The notes under the pieces are model-generated. The model had not been told where the DNA came from, did no database searches, and saw nothing but the letters and a program-made list of their open reading frames with translations. Both the position numbers and the translations under genes were made by a program. Positions 1 through 64,000 of a stretch of DNA of 64,000 bases are shown here, piece by piece. This DNA comes from Streptomyces sp. NRRL S-646 (GTDB lineage Bacteria > Actinomycetota > Actinomycetes > Streptomycetales > Streptomycetaceae). How positions within the stretch are numbered: position 1 is the first letter of the stretch; the number at the start of each line of letters is the position of its first letter. Where the stretch lies: positions 372,001-436,000 of the forward strand of contig NZ_JODC01000006.1 in the NCBI RefSeq assembly GCF_000720765.1, in the 5' to 3' direction.

Positions 1-419
1 ACGTCGTAGCCGGTCGTGGCGATCTCGACGACACCGGGCTTGATCTCGCGTGAGGTGACCTGGTGGACGCCGAAGGCGTGTCGCAGCCGGTCGACGGCCG
101 CGGAGTAGTCGAAGGCGTCCTGTCCCGGTTGCATCCGGATCCGCAGCCGCAGGCCCGTCCGGGTCGGCTTGATCCACATCAGGCGGGGCACCCGCTGTCG
201 TGGGATCTCCCACTTGAAGATCCGGGCCAGCCACAGCCGGAACCGGGAGGCAGGGACGGTGAGGTCACAGGCGTCCATGACGGACGCGTAGCGGAAGCGG
301 ACCTTGAGGGTGGCGTAGACGACACCGAAGGTCATCCAGTACCAGGCGGGGCGGCGCCACCGAAGCAGCAGCGCCAGCCCAACCACGACCACCACGGCGG
401 AGATCAGCAGCCACCGCAT
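1..419 (-). CDS. FtsK/SpoIIIE-type conjugative translocase, N-terminal part (cut by window edge)
   Basis: I translated this by eye as an open frame of 139 codons running off the left edge. It begins with one hydrophobic segment (about residues 3-20), then a basic, Trp-rich juxtamembrane stretch. It matches the N-terminal layout of the FtsK/SpoIIIE-like Tra proteins of AICEs and Streptomyces plasmids, which pump double-stranded DNA between hyphae. The ATPase motor would lie outside the window, so the family call rests on layout and context. The start is 2 bases after the stop of the upstream OB-like gene, so the two are probably co-transcribed. Confidence 0.75.
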   Translation of the reverse strand, partial: MRWLLISAVVVVVGLALLLRWRRPAWYWMTFGVVYATLKVRFRYASVMDACDLTVPASRFRLWLARIFKWEIPRQRVPRLMWIKPTRTGLRLRIRMQPGQDAFDYSAAVDRLRHAFGVHQVTSREIKPGVVEIATTGYD

Positions 420-421
420 GA

Positions 422-781
422 TCAGGCCGCCTTCAGGTTCTTCGAGCCGCCGGCGTCTACGGCGGTGACCGCGACCGCGCGGAAGCTGATGCCGTGCCGC
501 TTCTGGCCGTTGAACTCGTTCTCCCACGGCCGCGCCACCAGACCGGTCAAGGCGACCGGGGTGCCCATCGCCAGCTCACCGGAGATGGACGATTCGCCCA
601 CGGTGACCTTGACGACCTCGGCGTTGCCGTTCATCACGAACAGCACGTCCAGCGTCACCAGAAACTCACCGGTCTGCCGGTCTACGGCTCGCTCCTGGGT
701 CTGCTGGTTGACGTACTTCGGCTGCGGCGGCTGCGCCACCATCAGAGTCGCGCCGGCGGTGTCCACGGGGATCTGCTGCAT
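422..781 (-). CDS. small conserved AICE protein, OB-fold-like
   Basis: 119 residues. The ATG at 781 is chosen because AGGAGA sits 8 bases upstream; an upstream in-frame start at 937 would read through the operator region. The sequence is beta-rich, with a run of V/I/L strands and a GTPVALTG turn, which resembles a single-strand-binding OB fold; that is inference. Proteins of this kind commonly sit just before the FtsK-like gene in pSAM2-type elements. Function is unproven. A role in transfer or element replication fits the operon. Confidence 0.75.
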   Translation of the reverse strand: MQQIPVDTAGATLMVAQPPQPKYVNQQTQERAVDRQTGEFLVTLDVLFVMNGNAEVVKVTVGESSISGELAMGTPVALTGLVARPWENEFNGQKRHGISFRAVAVTAVDAGGSKNLKAA

Positions 782-856
782 GGTCTGTTCTCCTGATCTC
801 GCGGAGAGTTGGAACCGACAGTTCGTCGGTGAGATCAGGAGACCGCGAACGGTGTT

Positions 857-925
857 GGACGTATCACGGTCCGTATGGACGTTTAGGGACGTCTGAGCTA
901 TCGTCAAAACGTCCCTGAGACGTCC
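857..925. promoter_or_regulatory. array of GGACGT half-sites between divergent AICE genes
   Basis: GGACGT occurs at 857-862, 877-882 and 887-892. Its complement ACGTCC occurs at 909-914 and 920-925. AGGGACGT (885-892) and ACGTCCCT (909-916) form a perfect 8-bp dyad. The array lies between the transfer operon and the XRE regulator gene, so it is the obvious operator for that regulator. It is placed to control both directions. Confidence 0.6.
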
Positions 926-940
926 TGGAGAGGTCACGTC

Positions 941-1672
941 ATGGCGAACGAGCGTCTGCGCGCGGCGATTTCAGCGAGCGGCGAGACCATCCAGTCCGTG
1001 GCACAACACATCGGCGTCGATCCGAAGAGCGTCGAGCGCTGGATCACGACCAACCGCACGCCGCACCGAGGGCACCGCTGGAAGGCTGCGATTTTCCTTG
1101 GCGCCGATGAGATCTACCTCTGGCCCTCAGTGGAGAAGCAGGCCGAGACAGCGAGCACCTCAGAGCTGATCACGTACTACCCGCACCGGGGCGCGGTGCC
1201 AGCGTCGCTGTGGTCGTCGCTGATCGAGAAGGCGAAGGATCAGGTCGAGATCCTCGTGTACGCAGGCCTGTTCCTCTTCGACAACCACCCGGATCTGTCC
1301 GACCAGTTGGCCGAGAAGGCGAAAGCCGGCGCTCAGGTTCGCGTCCTGCTCGGTGACCCCGACTCAGCGATGGTTCAGCAGCGAGGCGAGGAGGAAGGCA
1401 TCGGTGGAGATCTAGCCGCCCGGACCCGGATCACGCGGCGCTACCTCGAACCTGCGATGACCACGCCCGGTGTCGAAGTCAGGTTGCATGACACGATCCT
1501 CTACAACTCGATCTACCGGTTCGACGATGACGTGCTGGTGAACCCTCACGTGCTCGGAGCGCCAGCCGGACAGAACCCGGTCCTGCACTTCCGCTACATC
1601 CCCGGCGCCCGGACGTTCCGGCACTACATGCGCAGCTTCGACTACACCTGGGAGCGCGGCCGGCCCGCCTAG
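941..1672 (+). CDS. XRE-type regulator with phospholipase-D-like C-terminal domain
   Basis: 243 residues. GGAGAGG precedes the ATG. Residues about 5-60 form a helix-turn-helix (ISASGETIQSVAQHIGVD, then KSVERWITT). From about residue 80 the sequence resembles the PLD-like or DUF5919 type domain found fused to XRE domains in actinobacteria: an EILVYAGLFLF strand, then helix, then a VRVLLGDPDS strand-loop. The paired HxKxxxxD motifs of active phospholipase D are not evident, so it may sense a ligand rather than cut. It is divergent from the transfer genes and is the likely element switch, followed by the Nudix gene. Confidence 0.8.
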   Translation: MANERLRAAISASGETIQSVAQHIGVDPKSVERWITTNRTPHRGHRWKAAIFLGADEIYLWPSVEKQAETASTSELITYYPHRGAVPASLWSSLIEKAKDQVEILVYAGLFLFDNHPDLSDQLAEKAKAGAQVRVLLGDPDSAMVQQRGEEEGIGGDLAARTRITRRYLEPAMTTPGVEVRLHDTILYNSIYRFDDDVLVNPHVLGAPAGQNPVLHFRYIPGARTFRHYMRSFDYTWERGRPA

Positions 1673-1711
1673 GTAGACACCGACTCAGCCGGACGTGCGA
1701 CGCTGGGGGGC

Positions 1712-2182
1712 ATGGCCCGAGTCGACTACTTCAACGATCCGAAAGCCCCGAAGGCGAACAGCATCGTGCCGTCAGTCACCGCTGTGGCGCTCAACGAGGC
1801 CGGGGAAATCCTCCTGATCCACAAGACAGACAACAACCTGTGGGCACTGCCCGGCGGCGGGGTCGACCTAGGCGAGTCGGCACCCGACGCCGCCGTACGG
1901 GAGACTAAGGAAGAGACCGGGATCGACGTCAAGGTGACTGGCCTAGTCGGCATCTACACCAACCCTGCACACGTCTTGGCGTACGACGACGGCGAGGTAC
2001 GCCAACAATTTTCGATCTGCTTCCGAGCACAGATCATCGGCGGCGTTCTACGGACAAGCAGCGAGAGCAAGGAGGTGGCGTTCGTGCACCCGAGCCGGCT
2101 GGACGAACTGAGCATCCACCCGTCCATGCGGATGCGGATTGATCACGGCTTGGCAAACCGGCCCGAGCCCTACGTCGGCTGA
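1712..2182 (+). CDS. Nudix hydrolase, Pif-like
   Basis: 156 residues; GGGGGG lies just before the ATG. A complete Nudix box spans residues 49-71 (G49, E55, R63-E64, E67-E68, G70), so the metal-binding glutamates are present. Nudix enzymes hydrolyse nucleoside diphosphates linked to another group. In pSAM2 the Nudix protein Pif acts in transfer immunity, and this gene sits in the equivalent position beside a regulator. It is 40 bases downstream of the XRE gene and likely shares its transcript. Its 3' end overlaps the convergent HD gene by 13 bases. Confidence 0.88.
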   Translation: MARVDYFNDPKAPKANSIVPSVTAVALNEAGEILLIHKTDNNLWALPGGGVDLGESAPDAAVRETKEETGIDVKVTGLVGIYTNPAHVLAYDDGEVRQQFSICFRAQIIGGVLRTSSESKEVAFVHPSRLDELSIHPSMRMRIDHGLANRPEPYVG

Positions 2183-2730
2183 CCAGTCAAGCGGGCTCGT
2201 GTCCGCTCGACGGCGGCTCCAAGGTATGGCCGTGCCTTGCTGATTGCGGTGTGCACTTCACTGCCCGACTCATACCGCTCCAAGATCTCATCAATGCGTC
2301 GGTCGAAGTCAAACGACTGCCCAGCGGGACCGGTCGTCATGTCGGCGTAGATCAGCCCGTCCAGGACCGGGGAATCCTCCCGCTCGTACACGGCCAGCTC
2401 GGCAGTCAGCCCGCGTTGTTCAGCCTCATACACGGCGCCGGAGTGGTGGGCGACCAACCGAACGAGCCGTGACGGCGCACCGAGCGTCTCCAGGTAACGC
2501 GCACCATCGAGCGGATGGAACCCGGTGTCTCGCAGCTCTGGGGCATAGCCGATGTCGTGCAGCCAGGCGGCGGCGACAAGTAGATCCCGGTCCTCTTCGG
2601 ACACAGTCGCCGAAGCCTCGCGCGCTCGTGCTGCCACAGCCTGTGTGTGCAGCCAGCGGTTCCCGAGCGGGGGCAACAACGACTCGGCCAGCTCGGCCGC
2701 ACCTTGGGGTGTGTCCAGTCCAGAGGGCAT
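2170..2730 (-). CDS. HD-domain metal-dependent phosphohydrolase
   Basis: 186 residues. The HD signature is readable: H28, then H58-D59 in WLHDIG, a histidine pair at H95-H96, and a later aspartate in the IYADM strand. HD proteins hydrolyse phosphoesters, often of nucleotides, using one or two metal ions. The substrate here is unknown. The gene converges on the Nudix gene. Together with the XRE-PLD protein they form a small nucleotide-metabolism and regulation block of the element. No signal peptide or membrane segment is seen. Confidence 0.83.
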   Translation of the reverse strand: MPSGLDTPQGAAELAESLLPPLGNRWLHTQAVAARAREASATVSEEDRDLLVAAAWLHDIGYAPELRDTGFHPLDGARYLETLGAPSRLVRLVAHHSGAVYEAEQRGLTAELAVYEREDSPVLDGLIYADMTTGPAGQSFDFDRRIDEILERYESGSEVHTAISKARPYLGAAVERTRARLTGQPT

Positions 2731-3384
2731 AACGGCACCGTAGCCGAGACGGTAGGTCGCCGACAGCCTGGCACCGGCCGTTCCGGATCATGGCGCGGAC
2801 AGAGTTTCCCTACTTCATCAAGGCTCGCTGCGCTCGCTCGACCGGCGGCCGACGATGCTCGTCGATCTTCGGGCCGCAGGGTCCGCCCAAGCGCATCAAC
2901 GGCCACTCTGGCCCGCACACCCCCGCCACCATGATCCGGCCTCAGGGATGGAAAAGATCAACCGCAGCTAGACCCCAACGCCCCTCATCCGGGGCCACGT
3001 CGTACCCCTTTCCACCCGGTTGCCTACAGAAGTAGGTCGGATCAAAACCGAGGGCCGCGCCAAGCGCGGCGGCGCCGGTCGGTCGCCGCCGCGCCGCCTC
3101 CATGTCTCCGCCACCGGCGCACGCCGCCGCCCGCCCGTCGCCGCACGCAGCGGCCAAATACCCACACGGGCACGGGGGCCAACGATGATCCCCAACGGGG
3201 CAGGTCAAAGACGCTTTGTGTTACCGAAAGAGGCCTGATCGTGGTGGCGGCGGCATGCGGACCGACTCTGCCAGATACGCGGGCGTTCGAACGGCCCGCC
3301 GATCCCGCACCAGGCCAGCGGCCGGACGGCGGACGCGACCATGGCTGAGGGAAGAGACTCACTGTGGCTGGGGCGGTCGGCTCC
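2731..3384. other. non-coding stretch inside the AICE
   Basis: I find no credible gene. Overlapping open frames exist in several frames, but none has a plausible composition, start signal or recognisable motif. The stretch is GC-rich with several short runs of GCCGCC type and lies between the HD gene and the large palindrome. It may hold regulatory or replication DNA. Confidence 0.5.
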
Positions 3385-3532
3385 GCGACTTTAGCCAGCC
3401 ACTTTGGCGCGAGCCTCGAAGATCATGGCCCCAACGTCGTGCTCTAACGGGCAGGTCAACAGACTGCCCGACGCGCCGGAAGCTTACGGGGCCATGATCA
3501 CTCGCGCCAAAGCAGCTCCCGGCCAAAGTCGC
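3385..3532. repeat. 148-bp nested palindrome (possible single-strand origin)
   Basis: Four concentric stems are visible. GCGACTTTAGCC (3385-3396) pairs with 3521-3532 with one mismatch. CTTTGGCGCGAG (3402-3413) pairs perfectly with 3501-3512. GATCATGGCCCC (3421-3432) pairs perfectly with 3488-3499. GGGCAG (3449-3454) pairs with CTGCCC (3464-3469). Such a fold is typical of single-strand origins of rolling-circle replicons, or of a MITE-like insertion. No gene crosses it. Confidence 0.75.
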
Positions 3533-3688
3533 TACGCCGACCGCGTGAGTACCTGCGGAGCGCCCTCACTGATCGCCTGCCGTGGGAGAACAGACATCTT
3601 CGCCAATAGTTGTCTAACTTCCGATGCGACGCCATCCAGATGCCTCAGCCGCCGGTTGTGGCGAGGCGAGTGGTGGCAAACTGTAGAT

Positions 3689-4036
3689 GTGACCGACCCC
3701 AGCATCCTCCAGCAGCGCCACAGCGCGACACTGCGCGTCGTCTGGGCAGAGCCCGAGGGCGCGGCCCAACCGTGCAACCAGTTCGCCGTGACTGTGGGCT
3801 TGCCTACTCAGAGCGGTATGCCCGAAGCTGTCTACCTGACGTTGGGAAGCGTTGAGCCTCCTCTCCTGTTCGGCACAGAAGCGGACGTAAAGCAACAGCT
3901 GGAGAGCACGGGAGGCACGCTCACCGTGAGGCCCCTTGGTAGGTACGTCTTCACTCGGGGGCGTCTCGATGAGTTGATTGCGGTTCTCCAGTCAGCTGCC
4001 AACGCGTTCGACCAGGCCCAGGAAGGTGCAACATGA
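3689..4036 (+). CDS. unknown protein, first gene of mazF operon
   Basis: 115 residues from a GTG at 3689. The open frame extends further upstream, but that part overlaps the palindrome and has no protein-like composition. The product is small and mixed alpha/beta. A beta-rich core (VTVGLP to VYLTLGS) is followed by a strand-turn-helix ending in a Leu/Ala-rich helix. I recognise no family. Its stop overlaps the next ATG (ATGA), so the two are translationally coupled, and a MazF-type toxin follows. It could be a regulator, a chaperone or a third component of the toxin-antitoxin module. Confidence 0.6.
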   Translation: MTDPSILQQRHSATLRVVWAEPEGAAQPCNQFAVTVGLPTQSGMPEAVYLTLGSVEPPLLFGTEADVKQQLESTGGTLTVRPLGRYVFTRGRLDELIAVLQSAANAFDQAQEGAT

Positions 4037-4293
4037 CCGCTACCGCGTCATACAGCAACTTGCAGGGCACGGTTCAGGCCCCGGTGGGGACAGCATCAAT
4101 CACCTTGTCTGAGCGCTTTCCGTGGCTGGTCCCATCCATCCAGAGCTCTCCCCAACTAGAGGTGAGCGTGACTGACGCTTCGGTAGTGGAGGATGACGAT
4201 CTCGCTGCTGAGTTCGCCGCCTATGCTGACGTCTCCAGCGAGTGGGCTGCTACTACCTGGGAAGCAACCTCCGAGGCGTGGCCCGAGTACTAA
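4033..4293 (+). CDS. small acidic protein, candidate antitoxin of MazF
   Basis: 86 residues, coupled by ATGA to the preceding gene and ending 9 bases before the mazF-like gene. The C-terminal half is strongly acidic and Trp/Ala-rich (VVEDDDLAAEF, then two further acidic patches). That suits an antitoxin tail wrapping a basic toxin. No MazE-type AbrB or ribbon-helix-helix DNA-binding domain is apparent, so the assignment rests on position and charge. Confidence 0.6.
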   Translation: MTATASYSNLQGTVQAPVGTASITLSERFPWLVPSIQSSPQLEVSVTDASVVEDDDLAAEFAAYADVSSEWAATTWEATSEAWPEY

Positions 4294-4302
4294 ACTGGGC
4301 GT

Positions 4303-4665
4303 GTGTCAGGCACGAGTCAGTCCCAGTACCCTCGGCGCGGCGACATCTACTGGGTTGACTTCAACCCGGCGCGCGGATCCGAGCAAGCAGGTCGTCGACC
4401 GGCTGTAGTTATCTCACTTGACTCCTTCAATAGGGTCATGCCCGTCGTTGTCGTGGCTGCCGTGACCACCAGGATCCGCGAGGGTTCCAAGATCCAAGTG
4501 ACTCTTGAGGCTGGCGATCCTCTGCCCCAGCGCTCGGCAATCCTTGGATTTCAGGTGACAACCATCGATCAGGCTCGATTGGAACAGCCTGGTGGAAGGC
4601 TCCGCGCAGAGCAGATCGACGAGCTCGATGAGGTCATTTCGCGTTGCTTCGGCCTGAGGTCTTAG
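4303..4665 (+). CDS. MazF/PemK-family endoribonuclease toxin
   Basis: 120 residues from a GTG start. The MazF signature is clear: RRGDIYWVDFNPARGSEQ near the N-terminus, followed by RRPAVVIS, VAAVTT and the later QVTTIDQ strand. These toxins cleave mRNA at short sequences and are held in check by a partner encoded just upstream. The length is normal for the family. It is the last gene of a three-gene operon. A strong hairpin lies about 225 bases downstream. Confidence 0.9.
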   Translation: MSGTSQSQYPRRGDIYWVDFNPARGSEQAGRRPAVVISLDSFNRVMPVVVVAAVTTRIREGSKIQVTLEAGDPLPQRSAILGFQVTTIDQARLEQPGGRLRAEQIDELDEVISRCFGLRS

Positions 4666-4889
4666 GTACGGACGGTCAGCCGGCCATGCCGCTGGCTAGT
4701 GACCTTGCCCATCACTTCAGGGACGGCGTGGGCAGAGAATGCTCGACCTCGATCGTCGGGCCGCCTGTGGGCCGTCCGAGGGGGTTCAGGGCGCCGGATG
4801 GCGCCTATCAATGACAGGTGCCCCGACTCGCAACCCCAGGTCCCTCCAGTTGATCCGCGACCGCATCGAGACGCAGGATCACGTTGGGT

Positions 4890-4922
4890 AGAGGCCCGTT
4901 CCCGACGTTGGAGCGGGCCTCT
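4890..4922. terminator. 9-bp perfect hairpin, likely terminator
   Basis: AGAGGCCCG (4890-4898) pairs perfectly with 4914-4922 across a 15-base loop. It lies between the mazF operon and the convergent methyltransferase gene. There is no long T-run on either strand, as is common in Streptomyces. The rest of 4666-4984 shows no gene. Confidence 0.6.
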
Positions 4923-4984
4923 CCTCGTGCATGCCGGAGCCGCGGTAGCTCGCCCCGGCCATTAAGGCTAGCGCCGATCTCAGT

Positions 4985-6145
4985 TCACCCTGCGAAGCGC
5001 AAGATGATTTCCTCCCGCATACGCATATCCATCGATCCACTCCCGGAGCTCGGCGGGGGGAGATAGCGGCGATTAGCCGGAATTTCTCGACATAGCCGGT
5101 CCACTAAACCCAAGCCAACGTATCCACTAACCTCAGTAATGATCTTTTCTACGGAGACACTTGCACCTTTCAGCCGAGCATCGGCAATGACGAAAGTAGC
5201 TAGTCCTCCCGGACGAAGAACGCGGGAAATCTCGGAAACCAATCGCAGTATATCGGCAATATATCGATTGAGCAGTCGGATTTCGCGCTCAGCCAGAGCT
5301 CCACTAAGCGCCAATTGGCGCACTCGATCGACTTCTTCGCTGGCAGAGCTACCGCACTGACTCCCAATATTATCCGACCGTAGCCCACGAAGATATCCGA
5401 TGGTGTAACCCATCCAAACGAGGCTAAGCCGGTGCCCTCGCAAATAATCAATAGCCACCAAATAAGGAGGGCTCGTCATAACCGCATCGACCTGACGTTC
5501 CCCCAGAGGGATCTGCCTCCCATCCGCACGGAAGGGAATGAACTTACCAGGTCCATAAATAGAGCTAGCTGGCGACTGATGAGATCGCCGAATCACAGTC
5601 TTCACGGACTCTGGAAATCTTTCCAGAACATCAAAACTTGCTGCCTCGCGGACACGATGTGGCCGCGAATGAGACACGTCACGTGCTCGCGACGCACCCG
5701 CATCTTTGGTGATAATTAGACGCGAGAAAGCGCACCAAAGAGGGGCCTGAAGCGACGGAGGTGATTGCGAAATCCCTGAGGCAATAGCAGCCAATTTGTC
5801 TCGCGTCTCGGGATCGAACCAGAAGTCGATGAACCTGAGGGTCTCGGCATCGCTAGAGGCTAAGAACTCACCTCCGCCTTTGGCTGTGGCAACAATCGAG
5901 TCACAAGCCTCACGGAGGGAGCGCTCATCAAATTCACCCGCCGCCGTCTGAGAGATCAGAACAGCCAGCGGGTCACTATCACACCCCAAAGCCAGATGCC
6001 CACGTGCAGCCGCCGCGAGCGGGAAGCTCCCAGAGCCCATCATCGGATCGAGCACCACCGATGAGTTAGGGAGCTCGTCCAGGAAGCGTTCACTCAGCTC
6101 GGGAGCCATGCGTGCCGGAAATGGATGTACCGCAGCACGAGCCAT
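4985..6145 (-). CDS. site-specific DNA methyltransferase
   Basis: 386 residues. An AdoMet-binding motif I (DPMMGSGSF, residues 33-41) precedes the catalytic motif IV (TSPPY, 224-228) with a long insert between. That suggests an amino (N6-adenine or N4-cytosine) methylase with order I then IV. The N-terminal VHPFPARM and the C-terminal EEIILRF are common in such enzymes. It starts one base after the stop of the ATPase-nuclease gene, so they form one operon. It presumably protects self DNA. Codon 347 (5105-5107) is TTA, rare in Streptomyces and dependent on the bldA tRNA. GC content is visibly lower than in the chromosome. Confidence 0.88.
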   Translation of the reverse strand: MARAAVHPFPARMAPELSERFLDELPNSSVVLDPMMGSGSFPLAAAARGHLALGCDSDPLAVLISQTAAGEFDERSLREACDSIVATAKGGGEFLASSDAETLRFIDFWFDPETRDKLAAIASGISQSPPSLQAPLWCAFSRLIITKDAGASRARDVSHSRPHRVREAASFDVLERFPESVKTVIRRSHQSPASSIYGPGKFIPFRADGRQIPLGERQVDAVMTSPPYLVAIDYLRGHRLSLVWMGYTIGYLRGLRSDNIGSQCGSSASEEVDRVRQLALSGALAEREIRLLNRYIADILRLVSEISRVLRPGGLATFVIADARLKGASVSVEKIITEVSGYVGLGLVDRLCREIPANRRYLPPPSSGSGSMDMRMREEIILRFAG

Positions 6146-6146
6146 T

Positions 6147-8825
6147 CTAGAAGCCTTCCTGAATCACTTTACGCAATGAACTCGGAACGCTCATTCTGTA
6201 TGACTCCGACACTCGGGAGGGGTAGCTATCGAGCGATGACCCCCATTCCCGATACAAAGCATCAGGAGTCGAATTCAAAGCGACAAACGTTCCGTCATAG
6301 TAGATGCTGTTTGGAGCCAGTGCTGCAAGCCCTCGGATAACCGCCGCAAGCTCATCCTCGTGTGGCTCGTACTCAAAATTTGATCGTTCGAATAGGCCCG
6401 TGATGAGATCCTTGATCGTGATCGGGTTCCTCCTGAGAGCATATTGCACAAGAAGAGTGACGATCTCTTCGATCGGCGGCGCATGGGGCGGCTCGGCCTT
6501 CTCTAGCCGCTCAACAAACTGCCGGCTCTCTGCAGGGCTACGGCACTCGAAAAGTTCCTTCAGAGTGAGTGGAGAAACTCCTCTAATCGGAAATAGTTCA
6601 ACGAGGTGAGCCAGATCTTCAACGGTTATTGGAGTAATCCCGTCATTGCGGCATATCGCCTCTATGAGGCTCTCATCTATGCCATCACCTTGAAACCCAG
6701 GAGCGACCAGCAATGTATACTTCGGATCAATCTTCAGGCCATGCTTTTCTTTGGCCCTTTCGCGATGCACTCGCAGGATGGAGGTGCGCGCAGTTCCGGC
6801 CTGAATCCTGGGAGTCTTTTCTCGCTGGGTAGGGAAAAGCTCATCCTGAATCGCCACTGCGCTGCTGTCCAATATCTTGCGGGCCTCTCGGCCGCTTGAT
6901 TTTGCGTCGTACGTTAGGGCATAGCTCTCATTTTCGTCACCATTGCGACGCCCCAGCTGCGCAATCGCAATTCCGTCGACAGAGCCGTTACCGCCGATCC
7001 TCTGCACAGAGAAGCCCAAAAGGGTTAGCGCATCGGCAACAGCGTCCTCCAGCTCCTTCTCCTGATTGCTGGCGTCTAGGAGCTGCCTAGCCACGACAAA
7101 GGCTGACCGCGGGTGCCGCTTCACCAGATCGCGGAGGAAAGCGTCGCGCTTACCCATGACCCGCGCCACGACTTCCGAAGGGATATTTTCGTCAAGCATA
7201 TACGCTTGGGTCAGGAGTTCGGTCAGTGCGAGAAGCTTTAGCGGCTCCCGCAACCCCTTCTCGTTGATATAGTTGCTAATGAACGGATGCTCTTCGTTAA
7301 GGACAGCAGCCTTACGCTCGGGGTCATAGCGAACCAGTTGTGCATCCTGCCCGTAAGGTTCGATGAGAACCTGTTCGAGGACATCTTCCTCACTGGCCAA
7401 AACGTCGCTGGTTTGAGCAACTGCCCGGCGGCTCAATCCCATCGATTCACGGGCTGCCTCATCGCCGGCAACAACTTTATCCAGCGCACGCCGAAGCGGC
7501 GCCTGCGTCAGGACCGGTGCAGGATCCGAAATGCGCCCTTGCTTTGTAAGATAGGGCATTTGGTCTTGAGAATCAGCCTGCAGTAGAACCTTTCGAGCCT
7601 TGTTGAAGACTGCGAGCATGTACTTGCGCAACTCTCGCAGCTCTGGAGAATCTTGAAGGCTTTCCCTCGGGCTAGCGACAAGCCTGTCCAGGTCATCTGC
7701 ATTAATCTCCATATGGAAGCGGGTGAGTGTTCCATGATGAAGCTCAGGCCCTACATTAAAGCTTGATTCATCAAGATTGATAAGACGCCCTCGAACGCGT
7801 ACAAAGAACCCATGACTACGCGCCAAAAAAGTGCTCTTACCCTTCTGCAAGGATTCCACGAATAGACGAGCAGATCCCCACACGTTTCCTGCAAGGGGAA
7901 GACGGAATGCTGGAATCGCACCGCTAGGAGTCTCAATAGAGCATGCAGTGCCCTCTACTTTGCTCTTGCCGTCGCGCAGTTCATCTTCCGATTTTCCGAC
8001 GGTGAATGTCCAGTGGGTTTTCCCGGCAGCTTTGGATGGATCAATTGGCCCATCATTGAGCCACAACTGAAACCCCGGATTCAGTGGCAATGCGGTCGAG
8101 AGGATCCAGCGCAGCCTCCCAAGTTGTATGTGACGGGCTCGCTCTTTGAGGCTCGTCATGATGGCTGCTGTCCAACTCCGCGGAGCCCCCTCGTTAGTGA
8201 AGAGCTTGTTCAGCACTAACGAGTTAGACCCCATGTACATATTACTCAAGGCCGATCGGAGAGACTGCTCTGCCTCTTCTCGGGTCAGCTCAGCAACAAG
8301 GAGTTGCAAAGATTGCGGATCATCCATCTCTCCTTGCACCTGCCGATAATCCATCGTAACGGCAAGATACTGACCGCTTCGGCAGACAATGTATGTCAGC
8401 TCTTCGGCGAGTACATAAGTGGCGAGCTTTCCGATTCCAAATTTTCCAATCGGCGCCCTACCTCGCACATGCCCCTGTTGACGTTTACGGGACTGACCAA
8501 CCTCCCAAAGTTGTTGCAGACCATCAAGATCCATGGACTCACCGTCATCCACAACAATTAATGTAGAATCCTCCGGCTCCAGATCTGACGGCATGTAAAC
8601 CCAAACCTGGCTAGCGCCGGCATCGTACGAATTAGAGACGAGCTCCTCAAAGGCCTTGTTGGGCGAGCTATACAAGCCTTCAGAAAAGCGTTGAATGATG
8701 CCCAGAGATATGCGCACAGCCACCGAACCGCTACGCTGGTTAGATGATTCCACAAAATCGGCAACATCGATTTTGATTTGCTCGTTGTGTGCAGCAGTCT
8801 CGTTCGATGCAGCCTTCTGATCCAT
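6147..8825 (-). CDS. GHKL (Hsp90/MutL/MORC-like) ATPase with restriction-endonuclease-like domain
   Basis: 892 residues. The Bergerat ATP-binding fold is complete: N box at 60-69 with N65, G1 box D93-D94-G95, and G2 box GKFGIGK at 127-133. Around 590-645 there is a PD-(D/E)XK-like module: an acidic helix (E591/E593), D617 in SVDG, then D640-A-K642. ATPases of this type next to methylases are known from comparative genomics as restriction-modification-like systems related to MutL and eukaryotic MORC. It is the promoter-proximal gene of a two-gene operon with the methyltransferase. TTA codons occur at 89 (8559-8561) and 203 (8217-8219). The nuclease call is inference from motif spacing. Confidence 0.82.
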   Translation of the reverse strand: MDQKAASNETAAHNEQIKIDVADFVESSNQRSGSVAVRISLGIIQRFSEGLYSSPNKAFEELVSNSYDAGASQVWVYMPSDLEPEDSTLIVVDDGESMDLDGLQQLWEVGQSRKRQQGHVRGRAPIGKFGIGKLATYVLAEELTYIVCRSGQYLAVTMDYRQVQGEMDDPQSLQLLVAELTREEAEQSLRSALSNMYMGSNSLVLNKLFTNEGAPRSWTAAIMTSLKERARHIQLGRLRWILSTALPLNPGFQLWLNDGPIDPSKAAGKTHWTFTVGKSEDELRDGKSKVEGTACSIETPSGAIPAFRLPLAGNVWGSARLFVESLQKGKSTFLARSHGFFVRVRGRLINLDESSFNVGPELHHGTLTRFHMEINADDLDRLVASPRESLQDSPELRELRKYMLAVFNKARKVLLQADSQDQMPYLTKQGRISDPAPVLTQAPLRRALDKVVAGDEAARESMGLSRRAVAQTSDVLASEEDVLEQVLIEPYGQDAQLVRYDPERKAAVLNEEHPFISNYINEKGLREPLKLLALTELLTQAYMLDENIPSEVVARVMGKRDAFLRDLVKRHPRSAFVVARQLLDASNQEKELEDAVADALTLLGFSVQRIGGNGSVDGIAIAQLGRRNGDENESYALTYDAKSSGREARKILDSSAVAIQDELFPTQREKTPRIQAGTARTSILRVHRERAKEKHGLKIDPKYTLLVAPGFQGDGIDESLIEAICRNDGITPITVEDLAHLVELFPIRGVSPLTLKELFECRSPAESRQFVERLEKAEPPHAPPIEEIVTLLVQYALRRNPITIKDLITGLFERSNFEYEPHEDELAAVIRGLAALAPNSIYYDGTFVALNSTPDALYREWGSSLDSYPSRVSESYRMSVPSSLRKVIQEGF

Positions 8826-9426
8826 CGACGCCCCCTAATTCGTACGCACGTTCGCATCTGCTCAGACCGACCTCAGGCCCTGCCGATCCCCCAACTGGGC
8901 ATGAGCGGTCAGAGTATTTGATACCCATCACCCCTGAACAGACCACGTGTGGCGTCTACCGCGGCGTTTGCAGGGGCATGGCGCCTCCGTGACTGCGACA
9001 CCCCACCACCTGGCCTGATGACGCCAGCAGATAGCCGCCGGCCCCATCCACGGGATGAACATTCTTCGCCGGAGTCAACTCGATATCAGGGCGTGCGACC
9101 TCTTTCTCTCGCAAAACGGGGTGCGTGACCTGTTCCTGGTCGGCTATCGCCGTGTGCGTGCACTCGGCATCATTGACGCCTGAGATGCAGACATGAGCAT
9201 CTGCCGATCTTGGACTATTTGTGGACTGTCAATCCACATGCCCTGACTGGCGAGCGGCTGATCTGCATATACACGTGAGACCGCAAGGCCCTCCGGAGCC
9301 GCGTGCTCAGGTTTGGGCCGGCCAGAAGCAGAACAAGTATCTATCTGGTCTGCGGTCACTCTGCACCGCAGGGCTGCTCGGGTATGACCACTGCCGCTGC
9401 GCCTTCAGCCTAGGGAAACCGTTACG
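8826..9426. other. non-coding stretch with small dyads
   Basis: I see no supported gene in these 601 bases. They must hold the promoter of the leftward ATPase operon; GTAT-TTG-ATAC (8914-8924) is a small dyad about 90 bases upstream of its start. Two more hairpins are visible: GATGC/GCATC (9184-9201) and TGTGGA/TCCACA (9220-9238). These could mark the far side or a promoter for the rightward gene at 9427. Confidence 0.45.
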
Positions 9427-10134
9427 TTGTCAGTCTTAACGATCATAGGGCCCATCGTCGGTGCCGTAGTCGTGGCGGTCATCACCTACCTCACCTCACG
9501 ACCTCGGTTGCGGGCGGAAGTTCGGAAGCTGGAAGCAGAGTCAGATCGCACGATGGCCGAGACAACCAAGATCCTTTCGGAGTTCCAAGCGCGTCCCTCG
9601 AACGTCGCCGGCAATAACGCTCTGCCAAGGGGCTGGTACGTGACGGGGGCGCGACCCGAGGACTATGAATTTGGCGTTGACACGCAGGTATTCCACAGCG
9701 GTCACGCCAGCGCCTTCATCCAATCCCGTCCCGGTGCTAAGGAGTTTGCCTCCATCGCCCAGGTGTTCAAGGCAGATGCCTACCGAGGCAAGCGGGTACG
9801 TCTATCCGCCATGCTCAAGACCAGAGACGTCGCCAACTGGGCGGGGCTCTGGCTTCGCATCGATGACGTCCTGCACAACGTGATGGAGTTCGACAACACC
9901 GCTGACCGTCGAAGCATTTCGGGTACCCAGAGTTGGAGTCGCCGGAATGTTGTCCTTGACGTACCCGGCGACGGCGCGACTATCCGGATCGGCTTCCTGC
10001 TCAATGGTGACGGACGCGTCTGGTGTGACGACATGAAATTTGAAGAGGTAGGACTCGACATACCCGTTACCCGTAATATCGAAGGCGTGCGGAATCATCC
10101 AGAGAACCTCGACTTCGAGGCTGGAACCAACTGA
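9427..10134 (+). CDS. membrane-anchored protein with lectin-like beta-sandwich domain
   Basis: 235 residues from a TTG with AGGG upstream. An N-terminal hydrophobic segment (about residues 4-23) is followed by a short Glu/Arg-rich helix. A beta-rich domain follows, running from GWYVTG to VWCDDMKFEEV. This resembles carbohydrate-binding-like modules found at the end of some regulators and esterases; that is a judgement of pattern only. Codon 4 (9436-9438) is TTA. It is the last gene before the attachment site. Its function is unknown, and an effector or immunity role is possible. Confidence 0.7.
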   Translation: MSVLTIIGPIVGAVVVAVITYLTSRPRLRAEVRKLEAESDRTMAETTKILSEFQARPSNVAGNNALPRGWYVTGARPEDYEFGVDTQVFHSGHASAFIQSRPGAKEFASIAQVFKADAYRGKRVRLSAMLKTRDVANWAGLWLRIDDVLHNVMEFDNTADRRSISGTQSWSRRNVVLDVPGDGATIRIGFLLNGDGRVWCDDMKFEEVGLDIPVTRNIEGVRNHPENLDFEAGTN

Positions 10135-10253
10135 CGCGCGCCGCTGGTCACTAGGACGGGCCTCGGAAGCCCGTGTCGAATGCGTGTCGACGTTAGCCAG
10201 ACATACTCTGCCAGCACTGCAAGTCCCCAGGTCGGATGTGTACTGCCTACAGC

Positions 10254-10310
10254 AAGAGCAGGCGCCTTCTAAGCGCTTGGCCGCAGGTTCGAGTCCTGCC
10301 GGGGGCGCCC
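10254..10310 (+). other. 3' fragment of tRNA-Arg(UCU): right attachment site of the AICE
   Basis: The anticodon stem GGCGC/GCGCT (10261-10265/10273-10277) encloses loop CTTCTAA with anticodon TCT at 10268-10270. The T arm is GCAGG-TTCGAGT-CCTGC (10283-10299), and the acceptor 3' strand CGGGGGC is at 10300-10306. No matching 5' acceptor (GCCCCCG) or D arm exists upstream, so this is only the 3' part of a tRNA gene. That is the usual duplicated core left by AICE integrases. The left limit of the duplication is approximate. Confidence 0.8.
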
Positions 10311-10316
10311 AGTCTC

Positions 10317-10341
10317 CGCCCTCCTTCGGGAGGGCGTTTTT
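10317..10341 (+). terminator. Rho-independent terminator of the tRNA-Arg locus
   Basis: CGCCCTCC (10317-10324) and GGAGGGCG (10329-10336) form a perfect 8-bp stem with a TTCG tetraloop, followed by TTTTT. It lies 7 bases after the tRNA 3' fragment, as expected for the original tRNA gene, so it marks where native chromosome resumes. Confidence 0.85.
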
Positions 10342-10350
10342 GCTGGTCAG
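10330..10350 (+). repeat. 21-bp direct repeat, copy 1 (flanks VOC gene)
   Basis: The 3' half of the terminator plus flank matches the copy at 10840-10860 at 20 of 21 positions. The two copies are exactly 510 bases apart and bracket the VOC gene. Confidence 0.75.
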
Positions 10351-10393
10351 AGCAGATTTCCTCCTACGCCGGCGTCTCGGTGCCAACCCGCCC

Positions 10394-10399
10394 TACAGT
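10394..10399 (+). promoter_or_regulatory. -10 element of a leaderless promoter
   Basis: TACAGT ends 6 bases before the ATG at 10406. That places the transcription start on or next to the start codon, a frequent arrangement in Streptomyces. No ribosome-binding site is visible. Confidence 0.5.
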
Positions 10400-10405
10400 T
10401 GTCCG

Positions 10406-10834
10406 ATGACGCCGATCAAGAAGTTCCAAGTCACCTTCGACTGCGCAGAACCTGAGCGGCTCGCTCGTTTCTGGTGCGAGGTGTTGGGGTACGTCATACC
10501 GCCGCCACCGGCGGGGTTTGCCACTTGGGACGATTTCAAGCGCTCGCAGCCAACTGAGCAGCGGGATTCCTGGTTCGCCTGCGTGGATCCCTCAGGTGTG
10601 GGCCCGCGGCTGTACTTCCAGCGCGTCCCCGAGGGGAAGGCCGCCAAGAACCGGGTGCATCTCGATGTGCGGGTCGGCACCGGACTCGTGGGGGAAGAGC
10701 GCCTCGCCGCACTCGAGGCGGAATGCGCACGACTGGTCCCGCTCGGTGCGGTACACGTGCGCACGCTGTATGACGGCAATGATGCGTGCATCCCGATGCT
10801 GGACATCGAGGGCAACGAGTTCTGTATCGACTGA
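10406..10834 (+). CDS. VOC-superfamily (glyoxalase-like) protein
   Basis: 142 residues. It starts with a beta strand (FQVTFDCAEPERLARFWCEVLGY) typical of vicinal-oxygen-chelate proteins and ends with DIEGNEFCID, the usual metal-ligand glutamate region. The middle has the NRVHLDV strand. Such proteins act as dioxygenases, isomerases or resistance proteins. The substrate cannot be told here. The ATG at 10406 is chosen over longer frames because of the -10 element and the fold boundary. It sits just outside the AICE and is bracketed by 21-bp direct repeats. Confidence 0.85.
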   Translation: MTPIKKFQVTFDCAEPERLARFWCEVLGYVIPPPPAGFATWDDFKRSQPTEQRDSWFACVDPSGVGPRLYFQRVPEGKAAKNRVHLDVRVGTGLVGEERLAALEAECARLVPLGAVHVRTLYDGNDACIPMLDIEGNEFCID

Positions 10835-10839
10835 GACGA

Positions 10840-10860
10840 GAGGGCGTTTTTGATGGTCAG
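10840..10860 (+). repeat. 21-bp direct repeat, copy 2
   Basis: This is the second copy of 10330-10350 with one mismatch. It carries only the 3' half of the terminator stem plus T-run, so it cannot fold by itself. It overlaps the stop of the leftward oxidoreductase gene. Confidence 0.75.
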
Positions 10861-11780
10861 GACAGGCTTCCCAGCGCCATGACCGCCTTTCCGAAGACAC
10901 GGCGCCCCCGGAGGGCCTCGGCGGCCTCGTCGAAGCGGTCCCAGGATCCACGCCAGCCGATCTCCACGTCGAGAAACCCCTCAGCGGCCAGCTCGGTGAG
11001 AACGGCAAGGTCCGCGCCGACATCGCCCTCGATGACGAAGGAGGTCAGCGACTTGGCCGGGCCGACGGTCGCATACGGCGGAAAGACCGCCGGCTCCCCG
11101 GAAGTCCAGCCGACACTCTGCACACTGCCCCCGGGAGCGAGCAGGTTCCATACCGCGACCAGTTGAGGGCCGCCGACGCTGTCGATGACCACGTCGACCG
11201 GTCGTCGGAGTCCTTCCAGTCCGATCAAAACCTCGTCGGCGCCGGCCTCGGTCAGCCCCTCTCCGCGGGCTGCCGAGCCCACCGACGCGATCACATGGGC
11301 ACCGGCCCGCGCTGCCAGCTGGATCGCGAACCGACCGACCCCGCCGGAGGCCCCGGTGACCAGCACCCGCTTGTCCGGTCCGAGCCCCGCGGCCCGCAGC
11401 GAGCGCAGTGCCGCCACTCCGGCGACCGGCAGAGCCGCCGCCTGCGCCGGCTCCAAGCCCTTCGGCACTTCGGCGAGCGCGCCCACGTCGATCGCCACGC
11501 GCTCGGCGAAGGCTCCCGCGGTCAGCGCCACCACCTGGGTGCCCACCGCCGGGCCGGTTCCGTCGGCTGCGGCCCGAACGACCACTCCGGCGGCGTCCGA
11601 ACCGAGCACCGCACCCACCGGGACGCGCCCGGAGCGGGCGTCGTTGAGGTCGCCGTAGTTCAACGAGGCGTGGGAGACGTCCACCAGGACCTGGCCCGGC
11701 CCGGGCACCGGATCGGGCACCTCGGCGAGGCGGACGGCCGCGGATGCGGACGGGTCGACGACGAGAGCACGAACAGACAT
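10857..11780 (-). CDS. MDR-family NAD(P)H oxidoreductase (quinone reductase-like)
   Basis: 307 residues. The N-terminal GroES-like domain (PGPGQVLVDVSHASLNYGDL) is followed by a Rossmann fold with VTGASGGVGRFAIQLA. No catalytic or structural zinc cysteines are present, so it belongs to the zinc-independent quinone oxidoreductase or enoyl reductase branch. It is divergent from an HxlR regulator with 77 bases between, a typical redox or electrophile-responsive pair. It reduces a quinone or enone with NADPH by family analogy. Confidence 0.88.
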   Translation of the reverse strand: MSVRALVVDPSASAAVRLAEVPDPVPGPGQVLVDVSHASLNYGDLNDARSGRVPVGAVLGSDAAGVVVRAAADGTGPAVGTQVVALTAGAFAERVAIDVGALAEVPKGLEPAQAAALPVAGVAALRSLRAAGLGPDKRVLVTGASGGVGRFAIQLAARAGAHVIASVGSAARGEGLTEAGADEVLIGLEGLRRPVDVVIDSVGGPQLVAVWNLLAPGGSVQSVGWTSGEPAVFPPYATVGPAKSLTSFVIEGDVGADLAVLTELAAEGFLDVEIGWRGSWDRFDEAAEALRGRRVFGKAVMALGSLS

Positions 11781-11795
11781 CTCTTCCCCCTTGGT

Positions 11796-11808
11796 TCACG
11801 ACTTGTGA
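11796..11808. promoter_or_regulatory. candidate HxlR operator
   Basis: TCAC-N5-GTGA is a perfect 4-bp dyad in the short divergent promoter between the oxidoreductase and HxlR genes. Support is limited to symmetry and position. Confidence 0.35.
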
Positions 11809-11857
11809 CAGCAGTCATCATCGATAACCTTGCTGGTCATCGGAAGGGGGCACTTTC

Positions 11858-12256
11858 TTGTCACACAGTCACACCCGTGTTACCGAGGCTCTGAGGGTCG
11901 AAGCCTGCCCGGTCACCGAGGTGCTCGACCGCGTGGCGGGCAAGTGGAGCATCGGGATACTGATCGCCGCCGCCCACGGCCCGGTCCGCTTCACCGAACT
12001 CGAACGCGCCATCCAGGGCATCAGCCGACGGATGCTCACCCTCAACCTGCGTCGGCTGGAGCGGGACGGACTACTCGTTCGCACCGTGTATCCGACCGTG
12101 CCGCCCAAGGTCGAGTACAGCCTCACGCCCATGGCCCGGGAGCTCCACGCTTCGCTGACCGGGCTGGTCGGCTGGGCCGAGCGGCACCGGTCCGCGATCG
12201 CCGAGGCACGCGCCGCCTATGACACCGCGGCGGAGCAGAGACCCGACACGGACTGA
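11858..12256 (+). CDS. HxlR-family winged-helix regulator
   Basis: 132 residues from a TTG with GGAAGGGGG upstream. The HxlR core is plain: CPVTEVLDRVAGKWSIGIL, then FTELERAIQGISRRMLTLNLRRLERDGL and the wing YPTVPPKVEYSLT. The N-terminal cysteine (Cys18) is in the position used for redox or aldehyde sensing in this family. It likely represses its divergent neighbour, the MDR oxidoreductase, through the TCAC-N5-GTGA site. Confidence 0.9.
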   Translation: MSHSHTRVTEALRVEACPVTEVLDRVAGKWSIGILIAAAHGPVRFTELERAIQGISRRMLTLNLRRLERDGLLVRTVYPTVPPKVEYSLTPMARELHASLTGLVGWAERHRSAIAEARAAYDTAAEQRPDTD

Positions 12257-12404
12257 ACGGGCCGGACGGCCCGCGCCTCACCTTGACCGCGCCACGCATC
12301 CATCAGCTCCCAACAGGCCAACTCGCCCTGCCGGGCCGAAGCTTCACCGAAGACGCGCCGGCCTCGTACGACAGGCGAGGAGGCGGCCGGGACGCGGGGA
12401 TCGA

Positions 12405-14111
12405 TCAGGGCGCCGAGTCCTTCTTGCTGCGCGCCGCCGCGTACGCCTGGGCCGGCGTCATGGGGACCCCGTTGATCTGCACCGTCTTGTAGGGGCTGAC
12501 CTTCGCGCAGGTCTTGGCCTTGTCGGCGGTCTGGGCGTGGGCGTCGGCGACCGCGGCGTGGGTGTCGGCGGGGGCGGCCGACGAGCCGTACGCCGTACCG
12601 CTCGGCCAGTCGCTGCCGATGACGAGGACCACGCCGCTGCTGCCGCCCTGGGTGAGGTGCGAGGTGGGCAGTCCGAGGGCGGAGGCCGCCGTCTGCGCCT
12701 CGGCCTTCTGACCGGGCCCGTAGGTGATCGTCGTCCTCGACGACTGCGCGGGAGCGTTGCCCGTGGTGGTGTTCGAGCTGAAGCCCTTGGTGAGGAGGGC
12801 CTGCGCGATCACGGAGGCGCGTCCGCCGGTGGTGGTGCCGTTCTCCACCTGTACGGCGACCTCGGAGGCCGGCACGGTGGCCGCCGCCGACGCGGACGGG
12901 GACGCCGAGGACGTCTTCTTCTTGCCGCTGTCCGAGGTCAGGGACTGGTCGTTCGCGATGGTCGCGAAGAGCGACTTCGCGGAGGCCGCGGCGACCACCC
13001 GGTTGGCGTTGGTCGGGTCGGCCGCGGTCTGCATGGTGGTGAACGTCATCCGCTTGGACGGGACCTTGTTCAGATCGGTCGCCAGGTTCACGAGCTTGCT
13101 GACGCTGCCCAGGCCGGTGTCCACGGTCAGCGCCTTGGTGGCGGCGTCCGCCAGCGAGTAGACCTTGCCCGGGTCCGTCAGGGTCCCCGCGCTCTTGAAC
13201 TTGCGGATCATGGCGCTGAGGAAGAGGTGCTGGGAGACGGTACGGCCCAGGTCGCTGCCGTCACCGAAGCCGTGCCGGGATCGGACGAACTCCAGCGCCG
13301 CATCGCCCTCGAGGGTGTGGGTGCCCTTGGCGAGCTTCAGGTGGGAGTAGGTGTCGTAGACGTTGTCGCTGACGCACACCGACACACCGCCCACCGCGTC
13401 GGACATCTTCACGACGCCGGAGAAGTCGAGCATCACGAAGTGGTCGATGGTGATGCCGGTGAGCTGGTGAATGGTCTTGACCTGGCAGGCCGCGCCGTAC
13501 TGCAGCGCGCTGTTGATCTGCCCGTAGTAGCCGGAGGTCGCCTGGCCGCTGTCCGGGTCCTTGCACGCGGGGACGTTGGTCATGGTGTCGCGCGGGACGC
13601 TCATCACGGTGGCGTTGGAGCGGTCGGCGGAGACGTGCACCACCATCTCCACGTCGGCGTTGTGCCCGACGGTCGCACTCGCGGAGCCGCAGCCGCCGCC
13701 CAGTTTGCAGTCGGCCGCGTTGTTGCGGCCGTCGGAGCCGATCACCAGGATGTTGATCGGGGTCCGCCCGAAGGCGTCGGCCTTCTCTTGCCCGCCGGCG
13801 CCGTCGTCGATCGCAACGCTCTTGATGTTGCCGTTCAGATGCTCGTACAGCCAGGCGCCGGCTCCGGCGGTGACCAGGATCAGCGCCGACACCGTGAACA
13901 GGGCTATGCGCCCGATCCTTCTGCGCCGGGCGACGGGTTTGGCCCGGCGGCCCGAGCCGCGCCCCCGGGAGCGTGCCGCCTGCCGGGCGGCCGCCCGGCC
14001 CCCGTGCGGCGGGCGGGGCGTGCCGTCATCGGACTCGCGCTGACGGGGAACACTTGCTGAACGATCTCGGGTGGCCGCATGGCCACGGTTTCCGCCCCAG
14101 GGGTCGCTCAA
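12405..14111 (-). CDS. LytR-CpsA-Psr (LCP) cell-wall glycopolymer ligase
   Basis: 568 residues from TTG at 14111, with AGGGAG upstream. A longer frame starts at a TTG at 14186, but that TTG is part of an ATTGCGCAAT palindrome. There is an Arg-rich cytoplasmic tail, one membrane segment (RIALFTVSALILVTAGAG), then the LCP domain (LVIGSDGRNN, SVPRDT, DHFVMLDFSGVVKMSDAVGG, LEFVRSRHGFGDGSDLGR) and a C-terminal LytR_C domain. LCP proteins attach teichoic or other glycopolymers to peptidoglycan from lipid-linked donors. Confidence 0.92.
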   Translation of the reverse strand: MSDPWGGNRGHAATRDRSASVPRQRESDDGTPRPPHGGRAAARQAARSRGRGSGRRAKPVARRRRIGRIALFTVSALILVTAGAGAWLYEHLNGNIKSVAIDDGAGGQEKADAFGRTPINILVIGSDGRNNAADCKLGGGCGSASATVGHNADVEMVVHVSADRSNATVMSVPRDTMTNVPACKDPDSGQATSGYYGQINSALQYGAACQVKTIHQLTGITIDHFVMLDFSGVVKMSDAVGGVSVCVSDNVYDTYSHLKLAKGTHTLEGDAALEFVRSRHGFGDGSDLGRTVSQHLFLSAMIRKFKSAGTLTDPGKVYSLADAATKALTVDTGLGSVSKLVNLATDLNKVPSKRMTFTTMQTAADPTNANRVVAAASAKSLFATIANDQSLTSDSGKKKTSSASPSASAAATVPASEVAVQVENGTTTGGRASVIAQALLTKGFSSNTTTGNAPAQSSRTTITYGPGQKAEAQTAASALGLPTSHLTQGGSSGVVLVIGSDWPSGTAYGSSAAPADTHAAVADAHAQTADKAKTCAKVSPYKTVQINGVPMTPAQAYAAARSKKDSAP

Positions 14112-14177
14112 CTCCCACTCCCTACGCTGTGGCCGACGCCAACCGCCGGCGCCACGGCGCGTCCCTCGGGTTGGTTG

Positions 14178-14187
14178 ATTGCGCAAT
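14178..14187. promoter_or_regulatory. ATTGCGCAAT palindrome, LCP promoter
   Basis: This perfect 10-bp palindrome lies 67 bases upstream of the LCP start. It continues as TTGCGCAAT-N-TAGCAA, the same extended pattern as at the TatA promoter. Candidate ArsR-family operator. Confidence 0.55.
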
Positions 14188-14222
14188 ATAGCAAGCGTTT
14201 ACGAGTTCGCAGGTGGGCTGTG

Positions 14223-14429
14223 TCACACCTCGCGGACGGTGCTGTCCTCGGACACGGGACGGGCCGACACGGCACCGTCCTCCTTCATCGCCTTCGCCTC
14301 GCTCTTGAGGATGCGCATGGACTTGCCCAGCCCGCGGGCGGCCTCAGGCAGCTTCTTGGAGCCGAACAGCAAGATGATGACGATCGCCACGACCAGCAGG
14401 TGCCAGGGTTCCAGTCCGTTGCGGAGCAT
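14223..14429 (-). CDS. tatA: TatA-like twin-arginine translocase component
   Basis: 68 residues from ATG at 14429; an in-frame GTG 9 bases upstream is possible. One N-terminal membrane helix ([14 protein letters not shown]) leads into the [17 protein letters not shown] amphipathic helix that defines TatA, then a charged tail. TatA assembles the pore for folded-protein export. No tatB or tatC is nearby, so it is an orphan paralogue. Its promoter overlaps the end of the mgtA-like gene and contains ATTGCGCAAC, which links it to the neighbouring ArsR regulator. Confidence 0.88.
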
Positions 14430-14462
14430 CCCGCCCACCCCTTCTCACTTCTCACATGGTTG

Positions 14463-17138
14463 CTACATTGCGCAACTGTACAACCATGGTGCCCTTCTGA
14501 CAGCCATCAGCCCGAGGGTGTACAGCGCGAGCACGGCGGCCAGCAGCAGGTAGTACAGGAACGGCAGCGGGGTCAGCCCGAGCAGCGAGCCCAGCGGGGA
14601 GACCGGCAGCAGCAGCCCTACGGCGGCCAGCGCGCCCGCCGCCCAGCCGATCGGCCCGGGTCCCCGCCCCGCGGCGAGGCGCCCAACGCGCAGCAGCACC
14701 ATCACCAGGGCCTGGGTGAGCAGGTTCTCGGTGAACCAGCCGGAGTGGAACACGGCCTGGTCGTCCAGCCCCTCGGGCCCGCGCAGGGCGAGCTCCAGGA
14801 CGCCGAAGGTGGCCAGGTCGGCGACCGCGTTGAGGACGCCGAAACCGATGATGAAGCGCAGCAGGTCGCGCGGGCGCAGCAGCGTCGGGCGGCGCAGCAC
14901 CGACGGGTGCGGCCGGTCGTGCGCGAAGGCCAACTGGGCGGCGTCGAAGCACAGGTTCTGCGCCAGCACCTGGGCCGGCAGCATCGGCAGGAAGGGCAGC
15001 AGCAGGCCCGCCGCGAGCATCGCGATGACGTTGCCGAGGTTGGAGGAGAGGGTGATGCGCAGATACGTGGCGATGTTGCCGCCCGAGTACCGTCCGGCCG
15101 CGATGCTGTGGTCGATCGCGGTGAGGTCCTTGTCGGCCAGGACCACGTCGGCGCTCTCCCGGGCGACGGCCACGGCGTCCCGCGGTGCGATGCCGACGTC
15201 GGCCGCGCGCAGGGCGGGCAGGTCGTTCACCCCGTCGCCGAGATAGCCGACGGTGTGCCCGCCGGCCCGCAGGGCGGCGGCGAAGCGGGCCTTGTGCTCG
15301 GGGGTGCAGCGGGCGAGGACGACGGTGCGGGCGGCGGCCGCGGCGAGTTCGGCGTCGGTGAGCGAGTCGATGCCGTCGGCGGTGAGGACGCCGTCCTGCG
15401 GTACGGCGATGCCCAGGTCGCGGCAGGCACGGACGGCGGTGCCCGGGTGGTCGCCGGTGAGGATCCGGACCGTGACACCCCGGTCGGCAAGGACCTTCAG
15501 CGCTGCGGCGGCGGTGGGGGCGAGCGCGTCCTTGAAGGTGACGAAGCCCCGGAAGTCCAGGCCGCGTTCGTCGGCGGCCGTGTACTCGCGGGTCCGGGCG
15601 ATGGGGGTCCCCCCGCTCGAGCGAAGTCGAGAGTGGGGGAGGTCGGCGGTGGCGACGGCCAGCACCCGAAGCCCGTCGTCGGCGTGCCGTGCCGCGAGCG
15701 CGAGCAGTTCCCCGCGCTCGTCGTCCTCCAGTACGCAGCGCTCCAGGACGGCCTCGGCGGCCCCCTTGACGACCAGGGTGTGCGTGCCCAGCCGCCCCGG
15801 CGTGCGGACGACGGCGGTCGCAAGGCGTCGCAGCGGGTCGAAGGGCAGGGCCGCCACCCCGTCGTACGCCATGACGTCGTCCTCGTCGGCCGCGTCCAGG
15901 ACCGCGTCGTCGAGGGCGTCCGGGGCGGGCAGGTCGGCGAGCTGCAGGGTCCACCAGGCGTTCAGCGCGGCCCAGCGCAGCACCTCGGGGTCGTCCCGGC
16001 CGTCCGGGCCTAGGGCGCGGTGGAGGACCGGCCGGTCCTCGGTGAGGGTGCCGGTCTTGTCGAGGCACAGCACGTCGACGGCGCCGAGGTCGTGCAGCGC
16101 GGGCAGCCGCTTGACGATCACCCCGTGGCTGCGGGCCAGCAGTGAGGCGCCGCGGGCGAGGCACATGGTGACGATGACCGGCAGCATCTCCGGCGTCAGC
16201 CCGACGGCCACCGCCACCGCGAACGGGAGGGTCTCCAGACCGCGGTCGCGCAGCGCGGCATTGGCCATCAGGACCAGCGGCGGGGTCAGCAGCATGAACC
16301 GGATGAGGATCCAGGAGACGCCGTGCACGGACCGGTCGAACGCGCTGGCCTCGGGCCGGACGTCGCTGCGGGCGTGCGCCGCGGCGAACCGGCTCCGCGC
16401 ACCGGTCGCCACGACGACCGCGGTGGCACTGCCGGACGCGACACTGCTGCCCTGGAAGCAGAGCTGGGGCCGGTCGAACAGACCACTGCCCGCCCCGCCC
16501 GCCGCGTCGGCGGCATCCTTCGCCACGGGAGCCGACTCGCCCGTGAGCGCGGCCTGATGCACCGTCAGGCCCTGCGCGCGCAGCAGTCGTACGTCGGCGG
16601 GGACCAGGTCGCCGGGGCCGAGCCGGATCACATCGCCCGGCACCAGCTCGTCCACCGGAATCTCCCGGGTGTCCGGCGGCAGATCCTCCCCGGTACGGCG
16701 CAGGACGGTGGCGGTGGTGGCGACCAGGCCGCGCAGTGCGGCCATCGACCGGCCTGCCCGGTGCTCCCCCGATGCCCGCAGCGCACAGCTCACGGCGACC
16801 AGCAGGAGAATCACACAGGCGGTGCCCCAGGAGGCGACGGCCGCCGACACCAGCCCGAGGCACAGCAGTACGGCGGTGAACGGATCGCGCAGACTGCGCA
16901 GCAGCACCCTCGGCCAGGAGGCGTGCCGGTGCGTCGGCAGAGTGTTCGCTCCGAAGCGGGCCTGCCGCTCCTCGGCCTGCGCCTCCGTCAGACCGCGCGG
17001 CCCGCTGCCCAGGCGCCGCAGTGTCTGCAGCAGGGTCGTGGGGCCCGGCCCCGGGCCCGCATCGGCGACCGGTACCGGCCCTCCCGCGGGATCGGGCGCC
17101 CCGGGGTCCGGTTCCGAGGCCGCGGTGGTGTCAGCCAC
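14463..17138 (-). CDS. mgtA: MgtA-like P-type (P3B) magnesium-transporting ATPase
   Basis: 891 residues from GTG. Motifs in order: LTGES (actuator), the transmembrane VGLTPEMLPVIVTMCLARGA that marks the MgtA branch, DKTGT near residue 360, KGAAE, and GDGVNDLPAL. The enzyme imports Mg2+ at ATP cost. Residues about 500-513 (LPHSRLRSSGGTPI) are encoded by a copy of a dispersed repeat at 15601-15640, inserted in frame in the nucleotide-binding domain. The gene overlaps the upstream ArsR gene by 8 bases, so both are on one transcript. The insert probably lies in a surface loop, but loss of activity cannot be excluded. Confidence 0.88.
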   Translation of the reverse strand: MADTTAASEPDPGAPDPAGGPVPVADAGPGPGPTTLLQTLRRLGSGPRGLTEAQAEERQARFGANTLPTHRHASWPRVLLRSLRDPFTAVLLCLGLVSAAVASWGTACVILLLVAVSCALRASGEHRAGRSMAALRGLVATTATVLRRTGEDLPPDTREIPVDELVPGDVIRLGPGDLVPADVRLLRAQGLTVHQAALTGESAPVAKDAADAAGGAGSGLFDRPQLCFQGSSVASGSATAVVVATGARSRFAAAHARSDVRPEASAFDRSVHGVSWILIRFMLLTPPLVLMANAALRDRGLETLPFAVAVAVGLTPEMLPVIVTMCLARGASLLARSHGVIVKRLPALHDLGAVDVLCLDKTGTLTEDRPVLHRALGPDGRDDPEVLRWAALNAWWTLQLADLPAPDALDDAVLDAADEDDVMAYDGVAALPFDPLRRLATAVVRTPGRLGTHTLVVKGAAEAVLERCVLEDDERGELLALAARHADDGLRVLAVATADLPHSRLRSSGGTPIARTREYTAADERGLDFRGFVTFKDALAPTAAAALKVLADRGVTVRILTGDHPGTAVRACRDLGIAVPQDGVLTADGIDSLTDAELAAAAARTVVLARCTPEHKARFAAALRAGGHTVGYLGDGVNDLPALRAADVGIAPRDAVAVARESADVVLADKDLTAIDHSIAAGRYSGGNIATYLRITLSSNLGNVIAMLAAGLLLPFLPMLPAQVLAQNLCFDAAQLAFAHDRPHPSVLRRPTLLRPRDLLRFIIGFGVLNAVADLATFGVLELALRGPEGLDDQAVFHSGWFTENLLTQALVMVLLRVGRLAAGRGPGPIGWAAGALAAVGLLLPVSPLGSLLGLTPLPFLYYLLLAAVLALYTLGLMAVRRAPWLYSCAM
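14467..14476. promoter_or_regulatory. ATTGCGCAAC near-palindrome, TatA promoter
   Basis: It sits about 40 bases upstream of tatA within the last codons of the P-type ATPase gene. The flanks extend the symmetry (GGTTG at 14458-14462, CAACC at 14481-14485). Read on the minus strand it gives TTGCGCAAT-N-TAGCAA, matching the LCP copy. Confidence 0.5.
15601..15640. repeat. dispersed repeat copy 1, inside mgtA
   Basis: This 40-bp hairpin-forming unit (ACTCTCGACTTCGCTCGAG core on the minus strand) is nearly identical to that at 61398-61436. It keeps the mgtA reading frame. Confidence 0.8.
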
Positions 17139-17493
17139 CGGCCCCGCGCAGCGCGTGCACGGACGCGGACGCCCCGCCCGCCCGCGCGGCCAGCTGCCCC
17201 ACCATCACCCGGACCACGGTCACGACGTCGGGATCGTCGACGAAGTAGATCTGCCGCCGCCCCTCCCGCCGGGACCGCACGAGCCCCGCGAGCTTCAGCT
17301 TCGCCAGGTGCTGGCTGACCGCGGGCAGGGCCCCGCCCACCCGGTCGGCGAGGTGGGTGACATCGCTCTCGCCCTGCGCCAGCGCCCACACCAGGTGCAG
17401 CCGGGCCGAGGAGGCCAGCAGTCCGAAGGCGGCGGCCGCCTCCGCCAGTACCTCGGCGGACGGATCCTCGAAGCCCCCGATTTCTGCCGCCAC
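17131..17493 (-). CDS. ArsR-family regulator
   Basis: 120 residues from GTG at 17493, with GGGAGAGGA upstream. The winged helix reads LASSARLHLVWALAQGE, then PAVSQHLAKLKLAGLVRSRREGRRQIYFV. The usual metal-site cysteines (CxC) of ArsR/SmtB and the alpha-5 histidines are absent, so its signal may not be a classical metal. It overlaps the mgtA-like gene and is the best candidate to bind the ATTGCGCAAT sites nearby. Confidence 0.87.
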   Translation of the reverse strand: MAAEIGGFEDPSAEVLAEAAAAFGLLASSARLHLVWALAQGESDVTHLADRVGGALPAVSQHLAKLKLAGLVRSRREGRRQIYFVDDPDVVTVVRVMVGQLAARAGGASASVHALRGAGG

Positions 17494-17591
17494 AGTCCTC
17501 TCCCGTCCCACCCGATCACCGCGCCGCACCGCGCCGGACCAGTCTAGGGGTGCCCCCCGCGACGCCGGGCCGACCCGTCGGACAGCTCCTG

Positions 17592-17870
17592 CTAGGTGTC
17601 CGGCTGTGCCCGGACCTCCGTCTCGGCGCCCGCGGCCGCCGCGTCGTCCGGCTCGGACCGGCCGCGGGCCGCCATCAGGAACCAGGCGACGTCACCGACG
17701 GCCGTCCCGGCCGCCACCGCCCCGGCGATCAGTCCCGCCGTGATCAGCCCCTGTCCGACGTAGGGCCGCCCGGCGAACGCCCCCACCCCGAACCCGAGGA
17801 ACAGGAACACGGCCGCGGCAGCGGCCGGCACACCGGTCACGAGCATCGCCCGCACACACACGAACCGCAT
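17592..17870 (-). CDS. small membrane protein
   Basis: 92 residues from ATG at 17870 with GGGGGGAGA just upstream. A longer frame from 17939 begins on the TTG of an ATTGCGCAAT palindrome and is rejected. Two hydrophobic segments (about residues 8-30 and 38-62) are followed by an acidic tail. No family is recognised. The palindrome 60 bases upstream suggests shared control with LCP and TatA. Confidence 0.65.
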   Translation of the reverse strand: MRFVCVRAMLVTGVPAAAAAVFLFLGFGVGAFAGRPYVGQGLITAGLIAGAVAAGTAVGDVAWFLMAARGRSEPDDAAAAGAETEVRAQPDT

Positions 17871-17930
17871 GGATCTCCCCCCGATGGTTGGCCGCCTGCG
17901 GCATGGAGTGGCGAGTGTAATGGTTCTCGG

Positions 17931-17940
17931 ATTGCGCAAT
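17931..17940. promoter_or_regulatory. ATTGCGCAAT palindrome, third copy
   Basis: Perfect palindrome 61 bases upstream of the small membrane protein gene and 113 bases upstream of the divergent dehydrogenase gene. Identical to the LCP copy. Confidence 0.55.
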
Positions 17941-18052
17941 CTTTAAAGGCTTAATTGATCTACGCGTGCTCGGGTGGCTCGCGGATCCGCTCATGCGCGA
18001 CCATTGCTGATCACGCCCTGCCACCCGACCGCGCCGACGAAAGGGACCCGCC

Positions 18053-19012
18053 GTGCGGCTGCGCTGCGCTGTGCTCGACGACTTCCAGCAGGTGGCGACG
18101 GAGCTCGCCGACTGGTCACCCGTGGCCGACCGGGTGGAGACCGTTTCCTTCTCCGAACACTTCGACACCGAGGACGCGCTCGCCTCGGGCCTGTCCGGCT
18201 TCGACATCGTCGTCACCCTGCGCGAGCGCGTGCCCTTTCCGGCCTCGCTGCTCGCCCGCCTGCCCCGGCTGAAGCTGCTCGTCGCCTCCGGCATGCGCAA
18301 CAGCGTCATCGACTACGCCGCCGCCGAGGCGCACGGCGTCACCGTGTGCGGCACGGCGAGCACCTCGACGCCGCCCGTCGAACTGACCTGGGCCCTGCTC
18401 CTCGGCCTCGCCCGCGGCATCGTCGAGGAGAGCAACTCCCTGCGTTCCGGCGGCCCTTGGCAGCAGACGGTGGGGGCCGACCTGCACGGCCGCCGCCTCG
18501 GACTGCTCGGCCTCGGCAAGATCGGCAGCCGCGTCGCCCGGGTCGGCACCGCCTTCGGCATGCACGTCAGTGCCTGGAGCCAGAACCTCACCAAGGAGTA
18601 CGCCGACGAGGTGGGCGTCGAACTCGCCGCCTCCAAGGAGGAGTTGCTGTCGAGCAGCGACTACGTCTCCGTCCACCTGGCCCTGGGCGAGCGCACCCGC
18701 GGCCTGCTCGGCCCCGCCGAACTCGCCCTCCTCAAGCCCACCGCCTACCTGATCAACACCTCCCGCGCCGCGATCGTCGACCAGGACGCCCTGCTCGCCG
18801 CCCTGCACGAAGGCCGGATCGCCGGCGCGGGCATCGACGTCTTCGACATCGAGCCCCTCCCCGCCGACCACCCGATGCGCACGGCTCCCCGCCTGCTCGC
18901 CACACCCCACCTCGGCTATGTGTCGCGGGCGAACTACGAGACGTACTACCGGGAGGCGGTGGAGGACATCCGCGCGTTCCTGGACGGGGCACCGGTACGC
19001 CGGCTGGGCTGA
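18053..19012 (+). CDS. D-isomer-specific 2-hydroxyacid dehydrogenase
   Basis: 319 residues from GTG with an AAAGGGA site upstream. The NAD-binding GLGKIGSRVARVG lies in the central Rossmann domain. The catalytic triad regions are present: NTSRAAIVD (Arg), GIDVFDIEPLP (Glu) and ATPHLGY (His). Family members reduce 2-keto acids to D-2-hydroxy acids or act on phosphoglycerate-like substrates. The exact substrate is unknown. The gene stands alone. Confidence 0.9.
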   Translation: MRLRCAVLDDFQQVATELADWSPVADRVETVSFSEHFDTEDALASGLSGFDIVVTLRERVPFPASLLARLPRLKLLVASGMRNSVIDYAAAEAHGVTVCGTASTSTPPVELTWALLLGLARGIVEESNSLRSGGPWQQTVGADLHGRRLGLLGLGKIGSRVARVGTAFGMHVSAWSQNLTKEYADEVGVELAASKEELLSSSDYVSVHLALGERTRGLLGPAELALLKPTAYLINTSRAAIVDQDALLAALHEGRIAGAGIDVFDIEPLPADHPMRTAPRLLATPHLGYVSRANYETYYREAVEDIRAFLDGAPVRRLG

Positions 19013-19036
19013 GACGGAAGCTCCCGCGGGGCACGC

Positions 19037-19909
19037 TCAGGCGTACCGGTAGATCCCGCTCACGTCCTCCATCTCGTCCGGCGACACGCCCCACGGCGGC
19101 ATCGGCTCGTGCCGGGCGACGATGCGCCCGCGCTGCCCGCTGCGGGGGCCGGGCGGATAGGCCGGCAGATAGTGCGGTGCGCCATTGCGGTGCCGTTGCT
19201 GCCAGCGGGTCCACTGCAGGTCGACGAAGGCGTGGTGCAACCAGAACACGGGGTCGTTGACGGAGGCGCCACCGACCATGGCACCGCCGACCCAGCGGTG
19301 GACCAGGTTGTGATTGTGCAGAGCGTCGCTGTCCTCCCCCGTCCCCCATCCCTCCAGCTTGTTGCGGAACCCCTCCTCACAGGTGGAGTCCCAGGGCTCG
19401 GTGTCGTAGACCGGGTCGGCGAGCGCCGACTCTAGTTCCTCCTCCGTCGGCAGCTCGATGGGGTCGTGCGCGCGGCCGAGGTCCCGGGTGAGGAACAGGG
19501 CGTCGATGATCCCCTCCCTGATGGGCCAGTAACCCTGCACATAGGCGAACGGCCCGGTGACGACCTGGCGGTCGAAGGGGCGACCGTTGCCGCCGAGGAG
19601 GTCGTCGGTCCAGGGCACGGACATCGTCGAACGGTCCCGCGTCCAGTCCCAGTACGGCACCGTCACCGACTCGTCGACCCGTTGCAGCGCCCGCTCCAGG
19701 TCCAGCAGGAAGCGGCGGTGCCAGGGCAGGAAGGACGGCCCCATGTGGGCAGAACGCAGGCCCCTCTCACCGTCGGAGGTGTAGTACGCAATGTGGATGC
19801 GCACGAACTCGTCGTACTCTCCCCGCCATTTGATCCGGAGCAGCGCGTTGACGAACCGCCGCCGCTCGTCGGGGGTCAGCCTGCTCACGTCCTTACGCAC
19901 GTACGTCAT
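19037..19909 (-). CDS. melC2: tyrosinase
   Basis: 290 residues. Copper-A histidines H39, H55 and H64 (in HMGPSFLPWHRRF) and copper-B histidines H200, H204 and H226 (in HNLVHRWVGG and FWLHHAFVD) are all present. The enzyme oxidises tyrosine to dopaquinone, leading to melanin. Its start overlaps the end of the chaperone gene by 17 bases, so it is the second gene of a coupled pair. It has no signal peptide of its own; in Streptomyces it is exported with MelC1 through the Tat route. Confidence 0.95.
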   Translation of the reverse strand: MTYVRKDVSRLTPDERRRFVNALLRIKWRGEYDEFVRIHIAYYTSDGERGLRSAHMGPSFLPWHRRFLLDLERALQRVDESVTVPYWDWTRDRSTMSVPWTDDLLGGNGRPFDRQVVTGPFAYVQGYWPIREGIIDALFLTRDLGRAHDPIELPTEEELESALADPVYDTEPWDSTCEEGFRNKLEGWGTGEDSDALHNHNLVHRWVGGAMVGGASVNDPVFWLHHAFVDLQWTRWQQRHRNGAPHYLPAYPPGPRSGQRGRIVARHEPMPPWGVSPDEMEDVSGIYRYA

Positions 19910-20366
19910 GCTCTTCCCCCATGTGCATGGACCCCTGCGGCCCGCCGAGCGGGCCCGGGGCCAGGTCGCGCAGCCGCTGCCCGGGACCGAGTTCGTCGAC
20001 GGCCGCCCGGGTCGCCTCCAGCGAGGTCCGGTACGAGCTGTAGTGGTTGACCATGCTCAGCCAGGTGCCGTCGGAGCGACGCATCAGATGCAGCGCACGG
20101 CCGTCCACGGTGACCTGCCACGCGTGGCCGCCGGCGCGGGGTCCGGAGGCGGGGACCGGGGCGCCCCGGATGCGACGGCCGCGGTAGATCTCGTCGAAGG
20201 CCGACTCCGCTGCACCCCCGGAGCCGGCTGCGCGCCGCGGGACGCGCGAGGCGACGAGGACGGGCGCGAGCGCGAAAGCGGCGATGGAGGCGAGCACCCG
20301 GCGCCTTATCGCCTGCCTCGCCCGCTGCTCCCCACCCATCGGTACTCCACCGGCACGGACGACCAT
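19893..20366 (-). CDS. melC1: tyrosinase copper chaperone / export cofactor MelC1
   Basis: 157 residues from ATG at 20366; GGGAGC upstream supports it over starts at 20383 and 20420. The N-terminus has twin-arginine character (RRRVLASIAAFALAPVLVA). The body contains FDEIYRGRRIRG and VDGRALHLMRRSDGTWLSMVNHY, which are typical of MelC1. It carries tyrosinase through the Tat pathway and loads its copper. The sequence suits the melD1-type paralogue in cell-surface loci. Confidence 0.9.
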   Translation of the reverse strand: MVVRAGGVPMGGEQRARQAIRRRVLASIAAFALAPVLVASRVPRRAAGSGGAAESAFDEIYRGRRIRGAPVPASGPRAGGHAWQVTVDGRALHLMRRSDGTWLSMVNHYSSYRTSLEATRAAVDELGPGQRLRDLAPGPLGGPQGSMHMGEEHDVRA

Positions 20367-20500
20367 GGCTCGCTCCCTCATAGGATCAACACCAGTACGT
20401 CCATACGATGCTGTGCCCACGCGGAAGCTCGGCGGAGCCGGTGCGTCAGATCGTCCAGAAATCCCACCAACGGGTCAGGCTCGGCCTGCCGACGACGCTC

Positions 20501-20998
20501 TCAGCGCGGGGTGAGCGCCGGCAGGAGCACGTGCGCGGCGGCCCTCAGGGTCTGCTCGGCGCCGGCGAAGGCGGCCAGCGCCGCGGGCTCGATCGGCCGG
20601 CCCGGCCTGCCCTGCGGCCAGGGGCGGGTGGTGAACACGAGGTAGGCGTAGCCGCGTTCGGCGACCGCCGCGAGCCACTCCGGCGGAGCGGCGCACCGGG
20701 CGCCCAGCTGCGGCATGGTGACGAAGGCCTGCCCGGCCTCGACGAACAGGCTGACGGCGATCCCGGCCTCGGCGGTGCCGTCGACGAGGCCCCCGCCGAC
20801 CCGCAGCCCGTTGCCGGCCAGCAGCCCCTCGACCGCGGCGGACGTCGTCTGCGGCCCACCCTCGGCGTCCCCGAGGGAGTAGGCCAGCAGATACGGCAGG
20901 TCACCTCCGTCGGCGGCGGCACCGCTCCAGGGCAGCAGGACGAGGGTGCCGAGGTCGGTCATGCGGAAGGGGCGCGTTTCGGTTGGGGTTGAGGTCAT
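20501..20998 (-). CDS. DUF5949 family protein
   Basis: 165 residues. The start region (TRPFRMTDLGTLVLLPWSG) and the body (DLPYLLAYSLGDAEGG, AVEGLLAG) match my memory of the Streptomyces-specific DUF5949 family. It has no signal peptide or catalytic motif. Function unknown. It is flanked by tyrosinase and secreted-protein genes but not obviously co-transcribed. Confidence 0.75.
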   Translation of the reverse strand: MTSTPTETRPFRMTDLGTLVLLPWSGAAADGGDLPYLLAYSLGDAEGGPQTTSAAVEGLLAGNGLRVGGGLVDGTAEAGIAVSLFVEAGQAFVTMPQLGARCAAPPEWLAAVAERGYAYLVFTTRPWPQGRPGRPIEPAALAAFAGAEQTLRAAAHVLLPALTPR

Positions 20999-21072
20999 CG
21001 CGCGACCTTATCGACGGGCTGCCGACCGGCCCGCCGCCTTCTCACCCGAATGGCCGACGGCTCGGGCGAGGT

Positions 21073-21552
21073 TCACCCGGCCGTTGTCGTTGCGGCGAGG
21101 ACCTTGCCCAGGGCGGTCACCATGCCGCTGACGGCCGGTGGGACCTTGTCGGAGTCGCCGGAGGTGGCGGCCGACAGCAGGGCGTCGACCGCCTTCTTCA
21201 GAGCGGTGAGCGTGTCACCCTTGACTGCCTTGGTGGCCACCGGGAAGGCCTTGGAGATGGCGTCCTTCACGGCGTCGCCGAGCTTCTGCGCCTCGACGAC
21301 GGACAGCTGGCCGCCGTCGGCCTTCAGCACGGCGTTGAGCAGTCTGGCGACGGGAGTGAGCACACTGCCGAGATCGCCGAGCTTCTTGACCTGCGGGAGC
21401 AGCTGGTCCGCCCCGGGGACGGGTCCGCGGGACGACGTCCGGGTGCGCTCCCGTGCGGAGTCGGCCGCGACGGCGGCCGGGGCGGCGATGCCGACCAGCA
21501 GGGCGGCGCAGAGAGCGACGGACGCGATACGCCGTGCGGGCAGTACACGCAT
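21073..21552 (-). CDS. secreted protein of unknown function
   Basis: 159 residues. A signal peptide is clear (RRIASVALCAALLVGIAAPAAVA, cleavage near residue 29). The mature part is helical, Lys/Ala/Val-rich and free of cysteine, with repeated amphipathic stretches (LPQVKKLGDLGSVL, AVKDAISKAFPVATKAV). No known domain. It is co-oriented with the GH16 gene 22 bases upstream, so the two probably share a transcript. Confidence 0.75.
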   Translation of the reverse strand: MRVLPARRIASVALCAALLVGIAAPAAVAADSARERTRTSSRGPVPGADQLLPQVKKLGDLGSVLTPVARLLNAVLKADGGQLSVVEAQKLGDAVKDAISKAFPVATKAVKGDTLTALKKAVDALLSAATSGDSDKVPPAVSGMVTALGKVLAATTTAG

Positions 21553-21574
21553 GGGGGGCTCCTTACGAGAACAC

Positions 21575-22309
21575 TCAGCGGTAGACGCGAAGGTGGTCGA
21601 CGGCGAAGGTGAGGGGGCCCGGACCGGAGGGGGCCGGGTGGTACTGGCCGGCGCTCAGCGACAGATTGAGGATCAGGTACGCCGACCAGTGGGCGCCCAC
21701 TCCGGTGCCGTCGCGGAAGACCCGTTCGCCGTTGACGTACCAGTCGACGGAGTGCTTGCCGTAGCAGCTGCCGATGGTCACCCACTCGTCCGGGGCGATC
21801 GTGTCGGCATCGGTGTGATAGGCGCAGGCGTGGTTGACGTGGTTGGACAGCTCCAGCAGGTTCGGGTTGTCGGGGTGGTACTCGAAGGAGTCGACCTCGT
21901 TCCCGCCGTCCTTCCAGGTCCACAGCGCCGGCCAGGCACCGGTCCCGGACGGCAGCTTGACCCGGGTCTCGGCGTAGTCACCGGTCCGCACCTGGAAGCC
22001 CTCGGCGGAGTACTCGGTGGTGAGAAGTCCGGTGTGCCAGGCCTGCCGGCCGTTCTCGAGCGTGTGGCCGGCCGGGGTGGCGGTGAAGGTGGCCACCCCT
22101 TCGGAGACGGTCACACAGCCGGGGCTGAGCCAGTCGAGCTTGTTGTCGTCGGGATTGTGGTTGCCGTAGCGGTAGGCGCTGGTTCTGTCGCCGACCCATT
22201 TGGTGCCCCAGGCGATGGGGGTGTTGAACTCCTCCGACCAGGTGAGCGACTTGCCGGTGGCGAGGGCAGGGTGCGCGGTCGGCATGGGCTGGGCGCTGTC
22301 GGCGGTCAT
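21575..22309 (-). CDS. family 16 glycoside hydrolase (beta-glucanase-like)
   Basis: 244 residues from ATG at 22309. A TACCCT -10 element ends 7 bases before it, indicating a leaderless message, so the longer frame from 22363 is not needed. The GH16 catalytic motif ExDxxE is E138-V-D140-S-F-E143. Trp-rich substrate strands surround it (WPALWTWKDGG). GH16 enzymes cut beta-1,3 or 1,3-1,4 glucans and galactans. No signal peptide is present with this start, which is odd for a polysaccharide hydrolase next to secreted proteins. Confidence 0.85.
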   Translation of the reverse strand: MTADSAQPMPTAHPALATGKSLTWSEEFNTPIAWGTKWVGDRTSAYRYGNHNPDDNKLDWLSPGCVTVSEGVATFTATPAGHTLENGRQAWHTGLLTTEYSAEGFQVRTGDYAETRVKLPSGTGAWPALWTWKDGGNEVDSFEYHPDNPNLLELSNHVNHACAYHTDADTIAPDEWVTIGSCYGKHSVDWYVNGERVFRDGTGVGAHWSAYLILNLSLSAGQYHPAPSGPGPLTFAVDHLRVYR

Positions 22310-22587
22310 GGCGGTGAGGGTAGGGCCGCGAAGCGGCCGCCCCGGCCGAAGCACCGGCTGCACCGTTGGAATTCCTCTTTCACACTACCCATCCGGTCGA
22401 AACCGCACCCACCATACGATGAATTGATTCACCGACGATGTGAATCCCTTTGACGACACCGTAAGCAAAGCATTGTTCACCCCTCCGGCTTTCATGCGTA
22501 TGGCGTAACGCATCGCTTTTACGGAGAGCATGGACTGCTATGTTCTCCAGCCGACGGATCAGAGGTAACTTTCAACCGAGGTGAATC

Positions 22588-22983
22588 ATGAAGAAGGCAA
22601 TTTTCACCACTGCGGCGTTGGCCATCGGCGCGGGCCTCGTGGGTGGGTCCGCCGTCGCGGCGTCGGCCGCCACCCCACCGGCCGTACCGGCCGCGTCGGG
22701 CGGCCTGCTCGGTCTCATGTCCCCGACCAAGGTGACCCCGGCGGTCGTGCCGGCGGCCGACGTCGTGTCGCGACTGGCCCGCAACGGCAAGCTCGCCAAC
22801 GGTAGCGCCTTCGACAAGCAGAAGACGCCGGGAGTTTCGGGCGTCTACCTCGACGGTATGGACCCGAACGCTTCCAAGAAGCCCACGATTCCGGTGCGGA
22901 ACCCGGCCGGAAACGGCGTCGTTCAGGTCCACCCGCTGCAGGCGCCGACCTCCACCGGGCTGGGGAGCCTGCTCAGCAAGTGA
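22588..22983 (+). CDS. small secreted protein of unknown function
   Basis: 131 residues with GAGGTG before the ATG. The signal peptide runs to about residue 28 (KKAIFTTAALAIGAGLVGGSAVAASA). The mature part is Pro/Val/Ala-rich, with DVVSRLARNGKLANG and a Gly/Ser/Leu tail (TGLGSLLSK), and has no cysteine. I do not recognise it. A strong terminator follows. It sits at the head of a run of small secreted proteins. Confidence 0.75.
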   Translation: MKKAIFTTAALAIGAGLVGGSAVAASAATPPAVPAASGGLLGLMSPTKVTPAVVPAADVVSRLARNGKLANGSAFDKQKTPGVSGVYLDGMDPNASKKPTIPVRNPAGNGVVQVHPLQAPTSTGLGSLLSK

Positions 22984-23041
22984 CGAGACGGAAACCGTAG
23001 GAGCCGGCCGTACCGGCGGAAGCCCTCATACGACGCATTTG

Positions 23042-23078
23042 TCCGGCCCACCGGCCCTCTCCCCTCCGGTGGGCCGGA
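23042..23078 (+). terminator. 13-bp hairpin terminator
   Basis: TCCGGCCCACCGG (23042-23054) pairs perfectly with 23066-23078 across 11 bases. It lies 59 bases after the secreted-protein stop. The rest of 22984-23289 shows no gene and must contain the promoter of the tandem array. Confidence 0.7.
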
Positions 23079-23289
23079 CCCATGTCGACGCCCGTCCCCT
23101 TTTCGGATTGTCCGTCATTTACGCCATATGGATTCCGGATCCATTCCGGTCCGACCCCCAGGAACCTGCGGCATTGCGCCATCCGACGGAATAAACCTTG
23201 TTTAGGCGCCCGTCCCGTGACTTATAGGCGCATATCAAGGTTTCCTGGTATGCAAGCGTGCGCAACCGTGAATTGAGGAAGGAACTAAG

Positions 23290-23610
23290 TTGCCCAGGAA
23301 GTTCGCGGTCATCACTGCCCTCACCCTCGGCGCTATGGTCAGCAGCGTCGGTTTCGCCTCGGCCAACGACACAAACACGACCGTCAAGGGCGGCAGCGGC
23401 TTTGCGGAGTCGCCGGTCGTCGTGAACGCCCCTCAGCAGGGCGTTCTGGTAGTCAACGGGACGCTGATTGACGGCCGTTGCATCGCTCCGTGGTCCAACG
23501 GGTCCGTGCTCGGCGGCGTCGCGGCCCCGAACTCGCACTACGCGGCGTGCAACACGGCGGCCGTCGACCAGTCGCAGAACGCTCCGTACGCGGGCGGCCT
23601 GCTCTTCTGA
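23290..23610 (+). CDS. small secreted protein, tandem family member 1
   Basis: 106 residues from TTG, with GAGGAAGGAAC upstream. The signal peptide ends near residue 25 (VGFASA). The mature protein is about 80 residues: GGSGFAESPVVVNAPQQG, then VVNGTLIDGRCIAPWSNG, GGVAAPNSHYAACNTA and the C-terminus NAPYAGGLLF. Two cysteines could form a disulfide. It shares most of its sequence with the two genes that follow. It is not a chaplin or rodlin by sequence, and I know no family for it. By location it could be a surface-coat protein. Confidence 0.8.
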   Translation: MPRKFAVITALTLGAMVSSVGFASANDTNTTVKGGSGFAESPVVVNAPQQGVLVVNGTLIDGRCIAPWSNGSVLGGVAAPNSHYAACNTAAVDQSQNAPYAGGLLF

Positions 23611-23671
23611 CCCTGTGCCGAGTAACTCGGAGCAGGTGCAACACCCAAAACAGCCCGGAAAGGCGCAACTC

Positions 23672-23989
23672 ATGCGTAACAAGGTTTCGGCCATTTCCGC
23701 CCTCGCCGCGGGCCTCGTCCTCGCGGCGGCCGGCACTGCCGCGGCCGAGGACTGCACCGACGTCACGGGCGGCAGCGGCTTCTCGTCGTCCCCGGTCGTC
23801 GTCAACGCTCCCCAGCAGGGCGTTGCCGTCGTCAACGGCTCGGTCGCCGACCTCCGTTGCGTCGCGCCGTGGTCCAACGGTTCCGTGCTCGGCGGCGTCG
23901 CGGCCCCGAACTCGCACTACGCCGCATGCAACACGGCGAAGATCGACCAGTCGCAGAACGCCCCGTACGCGGGTGGGCTGCTCTTCTGA
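23672..23989 (+). CDS. small secreted protein, tandem family member 2
   Basis: 105 residues; GGAAAGG lies upstream of the ATG. Same plan as member 1: signal peptide to about residue 25, then GGSGFSSSPVVVNAPQQG, RCVAPWSNGSVLGGVAAP and CNTAKIDQSQNAPYAGG. It differs by an extra cysteine just after the cleavage site (EDCTD), giving three cysteines, so one may be free for dimer formation. Long stretches of DNA are identical with member 1. Confidence 0.8.
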   Translation: MRNKVSAISALAAGLVLAAAGTAAAEDCTDVTGGSGFSSSPVVVNAPQQGVAVVNGSVADLRCVAPWSNGSVLGGVAAPNSHYAACNTAKIDQSQNAPYAGGLLF

Positions 23990-24048
23990 CCTGCTCCGAG
24001 CAATTCGGAGCACGGAAATCCCAACCGCCCCACCGAAAGGCGCATCCC

Positions 24049-24369
24049 ATGCGTAACAAGGTTACGGTCATTACCGCCCTAGCCGCGGGCCTCGTGCTCG
24101 CGGCCGGTGGCGCCGCCGCGGCCAACGACTCGAACACCACCGTCACCGGCGGAAGCGGCTTCTCGGAGTCCCCGATCGTCGTCAACGCTCCCCAGCAGGG
24201 CATCGCCGTCGTCAACGGCTCGCTGATCGACGGGCGCTGCATCGCTCCGTGGTCCAACGGTGCCGTCCTCGGTGGCGTCGTGGCCCCGAACTCGCACTAC
24301 GCGGCGTGCAACACGGCGGCCGTCGACCAGTCGCAGAACGCCCCGTACACGGGCGGCCTGCTCTTCTGA
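24049..24369 (+). CDS. small secreted protein, tandem family member 3
   Basis: 106 residues; CGAAAGG lies upstream of the ATG. The signal peptide is almost the same as in member 2 (MRNKV, then LAAGLVLAAGGAAAA), while the mature N-terminus (NDSNTTVTGG) is closer to member 1. That mosaic pattern suggests gene conversion. Two cysteines. A strong terminator follows the gene, ending the array. Confidence 0.8.
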   Translation: MRNKVTVITALAAGLVLAAGGAAAANDSNTTVTGGSGFSESPIVVNAPQQGIAVVNGSLIDGRCIAPWSNGAVLGGVVAPNSHYAACNTAAVDQSQNAPYTGGLLF

Positions 24370-24382
24370 GCCGCACTCCACT

Positions 24383-24425
24383 CGATGGCGGTCCGCCGGA
24401 ACTCCGGTGGGCCGCCATCGGCTTT
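24383..24425 (+). terminator. terminator of the tandem secreted-protein array
   Basis: CGATGGCGG (24383-24391) pairs perfectly with CCGCCATCG (24412-24420). An inner CCGG/CCGG pairing extends the hairpin, and it is followed by GCTTTT. Confidence 0.8.
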
Positions 24426-24453
24426 TCCATCCCCTTCGTTCCGCTGGTTTCAC

Positions 24454-24500
24454 AAAAACCCGCGGGGCCCGTCTGCGTCAGATACAGACAGGCCCCGCGG
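24454..24500 (-). terminator. strong hairpin, terminator on the minus strand
   Basis: CCGCGGGGCC (24460-24469) pairs with GGCCCCGCGG (24491-24500), with an inner GTCTG/CAGAC stem. On the minus strand it is followed by GTTTTTG. It backs up the array terminator and separates it from the convergent gene at 24708. Confidence 0.7.
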
Positions 24501-24665
24501 TCAGGAGACAGCCGACGAAGAGCGCGCCAACAAGGAGGGAAAGGCGCTCCACACCGTCATTCCAATGGAAACAACGGCACGCTGCCGCCTCCGGTCACGC
24601 TGGATCGTTCGTTTGGCCCAGCGCGCGAGGTGTGCTCGCAATACGCCCCCCATATATGCCGAAGG

Positions 24666-24692
24666 GCCGACTCCGAGGAATGCGGAGCCGAC
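24666..24692 (-). terminator. hairpin just after the secreted-protein gene
   Basis: A 10-bp stem (24666-24675 with 24683-24692), including G-U pairs when read as minus-strand RNA, lies about 15 bases after the stop at 24708. Confidence 0.5.
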
Positions 24693-24707
24693 CCGAATCG
24701 TCGAACG

Positions 24708-25040
24708 CTACTTGCCGACCGGAAGCCCGCCCAGCAGCTTGCCGTCGGCGGCGGTGGCCGGCAGGGCGGGGTTCGGCAGGGTGCCGCCGACGACGGGGCC
24801 CTTCATGCCCGCCTCCTTCATGCTGCCCTTCACGCTGTCCTTCACACTCTGCGCCACCTGGCCGACGTTGTCGCCCACGAAACCCGTCGACACCTTGGCT
24901 GCCGTGGGAACACCACTCGCGACCGTCTTCCCGCTGTCCACGAGGCCCGCGGCCGGCATGTCCGCCGCGCCGGCGGGCACGGCGACACCCGCAATGGCGA
25001 GGGAACCGGCTACAACGGCGGCAGCCTTCAGAGTCTTCAT
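24708..25040 (-). CDS. small secreted protein of unknown function
   Basis: 110 residues; AAAGAAAGG precedes the ATG. Signal peptide to about residue 25 (LKAAAVVAGSLAIAGVAVPAGA). The mature part is Gly/Val/Ala-rich, with a Lys-containing helix (VAQSVKDSVKGSMKEAGMKG) and a Pro/Gly-rich end (GTLPNPALPATAADGKLLGGLP). It has no cysteine and no known domain. It resembles in style the other small secreted proteins here but not the tandem family. Confidence 0.75.
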   Translation of the reverse strand: MKTLKAAAVVAGSLAIAGVAVPAGAADMPAAGLVDSGKTVASGVPTAAKVSTGFVGDNVGQVAQSVKDSVKGSMKEAGMKGPVVGGTLPNPALPATAADGKLLGGLPVGK

Positions 25041-25206
25041 CGTGTGCCTTTCTTTCGTAAGTCGTCTTCTACCGGCCTAACGAGAGTGCGGCTTCCGGGA
25101 AACCCTGTTGCCGTTGCGGTAACTCCAAACGGGTGATCCAGGGCGACAAATAGCTCATTGAAACGCCACCATTCCGACACAGATGACCGGTTCGCAGATA
25201 AATAGG

Positions 25207-25230
25207 GGTGAGCGGCTAGAGTGGCTCACC
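25207..25230 (+). promoter_or_regulatory. promoter/operator ahead of exopolysaccharide operon
   Basis: GGTGAGC (25207-25213) and GCTCACC (25224-25230) form a perfect 7-bp dyad. A -10-like TAGAGT (25217-25222) sits in the spacer. A repressor bound here would block the promoter. The implied 5' leader to the first gene is about 135 bases. Elsewhere in 25041-25364 I see no gene. Confidence 0.45.
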
Positions 25231-25364
25231 TCGTGATTTCAGCGATGCCGGTTGAACAACGAACCTCACGCTCTCGAACGGGTGCGGGTTTTTATATCAA
25301 GAAGCACGAGCCGCACGTCCTGGCCCCGGCTCGGACTCTTTTGTTCGGAAGGGCATCCTCTCCC

Positions 25365-26501
25365 ATGCGTTTTTCCCCACGCGTGCCGCACATCCTGCAT
25401 GTCACCCAGCCCGTCGAGGGCGGTGTCGCGCGGGTCGTGGCGGACCTGGTGGCGGCTCAGCTCGCCGCCGGGCTGCGGGTGACCGTGGCATGTCCGGAGG
25501 GTGGCACGCTGACGGAGGCTCTGCGCGCGGCCGGCTGCACGGTGCTCCGCTGGGACGCGACCCGCTCGCCGGGGCACCGACTTCCGGGCGAGGTACGGCG
25601 GTTGGCGCGGATCCTGCGCGAGGTGCGGCCGCACCTGGTGCATGCGCACAGCGCGAAGGCGGGACTCGCGGCCCGGCTGGCCGTACGCGGCGGTCTCCCG
25701 ACCGTCTTTCAGCCGCACGCCTGGTCGTTCGAGGCCGCCCAGGGAATCGTCGCGCGTCTGGCGCTGGGCTGGGAGCGGTTAGGGGCACGGTGGGCGACGC
25801 GCGTTGTGTGCGTCAGCGAGGCGGAGCGGCAAACCGGGGAGCGGTGCGGGATCGACGCCCCGTGGCGGGTGGTCCCCAACGGTGTGGACACGGTCAGGTT
25901 CCGGCCGGAGGGGGACGACTCCCGGTCCGGGCCGGGGCCGCTCGTCGTGTGTGTGGGCCGGCTGTGCCGCCAGAAGGGGCAGGACGTGCTTCTGCAGGCG
26001 TGGCCCGAGGTGGAACGGCAGCTGGCCGGGGCCCGGTTGGTGCTGGTCGGCGAGGGCCCGGACGCGGACCGGCTGCGCTCCTGTGCGCCCGCTTCCGTGG
26101 TGTTCGCCGGTGCCGCGCCCGACGCGGCCCCCTGGTACCGGGCCGCCGACCTCGTGGTCCTGCCGTCCCGCTGGGAGGGCATGGCGCTCGCCCCGCTGGA
26201 GGCGATGGCGTGCGCCCGGCCGGTCGTGGTCACGGACGTGGACGGAGCGCGCGAGAGCCTGCCGCCCGAGCAGCTGCCGTACTGCCTGGTGCCGCCGGAG
26301 GACCCCGGTGCGCTGGCGCGGGCGCTGACGGCGCTGTTGCGGGACGAGCCGCTGCGCGCGGCGCTGGGCGCGCAGGGCCGCCGGCATGTGCTCGCCGCCC
26401 ACGACCTGCGGCAGACGGCGGACGCCGTGACCGACGTGTACCGCGAATTGCTCGGCGAACTCCACGGCGTCGTTGTCGCACCGGTCGCCGTACCCAACTA
26501 G
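25365..26501 (+). CDS. GT4-family glycosyltransferase
   Basis: 378 residues from ATG at 25365; the open frame runs further upstream without protein-like sequence. The N-terminal donor-independent domain begins HILHVTQPVEGGVARVVADL. The GT-B C-terminal domain has VVCVGRLCRQKGQDVLL, LVLVGEGPD and the EX7E-type WEGMALAPLEAMA. It transfers a sugar from a nucleotide donor to the growing polysaccharide unit. First gene of the exopolysaccharide operon. Confidence 0.9.
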   Translation: MRFSPRVPHILHVTQPVEGGVARVVADLVAAQLAAGLRVTVACPEGGTLTEALRAAGCTVLRWDATRSPGHRLPGEVRRLARILREVRPHLVHAHSAKAGLAARLAVRGGLPTVFQPHAWSFEAAQGIVARLALGWERLGARWATRVVCVSEAERQTGERCGIDAPWRVVPNGVDTVRFRPEGDDSRSGPGPLVVCVGRLCRQKGQDVLLQAWPEVERQLAGARLVLVGEGPDADRLRSCAPASVVFAGAAPDAAPWYRAADLVVLPSRWEGMALAPLEAMACARPVVVTDVDGARESLPPEQLPYCLVPPEDPGALARALTALLRDEPLRAALGAQGRRHVLAAHDLRQTADAVTDVYRELLGELHGVVVAPVAVPN

Positions 26502-26521
26502 AGCAGGAAGTGCATCACCAG

Positions 26522-27985
26522 ATGACTGCGGAAAGTACCGTTCCCCCTCCTACGGGGCAGCAGCCGCGGGCGGCAGAGCGCGCTGTCTCCGTTCTCGCCC
26601 CGCGCGGCCCCGCAGCCGGACGTCGACTGCCCGCCGGACGGAGAGAGAGCCGGCCGCGGCGGGCCTTCTGGATGACCCTGCCGCTCGTCGACGGCGGCGC
26701 CGCCCTGCTGGGGGTCCTGGTCGTGCCCGGGTTCCCGAGGCATCCGCTGGTCGTCGCCCTGCTGGTGCTGGGGGTGATCGGGCTGAACCGGCGGGCCCGC
26801 CTGTACGACAGCTCCCTGGTGCGCGGTGTGCTGGACGAACTTCCCGCCGTCTGCGGACGGATCGCCGTCGGCTGGGCTGCTGTCGGGTCGCTCTCGCCGC
26901 TGCGGCCGCTCCCGCCGGCCGTACTGGCCGGCGCGTTCGCCGTGCAGTGCGCGGCGGCCTGCGCGGGCCGTGCGGCGGTGCACGGGCGGCGGGCGCGGCG
27001 ACGGCTGCCCGATCCCGCGCTGGTGGTCGGTCCGGTCGCGGTGGCCCGGAAGGTCGCAGCCGCGTTGCTGCGCCAGCCGAGCTGCGGAGTACGGCCGGTG
27101 GGTGTGGTCGGCGACGGCCTCGACGTCCTCGCCCGGCCCGGTGAGGGTCCCGAGCTGCCGCTGCTGACCACGGATCAGGCGGCGCGTCGGGCCGTCATCC
27201 AGAACGGTGTGGAGACGGTGCTCGTCGTGGGCGCCGCCACCCGGGTGGAGAAGACCGCTCTGCTGCGGGATCTCGCCGCGTACGGCTGCGTGGTGTGGGA
27301 GCTGGACGCGGACGCGCCCTCGTACGGCCTCGGCGGGCGCCGCGAAGCGGGCGGGCATCTGGCGGGTTTCCCACGCAGACTGCTGTGCCCGGGGCGCGGA
27401 CGGCGGCGGGTCGGCGTGGGCAAGCGGGTGCTCGACGCGGTGCTTTCGGGCTCGCTGCTGCTGCTCGCCTGCCCGGTGCTGCTGGTGTGCGCGGCGGTGC
27501 TGCGGGTCATGGACGGGCCGGGCGTGCTGTTCCGGCAGGAGCGGATCGGCAAGGACGGGCGGCCGTTCACCCTGCTGAAGTTCCGCACCCACCGGCCCGC
27601 CAGCGCGCACGAGGCGGCGACCCGCTGGAGCGTGGCGAACGAGCAGGAGATGAGCCGCTTCTGCCAGTTCCTGCGCCGCACCTCGCTGGACGAGCTGCCG
27701 CAGCTGTGGAACGTCTGCCGCGGAGACATGAGCCTGGTCGGTCCGCGGCCCGAACGGCCTTATTTCGTCGCCAAGTTCAGCCAGGCCTACCCGGGGTACC
27801 GCGAGCGTCACCGGATGCCGACCGGGATCACCGGGCTCGCCCAGATCCACGGGCTGCGCGGGGACACCTCCATCGAGGACCGGTGCCGGTTCGACAACGC
27901 CTACATCGACAACTGGTCGCTGTGGCAGGACATCTGCATCCTGGCGCGCACGGCGGTCCTGTTCGTACGGCCGACGGGGAGCTGA
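26522..27985 (+). CDS. polyprenyl-phosphate sugar phosphotransferase (WbaP/CpsE-like)
   Basis: 487 residues from ATG at 26522; an in-frame GTG 12 bases upstream is possible. Several N-terminal membrane segments and a CoA-binding-like region (VLVVGAATRVEK) precede the catalytic bacterial sugar transferase domain. That domain has its membrane helix (KRVLDAVLSGSLLLLACP), FRQERIGKDGRPF, LLKFRTH, RRTSLDELPQLWNV and GDMSLVGPRPERP. It starts repeat-unit synthesis by moving a sugar-phosphate onto undecaprenyl phosphate. It lies 20 bases after the first glycosyltransferase gene. Confidence 0.93.
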   Translation: MTAESTVPPPTGQQPRAAERAVSVLAPRGPAAGRRLPAGRRESRPRRAFWMTLPLVDGGAALLGVLVVPGFPRHPLVVALLVLGVIGLNRRARLYDSSLVRGVLDELPAVCGRIAVGWAAVGSLSPLRPLPPAVLAGAFAVQCAAACAGRAAVHGRRARRRLPDPALVVGPVAVARKVAAALLRQPSCGVRPVGVVGDGLDVLARPGEGPELPLLTTDQAARRAVIQNGVETVLVVGAATRVEKTALLRDLAAYGCVVWELDADAPSYGLGGRREAGGHLAGFPRRLLCPGRGRRRVGVGKRVLDAVLSGSLLLLACPVLLVCAAVLRVMDGPGVLFRQERIGKDGRPFTLLKFRTHRPASAHEAATRWSVANEQEMSRFCQFLRRTSLDELPQLWNVCRGDMSLVGPRPERPYFVAKFSQAYPGYRERHRMPTGITGLAQIHGLRGDTSIEDRCRFDNAYIDNWSLWQDICILARTAVLFVRPTGS

Positions 27986-27991
27986 GCGCGG

Positions 27992-29461
27992 GTGAGCACT
28001 ACCTCGGCGGCCTCCGTACCGCTCGTGCCGCAGCTTGCGGCGCTGCGCCGGGCCGCCCCCGTGCTGCCCGTCCTGGCGGTGATCGCCCTGCTGGGGCTGC
28101 CGGCCGAGACGGACAGCGGCGCCACGCCCGCCGACGCGGCCTGCGGGCTGGTCGTGCTCTGGGCCGTCGTGTGCACCGTACGAGGGGCGCGGCGCCCGCT
28201 GACGCGGACGGCGGCGGTCGTGCTCGGGCTGCCCGTGGTCGGCATCGCGGTCTCCGCGACCGGCGCGGTGACAACGGGCGACGCGGTCACCGGACTGGCC
28301 CGCTACCTCCAGGTGTTCGTGCTCGTCCCGCTCGCGATCGTGCTGCTGGTGCGCGACCGGCGCGATGCCCGGCTGGTGCTGTGGGCGCTGGCCGGTCTCG
28401 CGCTGTGGCAGGGGGCGGTCGGGGTGCGCCAGTACCTGACCGGGACCGGGGCCTCGTACCAGGGGGCCTACATCCGGGCGGTGGGCACGTTCGGGCCGCA
28501 CGACGTGATGGGGATGGCGGCCGTCGTCGCCGCCGGAGTGGTGGTGCTGACCGGTCTCGCGCTCGGGACGGGAGCCAGGCGGCAGCGGCTGGCGGCGGCC
28601 GGTGGTGCGCTGGTGCTGCTCGTGCCGCTCGCGCTGTCCTTCAGCCGGGGTTCCTGGATCGCCACCGCCGTGACCTGCGGGGCGCAGCTGCTGCTGGCCG
28701 GGGTGCGGCGGGCGCTGAAGGTGTTCGCGGCGGTGACCGCGGCCTGCGTGGTGCTGGTGGGCGGGTTCGGCGTGGGCGGCTCGGTGCTGCAGGAGCGGCT
28801 GACCAGCATCACCCAGGTCGCCGGCGCACCGGACCAGTCGGTCGTCGACCGCTACACCATGTGGGCGGCGTCCGTCGACATGTGGCGCGAGCACCCGGTG
28901 CGGGGCGTCGGCCTGAAGGCCTTTCCCGCCTACCGGGACTCCCACGCCTCGCTCGCGCTGTCCTCGGGCAGCGACACGGAGGGCGACGGCCAGGCCTTCC
29001 GGCGCCAGCCCCTGCTCTCCCCGCACAACATGTACATGCTGCTCCTGAGCGAGCAGGGCCTGCTGGGTCTGCTCACGGTCGCGGGCAGCTGGCTGGCCCT
29101 GCTGGTGGGCGCGCTGCGCCGGCTGCGGGGGGCGCCGCACGCCCGGGACTGTGCGCTCGCGGCGTGCGGGCTGCTGCTGTGGCAGCTGGTGAACTTCCTG
29201 TACTCCGACATCGGCGGCCCCTCCACCACCGTGACGGCCGTCTGTTTCGGCGTCGCCGCCTGGTGGTCGCTGGCGGGGGGCCTTGCCGGCTCCACCGCGA
29301 TGTGCCGTCGGCCGTCCACAGCGCCGTCGTTGCTGGTCGCTCCCCCACTCTCGGCTTCGCCCGAGCAGGGGGACCCCCCTCGCGGCGGAGCCGCACATGG
29401 ACACAGCCCCGCGCCCCTTCAGGGCCCTTCGGGCCCCGTCGCGGAATCGGACCCCCGATGA
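27992..29461 (+). CDS. O-antigen ligase/polymerase-like membrane protein (Wzy)
   Basis: 489 residues from GTG, 6 bases after the previous stop. Ten or more hydrophobic segments are interrupted by a large extracellular loop. That loop contains FSRGSW, WREHPVRGVGLKAFP and PHNMYMLLLSEQGLLG, the signature of Wzy_C/O-antigen ligases. It joins lipid-linked repeat units outside the membrane. The last 35 or so residues (from about SLLVAPPLSASPEQG) are the translation of a dispersed repeat at 29332-29420 and are not part of the native fold. The stop overlaps the next ATG. Confidence 0.88.
   Translation: MSTTSAASVPLVPQLAALRRAAPVLPVLAVIALLGLPAETDSGATPADAACGLVVLWAVVCTVRGARRPLTRTAAVVLGLPVVGIAVSATGAVTTGDAVTGLARYLQVFVLVPLAIVLLVRDRRDARLVLWALAGLALWQGAVGVRQYLTGTGASYQGAYIRAVGTFGPHDVMGMAAVVAAGVVVLTGLALGTGARRQRLAAAGGALVLLVPLALSFSRGSWIATAVTCGAQLLLAGVRRALKVFAAVTAACVVLVGGFGVGGSVLQERLTSITQVAGAPDQSVVDRYTMWAASVDMWREHPVRGVGLKAFPAYRDSHASLALSSGSDTEGDGQAFRRQPLLSPHNMYMLLLSEQGLLGLLTVAGSWLALLVGALRRLRGAPHARDCALAACGLLLWQLVNFLYSDIGGPSTTVTAVCFGVAAWWSLAGGLAGSTAMCRRPSTAPSLLVAPPLSASPEQGDPPRGGAAHGHSPAPLQGPSGPVAESDPR
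29332..29420. repeat. dispersed repeat copy 2, 3' end of the polymerase gene
   Basis: It contains both modules of the family: the hairpin unit (TCCCCCACTCTCGGC onward) and the GCGGCGGAGCCGCACAT-to-CCCCGCGCCCCTT unit. It closely matches 61390-61476. Confidence 0.85.
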
Positions 29462-31143
29462 ACCCCGGACCCGCGCGCACCGCGGGCGCTTCCGAGGCGA
29501 CCGGCACGAACGGCGCGCTCCCGGCCGACGGCCTCACCGGTGCTCCCGCCGCCCGGCAGGCGGACACCCCCTCGGCCCGCTTCCTGGCCCGGGCGACACT
29601 GCTGTCCGCCGCGCTGTCCATGGCCGGGGCGGTCCTCGGCCTGGCACGGGATCAGGCGCTCGCGCATCTCTTCGGCGCCGGCGCGGAGACCGACGCGTTC
29701 CTGGTGGCCTGGACCGTGCCCGAACTCGCGGCGACCCTGCTGATCGAGGAGGGCATGGCGTTCGTGCTGGTGCCCGCGTTCAGCGTGGCGCTGGCCCGGC
29801 GGGCGCTCGGGAACAGCACCACCGACCCGGTGCGCGCCCTGGTCGCCGCCTCGCTGCCGCGGCTGTGCCTCGCCTTCGCCGCCACGGCCGCCGCGCTGGT
29901 GGCCGGGGCGCCGCTGCTGGTCTCCGCCCTCGCACCCGGTCTGCCCGACCCGTCGCTCGCGATTTCCTGCACACGGCTGACCGCGACCTGTGTGCTGAGC
30001 TTCGGGCTCGCCGGGTACTGCAGCGCGGCGCTGCGCGCCCACCGTTCGTATCTGGCGCCCGGCGCGATCTACATCGCGTACAACGTCGCGATCATCTCCA
30101 CGATGTTCGTCCTCGGTGTGCACTGGGGTGTGCGGTCCGCCGCTCTGGGGGTCGCCCTCGGCGGGTGCCTCATGGTCGCCGTACAGACTCCGTCGCTGGC
30201 GCGGCGGATCGCAGGGCGGCCCGGCCGCAACGACTGTGCGTACGAGGACGACGGGGGGCGGCCGCTCGCGCCGGGGCTGGTCTGTGCGGTTCTGCTGTTC
30301 GCCCTGTGCCGGCAGTCGCAGGTCCTCATCGAGCGGCACTTCGCGTCCACGCTGCCCGCCGGCGCCATCTCGCACCTCAACTACGCCCAGAAGGTGGCCC
30401 AGTTGCCGATGTCGCTGTCCATGATGGTGTGCATCGTCACCTTCCCGGTGGTGGCGCAGGCCATCGCCGAGGGCGACACGCGGCGGGCCCGGGACCGGGT
30501 CGAGCGGGACGTGCTGCTGATGGCCTGTCTCGTCCTGCTCGGCGCCGCGGTGGTCGTGGCCTGCGCGCCGCAGATCGTCCAACTCCTCTTTCAGCGCGGG
30601 GCGTTCACCGCGCAGGACACCGCCGCGACCGCCGCCGTGATGCGGGTGTACGCGGCCGGGCTGCTCGGGCAGACGCTGGTCGGGGCGCTCGTGCGGTCGT
30701 ACTTCGCGGCCGGCCGTACCACCTGGTTCCCGCTGGGGGCGATGGGCGTGGGCGCGATCGCCACCGTCGTCATCGGCGCCTGGGCCGTACGTCCCTGGGG
30801 TGCCTGCGGCATCGCCGCGGCCAACGCGACCGGCATCACCCTCACCGCGCTGCTCATGCTGCACGGCCTGGGGCCCCGCAATGTGCCGGTGCGCGTGCGC
30901 CGGGTCGTCGCCGAACTCGTCCGGCCGGTGTGCGCGGCCGTGTGCGCCACCGGCGCCGGGCTGCTGGTCGCGGGGCTGTTCGCCTCGCCCGCTGCGGCCG
31001 TCGCCGCCTGCTGCATCTGCGTGACCGTCGTCTTCCTGCTGCTGGCCTGGGTCCTCGACGCGGCGGGCGCCCGGTCCCTTCTGCTTCCCCTCGCGCAGTC
31101 TCTCCGTCATTCCGTCACACGAAAGCTGGGCCATGGTCGCTGA
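29458..31143 (+). CDS. Wzx/MurJ-like lipid-linked polysaccharide flippase
   Basis: 561 residues, coupled by ATGA to the polymerase gene. After about 40 variable residues there are roughly 14 membrane segments of the MVF/MurJ type. The start of the fold reads LGLARDQALAHLFGAGAETDAFLVAWTVPE. Later loops read LFQRGAFTAQDT and RSYFAAGRTTWFP. It flips the lipid-linked repeat unit across the membrane. Its position in the operon argues for a polysaccharide flippase rather than the housekeeping peptidoglycan MurJ. Confidence 0.9.
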   Translation: MNPGPARTAGASEATGTNGALPADGLTGAPAARQADTPSARFLARATLLSAALSMAGAVLGLARDQALAHLFGAGAETDAFLVAWTVPELAATLLIEEGMAFVLVPAFSVALARRALGNSTTDPVRALVAASLPRLCLAFAATAAALVAGAPLLVSALAPGLPDPSLAISCTRLTATCVLSFGLAGYCSAALRAHRSYLAPGAIYIAYNVAIISTMFVLGVHWGVRSAALGVALGGCLMVAVQTPSLARRIAGRPGRNDCAYEDDGGRPLAPGLVCAVLLFALCRQSQVLIERHFASTLPAGAISHLNYAQKVAQLPMSLSMMVCIVTFPVVAQAIAEGDTRRARDRVERDVLLMACLVLLGAAVVVACAPQIVQLLFQRGAFTAQDTAATAAVMRVYAAGLLGQTLVGALVRSYFAAGRTTWFPLGAMGVGAIATVVIGAWAVRPWGACGIAAANATGITLTALLMLHGLGPRNVPVRVRRVVAELVRPVCAAVCATGAGLLVAGLFASPAAAVAACCICVTVVFLLLAWVLDAAGARSLLLPLAQSLRHSVTRKLGHGR

Positions 31144-31924
31144 CGTCTCCGCTGCACCGCGCAAGACCGAACCCGATCCCAGATCGTCCGCGAGAAGACG
31201 GTCCAAGCGGGGTCCCGCCGTCTGGGTGGCGATGTACCACTCCGTCTCGGACTGCCCGGACGACCCGTACAACGTCACCGTCACCCCCGCCCGCCTCGAC
31301 CGTCAGTTCGCCTGGATGTCCGGCCGCGGTCTGCGCGGGGTGAGCATGCGCGAACTGCTCGCGGCGCGCGCCCGTGGCACCGAGCGCGGCCTGGTGGGGC
31401 TCACCTTCGACGACGGATACGCCGACTTCACCGGCGACGCGCTGCCCGTGCTGTGCCGCTGGGGTTTCACCGCGACCGTGTTCGTGCTGCCCGGGCGGCT
31501 CGGCGGCGAGAACGCCTGGGAGCCGCTCGGACCGCGCAAGCCGCTGCTCGACGTGGACGGCATCCGCCGTGCCGTGGCCGCGGGCATGGAGATCGCCTCG
31601 CACGGCCTGACCCACCTGGACCTGACCAAGACCACCGACGAGGTGCTGCACTCCGAGGTCAACGACAGCCGCCATCTGCTCGCCGGGATCACCGGCAGCG
31701 ACGTCGAGGGCTTCTGCTACCCGTACGGCTATCTCGACGAGCGCGTCGCAGCCGCCGTGCGGCTGGCCGGCTACCGCTACGCCTGCGCGATCACCCCCGG
31801 CCCGGACGGCTGCGGCGACTTCGCGCTGCCCCGCATCCACGTCGGGCAGATCGACACCGCAGCACGGCTGGAGCTGAAACGACGCCTGGCCCGGTTCTTC
31901 GGCCGCTCCGTGGAGGCCGTGTGA
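31133..31924 (+). CDS. NodB-type polysaccharide deacetylase
   Basis: 263 residues, starting 11 bases inside the flippase gene. The NodB motif 1 is TFDDGY (D93-D94) and motif 2 is SHGLTH (H157, H161). Later regions include CYPYGYLDE. These residues bind metal and remove N- or O-acetyl groups from sugars. No signal peptide is seen, so it may act on lipid-linked intermediates in the cytoplasm, or be exported by another route. Confidence 0.9.
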   Translation: MVADVSAAPRKTEPDPRSSARRRSKRGPAVWVAMYHSVSDCPDDPYNVTVTPARLDRQFAWMSGRGLRGVSMRELLAARARGTERGLVGLTFDDGYADFTGDALPVLCRWGFTATVFVLPGRLGGENAWEPLGPRKPLLDVDGIRRAVAAGMEIASHGLTHLDLTKTTDEVLHSEVNDSRHLLAGITGSDVEGFCYPYGYLDERVAAAVRLAGYRYACAITPGPDGCGDFALPRIHVGQIDTAARLELKRRLARFFGRSVEAV

Positions 31925-33063
31925 GGGCCCTGCACATCATCACCGGCCTCGGCGTCGGCGGAGCCGAACAGCAGCTGCGCCTGTTGCTGCGTCACCTTCC
32001 CGCGCAGTGCGACGTGGTGACCCTGACCAACCCCGGCCCGGTCGCCACGGGCCTGACCGCCGACGGTGTCCGCGTCATCCACCTCGGCATGGGCGGCAAC
32101 CGCGACCTCGGCGCGCTGCCCCGCCTGACCCGGCTGATCCGCACCGGCGGCTACGACCTCGTCCACACCCACCTGTACCGGGCCTGCCTCTACGGCCGGA
32201 TCGCCGCGCGGCTCGCGGGAGTCCGGGCCGTCGTCGCCACCGAGCACTCGATCGGCGACTCCGTGCTGGAGGGCAGACCGCTGACCGCGGGCGTCCGCGG
32301 GCTGTATCTGGCCGGCGAGCGCCTGGGCCGCGCCACGGTCGCCGTCTCGCCGACGGTGGCCGAGCGGCTGCGCCACTGGGGCGTACCCGGGGCACGCATC
32401 CGCGTCATCCCGAACGGCATCGACGCACCCCGGTTCCGCTTCGACGAGGTGGCCCGCAAGGAGGCCCGGATGCACTACGGGCTGCCCGAGGACGCATACG
32501 TCGTCGGCGGGGTGGGACGCCTCGCCCCGGGCAAACGCTTCGACCTGCTGCTGCGCGCCCTGTCCCGGCTGCCCGGTGACGTACGGCTGCTGCTGGTGGG
32601 CGGCGGGCCCGAGGAGACGGCGTTGCGGCGCACCGCCCGGGCGCTGGGGATCGCGGACCGGGTGGTGCTGACGGGCGAGCGGCCGTATCTGCAAAGCCCC
32701 CGCGACGGCGCGCCCGGCCTGGTCGACCTGCTGTCGGCGATGGATGTGCTCGTCTCGCCGTCGCCGCAGGAGGCCTTCGGGCTGGCCGTGGTGGAGGCGC
32801 TGGCGGCCGGGCTGCCCGTGCTGTACGCGAGCTGCCCCGCCGTCGAGGACCTGCCGCCGGACGCGGCACCCGGCGCCCGGCGCGTCACCGGCGGCACCGG
32901 GGCGTACGTACGGGAGCTGCTGCGGTTGCGGGCGGCGGGGCCGGGCGAGCGATGCGTCCCGGACGCCGTGCACCGCTACGACATCGCGTGCAGCGCCCGG
33001 CAGTTGATGGATGTCTACACGGCCGCTCTGGCCGGCTCGACCCTGGAAGTGAGTTCTCCATGA
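31921..33063 (+). CDS. GT4-family glycosyltransferase, second
   Basis: 380 residues from GTG, overlapping the deacetylase stop (GTGA). The N-terminus is HIITGLGVGGAEQQLRLLL, followed by HTHLYRACLYGRIAARLAG. The C-terminal GT-B domain has VGGVGRLAPGKRFDLLL, LLLVGGGPEE and SPSPQEAFGLAVVEALAAGLPV. It adds a further sugar to the repeat unit. It is clearly distinct from the first glycosyltransferase of the operon. Confidence 0.92.
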   Translation: MRALHIITGLGVGGAEQQLRLLLRHLPAQCDVVTLTNPGPVATGLTADGVRVIHLGMGGNRDLGALPRLTRLIRTGGYDLVHTHLYRACLYGRIAARLAGVRAVVATEHSIGDSVLEGRPLTAGVRGLYLAGERLGRATVAVSPTVAERLRHWGVPGARIRVIPNGIDAPRFRFDEVARKEARMHYGLPEDAYVVGGVGRLAPGKRFDLLLRALSRLPGDVRLLLVGGGPEETALRRTARALGIADRVVLTGERPYLQSPRDGAPGLVDLLSAMDVLVSPSPQEAFGLAVVEALAAGLPVLYASCPAVEDLPPDAAPGARRVTGGTGAYVRELLRLRAAGPGERCVPDAVHRYDIACSARQLMDVYTAALAGSTLEVSSP

Positions 33064-33731
33064 CCGACAACCCCGTTCAGCGTGCCCGCCTGTCGCGCCG
33101 TGAGCGCGCCCGTGTGAAGCGGCTGCCCTCGTGGTGGCTGCTGCCGGCCGGGGCGCTGCTCGGTGCCGTGGCCGGCGGCGCGTACGGAGTGGCGAAGCCG
33201 CCGCAGTACACGGCGACGAGCTCCGTCGTCGCCGTCGCGGCGGGCCGGTCCGACGTCGACTGCGCCGACGCGCTCGGCTTCGCGCAGGCTTACGGCCGGG
33301 TGGCCCCGCAGCTCGCGGTGCTCGGGGACGCGCAGGTCGAGGCGGGCGTACCGGCCGCGACGCTGCGCAAGAGCGTGCAGGTCGCGACCTCGCCGGACGC
33401 GCCGATGGTCTCGGTCTCGGCGACCTCCTCCAGCCCCGCCCAGGCCGCGGACATCGCCAACGCCGTGTCCGGCGCTCTGGTCACGCAGGCGGCCCACAAC
33501 AAGGCCGGCACCGGCATCCGGCTCGAACCGCTCGCCCGCGCGATGAGGCCCGCCGAACCGTCGTCCGCGTCCTGGAAGCTGACCTCGCTCGTGGGTGCGT
33601 GCGCCGGAGGTCTGCTGGGCGGCCTCGTCCTGCTGGCACGACCGCGGCGGGCGGCGGACGACGACGGCCCGGGACAGGCGACGGTGCCCGCCCCGACCCT
33701 CGCCGCGGACGCCCGCGGGACACTCGGATGA
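33060..33731 (+). CDS. Wzz-like chain-length / polysaccharide co-polymerase protein
   Basis: 223 residues, coupled by ATGA on both sides. A basic N-terminus leads into a membrane helix (about 26-46), then PPQYTATSSVVAV, the usual start of the Wzz periplasmic domain. A second membrane helix (about 176-196) precedes a short cytoplasmic tail without a tyrosine-kinase domain. It regulates polymer length with the Wzy-like protein. It is shorter than proteobacterial Wzz but normal for actinobacteria. Confidence 0.82.
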   Translation: MTDNPVQRARLSRRERARVKRLPSWWLLPAGALLGAVAGGAYGVAKPPQYTATSSVVAVAAGRSDVDCADALGFAQAYGRVAPQLAVLGDAQVEAGVPAATLRKSVQVATSPDAPMVSVSATSSSPAQAADIANAVSGALVTQAAHNKAGTGIRLEPLARAMRPAEPSSASWKLTSLVGACAGGLLGGLVLLARPRRAADDDGPGQATVPAPTLAADARGTLG

Positions 33732-34840
33732 CCGCGTCCGGCCATACGCTCTCGGTGGAACTCTGCACCGACGAGCGGACCTTCGCCGGGCTTGCGGAGC
33801 AGTGGGGCCGGCTGCACGAGGCCTGCCCGTCGGCGACACCGTTCCAGAGCCACGCCTGGCTGCACTCCTGGTGGCTCTCGTACGGCACACCCGACGGGCT
33901 GCGGCTGTTCCTGGTGCGCCGGGGCGGTGAACTGGTGGCCGCCGCACCGCTGATGCGGGTACGGCGTCCACTGCCGAGGCTGGTGCCCATCGGCGGCGCC
34001 ATCTCCGACTTCTGCGACGTACTGCTGGACGAGAAGGAGGCCGAGGACGGCAGCCGGGCACTGGCGGACGCCCTGGCCGACGCGGCCCGCACCGCGCTGA
34101 TCGACTTCCGGGAGGTCCGGCCGGGCAGCGCGGTGGAGCAGGTCTACGGCCGCTGGCGTGGTCCGCGCCGCCGGCTGCGCGACTCGACGTGCCTGGAACT
34201 GCCCGCCCTGCCGATGACCGAGCTGGTCAAGCGGCTGCCGCCGGCGCGCGCCCAGCGGGTGCGCAACAAGGTGAACAAGCTCGGCCGGCTCGGCGTCGAG
34301 TGGCGTGTCGTCGGCCACGACGAGACGGAGACGGCGCTGCGGCGGCTGCTGGAGCTGCACCGTCTGCAGTGGCAGGGCAAGAAGATGACACCGGAGCACA
34401 CCCGGCCGCAGTTTCTGGAGCACCTGGTGCGGTCGGTGGTCCCGATGGCCCGCTCCGGTCAGGCTTCGGTGACGGAGTTCCTGCTCGAGGGCGCGGTGGT
34501 GGCGGTCGACCTGCATCTGCTGTCGGGAAGGCTGCTGGGCGACTACATGTACGGCTTCCACCCGGGGCTGCGGGAGCGGAAGGTGGACGTGGCGACGATG
34601 CTGCTGCGCGCGTCCACCGAGCACGTCGCCTCCGCCGGGGAGGGCCGGGTCCTGAGCCTGATGCGCGGCGACGAGCCGCACAAGTACCGCTGGTGCCCCG
34701 ACACGGTCTACAACCAGCGGTTCCTGCTGGCCGGCCGGCGCACGGCGCCGCTGCTGGCGGCCACCGTCTGCGCGGCCGCCGCCCGGTGCGGGGCCAAGTC
34801 GGTCCGGCGCATGGTCCCCGACTCCAAGGACCACTGGTAG
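33728..34840 (+). CDS. CelD/BcsL-like GNAT acyltransferase
   Basis: 370 residues, coupled by ATGA to the Wzz-like gene. The double-GNAT (FemAB-like) arrangement is suggested by TPFQSHAWLHSWWLSYG near the start, and by LHRLQWQGKKM and YMYGFHPGLRERKVDVATMLLRAS in the second half. Proteins of this kind occur in polysaccharide clusters and are thought to acylate a sugar or lipid component. The precise acyl group is unknown. Last gene of the operon. Confidence 0.85.
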   Translation: MTASGHTLSVELCTDERTFAGLAEQWGRLHEACPSATPFQSHAWLHSWWLSYGTPDGLRLFLVRRGGELVAAAPLMRVRRPLPRLVPIGGAISDFCDVLLDEKEAEDGSRALADALADAARTALIDFREVRPGSAVEQVYGRWRGPRRRLRDSTCLELPALPMTELVKRLPPARAQRVRNKVNKLGRLGVEWRVVGHDETETALRRLLELHRLQWQGKKMTPEHTRPQFLEHLVRSVVPMARSGQASVTEFLLEGAVVAVDLHLLSGRLLGDYMYGFHPGLRERKVDVATMLLRASTEHVASAGEGRVLSLMRGDEPHKYRWCPDTVYNQRFLLAGRRTAPLLAATVCAAAARCGAKSVRRMVPDSKDHW

Positions 34841-34848
34841 CGCCGCCC

Positions 34849-36090
34849 TCAGCGGTCGGGCGGGAACGTGGGCATCTCCGGCACCCGCGGGGGCACCGGC
34901 GGCACGGGGGGCACCGGCGTCGGCAACGGCACCGGTGTCGGCTCCGGTGGCACGGGGATCGCGGGCGCGGGCGGGACGGGGACGACGGGCCCGGGCGTCG
35001 GCTCCGGCAGGACGGAACTGGCCAGCACCGCACGGTAGATGGCGGCGGCCCGGGGGTTGTCGGTGCACAGCCACACGCCGTGTGGGCAGTAGTCCGTGAT
35101 CGTGTTGTACAGCGGCTTGTGCTCGTCCATCCAGGCGAGCATGCGCAGCATGTACGTGACGTCGTCGCCGTTGCGGAACAGACCCCACTCCGGATACGAG
35201 ATCGGCTTGTGGTGCTCCCGCGCGAAGTCCACGTGGAACTTCAGGCCGTAGGGCTCCGACACCTCCTCGTCGAACGACATTCCGTGCGGCTGGTCGTAGG
35301 AGTCCATGCCGACGATGTCGACGAAGTCGTCACCGGGATAGCACTTCGGCCATGGAATGGCGTCCGCGCCACGGTTCGGTGCGAAGTCGAACTTGAACTT
35401 CTGGCCGGGAATCGAGCGCATGACGGTGACGATGCGCCGCCAGTACCGGATCCAGTCCTCCGGGTCGGGGCCGCAGCGGTGGGTGTAGGTGACGCCGTTC
35501 ATCTCCCAGCCGAGCACCAGGACCGTGTCCGTCGCGCCCAGGTCGACCAGGCGCTTTGCCAGCAGCCGGAAGTGCTCGTCGAACTCGCCCGCTGCGGCGC
35601 GCCGCAGCAGCCGTGCGACGGCGATGTCGGAGACCTGCGCCTCGTTGTGCTCCATCAGCGGGACGTTGAGCACGAGGAGCCGGTCGGGCTTGGCCAGCCG
35701 CCACTTGGCCCAGCTGTCGAGGAAGCCGTAGCCGCCCTCGATGTTCTCCCAGACGTCGCCCGGCAGATAGGTGTGCCCCACGCGCAGCTCGGTACCGCCC
35801 AGCCAACCGCTGAACTCCTTCAGACGCACCAGCCCTTCGGGCTCGGAGTCGAGGAACGCGCCGAACGCGGCGCGCCGCACGTCCGCCACCGCGTAGGAGC
35901 GGGTGATGTCCGCGGGCGCGGGCGTGGGGTCCGGTGCGCCCGGCACCACGGGCATGGCGCGCCGCGCATCGGGGTGCCGGGCGGCATCGGCCGGGGAGGC
36001 CGGGCCCCAGGCGAGAGCTGCTGACGCGATCGCTCCGGCGGTGATGAGCGCCAGCCGCCTGTGGGCGGACCGGCGGCGATGAGGGGTCAT
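34849..36090 (-). CDS. secreted GH26-like glycoside hydrolase
   Basis: 413 residues with a signal peptide (to about residue 37). The (beta/alpha)8 catalytic pair fits family 26: E196 in LGWEMNG as acid/base and E301 in YPEWGL as nucleophile. The last 45 residues are a Pro/Val/Glu tail (PVPPEPTPVPLPTP type) that may span the cell wall. It converges on the exopolysaccharide operon with 8 bases between. It may trim or release that polymer, as hydrolases encoded in such clusters often do. Confidence 0.88.
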   Translation of the reverse strand: MTPHRRRSAHRRLALITAGAIASAALAWGPASPADAARHPDARRAMPVVPGAPDPTPAPADITRSYAVADVRRAAFGAFLDSEPEGLVRLKEFSGWLGGTELRVGHTYLPGDVWENIEGGYGFLDSWAKWRLAKPDRLLVLNVPLMEHNEAQVSDIAVARLLRRAAAGEFDEHFRLLAKRLVDLGATDTVLVLGWEMNGVTYTHRCGPDPEDWIRYWRRIVTVMRSIPGQKFKFDFAPNRGADAIPWPKCYPGDDFVDIVGMDSYDQPHGMSFDEEVSEPYGLKFHVDFAREHHKPISYPEWGLFRNGDDVTYMLRMLAWMDEHKPLYNTITDYCPHGVWLCTDNPRAAAIYRAVLASSVLPEPTPGPVVPVPPAPAIPVPPEPTPVPLPTPVPPVPPVPPRVPEMPTFPPDR

Positions 36091-36209
36091 TCATCCTCCT
36101 TTGCCGCAATTCCGCACATTAATGACACACAGTCATATATCACTTAATTGCACCACTTGAGGCGGGTGGCCGGACATGGATCACCCGCATGAGTGACCTG
36201 GTCGGGCCG

Positions 36210-38132
36210 TCAGCCGCCGTACAGCGCCTCGATCTCCTCCGCGTACGCCGCCGTCACGGCGTGCCGCTTGATTTTCAACGAGGGGGTGAGCAAACCGTTG
36301 TCCTCCGTGAACTCGCCCTCGACCAGGGTGAAGGCACGGACCGACTCGGCGCGGGAGACGGCCTCGTTGGCGTAGTCCACGGCCTTCTGGACGTCGGCGC
36401 GCATCCGCGGATCCCGGACGACCTCCGACATCGGGGTGTCCGCCGGCAGCTTGCGGACCGTCAGCCAGTGGGCGACGGACTCGGGATCGAGGGTGATCAG
36501 GGCGGCGACGAAGGGGCGGTTGTCACCGACGACGATGCACTGGCCGATCGGCGGGCGGCTGCGCAGCCGGTCCTCCAGTACGGCCGGGGAGACGTTCTTG
36601 CCGCCGGAGGTGACGAGGATGTCCTTCTTGCGGCCGGTGATGGTGAGGTAGCCGTCCTCGTCGAGAGCGCCGAGATCACCGGTCGCGAACCACTCGTCCC
36701 GCAGTACGGCGTCGGTGGCGGCCGGGTTGTTCCAGTACGCGCCGAAGACGACGCCGCCCTTGATGAGCACCTCCCCGTCGTCGGCGATGCGCACCGCGGT
36801 GCCGGGGACCGGCACGCCGACCGTGCCCGGGCGGGGCTTGAGCGGCGGGACGATCGTGGCGGCCGCGCTCGTCTCCGTCAGGCCGTAGCCCTCGTAGACG
36901 ATGATTCCGGCGGCGTAGAAGAACAGGTTGAGGTTGCGGTCGAGCGGGGAGCCGCCGCTGATCGCGTAGCGCATGCGGCCGCCGAGTTCCTTGCGCACGC
37001 GGCGGTAGACCAGCAGGTCGTACAGGGCCCAGGCGGCGTAGAGGGCGGGGCCGGGCCCCTTGCCCGTCTCCAGGAACTTGTTCAGGTACGCCTGGCCGAA
37101 GCGGACGCCGATGCGGTCCGCGCGGTCGAAGGAGGCGCCGCGGCCGATCTTCTCGGCGGTCGCACGACCCGTGTCGTGGATCTTCTCGAAGAGGTACGGG
37201 ACGCCGACGAGGAAGGTCGGGCGGAACTCCTTGAGGGCGGGGCGGAGTTCGTCGGGCCTGATGCTCGGGCAGTGGCCGATCTCGATACGGGCCATCAGGC
37301 AGGCGATCTGCAGGGTGCGGCCGAGGATGTGGGCGAGCGGGAGGAAGAGGAGGGTGGAGGCGACCTGGCGGGTGACCTCCTTGAAGATGGGGTGGAGCAG
37401 CTCGACCGTGTTGGCGGCCTCGGCGTGCAGGTTGGCGTGGGTGAGGACGCAGCCCTTCGGTTTGCCGGTGGTGCCGGAGGTGTAGCAGATCGTCGCGGTC
37501 GTGCCGGGGGTGAGCGCGGCACGGCGCTTGGTGACCTCCTCGTCGGGGAGGTGGCGGCCGAGGAGGGTGAGGTCGGACATGGCAGCTTCGTCCAACTGCC
37601 AGATCCGCGGCTGCCGTTCGTGCCGGGCCGTACCCGTTGTCACCGTGGCGGCGTTCTCGGCGGTCTCGGTGACCACGAAGCGGGCGTCGGAATCCCGGAC
37701 GATCCACTCCACCTGCTCGGCGGAGGATGTGGCGTAGATCGGGACCGTCTGGCCGCCCGCCGCCCAGATCGCGAAGTCCAGGACCGTCCACTCGTAGCGG
37801 GTACGGGACATGACGGCGACCCGGCCGCCGGGTTCGAGACCGGCGGCGATCAACCCCTTGGCCACGGCGGTGACTTCGTGGGCGAAGGCGGCCGCGGTCA
37901 CCGGCTGCCAGGCGCCGTTGTCGTGTTTGCGGCGCAGCACCACGGCATCGGGGGCCTCGGCCGCGTTGGTGAAGGGCAGGTCGGCGGTGCTGCCGATGGT
38001 CGGGCGCGGGGCGAGGGCGGGGGTGCGGGCCTCGCGGACGACTCCGTCCTCGTCCCTGACGACCTCGACCCTGGTGCGGGACGCAAGGTCGGTGCGCCGT
38101 TTTGCCCTTTTCAGGTCCTTGCGTACGCCCAT
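36210..38132 (-). CDS. fadD: long-chain fatty-acid-CoA ligase (FadD15-like)
   Basis: 640 residues. The AMP-binding P-loop is YTSGTTGKPKG. Later motifs are YGLTETSAAAT, WFATGDLGALDEDGYLTITGRKKD and the C-terminal lysine region (LTPSLKIKRH). It activates fatty acids with ATP and CoA at the membrane face. A TTACT-N4-AGTAA dyad lies 35-50 bases upstream, a form typical of fatty-acid-responsive TetR/FadR repressors in actinobacteria. Confidence 0.93.
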   Translation of the reverse strand: MGVRKDLKRAKRRTDLASRTRVEVVRDEDGVVREARTPALAPRPTIGSTADLPFTNAAEAPDAVVLRRKHDNGAWQPVTAAAFAHEVTAVAKGLIAAGLEPGGRVAVMSRTRYEWTVLDFAIWAAGGQTVPIYATSSAEQVEWIVRDSDARFVVTETAENAATVTTGTARHERQPRIWQLDEAAMSDLTLLGRHLPDEEVTKRRAALTPGTTATICYTSGTTGKPKGCVLTHANLHAEAANTVELLHPIFKEVTRQVASTLLFLPLAHILGRTLQIACLMARIEIGHCPSIRPDELRPALKEFRPTFLVGVPYLFEKIHDTGRATAEKIGRGASFDRADRIGVRFGQAYLNKFLETGKGPGPALYAAWALYDLLVYRRVRKELGGRMRYAISGGSPLDRNLNLFFYAAGIIVYEGYGLTETSAAATIVPPLKPRPGTVGVPVPGTAVRIADDGEVLIKGGVVFGAYWNNPAATDAVLRDEWFATGDLGALDEDGYLTITGRKKDILVTSGGKNVSPAVLEDRLRSRPPIGQCIVVGDNRPFVAALITLDPESVAHWLTVRKLPADTPMSEVVRDPRMRADVQKAVDYANEAVSRAESVRAFTLVEGEFTEDNGLLTPSLKIKRHAVTAAYAEEIEALYGG

Positions 38133-38167
38133 GACGGCTCCCGGTCGGCTCGGACTGGCAGGTCAAC

Positions 38168-38181
38168 TTACTCGTAAGTAA
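38168..38181. promoter_or_regulatory. candidate FadR/TetR operator
   Basis: TTACT (38168-38172) and AGTAA (38177-38181) form a dyad with a 4-base centre, 36 bases upstream of the acyl-CoA ligase start. Confidence 0.45.
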
Positions 38182-38219
38182 GGAAAGGTCAATGGGGCGG
38201 TGGTGAGTGGACTGACGTT

Positions 38220-39794
38220 CTAGCCCTGACTGCGGTCGGCCTGGTCAATCGCGTCCGCGAGCTGCTGTACGTCCTTGTCCTCGGTCTTGGCCGCCAGCTT
38301 CTCGGCGCGGTCGTGGAGTTTGCTGAGGCCTGGGGCGCCGGGGAGGGAGCGCCGGCGTTCGTCGCCCTGGCGGAGGGCGTCGGCGAAATACGCGGCGACG
38401 GCGGTGACCTGGAAGCGGGGGCTCGCCTCCCAGAGGGAGCCGTTCAGGGCGCCGGTCTCCAGTTCGCCGGACTTCTCGTGCGGGTCGCGGGTGTGGGGGT
38501 CGAGCCAGCGGACGGTGGTGGTGGCGAGGTGGCCGTCGGCGCCCGGCCTGGTGCGGACGGCATACAGGGCGGTGACCGTGTGGCCGGGGCCGACCTCGCC
38601 GCCGTCGACGCGGTCGTTGCGGAAGTCGTTGTCGGCGACCCGGCGGTCGTCGTAGCCCACGAGGCGGAACTCGGCGACCGTGGCGGGGTCGAAGGCGACC
38701 TGGGCCTTGGCGTCGCGGGCGGTCAGGTCGATGTTCTGCGGGAGCTGCTCGCAGAAGACCTTGCGGGCGTCGCCCTCCCCCGACACGTACACGGTGTGGC
38801 CGTCGCCCTTGTCCGCGAGGCGTTCCATGAGGGCGTCGCCGTAGTCGCTGCCGACGCCGACGCCGAAGAGGGTGATGCCGTACTCGCGGCGGGCCGAGGA
38901 GATGCGGTCCAGGATGGAGTCCGGGTCGGTGTCGCCGTCGTTGGCGAGGGCGTCCGAGATGAGGACGACGCGGTTGGTGGCGTTCTTGCGGCGGCCCTCG
39001 ACGGCGGTGGCGTAGCCGGTCTCGACGCCCGCGCCGAGGTTGGTGGAGTAGGTCGGCTCCAGACCGTCGATCGCTTCGTGGATCTCGCCCCGGTGACCGC
39101 CGAGGCGGGTCAACGGCAGGACCTGCTCGGCCTTCTCGCTGAAGGTGACGATGGCGACCGAGTCGTCGTCGCGCAGCCGGTCCGTCATCGTGTCGAGGGA
39201 CTTCTGGGCGAGGTCGAGCCGGCCGGGCTCCGACATGGAGCCGGAGATGTCGATGACGAACGTGAGGGCAGCGGGCGGGCGTTCGCCGGTCTCGGCGGCC
39301 GGGCGGGTGGCGAGACCCACGCGGACCAGGGACCAGTTCTTCTCGTCGGTGCGGGCGCCGTCGACGGTGACCGTGAAGCCGTTGCCGTCGGGGCGTTCGT
39401 AGTCCTGGCGGAAGCTGTTGACGAACTCCTCGGGGCGGATGGTCGACGGGTCGGGGCGCTGCCCGGCGGCGAGGGTGCGGCGGGCGTAACCGTAGGACGC
39501 GGTGTCGACGTCGAGGGCGAAGGTGGAGAGGTAATCGGCGGACGGGGAGGGGGCAAAGGACGGGCTTGCGTAGGAGTTCTCGCCGTCCTGGGCACCGGCC
39601 GTCGGGGCGGCCGGCGCCGGGAAGCCGGTCCGGTGCGAGCCGTCCGAGGCCTTGTTGCTGCTGTCGGAGCCGCCGCCCGTCCCGCAGGCCGTGAGCAGCA
39701 GCCCCCCGGTCGCCGCGAGGGCGAGGACGGCGGCGCGCAGCCGCCGGGTTCGGTCGTGTGGCATGCCCGGCCGTGGTGTTCGGTACCGCTCCAT
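38220..39794 (-). CDS. von Willebrand factor type A lipoprotein
   Basis: 524 residues with GGAAG upstream of the ATG. A lipobox (LLTACG) puts the lipid-modified cysteine at residue 37. A low-complexity Ser/Ala/Pro linker leads to a YfbK-like N-terminal domain, then a VWA domain with the MIDAS DISGSMS and SDALANDGDTD. The C-terminal region follows in the same style. It is exposed outside the membrane and probably binds a protein partner through the metal site. Function unknown. Confidence 0.88.
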   Translation of the reverse strand: MERYRTPRPGMPHDRTRRLRAAVLALAATGGLLLTACGTGGGSDSSNKASDGSHRTGFPAPAAPTAGAQDGENSYASPSFAPSPSADYLSTFALDVDTASYGYARRTLAAGQRPDPSTIRPEEFVNSFRQDYERPDGNGFTVTVDGARTDEKNWSLVRVGLATRPAAETGERPPAALTFVIDISGSMSEPGRLDLAQKSLDTMTDRLRDDDSVAIVTFSEKAEQVLPLTRLGGHRGEIHEAIDGLEPTYSTNLGAGVETGYATAVEGRRKNATNRVVLISDALANDGDTDPDSILDRISSARREYGITLFGVGVGSDYGDALMERLADKGDGHTVYVSGEGDARKVFCEQLPQNIDLTARDAKAQVAFDPATVAEFRLVGYDDRRVADNDFRNDRVDGGEVGPGHTVTALYAVRTRPGADGHLATTTVRWLDPHTRDPHEKSGELETGALNGSLWEASPRFQVTAVAAYFADALRQGDERRRSLPGAPGLSKLHDRAEKLAAKTEDKDVQQLADAIDQADRSQG

Positions 39795-39941
39795 CTTCCG
39801 TGCCCCCTTGGTGTGTTGACGCCGACGTCTGTGACTGTGACGGCGCAGGGGGTCGGAATGTGCGGCACGGGGCGTTGCGGATGCATCTCAAGACGGCCAC
39901 GATCATGGCCGGTCGAGACCGGTGGGTGATCCTCCGTTGAC

Positions 39942-40814
39942 CTAGGACACCACGTCCTTGCGGGCGAAACCCCGGAAGGCCAGGGCGAACAGCACGAGCG
40001 CGTACGTTATGGAAATCGCCGTGCCCTGGATCATGCCGGACCACTCGGGGTGCGGCTGGACGGCGTCCGCCCAGGCGAACTGCCAGTGCGCGGGCAGGAA
40101 GTCACGCCAGTGGCCGAGGGCCGTCACGGCGTCCAGGACATTGCCGACGATGGTGAGTCCGACCGCGCCGCCGACCGCGCCGAGGGGCGCGTCCGTCTTC
40201 GTCGAAAGCCAGAACGCCAGCCCGGCGGTGACCAGTTGGGACACGAAGATGAACGCCACGACCACCAGCAGGCGCTGGGCCGCCGTCCCCGAGTCCAGCG
40301 CGCCGCCGGTGGGGATCTGCAGCGGGCCCCAGCCGTAGGCGGCGGTGCCCACGGCCAGTGCCACCACCGGGAGCAGGATCATCGCGGCCAGGCTGAGGCC
40401 GAGTCCGACGACGAGCTTGGACCACAGCAGGCGTGCCCGTGGGACGGGGGCGGCCAGCAGGTAGCGCAGGGAGGACCAGCTCGCCTCGGACGCCACCGTG
40501 TCCCCGCAGAACAGGGCGACCGGGATGACGAGCAGGAAGCCCGCGGAGACGAAGAGGTTGACGGCGGCGAAGTTGGCTCCCGACGCGGTGGCCGTGTCCA
40601 TCAGCGTCACCTGGCCGTTGCGGCCGCTCGGGTCGCCGCCGATCGCGAAGGCGATCAGCAGCACGAACGGCAGCGCGGCGAGGATCCCCGCCATGATCAG
40701 CGTCCGGCGCCGCTTCAGCTGCCGGACCAGCTCCACCCGCAGGGGCAGGGTGCGGCCGGCCCGGTAACCGGAGGCGGCGTGAAGGGGGTCGGTGTGCCCG
40801 GCCAGCGTGCTCAT
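39942..40814 (-). CDS. ABC-2 type transporter permease
   Basis: 290 residues from ATG at 40814, overlapping the ATPase stop by 4 bases (ATGA). About six membrane segments with ABC-2 features: the first helix after VELVRQLKRRRTL, then CGDTVASEASWSSLRYLLAAPVPRARLL, the typical ABC-2 coupling helix. It forms the membrane channel for the fused hydrolase-ATPase encoded just upstream. Substrate unknown. Confidence 0.9.
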   Translation of the reverse strand: MSTLAGHTDPLHAASGYRAGRTLPLRVELVRQLKRRRTLIMAGILAALPFVLLIAFAIGGDPSGRNGQVTLMDTATASGANFAAVNLFVSAGFLLVIPVALFCGDTVASEASWSSLRYLLAAPVPRARLLWSKLVVGLGLSLAAMILLPVVALAVGTAAYGWGPLQIPTGGALDSGTAAQRLLVVVAFIFVSQLVTAGLAFWLSTKTDAPLGAVGGAVGLTIVGNVLDAVTALGHWRDFLPAHWQFAWADAVQPHPEWSGMIQGTAISITYALVLFALAFRGFARKDVVS

Positions 40815-43615
40815 GCGGAACCTCCGATCAGGGTGAGGAAGGCGTCCTCCAGGCGGCGGTGGGGGCCGAGCGATGCGACGGGGACTTCCAGGCGCACCAG
40901 CTCCACCAGGAGCTGGGCGGGGCCTGTGCGCGTGGCTACCGCCGGTTCGGAGGTGAGTGCCGTGGTTTGCCGTCGACCGTCCGCGGGTTCGTCGTGGCCG
41001 GTCGCGCAGTTCCCCGCGCCCCTTACCAGAGCTGCCGCACCGGCGGCGACGTCGCTGACCCCGTTCACGCCGGCCCTCTCGGCGGGCGCCAGGCGCACCA
41101 GCAGACCACCATCCGTCCGTACCGCCGACTCGACGCCCGGTAGTGCCGCCACCTTCTCGATCAGTGGGTCGGGGATGTCGGCCGCCAGGCCGACGAGGAG
41201 GGTGTCGCCGGAGCCGATGATCTCGGCGACCGGGCCCGCCTGGACCAGGCGGCCGCGGTCCATGACGACCAGGTGGGTGCAGGACTGTTCGACCTCTGCC
41301 AGGAGGTGGCTGGAGACGATCACGGTGCGGCCGGCCGCCGCGTAGCGGATCAGCACCTCGCGCATCTCGCGGATCTGGGGCGGGTCGAGGCCGTTGGTCG
41401 GTTCGTCGAGGATGAGCAGGTCCGGGAGGCCGAGCATGGCCTGGGCGATGGCCAGGCGCTGGCGCATGCCCTGGGAGTAGGTGCGGACCGCACGAGCCAG
41501 TGCGTCGCCGAGGCCCGCGATCTCCAGTGCCTCGTCCAGGTGGGCGTCCTCGGGCGGACGGCCGGTCGCCTGCCAGTACAGCTCCAGGTTCTCGCGGCCG
41601 GACAGGTGCGGGAGGAAGCCCGCGCCCTCCACGAACGCGCCGACCCGGGACAGGACCGGGGCGCCGGGGCGGATCGCCTGGCCGAAGACGCGGATCTCGC
41701 CGCCGTCCGGCCTGATCAGGCCCATCAGCATGCGAAGAGTCGTCGTCTTGCCCGCGCCGTTGGGACCGAGGAGGCCGAGCACCTGGCCCTTCTCCACGCG
41801 GAAGGACAGGTCCCGTACCGCGTAACGGTCCGCCGACCTTGCGTACCGCTTGCTCAAGTCCGTGATCTGGAGCGGGACTTCGGCCAGCTCGGGGGACGGC
41901 GGCGCGGCGATCGTGCGGCGTCGGCCCGTCAGCAACAGGGCCAGGGCGAGCACCGCGCCGGCCAGCGGGAGCCACCACACCCAGGACGGCAGCGGGGCGG
42001 CCGCGGTCGTCACGCCGGGTGCCGTCGGCACCTTCAGATCGCCCTTGAGGGAGACGGTGTACGTCGCCGGGGCGGCCGGGGAGGCATAGCCGAGGTCGGT
42101 GGAGGCGAGGACCAGGCGCAGCCGGTGGCCCTGCTCGACCTCGTGGTCGACGGCCGGGAGCGTGATCGTCACGTCCTTGCCGGACTTCGCGCCCTCGACG
42201 CGGACCGGGGCCACCAGCTGCGAGGGCAGCACGGGCGTGCCGCCGCCGGGGCCGACGTCGTACACCTTCCCGAACAGCACGGCGTCGTCGCTCGTCGACT
42301 TCACGTGGACAGTGACCGTCGGCGATCCGGTGATCCGCAGGCCGCTGCTCACCGGCGCCGACTCGAACCTGGCGAACTGGCCGGGGAAGTCCAGCGAGAC
42401 CCCGACACCGAGCGAGGACAGCTGGGCGAGGCCGCCGGAGCCGCCGAGGCCGGGCAGGGCGGAGACGGCGGGCGGGCTGGCACCCGCCGGGTTGGCGAAG
42501 CTCTGCTGCGAGCCCCTGAGGCGCACGGAGCGCTGTCCGCTCTCCAGGCCCGGGTACGTGTCGTCGGCCGCTCCCCGCAGGACGGCCGCGCCGTCCGTGG
42601 AGTTGACGCCTCCGGTGCGGGTGATGCGGAAGGCCGGGCCCGTGTCCGTGCCCTTCTCGTCCTTGAGGTACTGGTCGAACCACGCACGCACGCGTGTCTG
42701 GACGCGGCTCGCCTCCATGTCTCCGCCGTCGTGCCCGCCGGCGATCCAGTCGACGTCGACCGGGGCGCCGTTCGCGCGGATGGCCTTCGCCGCCGCGTCC
42801 GCCTGGCCGAGCGGGAACAGGGAGTCCGTCTGGCCCTGCACCAGGAGCGTCGGCACCTTGATGCGGTCGGCGACGGCGGACGGGGAGCGGGCGGCCAGCA
42901 GCTCACGCGCCTGCGCGTCCGGCCTGCCCGACTCCGCGACCCGCTCGTACATCCGGCACAGCTCGGGCTGGAACCTGCCGCAGCCGCCGCCGGAGTTGAT
43001 GAAGATGCCCGCCCACAGCTTCTTGAAGACGCCGTTCGGGAAGAGGGCGTCCGCCAGGTTCCAGTACGTGATCGCCGGGGCGATGGCGTCCACGCGGTGG
43101 TCGTACCCCGCTGCCAGCAGGGAGATCGCGCCGCCGTACGAGGCGCCTGCGACGCCCACGCGCGGGTCGCCGGGCTTGTCGAGCTGGACCTGGGGCTGCT
43201 TCGCCAGCCAGTCGATCAGCTTGGAGACGTCGGCGACCTCGCCCTTCGGGTCGTTCAGCCCGATCTTGCCGGTGGACTTCCCGAAACCGCGGGCCGACCA
43301 GGTGAGCACCGCGTAACCGTCTCTCGCCAGGTCCTGCGCCTGCTGCCGGACGTCCTGCTTGCTGCCGCCGAAGCCGTGGGCGAGCAGCACGGCGGGACGG
43401 CGTGCGCCGCTTGGGCCGGAGGTGAAGTACGCGGTGTCGATGCGGACGCCGTCCACGGCCATGACCCGGTCGGTTTCCTGTACCCGGGCCTTCTTGTCCG
43501 AGGCGACGGCCGTCCACGTTCCCGCGCCTGCGAGTACGACGACGGCGGCCCCGGCGGCCAGTAGCCTCCGGGGCCTCCGAAGCAGCCCGCGCAGGCGGGG
43601 CGGTCGAAGATCCAT
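40811..43615 (-). CDS. membrane-anchored alpha/beta hydrolase fused to ABC ATPase
   Basis: 934 residues. An N-terminal membrane helix (about 18-38) precedes an X-Pro-peptidase-like hydrolase (LLAHGFGGSKQD, nucleophile in GASYGGA, LLVQGQTDSLFP, GGHDGG) and its beta-sandwich domain. A second membrane helix (WVWWLPLAGAVLALALLL) leads to an ABC ATPase with Walker A GPNGAGKTTT, signature YSQGMRQ and Walker B LLILDEPTN. So the hydrolase faces outside and the ATPase inside. Residues near the C-terminus (VRGAGNCATGHDEPADGRRQ) are the translation of a dispersed repeat. Such fusions recur in Streptomyces; the substrate is unknown. Confidence 0.9.
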   Translation of the reverse strand: MDLRPPRLRGLLRRPRRLLAAGAAVVVLAGAGTWTAVASDKKARVQETDRVMAVDGVRIDTAYFTSGPSGARRPAVLLAHGFGGSKQDVRQQAQDLARDGYAVLTWSARGFGKSTGKIGLNDPKGEVADVSKLIDWLAKQPQVQLDKPGDPRVGVAGASYGGAISLLAAGYDHRVDAIAPAITYWNLADALFPNGVFKKLWAGIFINSGGGCGRFQPELCRMYERVAESGRPDAQARELLAARSPSAVADRIKVPTLLVQGQTDSLFPLGQADAAAKAIRANGAPVDVDWIAGGHDGGDMEASRVQTRVRAWFDQYLKDEKGTDTGPAFRITRTGGVNSTDGAAVLRGAADDTYPGLESGQRSVRLRGSQQSFANPAGASPPAVSALPGLGGSGGLAQLSSLGVGVSLDFPGQFARFESAPVSSGLRITGSPTVTVHVKSTSDDAVLFGKVYDVGPGGGTPVLPSQLVAPVRVEGAKSGKDVTITLPAVDHEVEQGHRLRLVLASTDLGYASPAAPATYTVSLKGDLKVPTAPGVTTAAAPLPSWVWWLPLAGAVLALALLLTGRRRTIAAPPSPELAEVPLQITDLSKRYARSADRYAVRDLSFRVEKGQVLGLLGPNGAGKTTTLRMLMGLIRPDGGEIRVFGQAIRPGAPVLSRVGAFVEGAGFLPHLSGRENLELYWQATGRPPEDAHLDEALEIAGLGDALARAVRTYSQGMRQRLAIAQAMLGLPDLLILDEPTNGLDPPQIREMREVLIRYAAAGRTVIVSSHLLAEVEQSCTHLVVMDRGRLVQAGPVAEIIGSGDTLLVGLAADIPDPLIEKVAALPGVESAVRTDGGLLVRLAPAERAGVNGVSDVAAGAAALVRGAGNCATGHDEPADGRRQTTALTSEPAVATRTGPAQLLVELVRLEVPVASLGPHRRLEDAFLTLIGGSA
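40968..41024. repeat. dispersed repeat copy 3, inside the ABC ATPase gene
   Basis: It contains GGTCGCGCAGTTCCCCGCG followed by CCCCTTA, the classical Streptomyces intergenic repeat, here in frame inside a coding region. Confidence 0.75.
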
Positions 43616-43730
43616 GACTCAACGGTACGGGGCGTCTCTGACAGTCGGAGCAGACCGTGGGGTGAACCTGGGGCCGACTGTGTACCGCAGTTGGTGTACG
43701 GCTACGAGCTCGGTTGCTCCTGTTGTTTGC

Positions 43731-43802
43731 CGGGTGCGGGTTCGTTGAGGCTTGTCGCGCCCACGCGGCGGAGCCGCATATCGATACAGCCCCGCGCCCC
43801 TT
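43731..43802. repeat. dispersed repeat copy 4, at the 3' end of the permease gene
   Basis: It reads CTTGTCGCGCCCACGCGGCG, continues through the GAGCCGCATAT unit and ends CCCCGCGCCCCTTA. The permease stop codon (43801-43803) lies in its last bases. Very similar to the copy at 52720-52790. Confidence 0.8.
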
Positions 43803-45201
43803 AAGCCCGCTGGTCCTCCGGAATCGAGACGAGCCACCGGGAGTCGCGGCGGGGGCGGAGGTAGAAGGCCCAGTACAGGGTGGCCACCGCCGTGATGCCG
43901 CCCGTCCACAGGAGGTAGCTCGTCTCCTGCTGACTGAGGATGTAGGCCAGGACCGCGATCAGCAGGATCGGCATTGCGGGCCACAAGGGCATGCGCCAGG
44001 CGGGGGTGTGCTTGTGGGGGCCGCGGCGGGAGAGGAGGGCGGCGACTGCGACCAGGAGGTACATGCCCGTCACCGAGACGCCCGTGACGCCGTACAGGGT
44101 GTCCAGGTTCACGAAGCAGAGCAGGGCGCCCGGGACTCCGACGGCGAGGGTGGCGACCCACGGGGAGCCGAAGCGGCCGAGCTTGGCGAAGACGTTGTTG
44201 ACCGGCTCCGGCCAGGCCTTGTCGCGGGCCGAGGCGAACAGGACACGGGAGTTCTGGATGACCATGACGATGCCCGCATTGATGATCGCGAGAGCCACGC
44301 AGAGGCTGACGAAGGTGCCGACCGCGGAGTTGGACCAGGCGGTGACCATGGAGCTGATGTCGCCGCCGGTCAGCGTGGAGAGGTCCGAGGCGCCCATGGT
44401 GATCGCCACCACCGGGACCAAAATGATCACCGTCGAGATGGCGAGGGTGGCCAGGACCGTACGGGCGACGTTGCGGCGCGGGTGCTCCAGTTCCTCGGAG
44501 AGGTAGACGGCGGTCGAGAAGCCCTGGGTGACGAACAGGGCGATCGCCAGGCCCGACACCACCAGCATCGCCGTCACCGTGTCCGTGTGGCCGCCGGAGC
44601 CCGCCACCTTCATGGAGACCAGGCTCCCGGCGCCCCGCTCACTGTGTGCGAAGCCCAGGACCGCCACCACGGCCGCCGCGATGACCTCCAGGACCAGGAA
44701 GATGCCGGTGATCCAGGCGTTGGCCCGCAGGTCGAGCAGACCGGCGAGGGTCGCCAGGAGCATGACTCCCGCGCCCGCGAGCGCCGGGTCCAGGTGCACC
44801 ACCGGTGCCAGGTAGTCCGCCGTGCCCATCGCGATCACCGGCGGGACGATCATGACGACCAGCAGGGAGAGGACGAAGACGAGCCAGCCCGCGAGCCGTC
44901 CGGCCATCGTCGAGACCATCGCGTACTCGCCGCCCGCGCTGGGGATGAGCGTGCCCAGCTCCGAGTAGCAGAACGCCACGGCGATACAGAGGAGGGAGCC
45001 GATGGCGATCGTCAGGGCGGTGGCGGTGCCGAGCGAGCCGAACAGATCCGGGACGACCACGAAGAGCGTGGAGGCCGGGGTCACGCAGGAGAGGGTGAGG
45101 AGCGTGCCGCCGACCACCCCGATGGAGCGTTTGAGGGCCTTGGGGCTGCTGTCCGCCGCCTCTGGGACGGCGGTGTCGACAGGGCGGAGCATGTCGGTCA
45201 T
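43801..45201 (-). CDS. APC-family amino-acid permease
   Basis: 466 residues, about 12 membrane segments. The APC family start (LKRSIGVVGGTLLTLSCVTPAS) and IPSAGGEYAMVSTMAG in helix 3 are present. LGRFGSPWVATLAVGVPGALL follows in the second half. It takes up an amino acid or amine with protons. Two TACGG-N3-CCGTA dyads lie in the 250 bases upstream, suggesting a dedicated regulator. A dispersed repeat abuts the stop codon. Confidence 0.9.
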   Translation of the reverse strand: MTDMLRPVDTAVPEAADSSPKALKRSIGVVGGTLLTLSCVTPASTLFVVVPDLFGSLGTATALTIAIGSLLCIAVAFCYSELGTLIPSAGGEYAMVSTMAGRLAGWLVFVLSLLVVMIVPPVIAMGTADYLAPVVHLDPALAGAGVMLLATLAGLLDLRANAWITGIFLVLEVIAAAVVAVLGFAHSERGAGSLVSMKVAGSGGHTDTVTAMLVVSGLAIALFVTQGFSTAVYLSEELEHPRRNVARTVLATLAISTVIILVPVVAITMGASDLSTLTGGDISSMVTAWSNSAVGTFVSLCVALAIINAGIVMVIQNSRVLFASARDKAWPEPVNNVFAKLGRFGSPWVATLAVGVPGALLCFVNLDTLYGVTGVSVTGMYLLVAVAALLSRRGPHKHTPAWRMPLWPAMPILLIAVLAYILSQQETSYLLWTGGITAVATLYWAFYLRPRRDSRWLVSIPEDQRA

Positions 45202-45296
45202 ACGGCGGATTTCCGATCGACTCGTGCGGATGCCTCCGGCGGCTGGGTGGCTGCATGGAATCCCGACGAAAACCAGCGCGTCAATACCTGTTTACC

Positions 45297-45309
45297 TACG
45301 GAATCCGTA
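45297..45309. promoter_or_regulatory. TACGG-N3-CCGTA dyad 1, permease promoter
   Basis: Perfect 5-bp arms with 3-base centre, extended to CTACGG/CCGTAG. It lies 96 bases upstream of the permease start. Confidence 0.5.
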
Positions 45310-45374
45310 GATCAGAAGGCCCTTTGATCGCGAATACGGCACTCTACGCCTGTCGACTCTCCGATTTGGGCCCG

Positions 45375-45387
45375 TACGGGAACCGTA
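45375..45387. promoter_or_regulatory. TACGG-N3-CCGTA dyad 2, permease promoter
   Basis: The same arms as dyad 1 with a different centre, 78 bases further upstream. Two matching dyads in one short promoter make a real binding site more likely. Confidence 0.5.
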
Positions 45388-45406
45388 GCCCGTGCGCACA
45401 AAAAAA

Positions 45407-45435
45407 CAGGGCCGTCCGTATGACGGACGGCCCTG
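45407..45435 (-). terminator. terminator of the inositol operon
   Basis: A perfect 13-bp stem (45407-45419 with 45423-45435) and a 3-base loop, followed on the minus strand by seven T residues. It lies 21 bases after the mmsA stop. Confidence 0.92.
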
Positions 45436-45455
45436 TCGGGGCTTTCACACCGTGA

Positions 45456-46958
45456 TCAGTGGTTGCGCGGGAAGCCCAGGTCGACGCCGGAGGGGGCGTC
45501 GGCGGGGTCGGGCCAGCGGGTGGTGACGACCTTGCCGCGGGTGTAGAAGTGCGTGCCGTCGTTGCCGTAGATGTGGTGGTCGCCGAAGAGGGAGTCCTTC
45601 CAGCCGCCGAAGCTGTGGTAGCCGACGGGGACCGGGATCGGGACGTTCACGCCGACCATGCCGGCCTCGATCTCCAGCTGGAAGCGGCGGGCGGCGCCGC
45701 CGTCCCGGGTGAAGATCGCGGTGCCGTTGCCGAACGGCGAGGCGTTGATCAGCGCCACGCCCTCCTCGTAGGTGTCCACGCGCAGGACGCACAGCACCGG
45801 GCCGAAGATCTCGTCCTGGTAGGCCTTCGCGGACGTGGGCACCTTGTCGAGGAGCGAGATGCCGATCCAGTGGCCGTCCTCGAAGCCCTCGACCGTGTAG
45901 CCGGTGCCGTCGAGCACGACCTCGGCGCCCTCGGCCGCCGCGCCCGAGACATACGACGCCACCTTGTCGCGGTGCACCTTCGTGATGAGCGGGCCCATCT
46001 CGGAGGTCGGGTCGTTGCCGGGGCCGATCTTGATCTTCTCGGCGCGCTCGCGGATCTTGTCCACCAGCTCGTCGCCGATGGAGCCGACCGCGACGACCGC
46101 GGAGATGGCCATGCAGCGCTCGCCCGCGGAGCCGTAGGCGGCCGAGACGGCGGCGTCCGCGGCCGCGTCCAGATCGGCGTCCGGCAGGACCAGCATGTGG
46201 TTCTTGGCGCCGCCCAGGGCCTGCACTCGCTTGTGGTTCGCGGCGGCCGTGGTGTGGATGTAGCGGGCGATCGGGGTGGAGCCGACGAACGACACCGCCT
46301 TGACGTCCGGGTGCTCCAGGAGGCGGTCGACGGCCACCTTGTCGCCGTGCACGACGTTGAAGACGCCGTCGGGCAGCCCGGCCTCGGCCAGCAGCTCGGC
46401 GATCTTGATGGAGGCCGACGGGTCCTTCTCGGACGGCTTCAGCACGAAGGTGTTGCCGGTTGCGATGGCGATCGGGAACATCCACATCGGGACCATCGCG
46501 GGGAAGTTGAACGGCGTGATGCCGGCGACCACACCGAGCGGCTGCCGGATCGAGGAGACGTCCACGCGGCTGGCGACCTCGGTCGACAGCTCACCCTTCA
46601 GCTGCACCGTGATCCCGCAGGCCAGGTCCACGATCTCCAGGCCGCGCGCGACCTCACCGAGCGCGTCTGAGTGCACCTTGCCGTGCTCGGCGGTGATCAG
46701 CTCGGCGATCGCGTCCCGGTTCGCCTCAAGGAGCGCCCGGAACTTGAACAGGATCGTGGTCCGCTTGGCGAGCGAGGAGGTGCCCCAGGTCGCGAACGCG
46801 TCCTTGGCAGCGGCCACGGCCGCGTCGACCTCGTCGACCGACGCGAAGGCGACCTTCGTGGTGACGGCGCCGGTCGCCGGGTCGGTGACCGGCCCGTACG
46901 TGCCCGACGCGCCTTCGACGGTCTTGCCGCCGATCCAGTGGTTGACGATCTTCGTCAT
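45456..46958 (-). CDS. mmsA: methylmalonate-semialdehyde dehydrogenase (acylating)
   Basis: 500 residues from ATG at 46958. The NAD-dependent aldehyde dehydrogenase fold reads FNFPAMVPMWMFPIAIATGN, LKPSEKDPSAS and the catalytic cysteine in GSAGERCMAIS, with QALGGAKNHMLVLPDAD typical of the MmsA/IolA branch. It converts malonate or methylmalonate semialdehyde to acetyl- or propionyl-CoA, the last step of inositol breakdown. Final gene of the operon, before a strong terminator. Confidence 0.95.
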   Translation of the reverse strand: MTKIVNHWIGGKTVEGASGTYGPVTDPATGAVTTKVAFASVDEVDAAVAAAKDAFATWGTSSLAKRTTILFKFRALLEANRDAIAELITAEHGKVHSDALGEVARGLEIVDLACGITVQLKGELSTEVASRVDVSSIRQPLGVVAGITPFNFPAMVPMWMFPIAIATGNTFVLKPSEKDPSASIKIAELLAEAGLPDGVFNVVHGDKVAVDRLLEHPDVKAVSFVGSTPIARYIHTTAAANHKRVQALGGAKNHMLVLPDADLDAAADAAVSAAYGSAGERCMAISAVVAVGSIGDELVDKIRERAEKIKIGPGNDPTSEMGPLITKVHRDKVASYVSGAAAEGAEVVLDGTGYTVEGFEDGHWIGISLLDKVPTSAKAYQDEIFGPVLCVLRVDTYEEGVALINASPFGNGTAIFTRDGGAARRFQLEIEAGMVGVNVPIPVPVGYHSFGGWKDSLFGDHHIYGNDGTHFYTRGKVVTTRWPDPADAPSGVDLGFPRNH

Positions 46959-46972
46959 GCCCAGTTGCTCCT

Positions 46973-48859
46973 TCACAGATGGCGGCGTCGGGTCGAGACG
47001 TGCCGTTCGTACAGCTCGCGGGCCTTCACCGCAGACGGTCGGGTCGCGGTCTCGGCCACAGGTACATCCCACCAGGCCTGCGCGGGCGGCGGGCCCGACA
47101 CAGTGTCGGCCGTTTCGGTCTCGACGTAGACACATGTGGGTGTGTCGGCGGTGCGCGCCTCGGCGAGCGCCGCCCGCAGGTCCGCCACGGTCTTCGCGCG
47201 CAGCACGCGCATGCCCAGACTGGCGGCGTTGGCGGCGAGATCCACGGGCAGCGGCGCCCCCGTGTACGTACCGTCGTCCGACTGGAAGCGGTACGCGGTG
47301 CCGAACCGCTCGCCGCCCACCGACTCGGACAGGCCGCCGATGGACACGTACCCGTGGTTCTGGATGAGGAGGACCTTGATCGCGATGCCCTCCTGTACGG
47401 CGGTCACGATCTCCGTCGGCATCATCAGGTACGTGCCGTCGCCGACCAGCGCCCATACGGGCCGGTCCGGGGCGGCCAGTTTCACGCCGATCGCGGCGGG
47501 GATCTCGTAGCCCATGCAGGAGTAGCCGTACTCCAGGTGGTACTGGTCCCGCGACCGCGCCCGCCAGAGTTTGTGCAGGTCGCCGGGGAGGGAGCCGGCC
47601 GCGTTGATGATCACGTCCGACTCGTCCACCAGCGCGTCCAGGGCGCCGAGGACCTGCGGCTGCGTCGGGCGTACGTCCGGCTCGTCGGCCTCGTAGCAGG
47701 CGTCGACGCGCTGTTCCCAGCGCTCCTTGTCCTCGGTGTACTCGGTGACGTAGGAGGCCGCGACCTCGTGGGCATGCGTGTCGAGGGCCGCCGTCAGCTC
47801 CTGGAGGCCGCTGCGGGCGTCCGCGATCAGGGGCAGACCGGCGAGCTTGTGGCCGTCGAAGGGCGCGATGTTGAGGTTGAGGAAGCGCACGCCCTCGCCG
47901 GTGAAGAGGGTCCCGGAGGCCGTGGTGAAGTCCGTGTACCTGGTCCCCACGCCGATCACCAGGTCGGCGGTGCGGGCGAGTTCGTTCGCGGTGGCCGTGC
48001 CGGTGTGGCCGATCCCGCCGACGTCCTGGGGATGGTCGTGGCGCAGGGAGCCCTTGCCGGCCTGGGTGGAGGCGACCGGTATGCCCGTGGTACCGGCGAA
48101 CTCGGCGAGGGCCTCCTCGGCGCGGCTGTGGTGGACGCCGCCGCCGGCGATGACGAGCGGCCTGCGCGCGGACCTGATCGCCCGTACGGCCTCGGCGAGT
48201 TCGGCCGGGTCGGCGCCCGGGCGGCGTACGACCCAGGTGCGCTCGGCGAAGAACTCGTCCGGCCAGTCGTGGGCCTCCGCCTGGACGTCCTGCGGGAGGG
48301 CCAGGGTCACGGCGCCGGTCTCGACGGGGTCGGTCAGCACACGCATGGCGTTCAGGGCCGACGGGATCAGGGCTTCCGGCCGGGTGATGCGGTCGAAGTA
48401 CCTCGACACCGGGCGCAGGCTGTCGTTGACCGACACATCGCCGGCGTAGGGGACTTCGAGCTGCTGGAGCACCGGGTCGGCGGGGCGGGTGGCGAAGACG
48501 TCGCCGGGGAGGAGCAGCACCGGGAGGTGGTTGACGGTCGCCAGAGCCGCGCCCGTGACCAGGTTCGTGGCGCCCGGACCGATGGAGGTCGTCACCGCGT
48601 GGGTGGAGAGCCGGCCCGACTGCCTCGCGTAGCCGACCGCCGCGTGCACCATGGCCTGTTCGTTGCGGCCCTGGTGGTAAGGCATGTCGTCGGCGTACTC
48701 GATGAGTGCCTGGCCGATTCCGGCGACGTTGCCGTGGCCGAAGATGCCCCAGGTGGCGCCGATCAGCCGCTGCCGGACGCCGTCGCGCTCGGTGTACTGG
48801 GCCGACAGGAAGCGGACGAGTGCCTGCGCGACCGTGAGCCTCGTCGTTGAGGACGTCAT
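46973..48859 (-). CDS. iolD: 3D-(3,5/4)-trihydroxycyclohexane-1,2-dione hydrolase
   Basis: 628 residues from ATG at 48859, overlapping the iolB stop by 4 bases. A thiamine-diphosphate enzyme of the acetolactate-synthase fold. The N-terminal PYR domain reads LVRFLSAQYTERDG and GIFGHGNVAGIGQAL; the C-terminal PP domain has GDGTYLMMPTEIVTAVQEG for Mg-ThDP. It opens the inositol-derived ring to 5-deoxyglucuronate. Only 14 bases separate it from mmsA. Confidence 0.95.
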   Translation of the reverse strand: MTSSTTRLTVAQALVRFLSAQYTERDGVRQRLIGATWGIFGHGNVAGIGQALIEYADDMPYHQGRNEQAMVHAAVGYARQSGRLSTHAVTTSIGPGATNLVTGAALATVNHLPVLLLPGDVFATRPADPVLQQLEVPYAGDVSVNDSLRPVSRYFDRITRPEALIPSALNAMRVLTDPVETGAVTLALPQDVQAEAHDWPDEFFAERTWVVRRPGADPAELAEAVRAIRSARRPLVIAGGGVHHSRAEEALAEFAGTTGIPVASTQAGKGSLRHDHPQDVGGIGHTGTATANELARTADLVIGVGTRYTDFTTASGTLFTGEGVRFLNLNIAPFDGHKLAGLPLIADARSGLQELTAALDTHAHEVAASYVTEYTEDKERWEQRVDACYEADEPDVRPTQPQVLGALDALVDESDVIINAAGSLPGDLHKLWRARSRDQYHLEYGYSCMGYEIPAAIGVKLAAPDRPVWALVGDGTYLMMPTEIVTAVQEGIAIKVLLIQNHGYVSIGGLSESVGGERFGTAYRFQSDDGTYTGAPLPVDLAANAASLGMRVLRAKTVADLRAALAEARTADTPTCVYVETETADTVSGPPPAQAWWDVPVAETATRPSAVKARELYERHVSTRRRHL

Positions 48860-49683
48860 CGGTAACCCTCCGTATGTTCCGGATGGAAGCAGATCCGCCA
48901 CTCCCGCGTCTCCCCGGGCCCCGCCATGACATTGAGGTAGTACATGTCGTGGCCGGGCTGGGCGATGGACGGGCCGTGCCATCCGTCGGGGACGAGGACG
49001 GCATCGCCGGAGCGGACCTCCGCGAGGACGTCCGATCCGCCCTCACGGGAGGGAGATACGCGCTGATAGCCGAAACCGTTCGGGCCGTCGATCTCGAAGT
49101 AGTAGATCTCCTCCAGCTCGGCTTCCACGCCGGGCCGGTGCTCGTCGTGCTTGTGGGGCGGGTACGAGGACCAGTTGCCGCCGGGGGTGATCACCTCGAC
49201 GGCGATGAGCTTGTCGCAGTCGAAGGCGTCAGCAGAGGCGAAGTTGCGGACGTGCCGCAACTGGGTGCCGCTGCCGCGTTCTTCGACGGGGACCTCCGGC
49301 GCGGGGCCGTAGCGGGCGGGGAGTCGTCGCTCGCACTTCGCTCCTGCCAGGGCGAAGCGGCCTCCCGCGCCGGAGGCGATCTGGACCCGGGCGTCACGGG
49401 GTGCGTACGCGAAGTCGGAGACCGACGCGAACACGCTGTCCCTGCCCAGGAGTTGGAACTCTTCGTCCGTGGTGCCGTCGGCTGTCCGCACGGTACATGC
49501 GCCCTGCAGCGGAAGCACGATCCACTCACTGTCGCCGGTGGTGAAGGTGTGCGTACCACCCGGCTCCAGCTCGACGATCCGCAGGCTGCAGTACGCCCAG
49601 CCGGCCCGCTTGGGGTCGATGTCGAGCGCGTGGTCTGCGTCCGCGGTGGTGCCCCGCGCGACGTACAGGTCGTTGCCGGTCAT
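48856..49683 (-). CDS. iolB: 5-deoxy-glucuronate isomerase
   Basis: 275 residues. A double-cupin protein. EWIVLPLQGACTV lies in the first half, and YPPHKHDEHRPGVEAELEEIYYF in the second supplies the metal-binding His and Glu residues, as in IolB. It converts 5-deoxyglucuronate to 2-deoxy-5-keto-gluconate. It is 7 bases downstream of the aldolase-like gene and overlaps iolD. Confidence 0.94.
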   Translation of the reverse strand: MTGNDLYVARGTTADADHALDIDPKRAGWAYCSLRIVELEPGGTHTFTTGDSEWIVLPLQGACTVRTADGTTDEEFQLLGRDSVFASVSDFAYAPRDARVQIASGAGGRFALAGAKCERRLPARYGPAPEVPVEERGSGTQLRHVRNFASADAFDCDKLIAVEVITPGGNWSSYPPHKHDEHRPGVEAELEEIYYFEIDGPNGFGYQRVSPSREGGSDVLAEVRSGDAVLVPDGWHGPSIAQPGHDMYYLNVMAGPGETREWRICFHPEHTEGYR

Positions 49684-49690
49684 GCGGCCC

Positions 49691-50671
49691 TCACAGCAGT
49701 CCTACGGCGGTGTCCACGGCGGCGGCCACATCGCCGTCCGCCGGGTACAGCAGCGAACGGCCGACCACCAGGCCGCGCACGGTGGGGAGTTGGAGGGCGC
49801 CGCGCCACTTCTCGTACGCGCCGTCCTGGTCGTCGCCGACCTCGCCGCCCAGGAGGACGGCGGGGAGGGTGGACGTCTCCATGACCTCGGCCATGTCGTC
49901 GGGGTTCTCGGTGACCGGCAGCTTGAGCCAGGTGTAGGCCGAGGTGCCGCCCAGCCCGGACGCGATGGCGATGGACTTGGTGACCGCCTCCGCCGAAAGG
50001 TCGTTCTTGAGCCGGCCCTCGTCCGTGCGGCGGCTGATGAACGGCTCGACGAAGACGGGGAGTCTGCGCGCGGCCATGTCGTCGATGGCGCGGGCGGTGG
50101 ACTCCAGGGTGGTGAGGGAGCCCGGGTCGTCGTAGTCGATGCGCAGGAGCAGCTTGCCGGCGTCGAAGCCGAGGCGCTCGATGTCCTCGGCGCGGTGGCC
50201 GGTGAAGCGGTCGTCGAGCTCGAAGCTGGCGCCCTGGAGGCCGCCGCGGTTCATCGAGCCCATGACGACCTTGCCCTCGAGGGCGCCGAGCAGCAGCAGG
50301 TCGTCGAGGATGTCGGCGGTGGCGAGGACGCCGTCGACGCCGGGGCGGGAGAGCGCCAGGCAGAGGCGTTCCAGCAGGTCGGCGCGGTTGGCCATGGCGA
50401 ACCTGCGGTCGCCGACACCGAGCGCGCCGCGCGCCGGGTGGTCGGCGGCGACGATCATCAGACGACCGGAGTCGCCGAGCAGCGGCCTGCGGGTGCGGCG
50501 GGCGGCGGCCTCCGCTATCGCCTCGGGGCGGTGGGCACGGATGCGGACGAGTTCACCGACGTCCACGGTCGGGGGTGCGGCTGCGGGCTCGCTCCTCGGA
50601 ACCACGGTCATGCCCAGGCAGCCCGTGTCGTCCGTCTCGTCCACGCCCTGTCGGCGCTTGCGGGTACTCAC
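49691..50671 (-). CDS. Cgl0159-like aldolase of inositol catabolism
   Basis: 326 residues from GTG at 50671, chosen because it overlaps the iolC stop as GTGA; the frame also extends to 50734. The (beta/alpha)8 features include MIVAADHPARGALGVG, GKLLLRIDYDDPGSL, LPVFVEPF and GLVVGRSLLYP. It belongs to the Cgl0159-type group that replaces IolJ in actinobacterial iol clusters. It is expected to split the phosphorylated keto-gluconate to dihydroxyacetone phosphate and malonate semialdehyde; that is inference from context. Confidence 0.85.
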   Translation of the reverse strand: MSTRKRRQGVDETDDTGCLGMTVVPRSEPAAAPPTVDVGELVRIRAHRPEAIAEAAARRTRRPLLGDSGRLMIVAADHPARGALGVGDRRFAMANRADLLERLCLALSRPGVDGVLATADILDDLLLLGALEGKVVMGSMNRGGLQGASFELDDRFTGHRAEDIERLGFDAGKLLLRIDYDDPGSLTTLESTARAIDDMAARRLPVFVEPFISRRTDEGRLKNDLSAEAVTKSIAIASGLGGTSAYTWLKLPVTENPDDMAEVMETSTLPAVLLGGEVGDDQDGAYEKWRGALQLPTVRGLVVGRSLLYPADGDVAAAVDTAVGLL

Positions 50672-51636
50672 AGCACTGCTCCGGCCTTGAGGGCGGCTTC
50701 GATCTCGTCCGGCGTCGGCATGGCGGAGGAGCACTCCAGGCGGGAGGCGACGATCGCGCCGGCCGCGTTGGCGTGCCGCATGATCGTCTCCAGGTCCCAG
50801 CCCTCCAGCAGACCGTGGCAGAGGGAGCCGCCGAAGGCGTCGCCGGCGCCGAGGCCGTTGAGGACGTTCACCGGGAGGGGCGGGACCTCGGCGGACTCGC
50901 CCTTGCTGTTGACGGCGAGGACGCCCTTGGGGCCCTGCTTGACGACGGCGAGTTCGACGCCCGCGTCCAGCAACGCCTGCGCGGCGGCCTGCGGTTCACG
51001 CACTCCGGTGGCGACCTCCACCTCGTCGAGGTTGCCGACCGCGACGGTGGTGTGGCGCAGGGCCTCCTGGTAGAAGGGGCGGGCTGCGGCGGCGGGGTCC
51101 CGCCAGGCTGTGTCTTTCCAAAACATCGGGCGCCAGTCGAGGTCGAAGACCGTCGTACCGGCCTTCGCGCGGTGGGCGAGCGCCGCGAGCGTCGCCGTAC
51201 GGCTGGGCTCCTCGCTCAGGCCCGTGCCGGTGACCCAGAAGATGCGGGCGTCACGGATGGCGTCGAGGTCGAGCTCGTGGGCGTCTATCTCCAGGTCGGG
51301 AGCCTTGGGCTGCCGGTAGAAGTACAGCGGGAAGTCGTCCGGCGGGAAGATCTCGCAGAAGGTGACCGGGGTGGGCAGGCCAGGGACCGGGGTGACCCAG
51401 CGGTCGTCGACGCCGAAGCCCTGCAGGGCCTCGTGCAGGTAGGCGCCGAAGGGGTCGTCGCCGGTGCGCGTGATCACCGCCGTACGGCGGCCGAGGCGGG
51501 CCGCGGCGACCGCGACGTTCGTCGCGGAGCCGCCCAGGAACTTGCCGAAGCTCGTCACCTGCGGCAGCGGGACACCGGTCTGGAGCGGATACAGGTCCAC
51601 TCCGATCCGCCCCATGGTGATCAGGTCGTACGCCAT
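50668..51636 (-). CDS. iolC: 5-dehydro-2-deoxygluconokinase
   Basis: 322 residues. A PfkB-family sugar kinase: LITMGRIGVDLYPLQTG at the start, FLGGSATNVAVAAARLG for substrate binding, and NGLGAGDAFGGSL with the catalytic aspartate. It phosphorylates 2-deoxy-5-keto-gluconate. First gene of the leftward iol operon, divergent from the iolE-like gene. Confidence 0.95.
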   Translation of the reverse strand: MAYDLITMGRIGVDLYPLQTGVPLPQVTSFGKFLGGSATNVAVAAARLGRRTAVITRTGDDPFGAYLHEALQGFGVDDRWVTPVPGLPTPVTFCEIFPPDDFPLYFYRQPKAPDLEIDAHELDLDAIRDARIFWVTGTGLSEEPSRTATLAALAHRAKAGTTVFDLDWRPMFWKDTAWRDPAAAARPFYQEALRHTTVAVGNLDEVEVATGVREPQAAAQALLDAGVELAVVKQGPKGVLAVNSKGESAEVPPLPVNVLNGLGAGDAFGGSLCHGLLEGWDLETIMRHANAAGAIVASRLECSSAMPTPDEIEAALKAGAVL

Positions 51637-51701
51637 CGGCTTCCCTTCGTTACGGCTCTCCCCGCGTTTTTAGCCCCGCACGCGGAGCCCTGTCAATGTT
51701 T

Positions 51702-51711
51702 TGTCCAGACA
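51702..51711. promoter_or_regulatory. candidate GntR-type operator, iol divergent promoter
   Basis: TGTC-CA-GACA lies between iolC and the iolE-like gene. The form GT-N4-AC-like is frequent for GntR regulators such as IolR. The regulator gene itself is not in the window. Confidence 0.4.
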
Positions 51712-51761
51712 TTCGGACGAGACCTTGACAGCGCTTACCACGCACACGGAAGCTGGCCGGC

Positions 51762-52682
51762 ATGACGTCGTTGTCACCCTCCTCTTCCTCACTGTCCCGC
51801 ATCCGCATCGGGTCGGCCCCCGACTCCTGGGGTGTGTGGTTCCCCGACGACCCGCAGCAGGTCCCCTGGCAGCGCTTCCTCGACGAGGTCGCGCAGTCCG
51901 GCTACGAGTGGATCGAGCTGGGCCCGTACGGGTACCTGCCGACCGATCCGGCCGTCCTCAGGGAGGAGACCTCCCGGCGTGGCCTGAAGGTGTCGGCGGG
52001 GACCGTGTTCACGGGCCTGCACCACGGCGAGGCGGTCTGGGAGAAGACCTGGGCGCACGTCGCGGACAACGCGGTGCTCGCGCAGGCCATGGGTGCGTCC
52101 CATCTGGTGGTCATCCCGTCCTTCTGGCGGGACGACAAGACCGGTGAGGTGCTGGAGCCGGACACGCTGACGGCCGAACAGTGGCGGAATCTGACCTCTC
52201 TGACCGAGCGGCTCGGGCGGGAGGTGCGGGAGCGGTACGGGCTGCAGATCGTCGTCCATCCGCATGCCGACACTCATGTCGACAGCGAGGAGAACGTCGT
52301 CCGGTTCCTGGACGGGACGGACTCCGGGCTGGTGTCGCTGTGCCTGGACACGGGGCACTACGCGTACTGCGGTGGGGACAGCGTCAAGCTGATCGAGACG
52401 TACGGGGAGCGGATCGGGTATCTGCATCTGAAGCAGGTGGATCCGGAGATCCTCGCCGATGTCCGGGCCAACCAGGTGCCGTTCGGGCCTGCGGTGGCGC
52501 GAGGTGTGATGTGTGAACCGCCTGCCGGGGTGCCGGCGCTCGGCCCCGTCCTGGAGGCGGCTCAGAAGCTGGACGTGGATCTCTTCGCGATCGTCGAGCA
52601 GGACATGTATCCGTGTGAGCCTGACAAGCCGTTGCCTATTGCTCAGCGGACTCGGGCGTTTCTGCGGTCCTGTGGGGCCTGA
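51762..52682 (+). CDS. iolE: inosose dehydratase-like sugar isomerase
   Basis: 306 residues. A xylose-isomerase-like TIM barrel: IGSAPDSWGVWFPDDP at the start (characteristic of IolE), VVHPHADTHVDSEENV and CLDTGHYAYCGGD with the metal-binding His and Glu/Asp, then YLHLKQVDPE. It dehydrates 2-keto-myo-inositol. It is divergent from iolC, so both sides of the pathway share one control region. An inositol dehydrogenase (iolG) is not in the window. Confidence 0.88.
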   Translation: MTSLSPSSSSLSRIRIGSAPDSWGVWFPDDPQQVPWQRFLDEVAQSGYEWIELGPYGYLPTDPAVLREETSRRGLKVSAGTVFTGLHHGEAVWEKTWAHVADNAVLAQAMGASHLVVIPSFWRDDKTGEVLEPDTLTAEQWRNLTSLTERLGREVRERYGLQIVVHPHADTHVDSEENVVRFLDGTDSGLVSLCLDTGHYAYCGGDSVKLIETYGERIGYLHLKQVDPEILADVRANQVPFGPAVARGVMCEPPAGVPALGPVLEAAQKLDVDLFAIVEQDMYPCEPDKPLPIAQRTRAFLRSCGA

Positions 52683-52719
52683 GAGCGCCTGATCGTCTGC
52701 CCGGTTCGGTAGTTGTGCG

Positions 52720-52790
52720 AGTGCGGGTCGTTTGTGGCTTGTCGCGCCCACGCGACGGAGTCGCATATTGACACTGCCTCGCGCCCCTAA
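52720..52790. repeat. dispersed repeat copy 5
   Basis: GTCGCGCCCACGCGACGGAG, then the GTCGCATATTGACA unit and GCGCCCCTAA. Paralogue of 43731-43802. Confidence 0.8.
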
Positions 52791-52908
52791 GGGGGTTGCA
52801 GCATGGGTGGATGACAAGTGCCGTGCAGGTTCGGTCGGGCGCCGGGGGAGGTCTCCGACGGCCCCGCCACGGGGAACCGGGGGAGCCGGTGGGCCGGGCC
52901 CGGCGATA

Positions 52909-52947
52909 GGGGTCTCCCCGGGCTCGAGCGAAGTCGAGAGTTTGGGG
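52909..52947. repeat. dispersed repeat copy 6 (hairpin module)
   Basis: GGTCTCCCCGGGCTCGAGCG, then AAGTCGAGAGTTTGGGGA. It is the reverse orientation of the module at 61398-61436 with a few changes. Confidence 0.7.
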
Positions 52948-53212
52948 AAGGGTCCGGCCCACCTCGGCGATGTCAACGCACCACGCCTCTGAGCCCGCCC
53001 GCACGTTTGCAGCACTCGTGTCACAAACACCCCTTTCCTGTCACGGGTGTCGCATGTGCGCGAGGCTTGCGTCACACCCGTCCCACAGACCCTGCCCTCC
53101 CCTCACGCTCCGTCGTTGACCAGGCACAGATCTGTGATCGCCAGCGCAGCGCCCGGCTCCCCCGACGGCCGCCCCCGGCCGCCCCCGCGGTGCGCGCGGG
53201 GAGGTGCTACCC

Positions 53213-53437
53213 ATGACCGACCGAAGGCTCTGGTCGTACAAGGAGATCGCGGCGCACATCAAGGTGCAGCCGGACACCGTGCGGTCCTACCGCAAGCACG
53301 GGCTGCTGCCGCCGCCCGACCACGTGGAGGGCGGCAAGCCCTTCTGGTACGCGGACACGGTCCGGGCCTGGGTCGCCTCCCGGCCCGGAAACCGCGGCCG
53401 CAGAGACGACGAGGCCCCTGACCACCCGGTCTCCTGA
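53213..53437 (+). CDS. small helix-turn-helix DNA-binding protein
   Basis: 74 residues; GGGGAGG precedes the ATG. It has an excisionase/MerR-like HTH: WSYKEIAAHIKVQPDTVRSYRKHGLLPPPDHVEGGKPFWYADTVRAWV. A short acidic tail follows. It could be an orphan regulator or an excisionase-like architectural protein. No recombinase gene is adjacent. Confidence 0.8.
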   Translation: MTDRRLWSYKEIAAHIKVQPDTVRSYRKHGLLPPPDHVEGGKPFWYADTVRAWVASRPGNRGRRDDEAPDHPVS

Positions 53438-53478
53438 GCTCGCGGCCTCGCGGCCTTCTGGCCTCGTGAAAAACGACC

Positions 53479-53505
53479 TGTGCCCCACCTGCCCCGTGGG
53501 GCACA
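53479..53505. promoter_or_regulatory. 10-bp inverted repeat immediately before the GNAT gene
   Basis: TGTGCCCCAC (53479-53488) and GTGGGGCACA (53496-53505) are perfect arms with a 7-base spacer, ending 8 bases before the ATG at 53514. It may be an operator or an RNA hairpin hiding the translation start. Confidence 0.55.
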
Positions 53506-53513
53506 GTCGTCTC

Positions 53514-54080
53514 ATGAGCGACTTCTCAGTGAAGCCCGTACTGACCGGTGAGAAGAGCGTCCTGCGGCCCTTCACCGCGGCAGACGCCGAGGTGATGTGG
53601 GAGATCATCCAGGACCCCGAGGTCATCCGCTTCACGGGCGAACCGTCCACCGAGTTCACCCTGGCACTCCTGCGGTCCTTGTACGGCGCCCGGGCCACCT
53701 CCCCCGACCGGCTCGACCTCGCCGTCACCGACCCCGCCACGGGCGAACTCCTCGGCGAGGTCGTGCTGTACGAGTGGGATCCGGGGGCGCGCAGCTGCAC
53801 GTTCCGCACGCTGATCGGCCCCCGGGGGCGCGGCCGGGGTATCGGCACCGAAGCCACTCGGCTGATCATCGGGTACGGCTTCGAGCAACTGGGGCTGCAC
53901 CGCATCCAGTTGGAGGCCTACGGCCACAACCACCGGGCCCTGCGTGTCTACGAGAAGGTCGGGTTCGTGACCGAGGGCATCCTGCGGGAGGTGGAGATGC
54001 GCGACGGCGAGTGGGTCGACGAGGTGGTCATGGGCCTTCTCGACCGCGAGTGGAAGGCCCTCAGCTCCACGGCTCGATGA
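53514..54080 (+). CDS. GNAT-family N-acetyltransferase
   Basis: 188 residues from ATG at 53514; the longer frame from 53466 would translate the inverted repeat. The GNAT fold reads [16 protein letters not shown], the acetyl-CoA loop [21 protein letters not shown], and [20 protein letters not shown]. This is the RimJ/RimL-like group that acetylates amino groups on proteins or small molecules. Substrate unknown. It converges with the alcohol dehydrogenase gene, overlapping it by 20 bases. Confidence 0.88.
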
Positions 54081-55104
54081 CCGTCACCCCCGCTCCCGGC
54101 GTCGTCCCCATCGCCGCCAGCGCGTCGGGGGTCGCGTCCAGGGTGATCGTGGACGTGACCAGCAGGTCGGGGCGGAGCACGCCCGCTCTGACCAGCTCCA
54201 GCATCGGCGGGTAGGTGTGCGCCGCCATGCCGTGGCTGCCGAGGAGTTCGAGTTCCAGGGCGATCGCTCGGCCCATCGGGACGGGGGTCGTGCCGGTGGG
54301 TGACGGGAGCAGGCCCACCTGGACGTGGCGGCCGCGGCGGCGCAGGCCGTTCACGGACGCGGCGCAGGTGACGGGTGAGCCGAGGGCGTCGAGGGACAGC
54401 TGCGCACCGCCGCCGGTCAGCTCGCGGATCGCCGCGGCCGTGTCCGGTGTCCGTGCCGCGTCCACGCACTCCGTCGCGCCGAACTTCCGCGCCAGGTCCA
54501 GCGCCTGAGGCGATACGTCCACCGCGATCACCCGCGCCCCCGATGCCGCCGCGATCATCACCGCGGACAGGCCCACACCCCCGCAACCGTGCACCGCGAC
54601 CCACTCCCCCGCCGCCACCCGGCCCTGCTGCACGACCGCGCGGAACGCCGTGGCGAACCGGCAGCCGAGCGCTGCCGCTGTGGCGAAGGACAGTTCCTGC
54701 GGTACGGCGACGAGATTGACGTCGGCGTGGTCCAGCGCCACGTACTGGGCGAACGAGCCCCAGTGGGTGAAGCCGGGCTGGGTTTGCCGCTCGCACACCT
54801 GCTGGTCGCCCGCGGCGCATGCGGCGCAGCTGCCACATGCACACACGAAGGGGACGGTAACTCGGTCGCCGGGGTGCCAGGCGGTCACTCTGGCGCCGAC
54901 CGCCTCCACGACACCGGCCAGTTCGTGGCCCGGTACGTGAGGGAGGGTGATGTCGGGGTCATGGCCCTGCCAGCCGTGCCAGTCGCTTCGGCATAGGCCG
55001 GTCGCCTCGACGCGCACGACCACACCGTGGTCCGCCGGCTGAGGGTCCGGCACTTCCCGTACCTCAGCGGGCTCCCCGTACTGCTCGAACACCACTGCCC
55101 GCAT
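54061..55104 (-). CDS. zinc-dependent alcohol dehydrogenase
   Basis: 347 residues from ATG at 55104, with GGGAG upstream. Catalytic zinc ligands lie in [10 protein letters not shown] and PGHELAG. The structural-zinc cysteines are in [17 protein letters not shown]. The NAD site is [15 protein letters not shown]. It oxidises an alcohol or polyol with NAD. The upstream MMPL gene now reads 41 bases into this gene because of a repeat insertion. Confidence 0.93.
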
Positions 55105-57361
55105 GTGCGCTCCCATCGCCGTTTTCCTCTGCGGGTACATCGTGGCCGGTCGCGCCCGGCGGAGCCGCATATTGCTGCAGCCCCGCGCCCCTGAGGGGGG
55201 TTCGCTCACCGCCTGTTTCGCTGAGACCGAACCTTTGGTGGAACCTCCGCAGCGGCCCCGGCGCCCACCAGGTCGCACGCCCCGTCAGCCTCATCACCGC
55301 CGGTACCAACAGGCTCCGTACGATCATCGCGTCCATCAGCACCGCCAGGGCGATGCCCAGGCCGAGCATCTTGGTGTTGGTGACCCGGGAGGTGCCGATG
55401 GCGACCATCACCACCGCCAGGATCACCGCCGCTGCTGTGATCAGCCCGCCGGTGCGCTGCAGGCCGTGGCGGACCGCCTCGTTGTGGTCGCCCGTTGTGT
55501 CGTACTCCTCCTTGATACGGGAGAGCAGGAAGACGCCGTAGTCCATGGAGAGGCCGAAGGCCACGCAGAACATCAGGACCGGCAGGGTGGTCTCTATGGA
55601 GCCGGGGCTGGTGAAGCCGAGCAGACCGGACAGGTGGCCGTCCTGGAAGACCCAGACCACCGCGCCGAACATGGCGGTCAGGCTGAGCGCGTTGAGCACC
55701 ACCGCCTGGATCGGTATCAGCACGCTGCCGGTCAGCAGGAAGACCAGGAGCAGGGTGACGATCGCGATGAAGGCGGCCGCCCAGGGCAGGCGCTCGGCTA
55801 TCGCGTGCTTGGAGTCGACCAGAACGGCCGCCGTGCCGGTCACCTTGGTGTCGAAGGGGGCGTGCGTGGCGCGCAGGTCACCCACGAGGCGCTGGGCCGT
55901 GTCGTCCACGGCCTCCCCCTTGGGCAGCACGGTGAAGTACGCCGACGCTCCCTTCACCAGCGGGCCGTCGACCCTCAGCACGCCGGGCAGGGCGGCTATC
56001 CGGTCCTTGTACGCGGTGTACTGGGCGGGGGTCGCCTTTCCCTCGGCCAGCACCTCCAGGCCGCCGCCCGGGGTGCCCGGGAAGCCGTCGCGGATGTGCT
56101 GCTGGACCACGTGGGACTCTGCGGTCGAGGGGAGTTGACGGTCGTCAGCGGTGCCGAACTTCACGCCCAGGAAGGGCAGTCCGAGGACGATCAGGACAGC
56201 GGTGGTCGCCACGGCGAAGAGCGGGGCCCGGCGCATCACCAGGGTCGCCATCCGCGCCCAGGCCGTGCCCTCCTCGCCGGAGGTCCTCGGCGCCCGTCCC
56301 CGCCGGAACAGGCGGCGCAGATCCAGGGAGTCGACCCGGTGTCCCAGCAGGACCAGGGCTGCCGGAAGCAGGATCAGTGCGGCCGCGGCCGCCAGCAGGA
56401 CCACCGCTATGCCGGCGTATGCGAAAGACCGCAGGAAGTACTGCGGGAAGAGCAGCATCGCCGCGAGGGAGACCGCGACCGTGAGGGACGAGAAGAGGAC
56501 TGTGCGGCCGGCTGTGCGCAGGGTGGTGCCCACCGCCGTCAACGGGTCGGCGCCCGTGGACAGTTCTTCACGGAAGCGGCGGACGATGAACAGCGCGTAG
56601 TCGATGGCCAGGCCCAGCCCCAGGGCCGTGGTGAGGTTCATCGCGAAGACCGAGACGTCGGTGAACTCGGTCAGTCCGCGCAGCACCGCGTTGGTCCCGA
56701 GGATCGCGACGACGCCGATGCCCAGCGGCAGCAGGGCGGCGATCGCCGACCCGAAGACCATCACCAGCAGCACGAGTGTCACCGGCAGGGCGATCATCTC
56801 GGCGCGGGTCAGGTCCTCCTTGATGATCGTCTGCATCTCGTGCCGCACGGCGACGAGACCGCCGACCTTCACCTGCACCGGGCCGTGTGTGCCGCGGTAG
56901 TGGGGCGCGATGCGGTCCAGGGTGTCGCCCATAGCCTTCTCGTCACCTGTGATGTGCGCGGCGATCAGCGCCTCGTGGCCGTCCTTGGCGCGGAGTGCCG
57001 GTGATGCGGACTGCCAGTAGGAGCCGACCCCTGTGACGCCCTTCTCACCGGCCAGGCGCGCGGTGAGGCGCCGGGCCTGGGCGGCGACGGCGGGGTCGTC
57101 CACCGAGGAACGGCCCGAGTCGACGAGGAGCAGCAGATTGGGCTGGGAGTCCGGGAACTCGCGCTCCAGCGCCTTGGTCGCATACGTCGACTGGGCGTCC
57201 GGGTCCTCCCAGCCGCCGCTGCCCAGGCGGTCGGCCACCCCACTGCCGGCCAGCACGGCGAGCGCGGTGATGACCAGGGCCACAAGCAGTGAGAGCCGTG
57301 GGCGGGCGGTCACGAAGCGGGTCCAGCCCCCGGGGCGCGGTGGCTTGTTGACTTCGGTCAT
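55064..57361 (-). CDS. MMPL/RND-family exporter
   Basis: 765 residues. It has two repeated halves, each with an extracellular loop and a membrane bundle: [22 protein letters not shown] in the first and [24 protein letters not shown] in the second, with the aspartate-tyrosine pairs used for proton transfer. It likely exports a lipid or drug. The last 45 or so residues, from about GGERTPLRG, are read through a dispersed repeat (55139-55195) and into the alcohol dehydrogenase gene. The native C-terminus is therefore probably near RFGLSE. Divergent from its TetR regulator. Confidence 0.92.
55139..55195. repeat. dispersed repeat copy 7, at the 3' end of the MMPL gene
   Basis: GGTCGCGCCCGGCGGAGCCG, then CATATTGCTGCAG and CCCCGCGCCCCTGA. 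It is translated as part of the MMPL tail. Confidence 0.8.
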
Positions 57362-57401
57362 CGTGCGGTGTCCCCTTCACCGTGGAAACCATAAGCTGGC
57401 A

Positions 57402-57456
57402 AACACGAGACATCGCTCGCGTTTCATCTGCACCCAGAATGCGAGCGACCGCTCGC
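57402..57456. promoter_or_regulatory. two TetR operators between tetR and the MMPL gene
   Basis: GCGAGCG-AC-CGCTCGC (57441-57456) is a perfect 7-bp dyad. The segment at 57402-57424 repeats its right half (CGCTCGCGTTT) with a degenerate left half. They lie between the MMPL and TetR starts, so one repressor can block both promoters. Confidence 0.75.
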
Positions 57457-57492
57457 GTTTGTCAATCGCGTTCGGAGAACTGGGGATAACGC

Positions 57493-58164
57493 GTGCCCGA
57501 GAACTCACAGAAGGAACAGCCGCGCCGCCGTCAGGCCCGCGGCGAGCGCCGCATCGCCCAGCTCCTGGAGGCCGCCGCCTCGGTCTTCTGCACCACCGGC
57601 TACACGGCCGCCAGCACCAACGCCATCGCCCGCGAGGCCGGCGTCTCGCCGGGGACGCTGTACCAGTTCTTCCCGAACAAGGAAGCGATCGCGATCGAGC
57701 TGGGCGACCGGCTGATGCACGAGATGCGGGAGACGTACGGCGAGGCGCTCGCGCCCGTCGACCCGGCGACCTCGCTGGAGGAGGCGGTCGGCGCCGCCGT
57801 GGACCGGTTCATCGCCTTCAACTGCGACCACCCGGTGTTCTTCGCGCTGATGCACGGCCCCGACATCCCGGGCCGGATCGCCGAGGAGCACGACGCCCTG
57901 CACGCGACCCTGGTCTCCCGGATCGAGGACCTGCTGTTCTCGCTGCTGCCGGACGCACCCCCGGCCGACGTCACCCGCACCGCGCATGTCTGCCTCGGCA
58001 TGTACAAGGCGGGCCTGGAGCTGGTCCTCGCCCACGAGGGCGCCGAACGCGACGCGTACACCCGGGAGATCAAGAACGTACTGATCCGCTATCTGGAGCC
58101 CTTGGTCGGCGACCGCCTGGGCACCCAGCAGGACACAGATGCCACCACGACTCGCACCGCCTGA
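57493..58164 (+). CDS. TetR-family repressor
   Basis: 223 residues from GTG. HTH: LLEAAASVFCTTGYTAASTNAIAREAGVSPGTLYQFFPNKEAI. The C-terminal ligand domain is typical in length. It is divergent from the MMPL exporter and very likely controls it through the pair of CGCTCGC dyads. The inducing ligand may be the exporter's substrate. Confidence 0.93.
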   Translation: MPENSQKEQPRRRQARGERRIAQLLEAAASVFCTTGYTAASTNAIAREAGVSPGTLYQFFPNKEAIAIELGDRLMHEMRETYGEALAPVDPATSLEEAVGAAVDRFIAFNCDHPVFFALMHGPDIPGRIAEEHDALHATLVSRIEDLLFSLLPDAPPADVTRTAHVCLGMYKAGLELVLAHEGAERDAYTREIKNVLIRYLEPLVGDRLGTQQDTDATTTRTA

Positions 58165-58188
58165 CCGCCACGCCCCTCCTTGGATGGG

Positions 58189-58207
58189 TACCCCCTAGGG
58201 GTATAGT
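58189..58207 (+). promoter_or_regulatory. CsoR-type copper operator and -10 element
   Basis: TACCCC-CTA-GGGGTA (58189-58203) is a perfect dyad of the form bound by actinobacterial CsoR. It overlaps a -10 element TATAGT (58202-58207). Copper would release the repressor and start the copZ-copA operon. No csoR gene is in the window. Confidence 0.8.
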
Positions 58208-58270
58208 GTGAGAGGTGGAGGGCCTCCCGTGGGCCCCCGCAGCCCCACACGCCTCGACGAGGAGAACGAC

Positions 58271-58510
58271 ATGACCGCCCAGACCGACACCCCGGGGACC
58301 GTCACCACCGTCTACAAGGTGAGCGGCATGAGCTGCGGACACTGCGAGGGTTCCGTCTCCGGTGAACTCCTCGAGCTTCCCGGCGTCAGCTCGGTGACGG
58401 CCGTCGCCGCGTCCGGTGAGGTCACCGTCGTCTCCGCGGCCCCGCTCGACGAGGCCGCCGTGCGCGCCGCGGTGGACGAGGCGGGCTTCGAGCTCGTCGG
58501 CCAGGTCTGA
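58271..58510 (+). CDS. copZ: copper chaperone CopZ
   Basis: 79 residues; GAGGAGAAC precedes the ATG. A single heavy-metal-associated domain with the GMSCGHC copper-binding motif. It carries Cu(I) to the CopA ATPase, encoded 20 bases downstream. Behind a CsoR-type operator. Confidence 0.93.
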
Positions 58511-58530
58511 CGGAAGCCGGGGGACCCGCG

Positions 58531-60780
58531 ATGAGCAGCACCACCGCACAGACACCGGCACCGATACGCGCGGCAGCGGATGCCTCCGAGGTCGAGCTGC
58601 TCATCGGCGGGATGACCTGCGCCTCCTGCGCGGCCCGCGTCGAGAAGAAGCTCAACCGGATGGACGGTGTCACCGCCACGGTGAACTTCGCGACGGAGAA
58701 GGCGAAGGTCAGCTACCCCGCGGGCATCCAGGTCGCCGACCTGATCGCCACCGTCGTGAAGACGGGGTACACGGCCGAGGAGCCGGCCCCGCCGCAGCCG
58801 GAGCCCACCGAGGAGGAGGCCGCCGAGGACCCGGAACTGGCCTCCTACCGGCAGCGCTTCACCGTCTCCGCCCTGCTCGCGCTGCCCGTCGTACTGCTGT
58901 CGATGATCCCGGCCCTGCAGTTCGACGACTGGCAGTGGCTGGCGCTCACGCTCACCGCGCCGGTGGTCGTCTGGGGCGGGCTGCCCTTCCACAAGGCGGC
59001 CTGGACGAACGCCCGGCACGGTGCCGCCACCATGGACACGCTTGTCTCGGTCGGCACTCTGGCCGCGTTCGGCTGGTCGCTGTGGGCACTGTTCTTCGGG
59101 GACGCGGGCATGCCGGGCATGCACGACGAGTTCAGGTTCACCGTCTCGCGCATGGACGGGGCCTCGACGATCTACCTCGAAGTGGCCGCCGGTGTCGTCG
59201 CCTTCATCCTGCTCGGCCGCTATCTGGAAGCCCGCGCCAAGCGGCGCTCAGGGGCGGCGCTACGGGCGCTGATGGAGCTCGGCGCAAGGGACGTGTCCGT
59301 ACTGCGCGGGGGCCGTGAGACCCGTATCCCGGTGTCCCAGTTGGCCGTCGGGGACCGTTTCGTCGTACGGCCCGGGGAGAAGATCGCGACCGACGGCACC
59401 GTCGTCGAGGGTGCGTCCGCCGTGGACGCCTCGATGCTGACCGGCGAGTCGGTGCCGGTGGACGTGGGCGTGGGCGATGCCGTCACCGGGGCCACGGTCA
59501 ACGCCGGTGGGCGGCTGGTCGTCGAGGCCGGCCGGGTCGGCGCCGACACCCAGCTCGCACGGATGGCGAAGCTGGTGGAGGACGCGCAGAACGGCAAGGC
59601 CGAGGTGCAGCGGCTCGCCGACCGGATCTCGGCGGTCTTCGTGCCGGTCGTCATGCTGATCGCCGTCGGCACGTTCGGGGCGTGGCTCGGCGTCACGGGC
59701 GACACCGTGGCCGCGTTCACCGCGGCCGTCGCCGTCCTGATCATCGCCTGCCCCTGCGCGCTGGGTCTGGCCACCCCGACCGCGCTGATGGTCGGCACGG
59801 GGCGTGGCGCCCAGCTCGGCATCCTCATCAAGGGCCCGGAGGTCCTGGAGTCCACGCGCCGCGTCGACACCGTCGTACTCGACAAGACCGGAACGGTCAC
59901 CACGGGCCGGATGACCCTGCACGAGGTGTACGTCGTCGCCGGCACCGACGAGAAGGAGGTGCTGCGGCTCGCGGGCGCCGTCGAGCACGCCTCCGAGCAT
60001 CCCGTCGCCCGGGCGATCGCCCTGGGCGCCGAGGAGCGGGCCGGGCGGCTGCCGGGGGTCGAGCGGTTCGAGAACGTGCCCGGGCGGGGCGTGAGGGGGC
60101 GTGTGGAGGGCCGTGAGGTCGCCGTCGGGCGGCTCTTCGAAGGGCTCCCCGAGGAACTGGTCCGCGCCAAGTCCGAGGCCGAGAGCGACGGCCGTACGGC
60201 CGTCGTGGTCGGCTGGGACGGAGTGGCACGCGGTGTCGTCGCCGTCGCCGACGCGGTCAAGGAGACCAGCGCTCAGGCGGTGCGCGAGCTGCGCGCGCTG
60301 GGGCTCACGCCGGTGCTGCTGACCGGGGACAACCGGGCGGTCGCGGAAGCGGTGGCGCGAGAGGTCGGGATCGAGCAGGTGGTCGCCGAGGTCCTGCCCG
60401 AGGACAAGGTGGCCGCCGTACGGCGACTGCAGGCCGAGGGCCGGACGGTCGCCATGGTCGGCGACGGCGTCAACGACGCGGCCGCGCTGGCCACCGCCGA
60501 TCTGGGTCTGGCGATGGGGACCGGGACGGACGCGGCGATCGAGGCGGGCGATCTGACGCTGGTGCGCGGGGACCTGAGGGTGGCCGCGGACGCGATCCGG
60601 CTGTCCCGCAGGACGCTGGCCACGATCAAGGGCAACCTGGTGTGGGCCTTCGGGTACAACGTGGCGGCGCTGCCGCTGGCCGCCGCCGGCCTGCTCAATC
60701 CGATGATCGCCGGGGCCGCGATGGCCTTCTCGTCGGTGTTCGTGGTGACGAACAGCCTCCGGCTGCGGACGTTCCGCTGA
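58531..60780 (+). CDS. copA: copper-exporting P1B-type ATPase
   Basis: 749 residues. An N-terminal metal-binding domain GMTCASC (27-33), actuator TGES (304-307), membrane CPC (407-409), phosphorylation DKTGT (451-455), SEHP in the nucleotide domain, and GDGVNDA. The CPC motif and the neighbouring CopZ indicate Cu(I) export. Normal length for the family. In one operon with copZ. Confidence 0.95.
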
Positions 60781-61271
60781 ACCGCGGGCGAGGTTACCGG
60801 CGGTTAGTCGAAGTCGAGGTGAGAGCACCTCTGGAGTCCGGCGCCAGCCTCACATAAGCTCTTCACAAGGCTCGCGCATCTTCCTTACGCTTGGGCACCG
60901 ATCGCTGTATCGGGGCTCTTGCGTATCTAACGGACAAATGCAAGAGACGCAGATCACAGTGATGTGAACGTAACCATCGAAGGGGTTCGAAGGTCTAAGT
61001 TGACGATGTCAGGCAGCGTCTTGGGGGGCGTTTCCTGGCATCTGAGGATGTCTTGGGGGACTTCCTCAGAGTTGCGTTGCCGGGGCCACGTACACCGGGG
61101 TGCTTTGAGCGGCCCTCCCGAGCGTGCGTTGTCCCGGCAGACCGCACAACCATGAGTACGGCGAGTTTTGCTCATTCCGCTCAACGCTCGCCGCACTCGA
61201 CAGCGATTCAGGCGCTGGCTTCACAGACGCCCGGCCGGATCCCGTGGGGGGAATCCGCACCGGGACATGGG

Positions 61272-61323
61272 AAGGCGCCCTGGACGTCGGCCCGTGGGGG
61301 GACCGGCGCCAGGGCGCCTTTCG
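61272..61323 (+). terminator. 12-bp hairpin, likely rightward terminator
   Basis: Perfect 12-bp stem with a 25-base loop that can form an inner stem, followed by TTTCG. No coding sequence immediately upstream explains it. Confidence 0.55.
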
Positions 61324-61389
61324 CTTCGCGGATTCAGCCGGGGGGTTCGGGGGGCTTCAGGTTGTTGCCCGGCTGACGGCCGGTGGGGG

Positions 61390-61476
61390 CTGGTCGCTCC
61401 CCCACTCTCGACTTCGCTCGAGCGGGGGGACCCCCATCGCGGCGGAGCCGCACATCAATACGGCCCCGCGCCCCTC
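61390..61476. repeat. dispersed repeat copy 8 (both modules)
   Basis: It carries the hairpin module (TCCCCCACTCTCGACTTCGC onward) and the GGCGGAGCCGCACAT module ending GCGCCCCT. It lies just beyond the 3' end of the citrate synthase gene. Confidence 0.85.
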
Positions 61477-61507
61477 AAAAGCAGGGCAGCCCCGGCACCG
61501 GCGGGTA

Positions 61508-62809
61508 TCAGCGCTCTTCGACCGGGACGAAGTCCCGCTCCACCACGCCCGTGTAGATCTGGCGGGGGCGGCCGATGCGGGAGCCCGGCTCCTTGATCAT
61601 CTCGTGCCACTGGGCGATCCAGCCCGGAAGGCGGCCGAGGGCGAACAGGACCGTGAACATCTCGGTCGGGAAGCCCATGGCGCGGTAGATCAGGCCGGTG
61701 TAGAAGTCCACGTTCGGGTAGAGGTTGCGCTGGACGAAGTAGTCGTCCGAGAGCGCGTGCTCCTCCAGCTTCAGCGCGATGTCCAGCAGCTCGTCGGACT
61801 TGCCGAGGGCCGAGAGGACGTCGTGCGCCGCCGCCTTGATGATCTTCGCGCGCGGGTCGAAGGACTTGTACACCCGGTGGCCGAAGCCCATCAGGCGGAC
61901 GCCGTCCTCCTTGTTCTTCACCTTGCGGATGAAGGAGTCGACGTCGCCGCCGTTGGCCTGGATGCCCTCGAGCATCTCCAGGACGGACTGGTTGGCGCCG
62001 CCGTGCAGCGGGCCCCACAGGGCGTTGATGCCGGCCGAGATCGACGCGAACATGTTCGCCTGCGAGGAGCCGACCAGGCGGACCGTGGACGTCGAACAGT
62101 TCTGCTCGTGGTCCGCGTGCAGGATCAGCAGCTTGTCGAGGGCGGCGACGACGACCGGGTCGAGGTCGTACTCCTGCGCCGGGACCGAGAAGGTCATGCG
62201 CAGGAAGTTCTCGACGTAACCGAGGTCGTTGCGCGGGTAGACGAACGGGTGGCCGATCGACTTCTTGTACGCGTACGCCGCGATCGTCGGGAGCTTGGCG
62301 AGCAGGCGGATCGTCGAGAGGTTGCGCTGCTTCTCGTCGAACGGGTTGTGGCTGTCCTGGTAGAACGTGGACAGCGCCGAGACGACCGAGGACAGCATGG
62401 CCATCGGGTGGGCGTCGCGCGGGAAGCCCTTGTAGAAGTTCTTGACGTCCTCATGCAGCAGGGTGTGCTGCGTGATGTCGTTCTTGAACACGGAGAGCTC
62501 GTCGACGGTCGGCAGCTCGCCGTTGATCAGCAGGTAGGCGACCTCCAGGAAGGTGGAGCGCTCCGCCAGCTGCTCGATCGGGTAGCCGCGGTACCGGAGG
62601 ATGCCCGCCTCGCCGTCGAGGTAGGTGATGGCGGATTTATAGGCGGCGGTGTTCCCGTAACCGCTGTCCAGCGTCACCAGACCGGTCTGGGCGCGGAGCT
62701 TCCCGATGTCGAAGCCCTTGTCGCCGACGGTGCTGTCGATCACCGGGTAGGTGTACTCGCCGTCGCCGTACCGCAGTACTACAGAGTTGTCGCTCACGTC
62801 TTCCCTCAC
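61508..62809 (-). CDS. gltA: citrate synthase
   Basis: 433 residues. Catalytic regions in order: the N-terminal LRYRGYPIEQLAE, HADHEQNCSTST with the active-site histidine, GPLHGGANQSVLEML, and GFGHRVYKSFDPRA with the second histidine, then the aspartate region. This is the long type II form, normal for housekeeping enzymes of the citric acid cycle. It stands alone, with two dyads upstream that may regulate it. Confidence 0.97.
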   Translation of the reverse strand: MREDVSDNSVVLRYGDGEYTYPVIDSTVGDKGFDIGKLRAQTGLVTLDSGYGNTAAYKSAITYLDGEAGILRYRGYPIEQLAERSTFLEVAYLLINGELPTVDELSVFKNDITQHTLLHEDVKNFYKGFPRDAHPMAMLSSVVSALSTFYQDSHNPFDEKQRNLSTIRLLAKLPTIAAYAYKKSIGHPFVYPRNDLGYVENFLRMTFSVPAQEYDLDPVVVAALDKLLILHADHEQNCSTSTVRLVGSSQANMFASISAGINALWGPLHGGANQSVLEMLEGIQANGGDVDSFIRKVKNKEDGVRLMGFGHRVYKSFDPRAKIIKAAAHDVLSALGKSDELLDIALKLEEHALSDDYFVQRNLYPNVDFYTGLIYRAMGFPTEMFTVLFALGRLPGWIAQWHEMIKEPGSRIGRPRQIYTGVVERDFVPVEER

Positions 62810-62873
62810 CGACGTAGTGCCTCATCTTCGAGGTTGCCCTGACTGTCTCTACCATCCCCCAATTGGCTCAGGA

Positions 62874-62921
62874 GAGTGCACTCGGGGTCGACCATCGGGC
62901 CTATTGACGGCACTGAGTGCC
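62874..62921. promoter_or_regulatory. two AGTGC-type dyads upstream of gltA
   Basis: GAGTGCACTC (62874-62883) is a perfect palindrome, and GGCACT-G-AGTGCC (62909-62921) is a second one 26 bases away. Both share the AGTGC half-site and sit 65-110 bases upstream of the citrate synthase start. Confidence 0.4.
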
Positions 62922-63059
62922 GCCAACTTGCTCATCCTGCCCCCTTGATTCCCCATCCGGAAGTGCTATGTGACCTTCACGACTCATTTGATCGATCATT
63001 TTTCGTGATGCCTGTCTCAAACCCGCCCCGGAGGGGCCGCACAGTGGTCACGGGGGCTC

Positions 63060-64000
63060 TCACAGGGGTCTCGGGGAGAGCCGGAAGTCCAGTGCCGTGC
63101 AGCGCCGCCCCGCCGACACCGTGCGCACCGCCTGACCGATCGCCTTGCGCGAACCGACCAGGACGACCAGCTTCTTGGCCCGGGTCACCGCCGTGTACAG
63201 CAGGTTCCGCTGCAGCATCATCCAGGCTCCGGTGGTGACCGGGATCACCACGGCGGGATATTCACTCCCCTGGGAGCGGTGAATGGTGACCGCGTACGCG
63301 TGGGCCAGCTCGTCCAGTTCGTCGAACTCGTACGGAACCTCCTCGTCCTCGTCCGTCAGCACCGTCAGGCGCTGGTCGACCGGGTCGAGCGAGGTGACCA
63401 CGCCGACGGTGCCGTTGAAGACACCGTTCTTGCCCTTCTCGTAATTGTTGCGAATCTGGGTGACCTTGTCGCCGACCCGGAAGACCCGGCCGCCGAACCG
63501 CTTCTCCGGCACGTCCGGGCGGCCCGGGGTGATGGCCTGCTGGAGCAGACCGTTGAGCGTGCCGGCGCCGGCCGGGCCGCGGTGCATGGGCGCGAGGACC
63601 TGCACGTCCCGGCGCGGGTCGAGCCCGAACTTGGCCGGAATCCGACGGGCGACCACATCCACGGTGAGCCGCCCCGCCTCCTCCGTGTCGTCCTCGACGA
63701 AGAGGAAGAAGTCCTTCATGCCGTCGGTGACCGGGTGATGCCCGGAGTTGATCCGGTGCGCGTTCGTCACCACGCCCGACTGCTGGGCCTGGCGGAACAC
63801 GCGCGTGAGGCGCACGGCGGGGATCGGGCTGCCGTCGGCGAGCAGGTCGCGCAGCACCTCGCCCGCGCCCACGCTGGGCAGTTGGTCGACGTCCCCGACG
63901 AAGAGGAGGTGGGCGCCCGGCGGGACCGCCTTCACCAGCTTGTTGGCGAGCAGCAGGTCCAGCATGGAGGCCTCGTCGACGACCACCAGGTCGGCGTCGA
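63060..64000 (-). CDS. recD2: RecD2-like SF1 helicase, C-terminal part (cut by window edge)
   Basis: The visible 313 codons cover the C-terminal motor of a RecD/TraA-type helicase. The Walker B is VVVDEASMLD, followed by motif III FVGDVDQLPSVGAGEVL, a DQVTQ-like DKVTQIRNNY region, THRSQGSEYP-type VTIHRSQGSEYPAVVIP and motif VI LYTAVTRAKK. It unwinds DNA in the 5' to 3' direction in repair. The Walker A and N-terminal helix-hairpin-helix regions lie beyond 64000. Confidence 0.92.
   Translation of the reverse strand, partial: DADLVVVDEASMLDLLLANKLVKAVPPGAHLLFVGDVDQLPSVGAGEVLRDLLADGSPIPAVRLTRVFRQAQQSGVVTNAHRINSGHHPVTDGMKDFFLFVEDDTEEAGRLTVDVVARRIPAKFGLDPRRDVQVLAPMHRGPAGAGTLNGLLQQAITPGRPDVPEKRFGGRVFRVGDKVTQIRNNYEKGKNGVFNGTVGVVTSLDPVDQRLTVLTDEDEEVPYEFDELDELAHAYAVTIHRSQGSEYPAVVIPVTTGAWMMLQRNLLYTAVTRAKKLVVLVGSRKAIGQAVRTVSAGRRCTALDFRLSPRPL

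What the first reader, a model, noticed from the sequence alone, without database searches (positions are those of the whole stretch)
4985..8825. Two-gene GHKL-ATPase/nuclease plus methyltransferase island
The 892-residue protein joins a complete Bergerat ATPase with a PD-(D/E)XK-like site (D617, D640-x-K642). It is encoded one base ahead of a DNA methyltransferase. This matches MutL/MORC-like restriction systems proposed from comparative genomics, few of which have been tested. It travels on a conjugative element as a defence candidate.
Basis: partly seen in the sequence, partly recalled or inferred. Interest (0 to 1): 0.75.

Follow-up and report, generated by a model that had tools for sequence, protein, structure and literature searches.

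The report
ATPase-nuclease restriction pair on mobile element
Two neighbouring genes on a bacterial mobile element encode a DNA-tagging enzyme and a MORC/Hsp90-like molecular clamp fused to a DNA-cutting domain; the same pair recurs in very different bacteria and some archaea and looks like an untested form of restriction-modification defence.

Summary

The pair is the unit: a methyltransferase of the same family lies within 600 bp in 74 of 82 loci, and in 4 of 4 occurrences among 295 genomes of the genus. A tree of 72 relatives spans 23 named phyla, archaea included. The pair is cargo of a 16.7-kb AICE bounded by 91-bp repeats at tRNA-Arg.

Best reading: an ATP-gated, type II-like restriction-modification system of the MORC/paraMORC kind proposed in 2008, differing in nuclease and methyltransferase from HgiDII/BbrUII-type pairs. 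Activity, target site and anti-phage effect are untested. New variant of a known kind.

The parts
6147..8825 (-). 892-aa GHKL ATPase with C-terminal PD-(D/E)XK nuclease signature
   Evidence: ORF; PF13589 57 bits; conserved ATP site and nuclease residues; model pLDDT 87.1, pTM 0.57
7566..8717 (-). GHKL ATPase plus S5-like transducer, residues 37-420
6546..7073 (-). Nuclease-like domain, residues 585-760 (E593, D617, D640, K642)
   Evidence: Four positions in 98 of 100 sequences; Mrr_cat matches 29 of 58, FokI_cleav_dom 14 of 58, RE_HindIII 2 of 58 domain sequences; HindIII chain E=0.0029
6150..6545 (-). C-terminal region, residues 761-892, helical with a short strand pair; function unknown
   Evidence: Predicted elements; least conserved part of the protein apart from the N-terminus, mean identity about 25%
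4985..6145 (-). Amino-methyltransferase, motifs DPMMGSG and TSPPY, probably DNA N4-cytosine (inferred)
   Evidence: ORF; PF01555 28 bits; PADLOC type II methyltransferase model PDLC03322 E=4.1e-22 over 6-382; model pLDDT 91.1
6154..6160 (-). AGGAAGG, possible ribosome-binding site of the methyltransferase, inside the end of the ATPase gene
   Evidence: Sequence
10255..10345 (.). attR: 91-bp exact copy of the tRNA-Arg(TCT) 3' part and following bases; attL lies outside the window at -6391..-6301
1..527 (-). C-terminal coding part of an FtsK/SpoIIIE-type translocase (TraB-like) of the element; the gene starts upstream of the window side at the other end of L086:61-1527
   Evidence: FtsK_SpoIIIE 118.8 bits on L086:61-1527
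1712..2182 (+). NUDIX protein of the element
   Evidence: PF00293 66.4 bits
2170..2730 (-). HD-domain protein of the element
   Evidence: PF01966 37.5 bits

Best explanation
The pair is a compact, ATP-dependent, type II-like restriction-modification system carried as cargo by an actinomycete integrative and conjugative element (AICE). The methyltransferase marks host and element DNA, most likely as N4-methylcytosine at one site. The 892-aa partner dimerises through its MORC/Hsp90-like ATPase and closes as a clamp on DNA; closure licenses its own PD-(D/E)XK domains to cut incoming DNA that lacks the mark. Shown here: both ORFs, intact catalytic residues, the predicted ATPase fold, the conserved pairing, the element. 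Inferred: methylation chemistry and target, dimer clamping, ATP-gated cleavage, discrimination by methylation, and any anti-phage or anti-plasmid effect.
Against: No biochemical test. The nuclease profile matches are weak: the window's own domain reaches only Mrr_cat at E=0.028, below cut-off, and unrelated families match one to three members at similar E-values. The nuclease domain was not folded or searched alone. The methyltransferase's nearest solved structures are general SAM enzymes and tRNA methyltransferases, so a DNA substrate is inferred. 2 of 82 loci (L055, L076) have long flanks without the methyltransferase. No target-recognition domain was identified, and no hypervariable region stands out among close homologs.
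Confidence: 0.7

Rival explanations
1. A sensor-effector defence system that is not site-specific: the ATPase clamp senses an invader's structure or protein and unleashes the nuclease, while methylation is only a safeguard or regulatory mark.
For: VcSduA, a defence protein with GHKL fused to a Shedu nuclease, is thought by its authors to control the nuclease through the ATPase (PMC12137116, passages). No target-recognition domain was found here.
Against: The same methyltransferase family is kept beside the ATPase in 74 of 82 loci, which is more than an optional safeguard would need.
Confidence: 0.17
2. A selfish stabilisation module of the mobile element: an addiction-type restriction-modification pair that kills cells that lose the element, with defence as a by-product.
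For: The pair is cargo of an AICE; a related element at the same tRNA in another genome lacks it (L110).
Against: Relatives lie in long chromosomal contigs of many phyla, often by other restriction genes; this rival is not exclusive of the best explanation.
Confidence: 0.08
3. A DNA repair or maintenance factor of MutL type rather than a barrier to foreign DNA.
For: GHKL plus S5 plus nuclease is also the layout of MutL, and Iyer et al. allow repair roles for some relatives (PMC2292703, part 3).
Against: Rare and patchy: ATPase in 2 of 150 related genomes, own included, methyltransferase in 4 of 295; mobile carrier; MutL model 16.9 bits against a cut-off of 180.
Confidence: 0.05

Closest known systems
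HgiDII/BbrUII family restriction enzymes (NCBIfam NF050001), with a C5-type methyltransferase; a phage member is annotated ParaMORC3
   Same: GHKL ATPase plus S5 part aligns by profile (probability 99.3, residues 33-422); C-terminal nuclease motif; a DNA methyltransferase next door in five of the six loci I looked at (four by eye, one by annotation; in L090 none of 300 aa or more was listed).
   Different: Scores 61 of 550 bits needed; nuclease domains do not align (probability 3.3, and that weak match lies outside the family's nuclease part); C5 instead of amino-methyltransferase.
MORC and paraMORC1-5 systems predicted by Iyer et al. 2008 (PMC2292703)
   Different: The MORC motif is not met in two letters; paraMORC3's nuclease is described as RecB-like E-D-ExK; most systems there have a separate helicase, here usually absent. 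Their alignments were not available to me.
VcSduA, GHKL-Shedu of Vibrio cholerae (PMC12137116, passages)
   Same: GHKL ATPase fused to a PD-(D/E)XK-type nuclease in one defence protein.
   Different: Shedu nuclease domain; I saw no methyltransferase partner mentioned in the passages read.
CglI and NgoAVII restriction-modification systems (PMC4267653, passages)
[not shown]
   Same: MORC-type ATPase, nuclease and methyltransferase associated in defence candidates.

Membership tests
GHKL ATPase with S5 transducer (MORC/MutL/Hsp90 superfamily) | Bergerat ATP-binding motifs | tested here: met
   Eight motif residues in 100 of 100 sequences; PF13589 57 bits
GHKL ATPase with S5 transducer (MORC/MutL/Hsp90 superfamily) | S5-like transducer after the ATPase domain | tested here: met
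   [not shown]
MORC family proper | S5 motif GhXhhpXXRhl (as printed in PMC2292703) | tested here: not met
   By eye: G339-FFVRVRG-R347-LI keeps the spacing, but a hydrophobic position is R343 and the polar position is V344
HgiDII/BbrUII (NF050001) | Curated score of 550 bits over the whole protein | tested here: not met
   61.1 bits, residues 37-172 only
HgiDII/BbrUII (NF050001) | Same nuclease domain | tested here: not met
   hhalign probability 3.3 between A4 (58 nuclease domains) and A5 (6 sequences, 3 of them over the family cut-off)
paraMORC3 | C-terminal RE-fold domain related to RecB with E-D-ExK | tested here: inconclusive
   E-D-[DE]xK is present, but the original alignments were not available; compared only through A5, which holds one phage protein annotated ParaMORC3
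MutL | Curated MutL model score | tested here: not met
   16.9 bits against 180
Shedu (SduA) | Shedu nuclease domain | tested here: inconclusive
   Not among the Pfam matches listed for A1 and A4 (25 of 26 families shown)
PD-(D/E)XK nuclease | Conserved catalytic set with matching order of elements | tested here: met
   98 of 100; helix 589-602, strands 606-609, 618-622, 635-641, 701-708, 730-734. 3D match of the domain alone was not run
Type II restriction-modification system | Methyltransferase gene next to the nuclease gene | tested here: met
   1-nt gap in the window; 74 of 82 loci
Type II restriction-modification system | Site-specific methylation and cleavage of unmethylated DNA | not testable with these tools
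   Needs biochemistry
AICE (actinomycete integrative and conjugative element) | Integrase, RepSA-type initiator, FtsK/TraB-type translocase | tested here: met
   RepSA 498 bits, FtsK_SpoIIIE 118.8 bits; integrase 19.4 bits, under its cut-off of 27.1
AICE (actinomycete integrative and conjugative element) | Direct repeats at a tRNA gene | tested here: met
   91-bp exact repeat at tRNA-Arg(TCT); no uninterrupted empty site was found
AICE (actinomycete integrative and conjugative element) | Transfer between cells | not testable with these tools
   Needs mating experiments

The most novel reading that the evidence does not exclude
Probability: 0.3. Interest if true: 0.8.

Novelty: new variant of a known kind. 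Interest (0 to 1): 0.56.

Why it matters
GHKL ATPases were proposed in 2008 as engines of restriction systems and as ancestors of eukaryotic MORC proteins, but the role of the ATP step is hard to test in multi-gene systems. Here ATPase and nuclease share one polypeptide with one methyltransferase partner, and relatives run from Actinomycetota to archaea. Two genes are enough to test whether a MORC/Hsp90-type clamp gates DNA cleavage and how it reads a methyl mark. It also adds an AICE-borne restriction candidate to a group of bacteria where barriers to DNA transfer matter in practice.

Tried and rejected
Viral contigs: no match to six peptide patterns. Plasmids: 19 records, at most 32% of the query covered; phages: 2 records, at most 31% covered; all by the N-terminal ATPase part.

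FokI as the single closest nuclease was my first reading by eye. The scans show Mrr_cat more often and HindIII first in the solved-structure search, so I name the fold and leave the subfamily open. A precomputed FokI label (PF09254) on P0075 was not reproduced by a scan of the whole protein at E up to 10.

Foldseek and VIA-align with the whole 892-aa model listed mainly matches to the ATPase part; nothing about nuclease structures follows from them.

Region-wise co-variation of variable parts of the two proteins gave partial correlations of at most 0.12; I draw nothing from it about specificity.

In the five relatives fetched, the left flank matches up to the tRNA region; in four of them backbone resumes at window 12.4 kb (L109) or about 18 kb (L106-L108) after other DNA; the fifth (L110) carries a related element. 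The right end therefore rests on the exact repeat, not on an empty site.

MutL, Shedu, MORC proper and HgiDII/paraMORC3 were considered as the family name and not adopted (membership table).

Literature: I saw no description of this two-gene architecture in searches (titles and starts of abstracts of the papers listed; one search listed 20 of 375, 15 of 61, 20 of 45), in an open-licence library; subscription papers and REBASE were not searched. That HgiDII is a purified enzyme, that SPPY goes with N4-cytosine enzymes, and the C5 motif read by eye are recalled and come from no call.

Full report
OBSERVATION. TAG of the first at 6149-6147, one base, then ATG of the second at 6145; AGGAAGG at 6160-6154 is a plausible ribosome site. 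G+C of 2-kb windows is 0.54-0.58 from 4 to 10 kb and 0.62-0.76 elsewhere, which fits acquired DNA.

NUCLEASE. A helix residue, E593, completes the set; with D or E allowed at 617 and 640 all four hold in 98 of 100, the two exceptions having Q at 593. Predicted elements run helix 589-602, strands 606-609, 618-622 and 635-641, helices, strands 701-708 and 730-734, the usual order for this fold. Scanning 58 domain sequences singly, Mrr_cat matched 29 (best 8.9e-7), FokI_cleav_dom 14 (best 3.4e-4) and RE_HindIII 2 (best 0.0021); against this, unrelated families matched one to three members with E-values down to 4.1e-4, and the window's own domain reached only Mrr_cat at 0.028, under the cut-off. 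Among 44 whole proteins Mrr_cat matched 3. A profile of the domain found HindIII first among solved chains (2e52, E=0.0029), aligned over Y-x4-DAKS; the other hits were viral nucleoproteins at 0.14 or worse, aligned outside that motif. I conclude PD-(D/E)XK nuclease, subfamily open.

THE PAIR IS THE UNIT. A scan of genome contigs with two ATPase peptide patterns gave 134 relatives, of which the best 80 were kept; with the window's own copy and one more from related genomes I examined 82 loci. A methyltransferase of this family lies within 600 bp in 74 of 82: 48 downstream and 19 upstream on the same strand, 7 on the opposite strand; 4 have one further away, 2 are cut by a contig end, and 2 (L055, L076) have flanks of about 6 kb on both sides without one. 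The profile used was built from A3, in which 47 of 74 rows come from these loci; with the single window sequence as query phmmer listed 81 ORFs, some loci more than once. The 82 include near-copies (L004/L008/L009/L010; L024/L033; L067/L070). In the genus, 4 of 295 genomes, own included, have the methyltransferase at E up to 1e-30, and in all 4 the ATPase lies beside it. Distances of the two proteins correlate over 59 pairs (r 0.53, 0 of 2000 permutations as high), as expected for partners but also for any linked genes. A tree of the window and 72 loci (rows of 740 aa or more, some near-copies left out) covers 23 named phyla, 67 bacterial and 5 archaeal rows; of the 5 archaeal loci 4 have the methyltransferase adjacent and 1 is cut. 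Phylum labels need 44 changes where 22 is the minimum and the shuffled mean is 53, which fits frequent transfer without proving it.

CARRIER. Upstream of the window lie an integrase (Pfam score under cut-off), a RepSA initiator (498 bits) and an FtsK-type translocase that reaches into the window; the window adds NUDIX, HD and a MazF-type gene. A 91-bp exact repeat at -6391..-6301, covering the 3' part of tRNA-Arg(TCT) and what follows, and at 10255..10345 bounds 16.7 kb. In relatives the same tRNA is followed by other DNA before shared backbone resumes (L106-L109), or by an element with similar RepSA and translocase regions and repeat copies about 10.3 kb apart (L110), in which neither gene of the pair was found. 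The pair is thus variable cargo of an AICE. The nearest homologs, 70-87% identical, are from Streptomyces, which suggests but does not prove the host.

MECHANISM. Most likely (0.7): ATP-gated type II-like restriction-modification. Shown: genes, residues, predicted ATPase fold, pairing, carrier. Inferred: everything enzymatic. The main rival (0.17) is a sensor-effector nuclease for which methylation is only a safeguard. Where sequence specificity lies is open: besides the N-terminus, the least conserved parts are ATPase residues 761-892 and methyltransferase residues 176-199 and 246-300, but among the three homologs of 70-87% identity no ATPase region beyond the N-terminus is hypervariable.

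VERDICT. Real, intact, conserved, and a new variant of a known kind. Interest 0.56: predicted in outline since 2008, yet compact enough to make the role of a MORC/Hsp90-type clamp in restriction directly testable.

Noticed in passing
window 3404-4665 (+): A MazF/PemK-type gene (4303-4665, PF02452 95.5 bits) preceded by two ORFs without Pfam match, 3404-4036 and 4033-4293, that overlap by 4 nt; possibly its antitoxin and partner, on the same element.
   Followed up: partly
[not shown]
   Followed up: partly
L034 and L082, about 30-2300 bp after the ATPase gene: A second, double-GHKL protein and a protein without Pfam match follow; the pair resembles the histidine-kinase-like and response-regulator-like genes linked to restriction-modification in PMC8011034.
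   Followed up: partly
L110 (G009:C1:3438530-3458400): A related element at the same tRNA-Arg, repeat copies about 10.3 kb apart, with similar RepSA and translocase regions but without the ATPase-methyltransferase pair.
   Followed up: yes
G000:C9:171588-171968 and G000:C14:145324-145686: Two other ORFs of the same genome match the ATPase domain weakly (E 3.7e-4 and 8.8e-5; open frames of 1045 and 665 aa).
   Followed up: no
window 9427-10134 (+): A 235-aa ORF without Pfam match lies between the ATPase gene and attR, inside the element.
   Followed up: no
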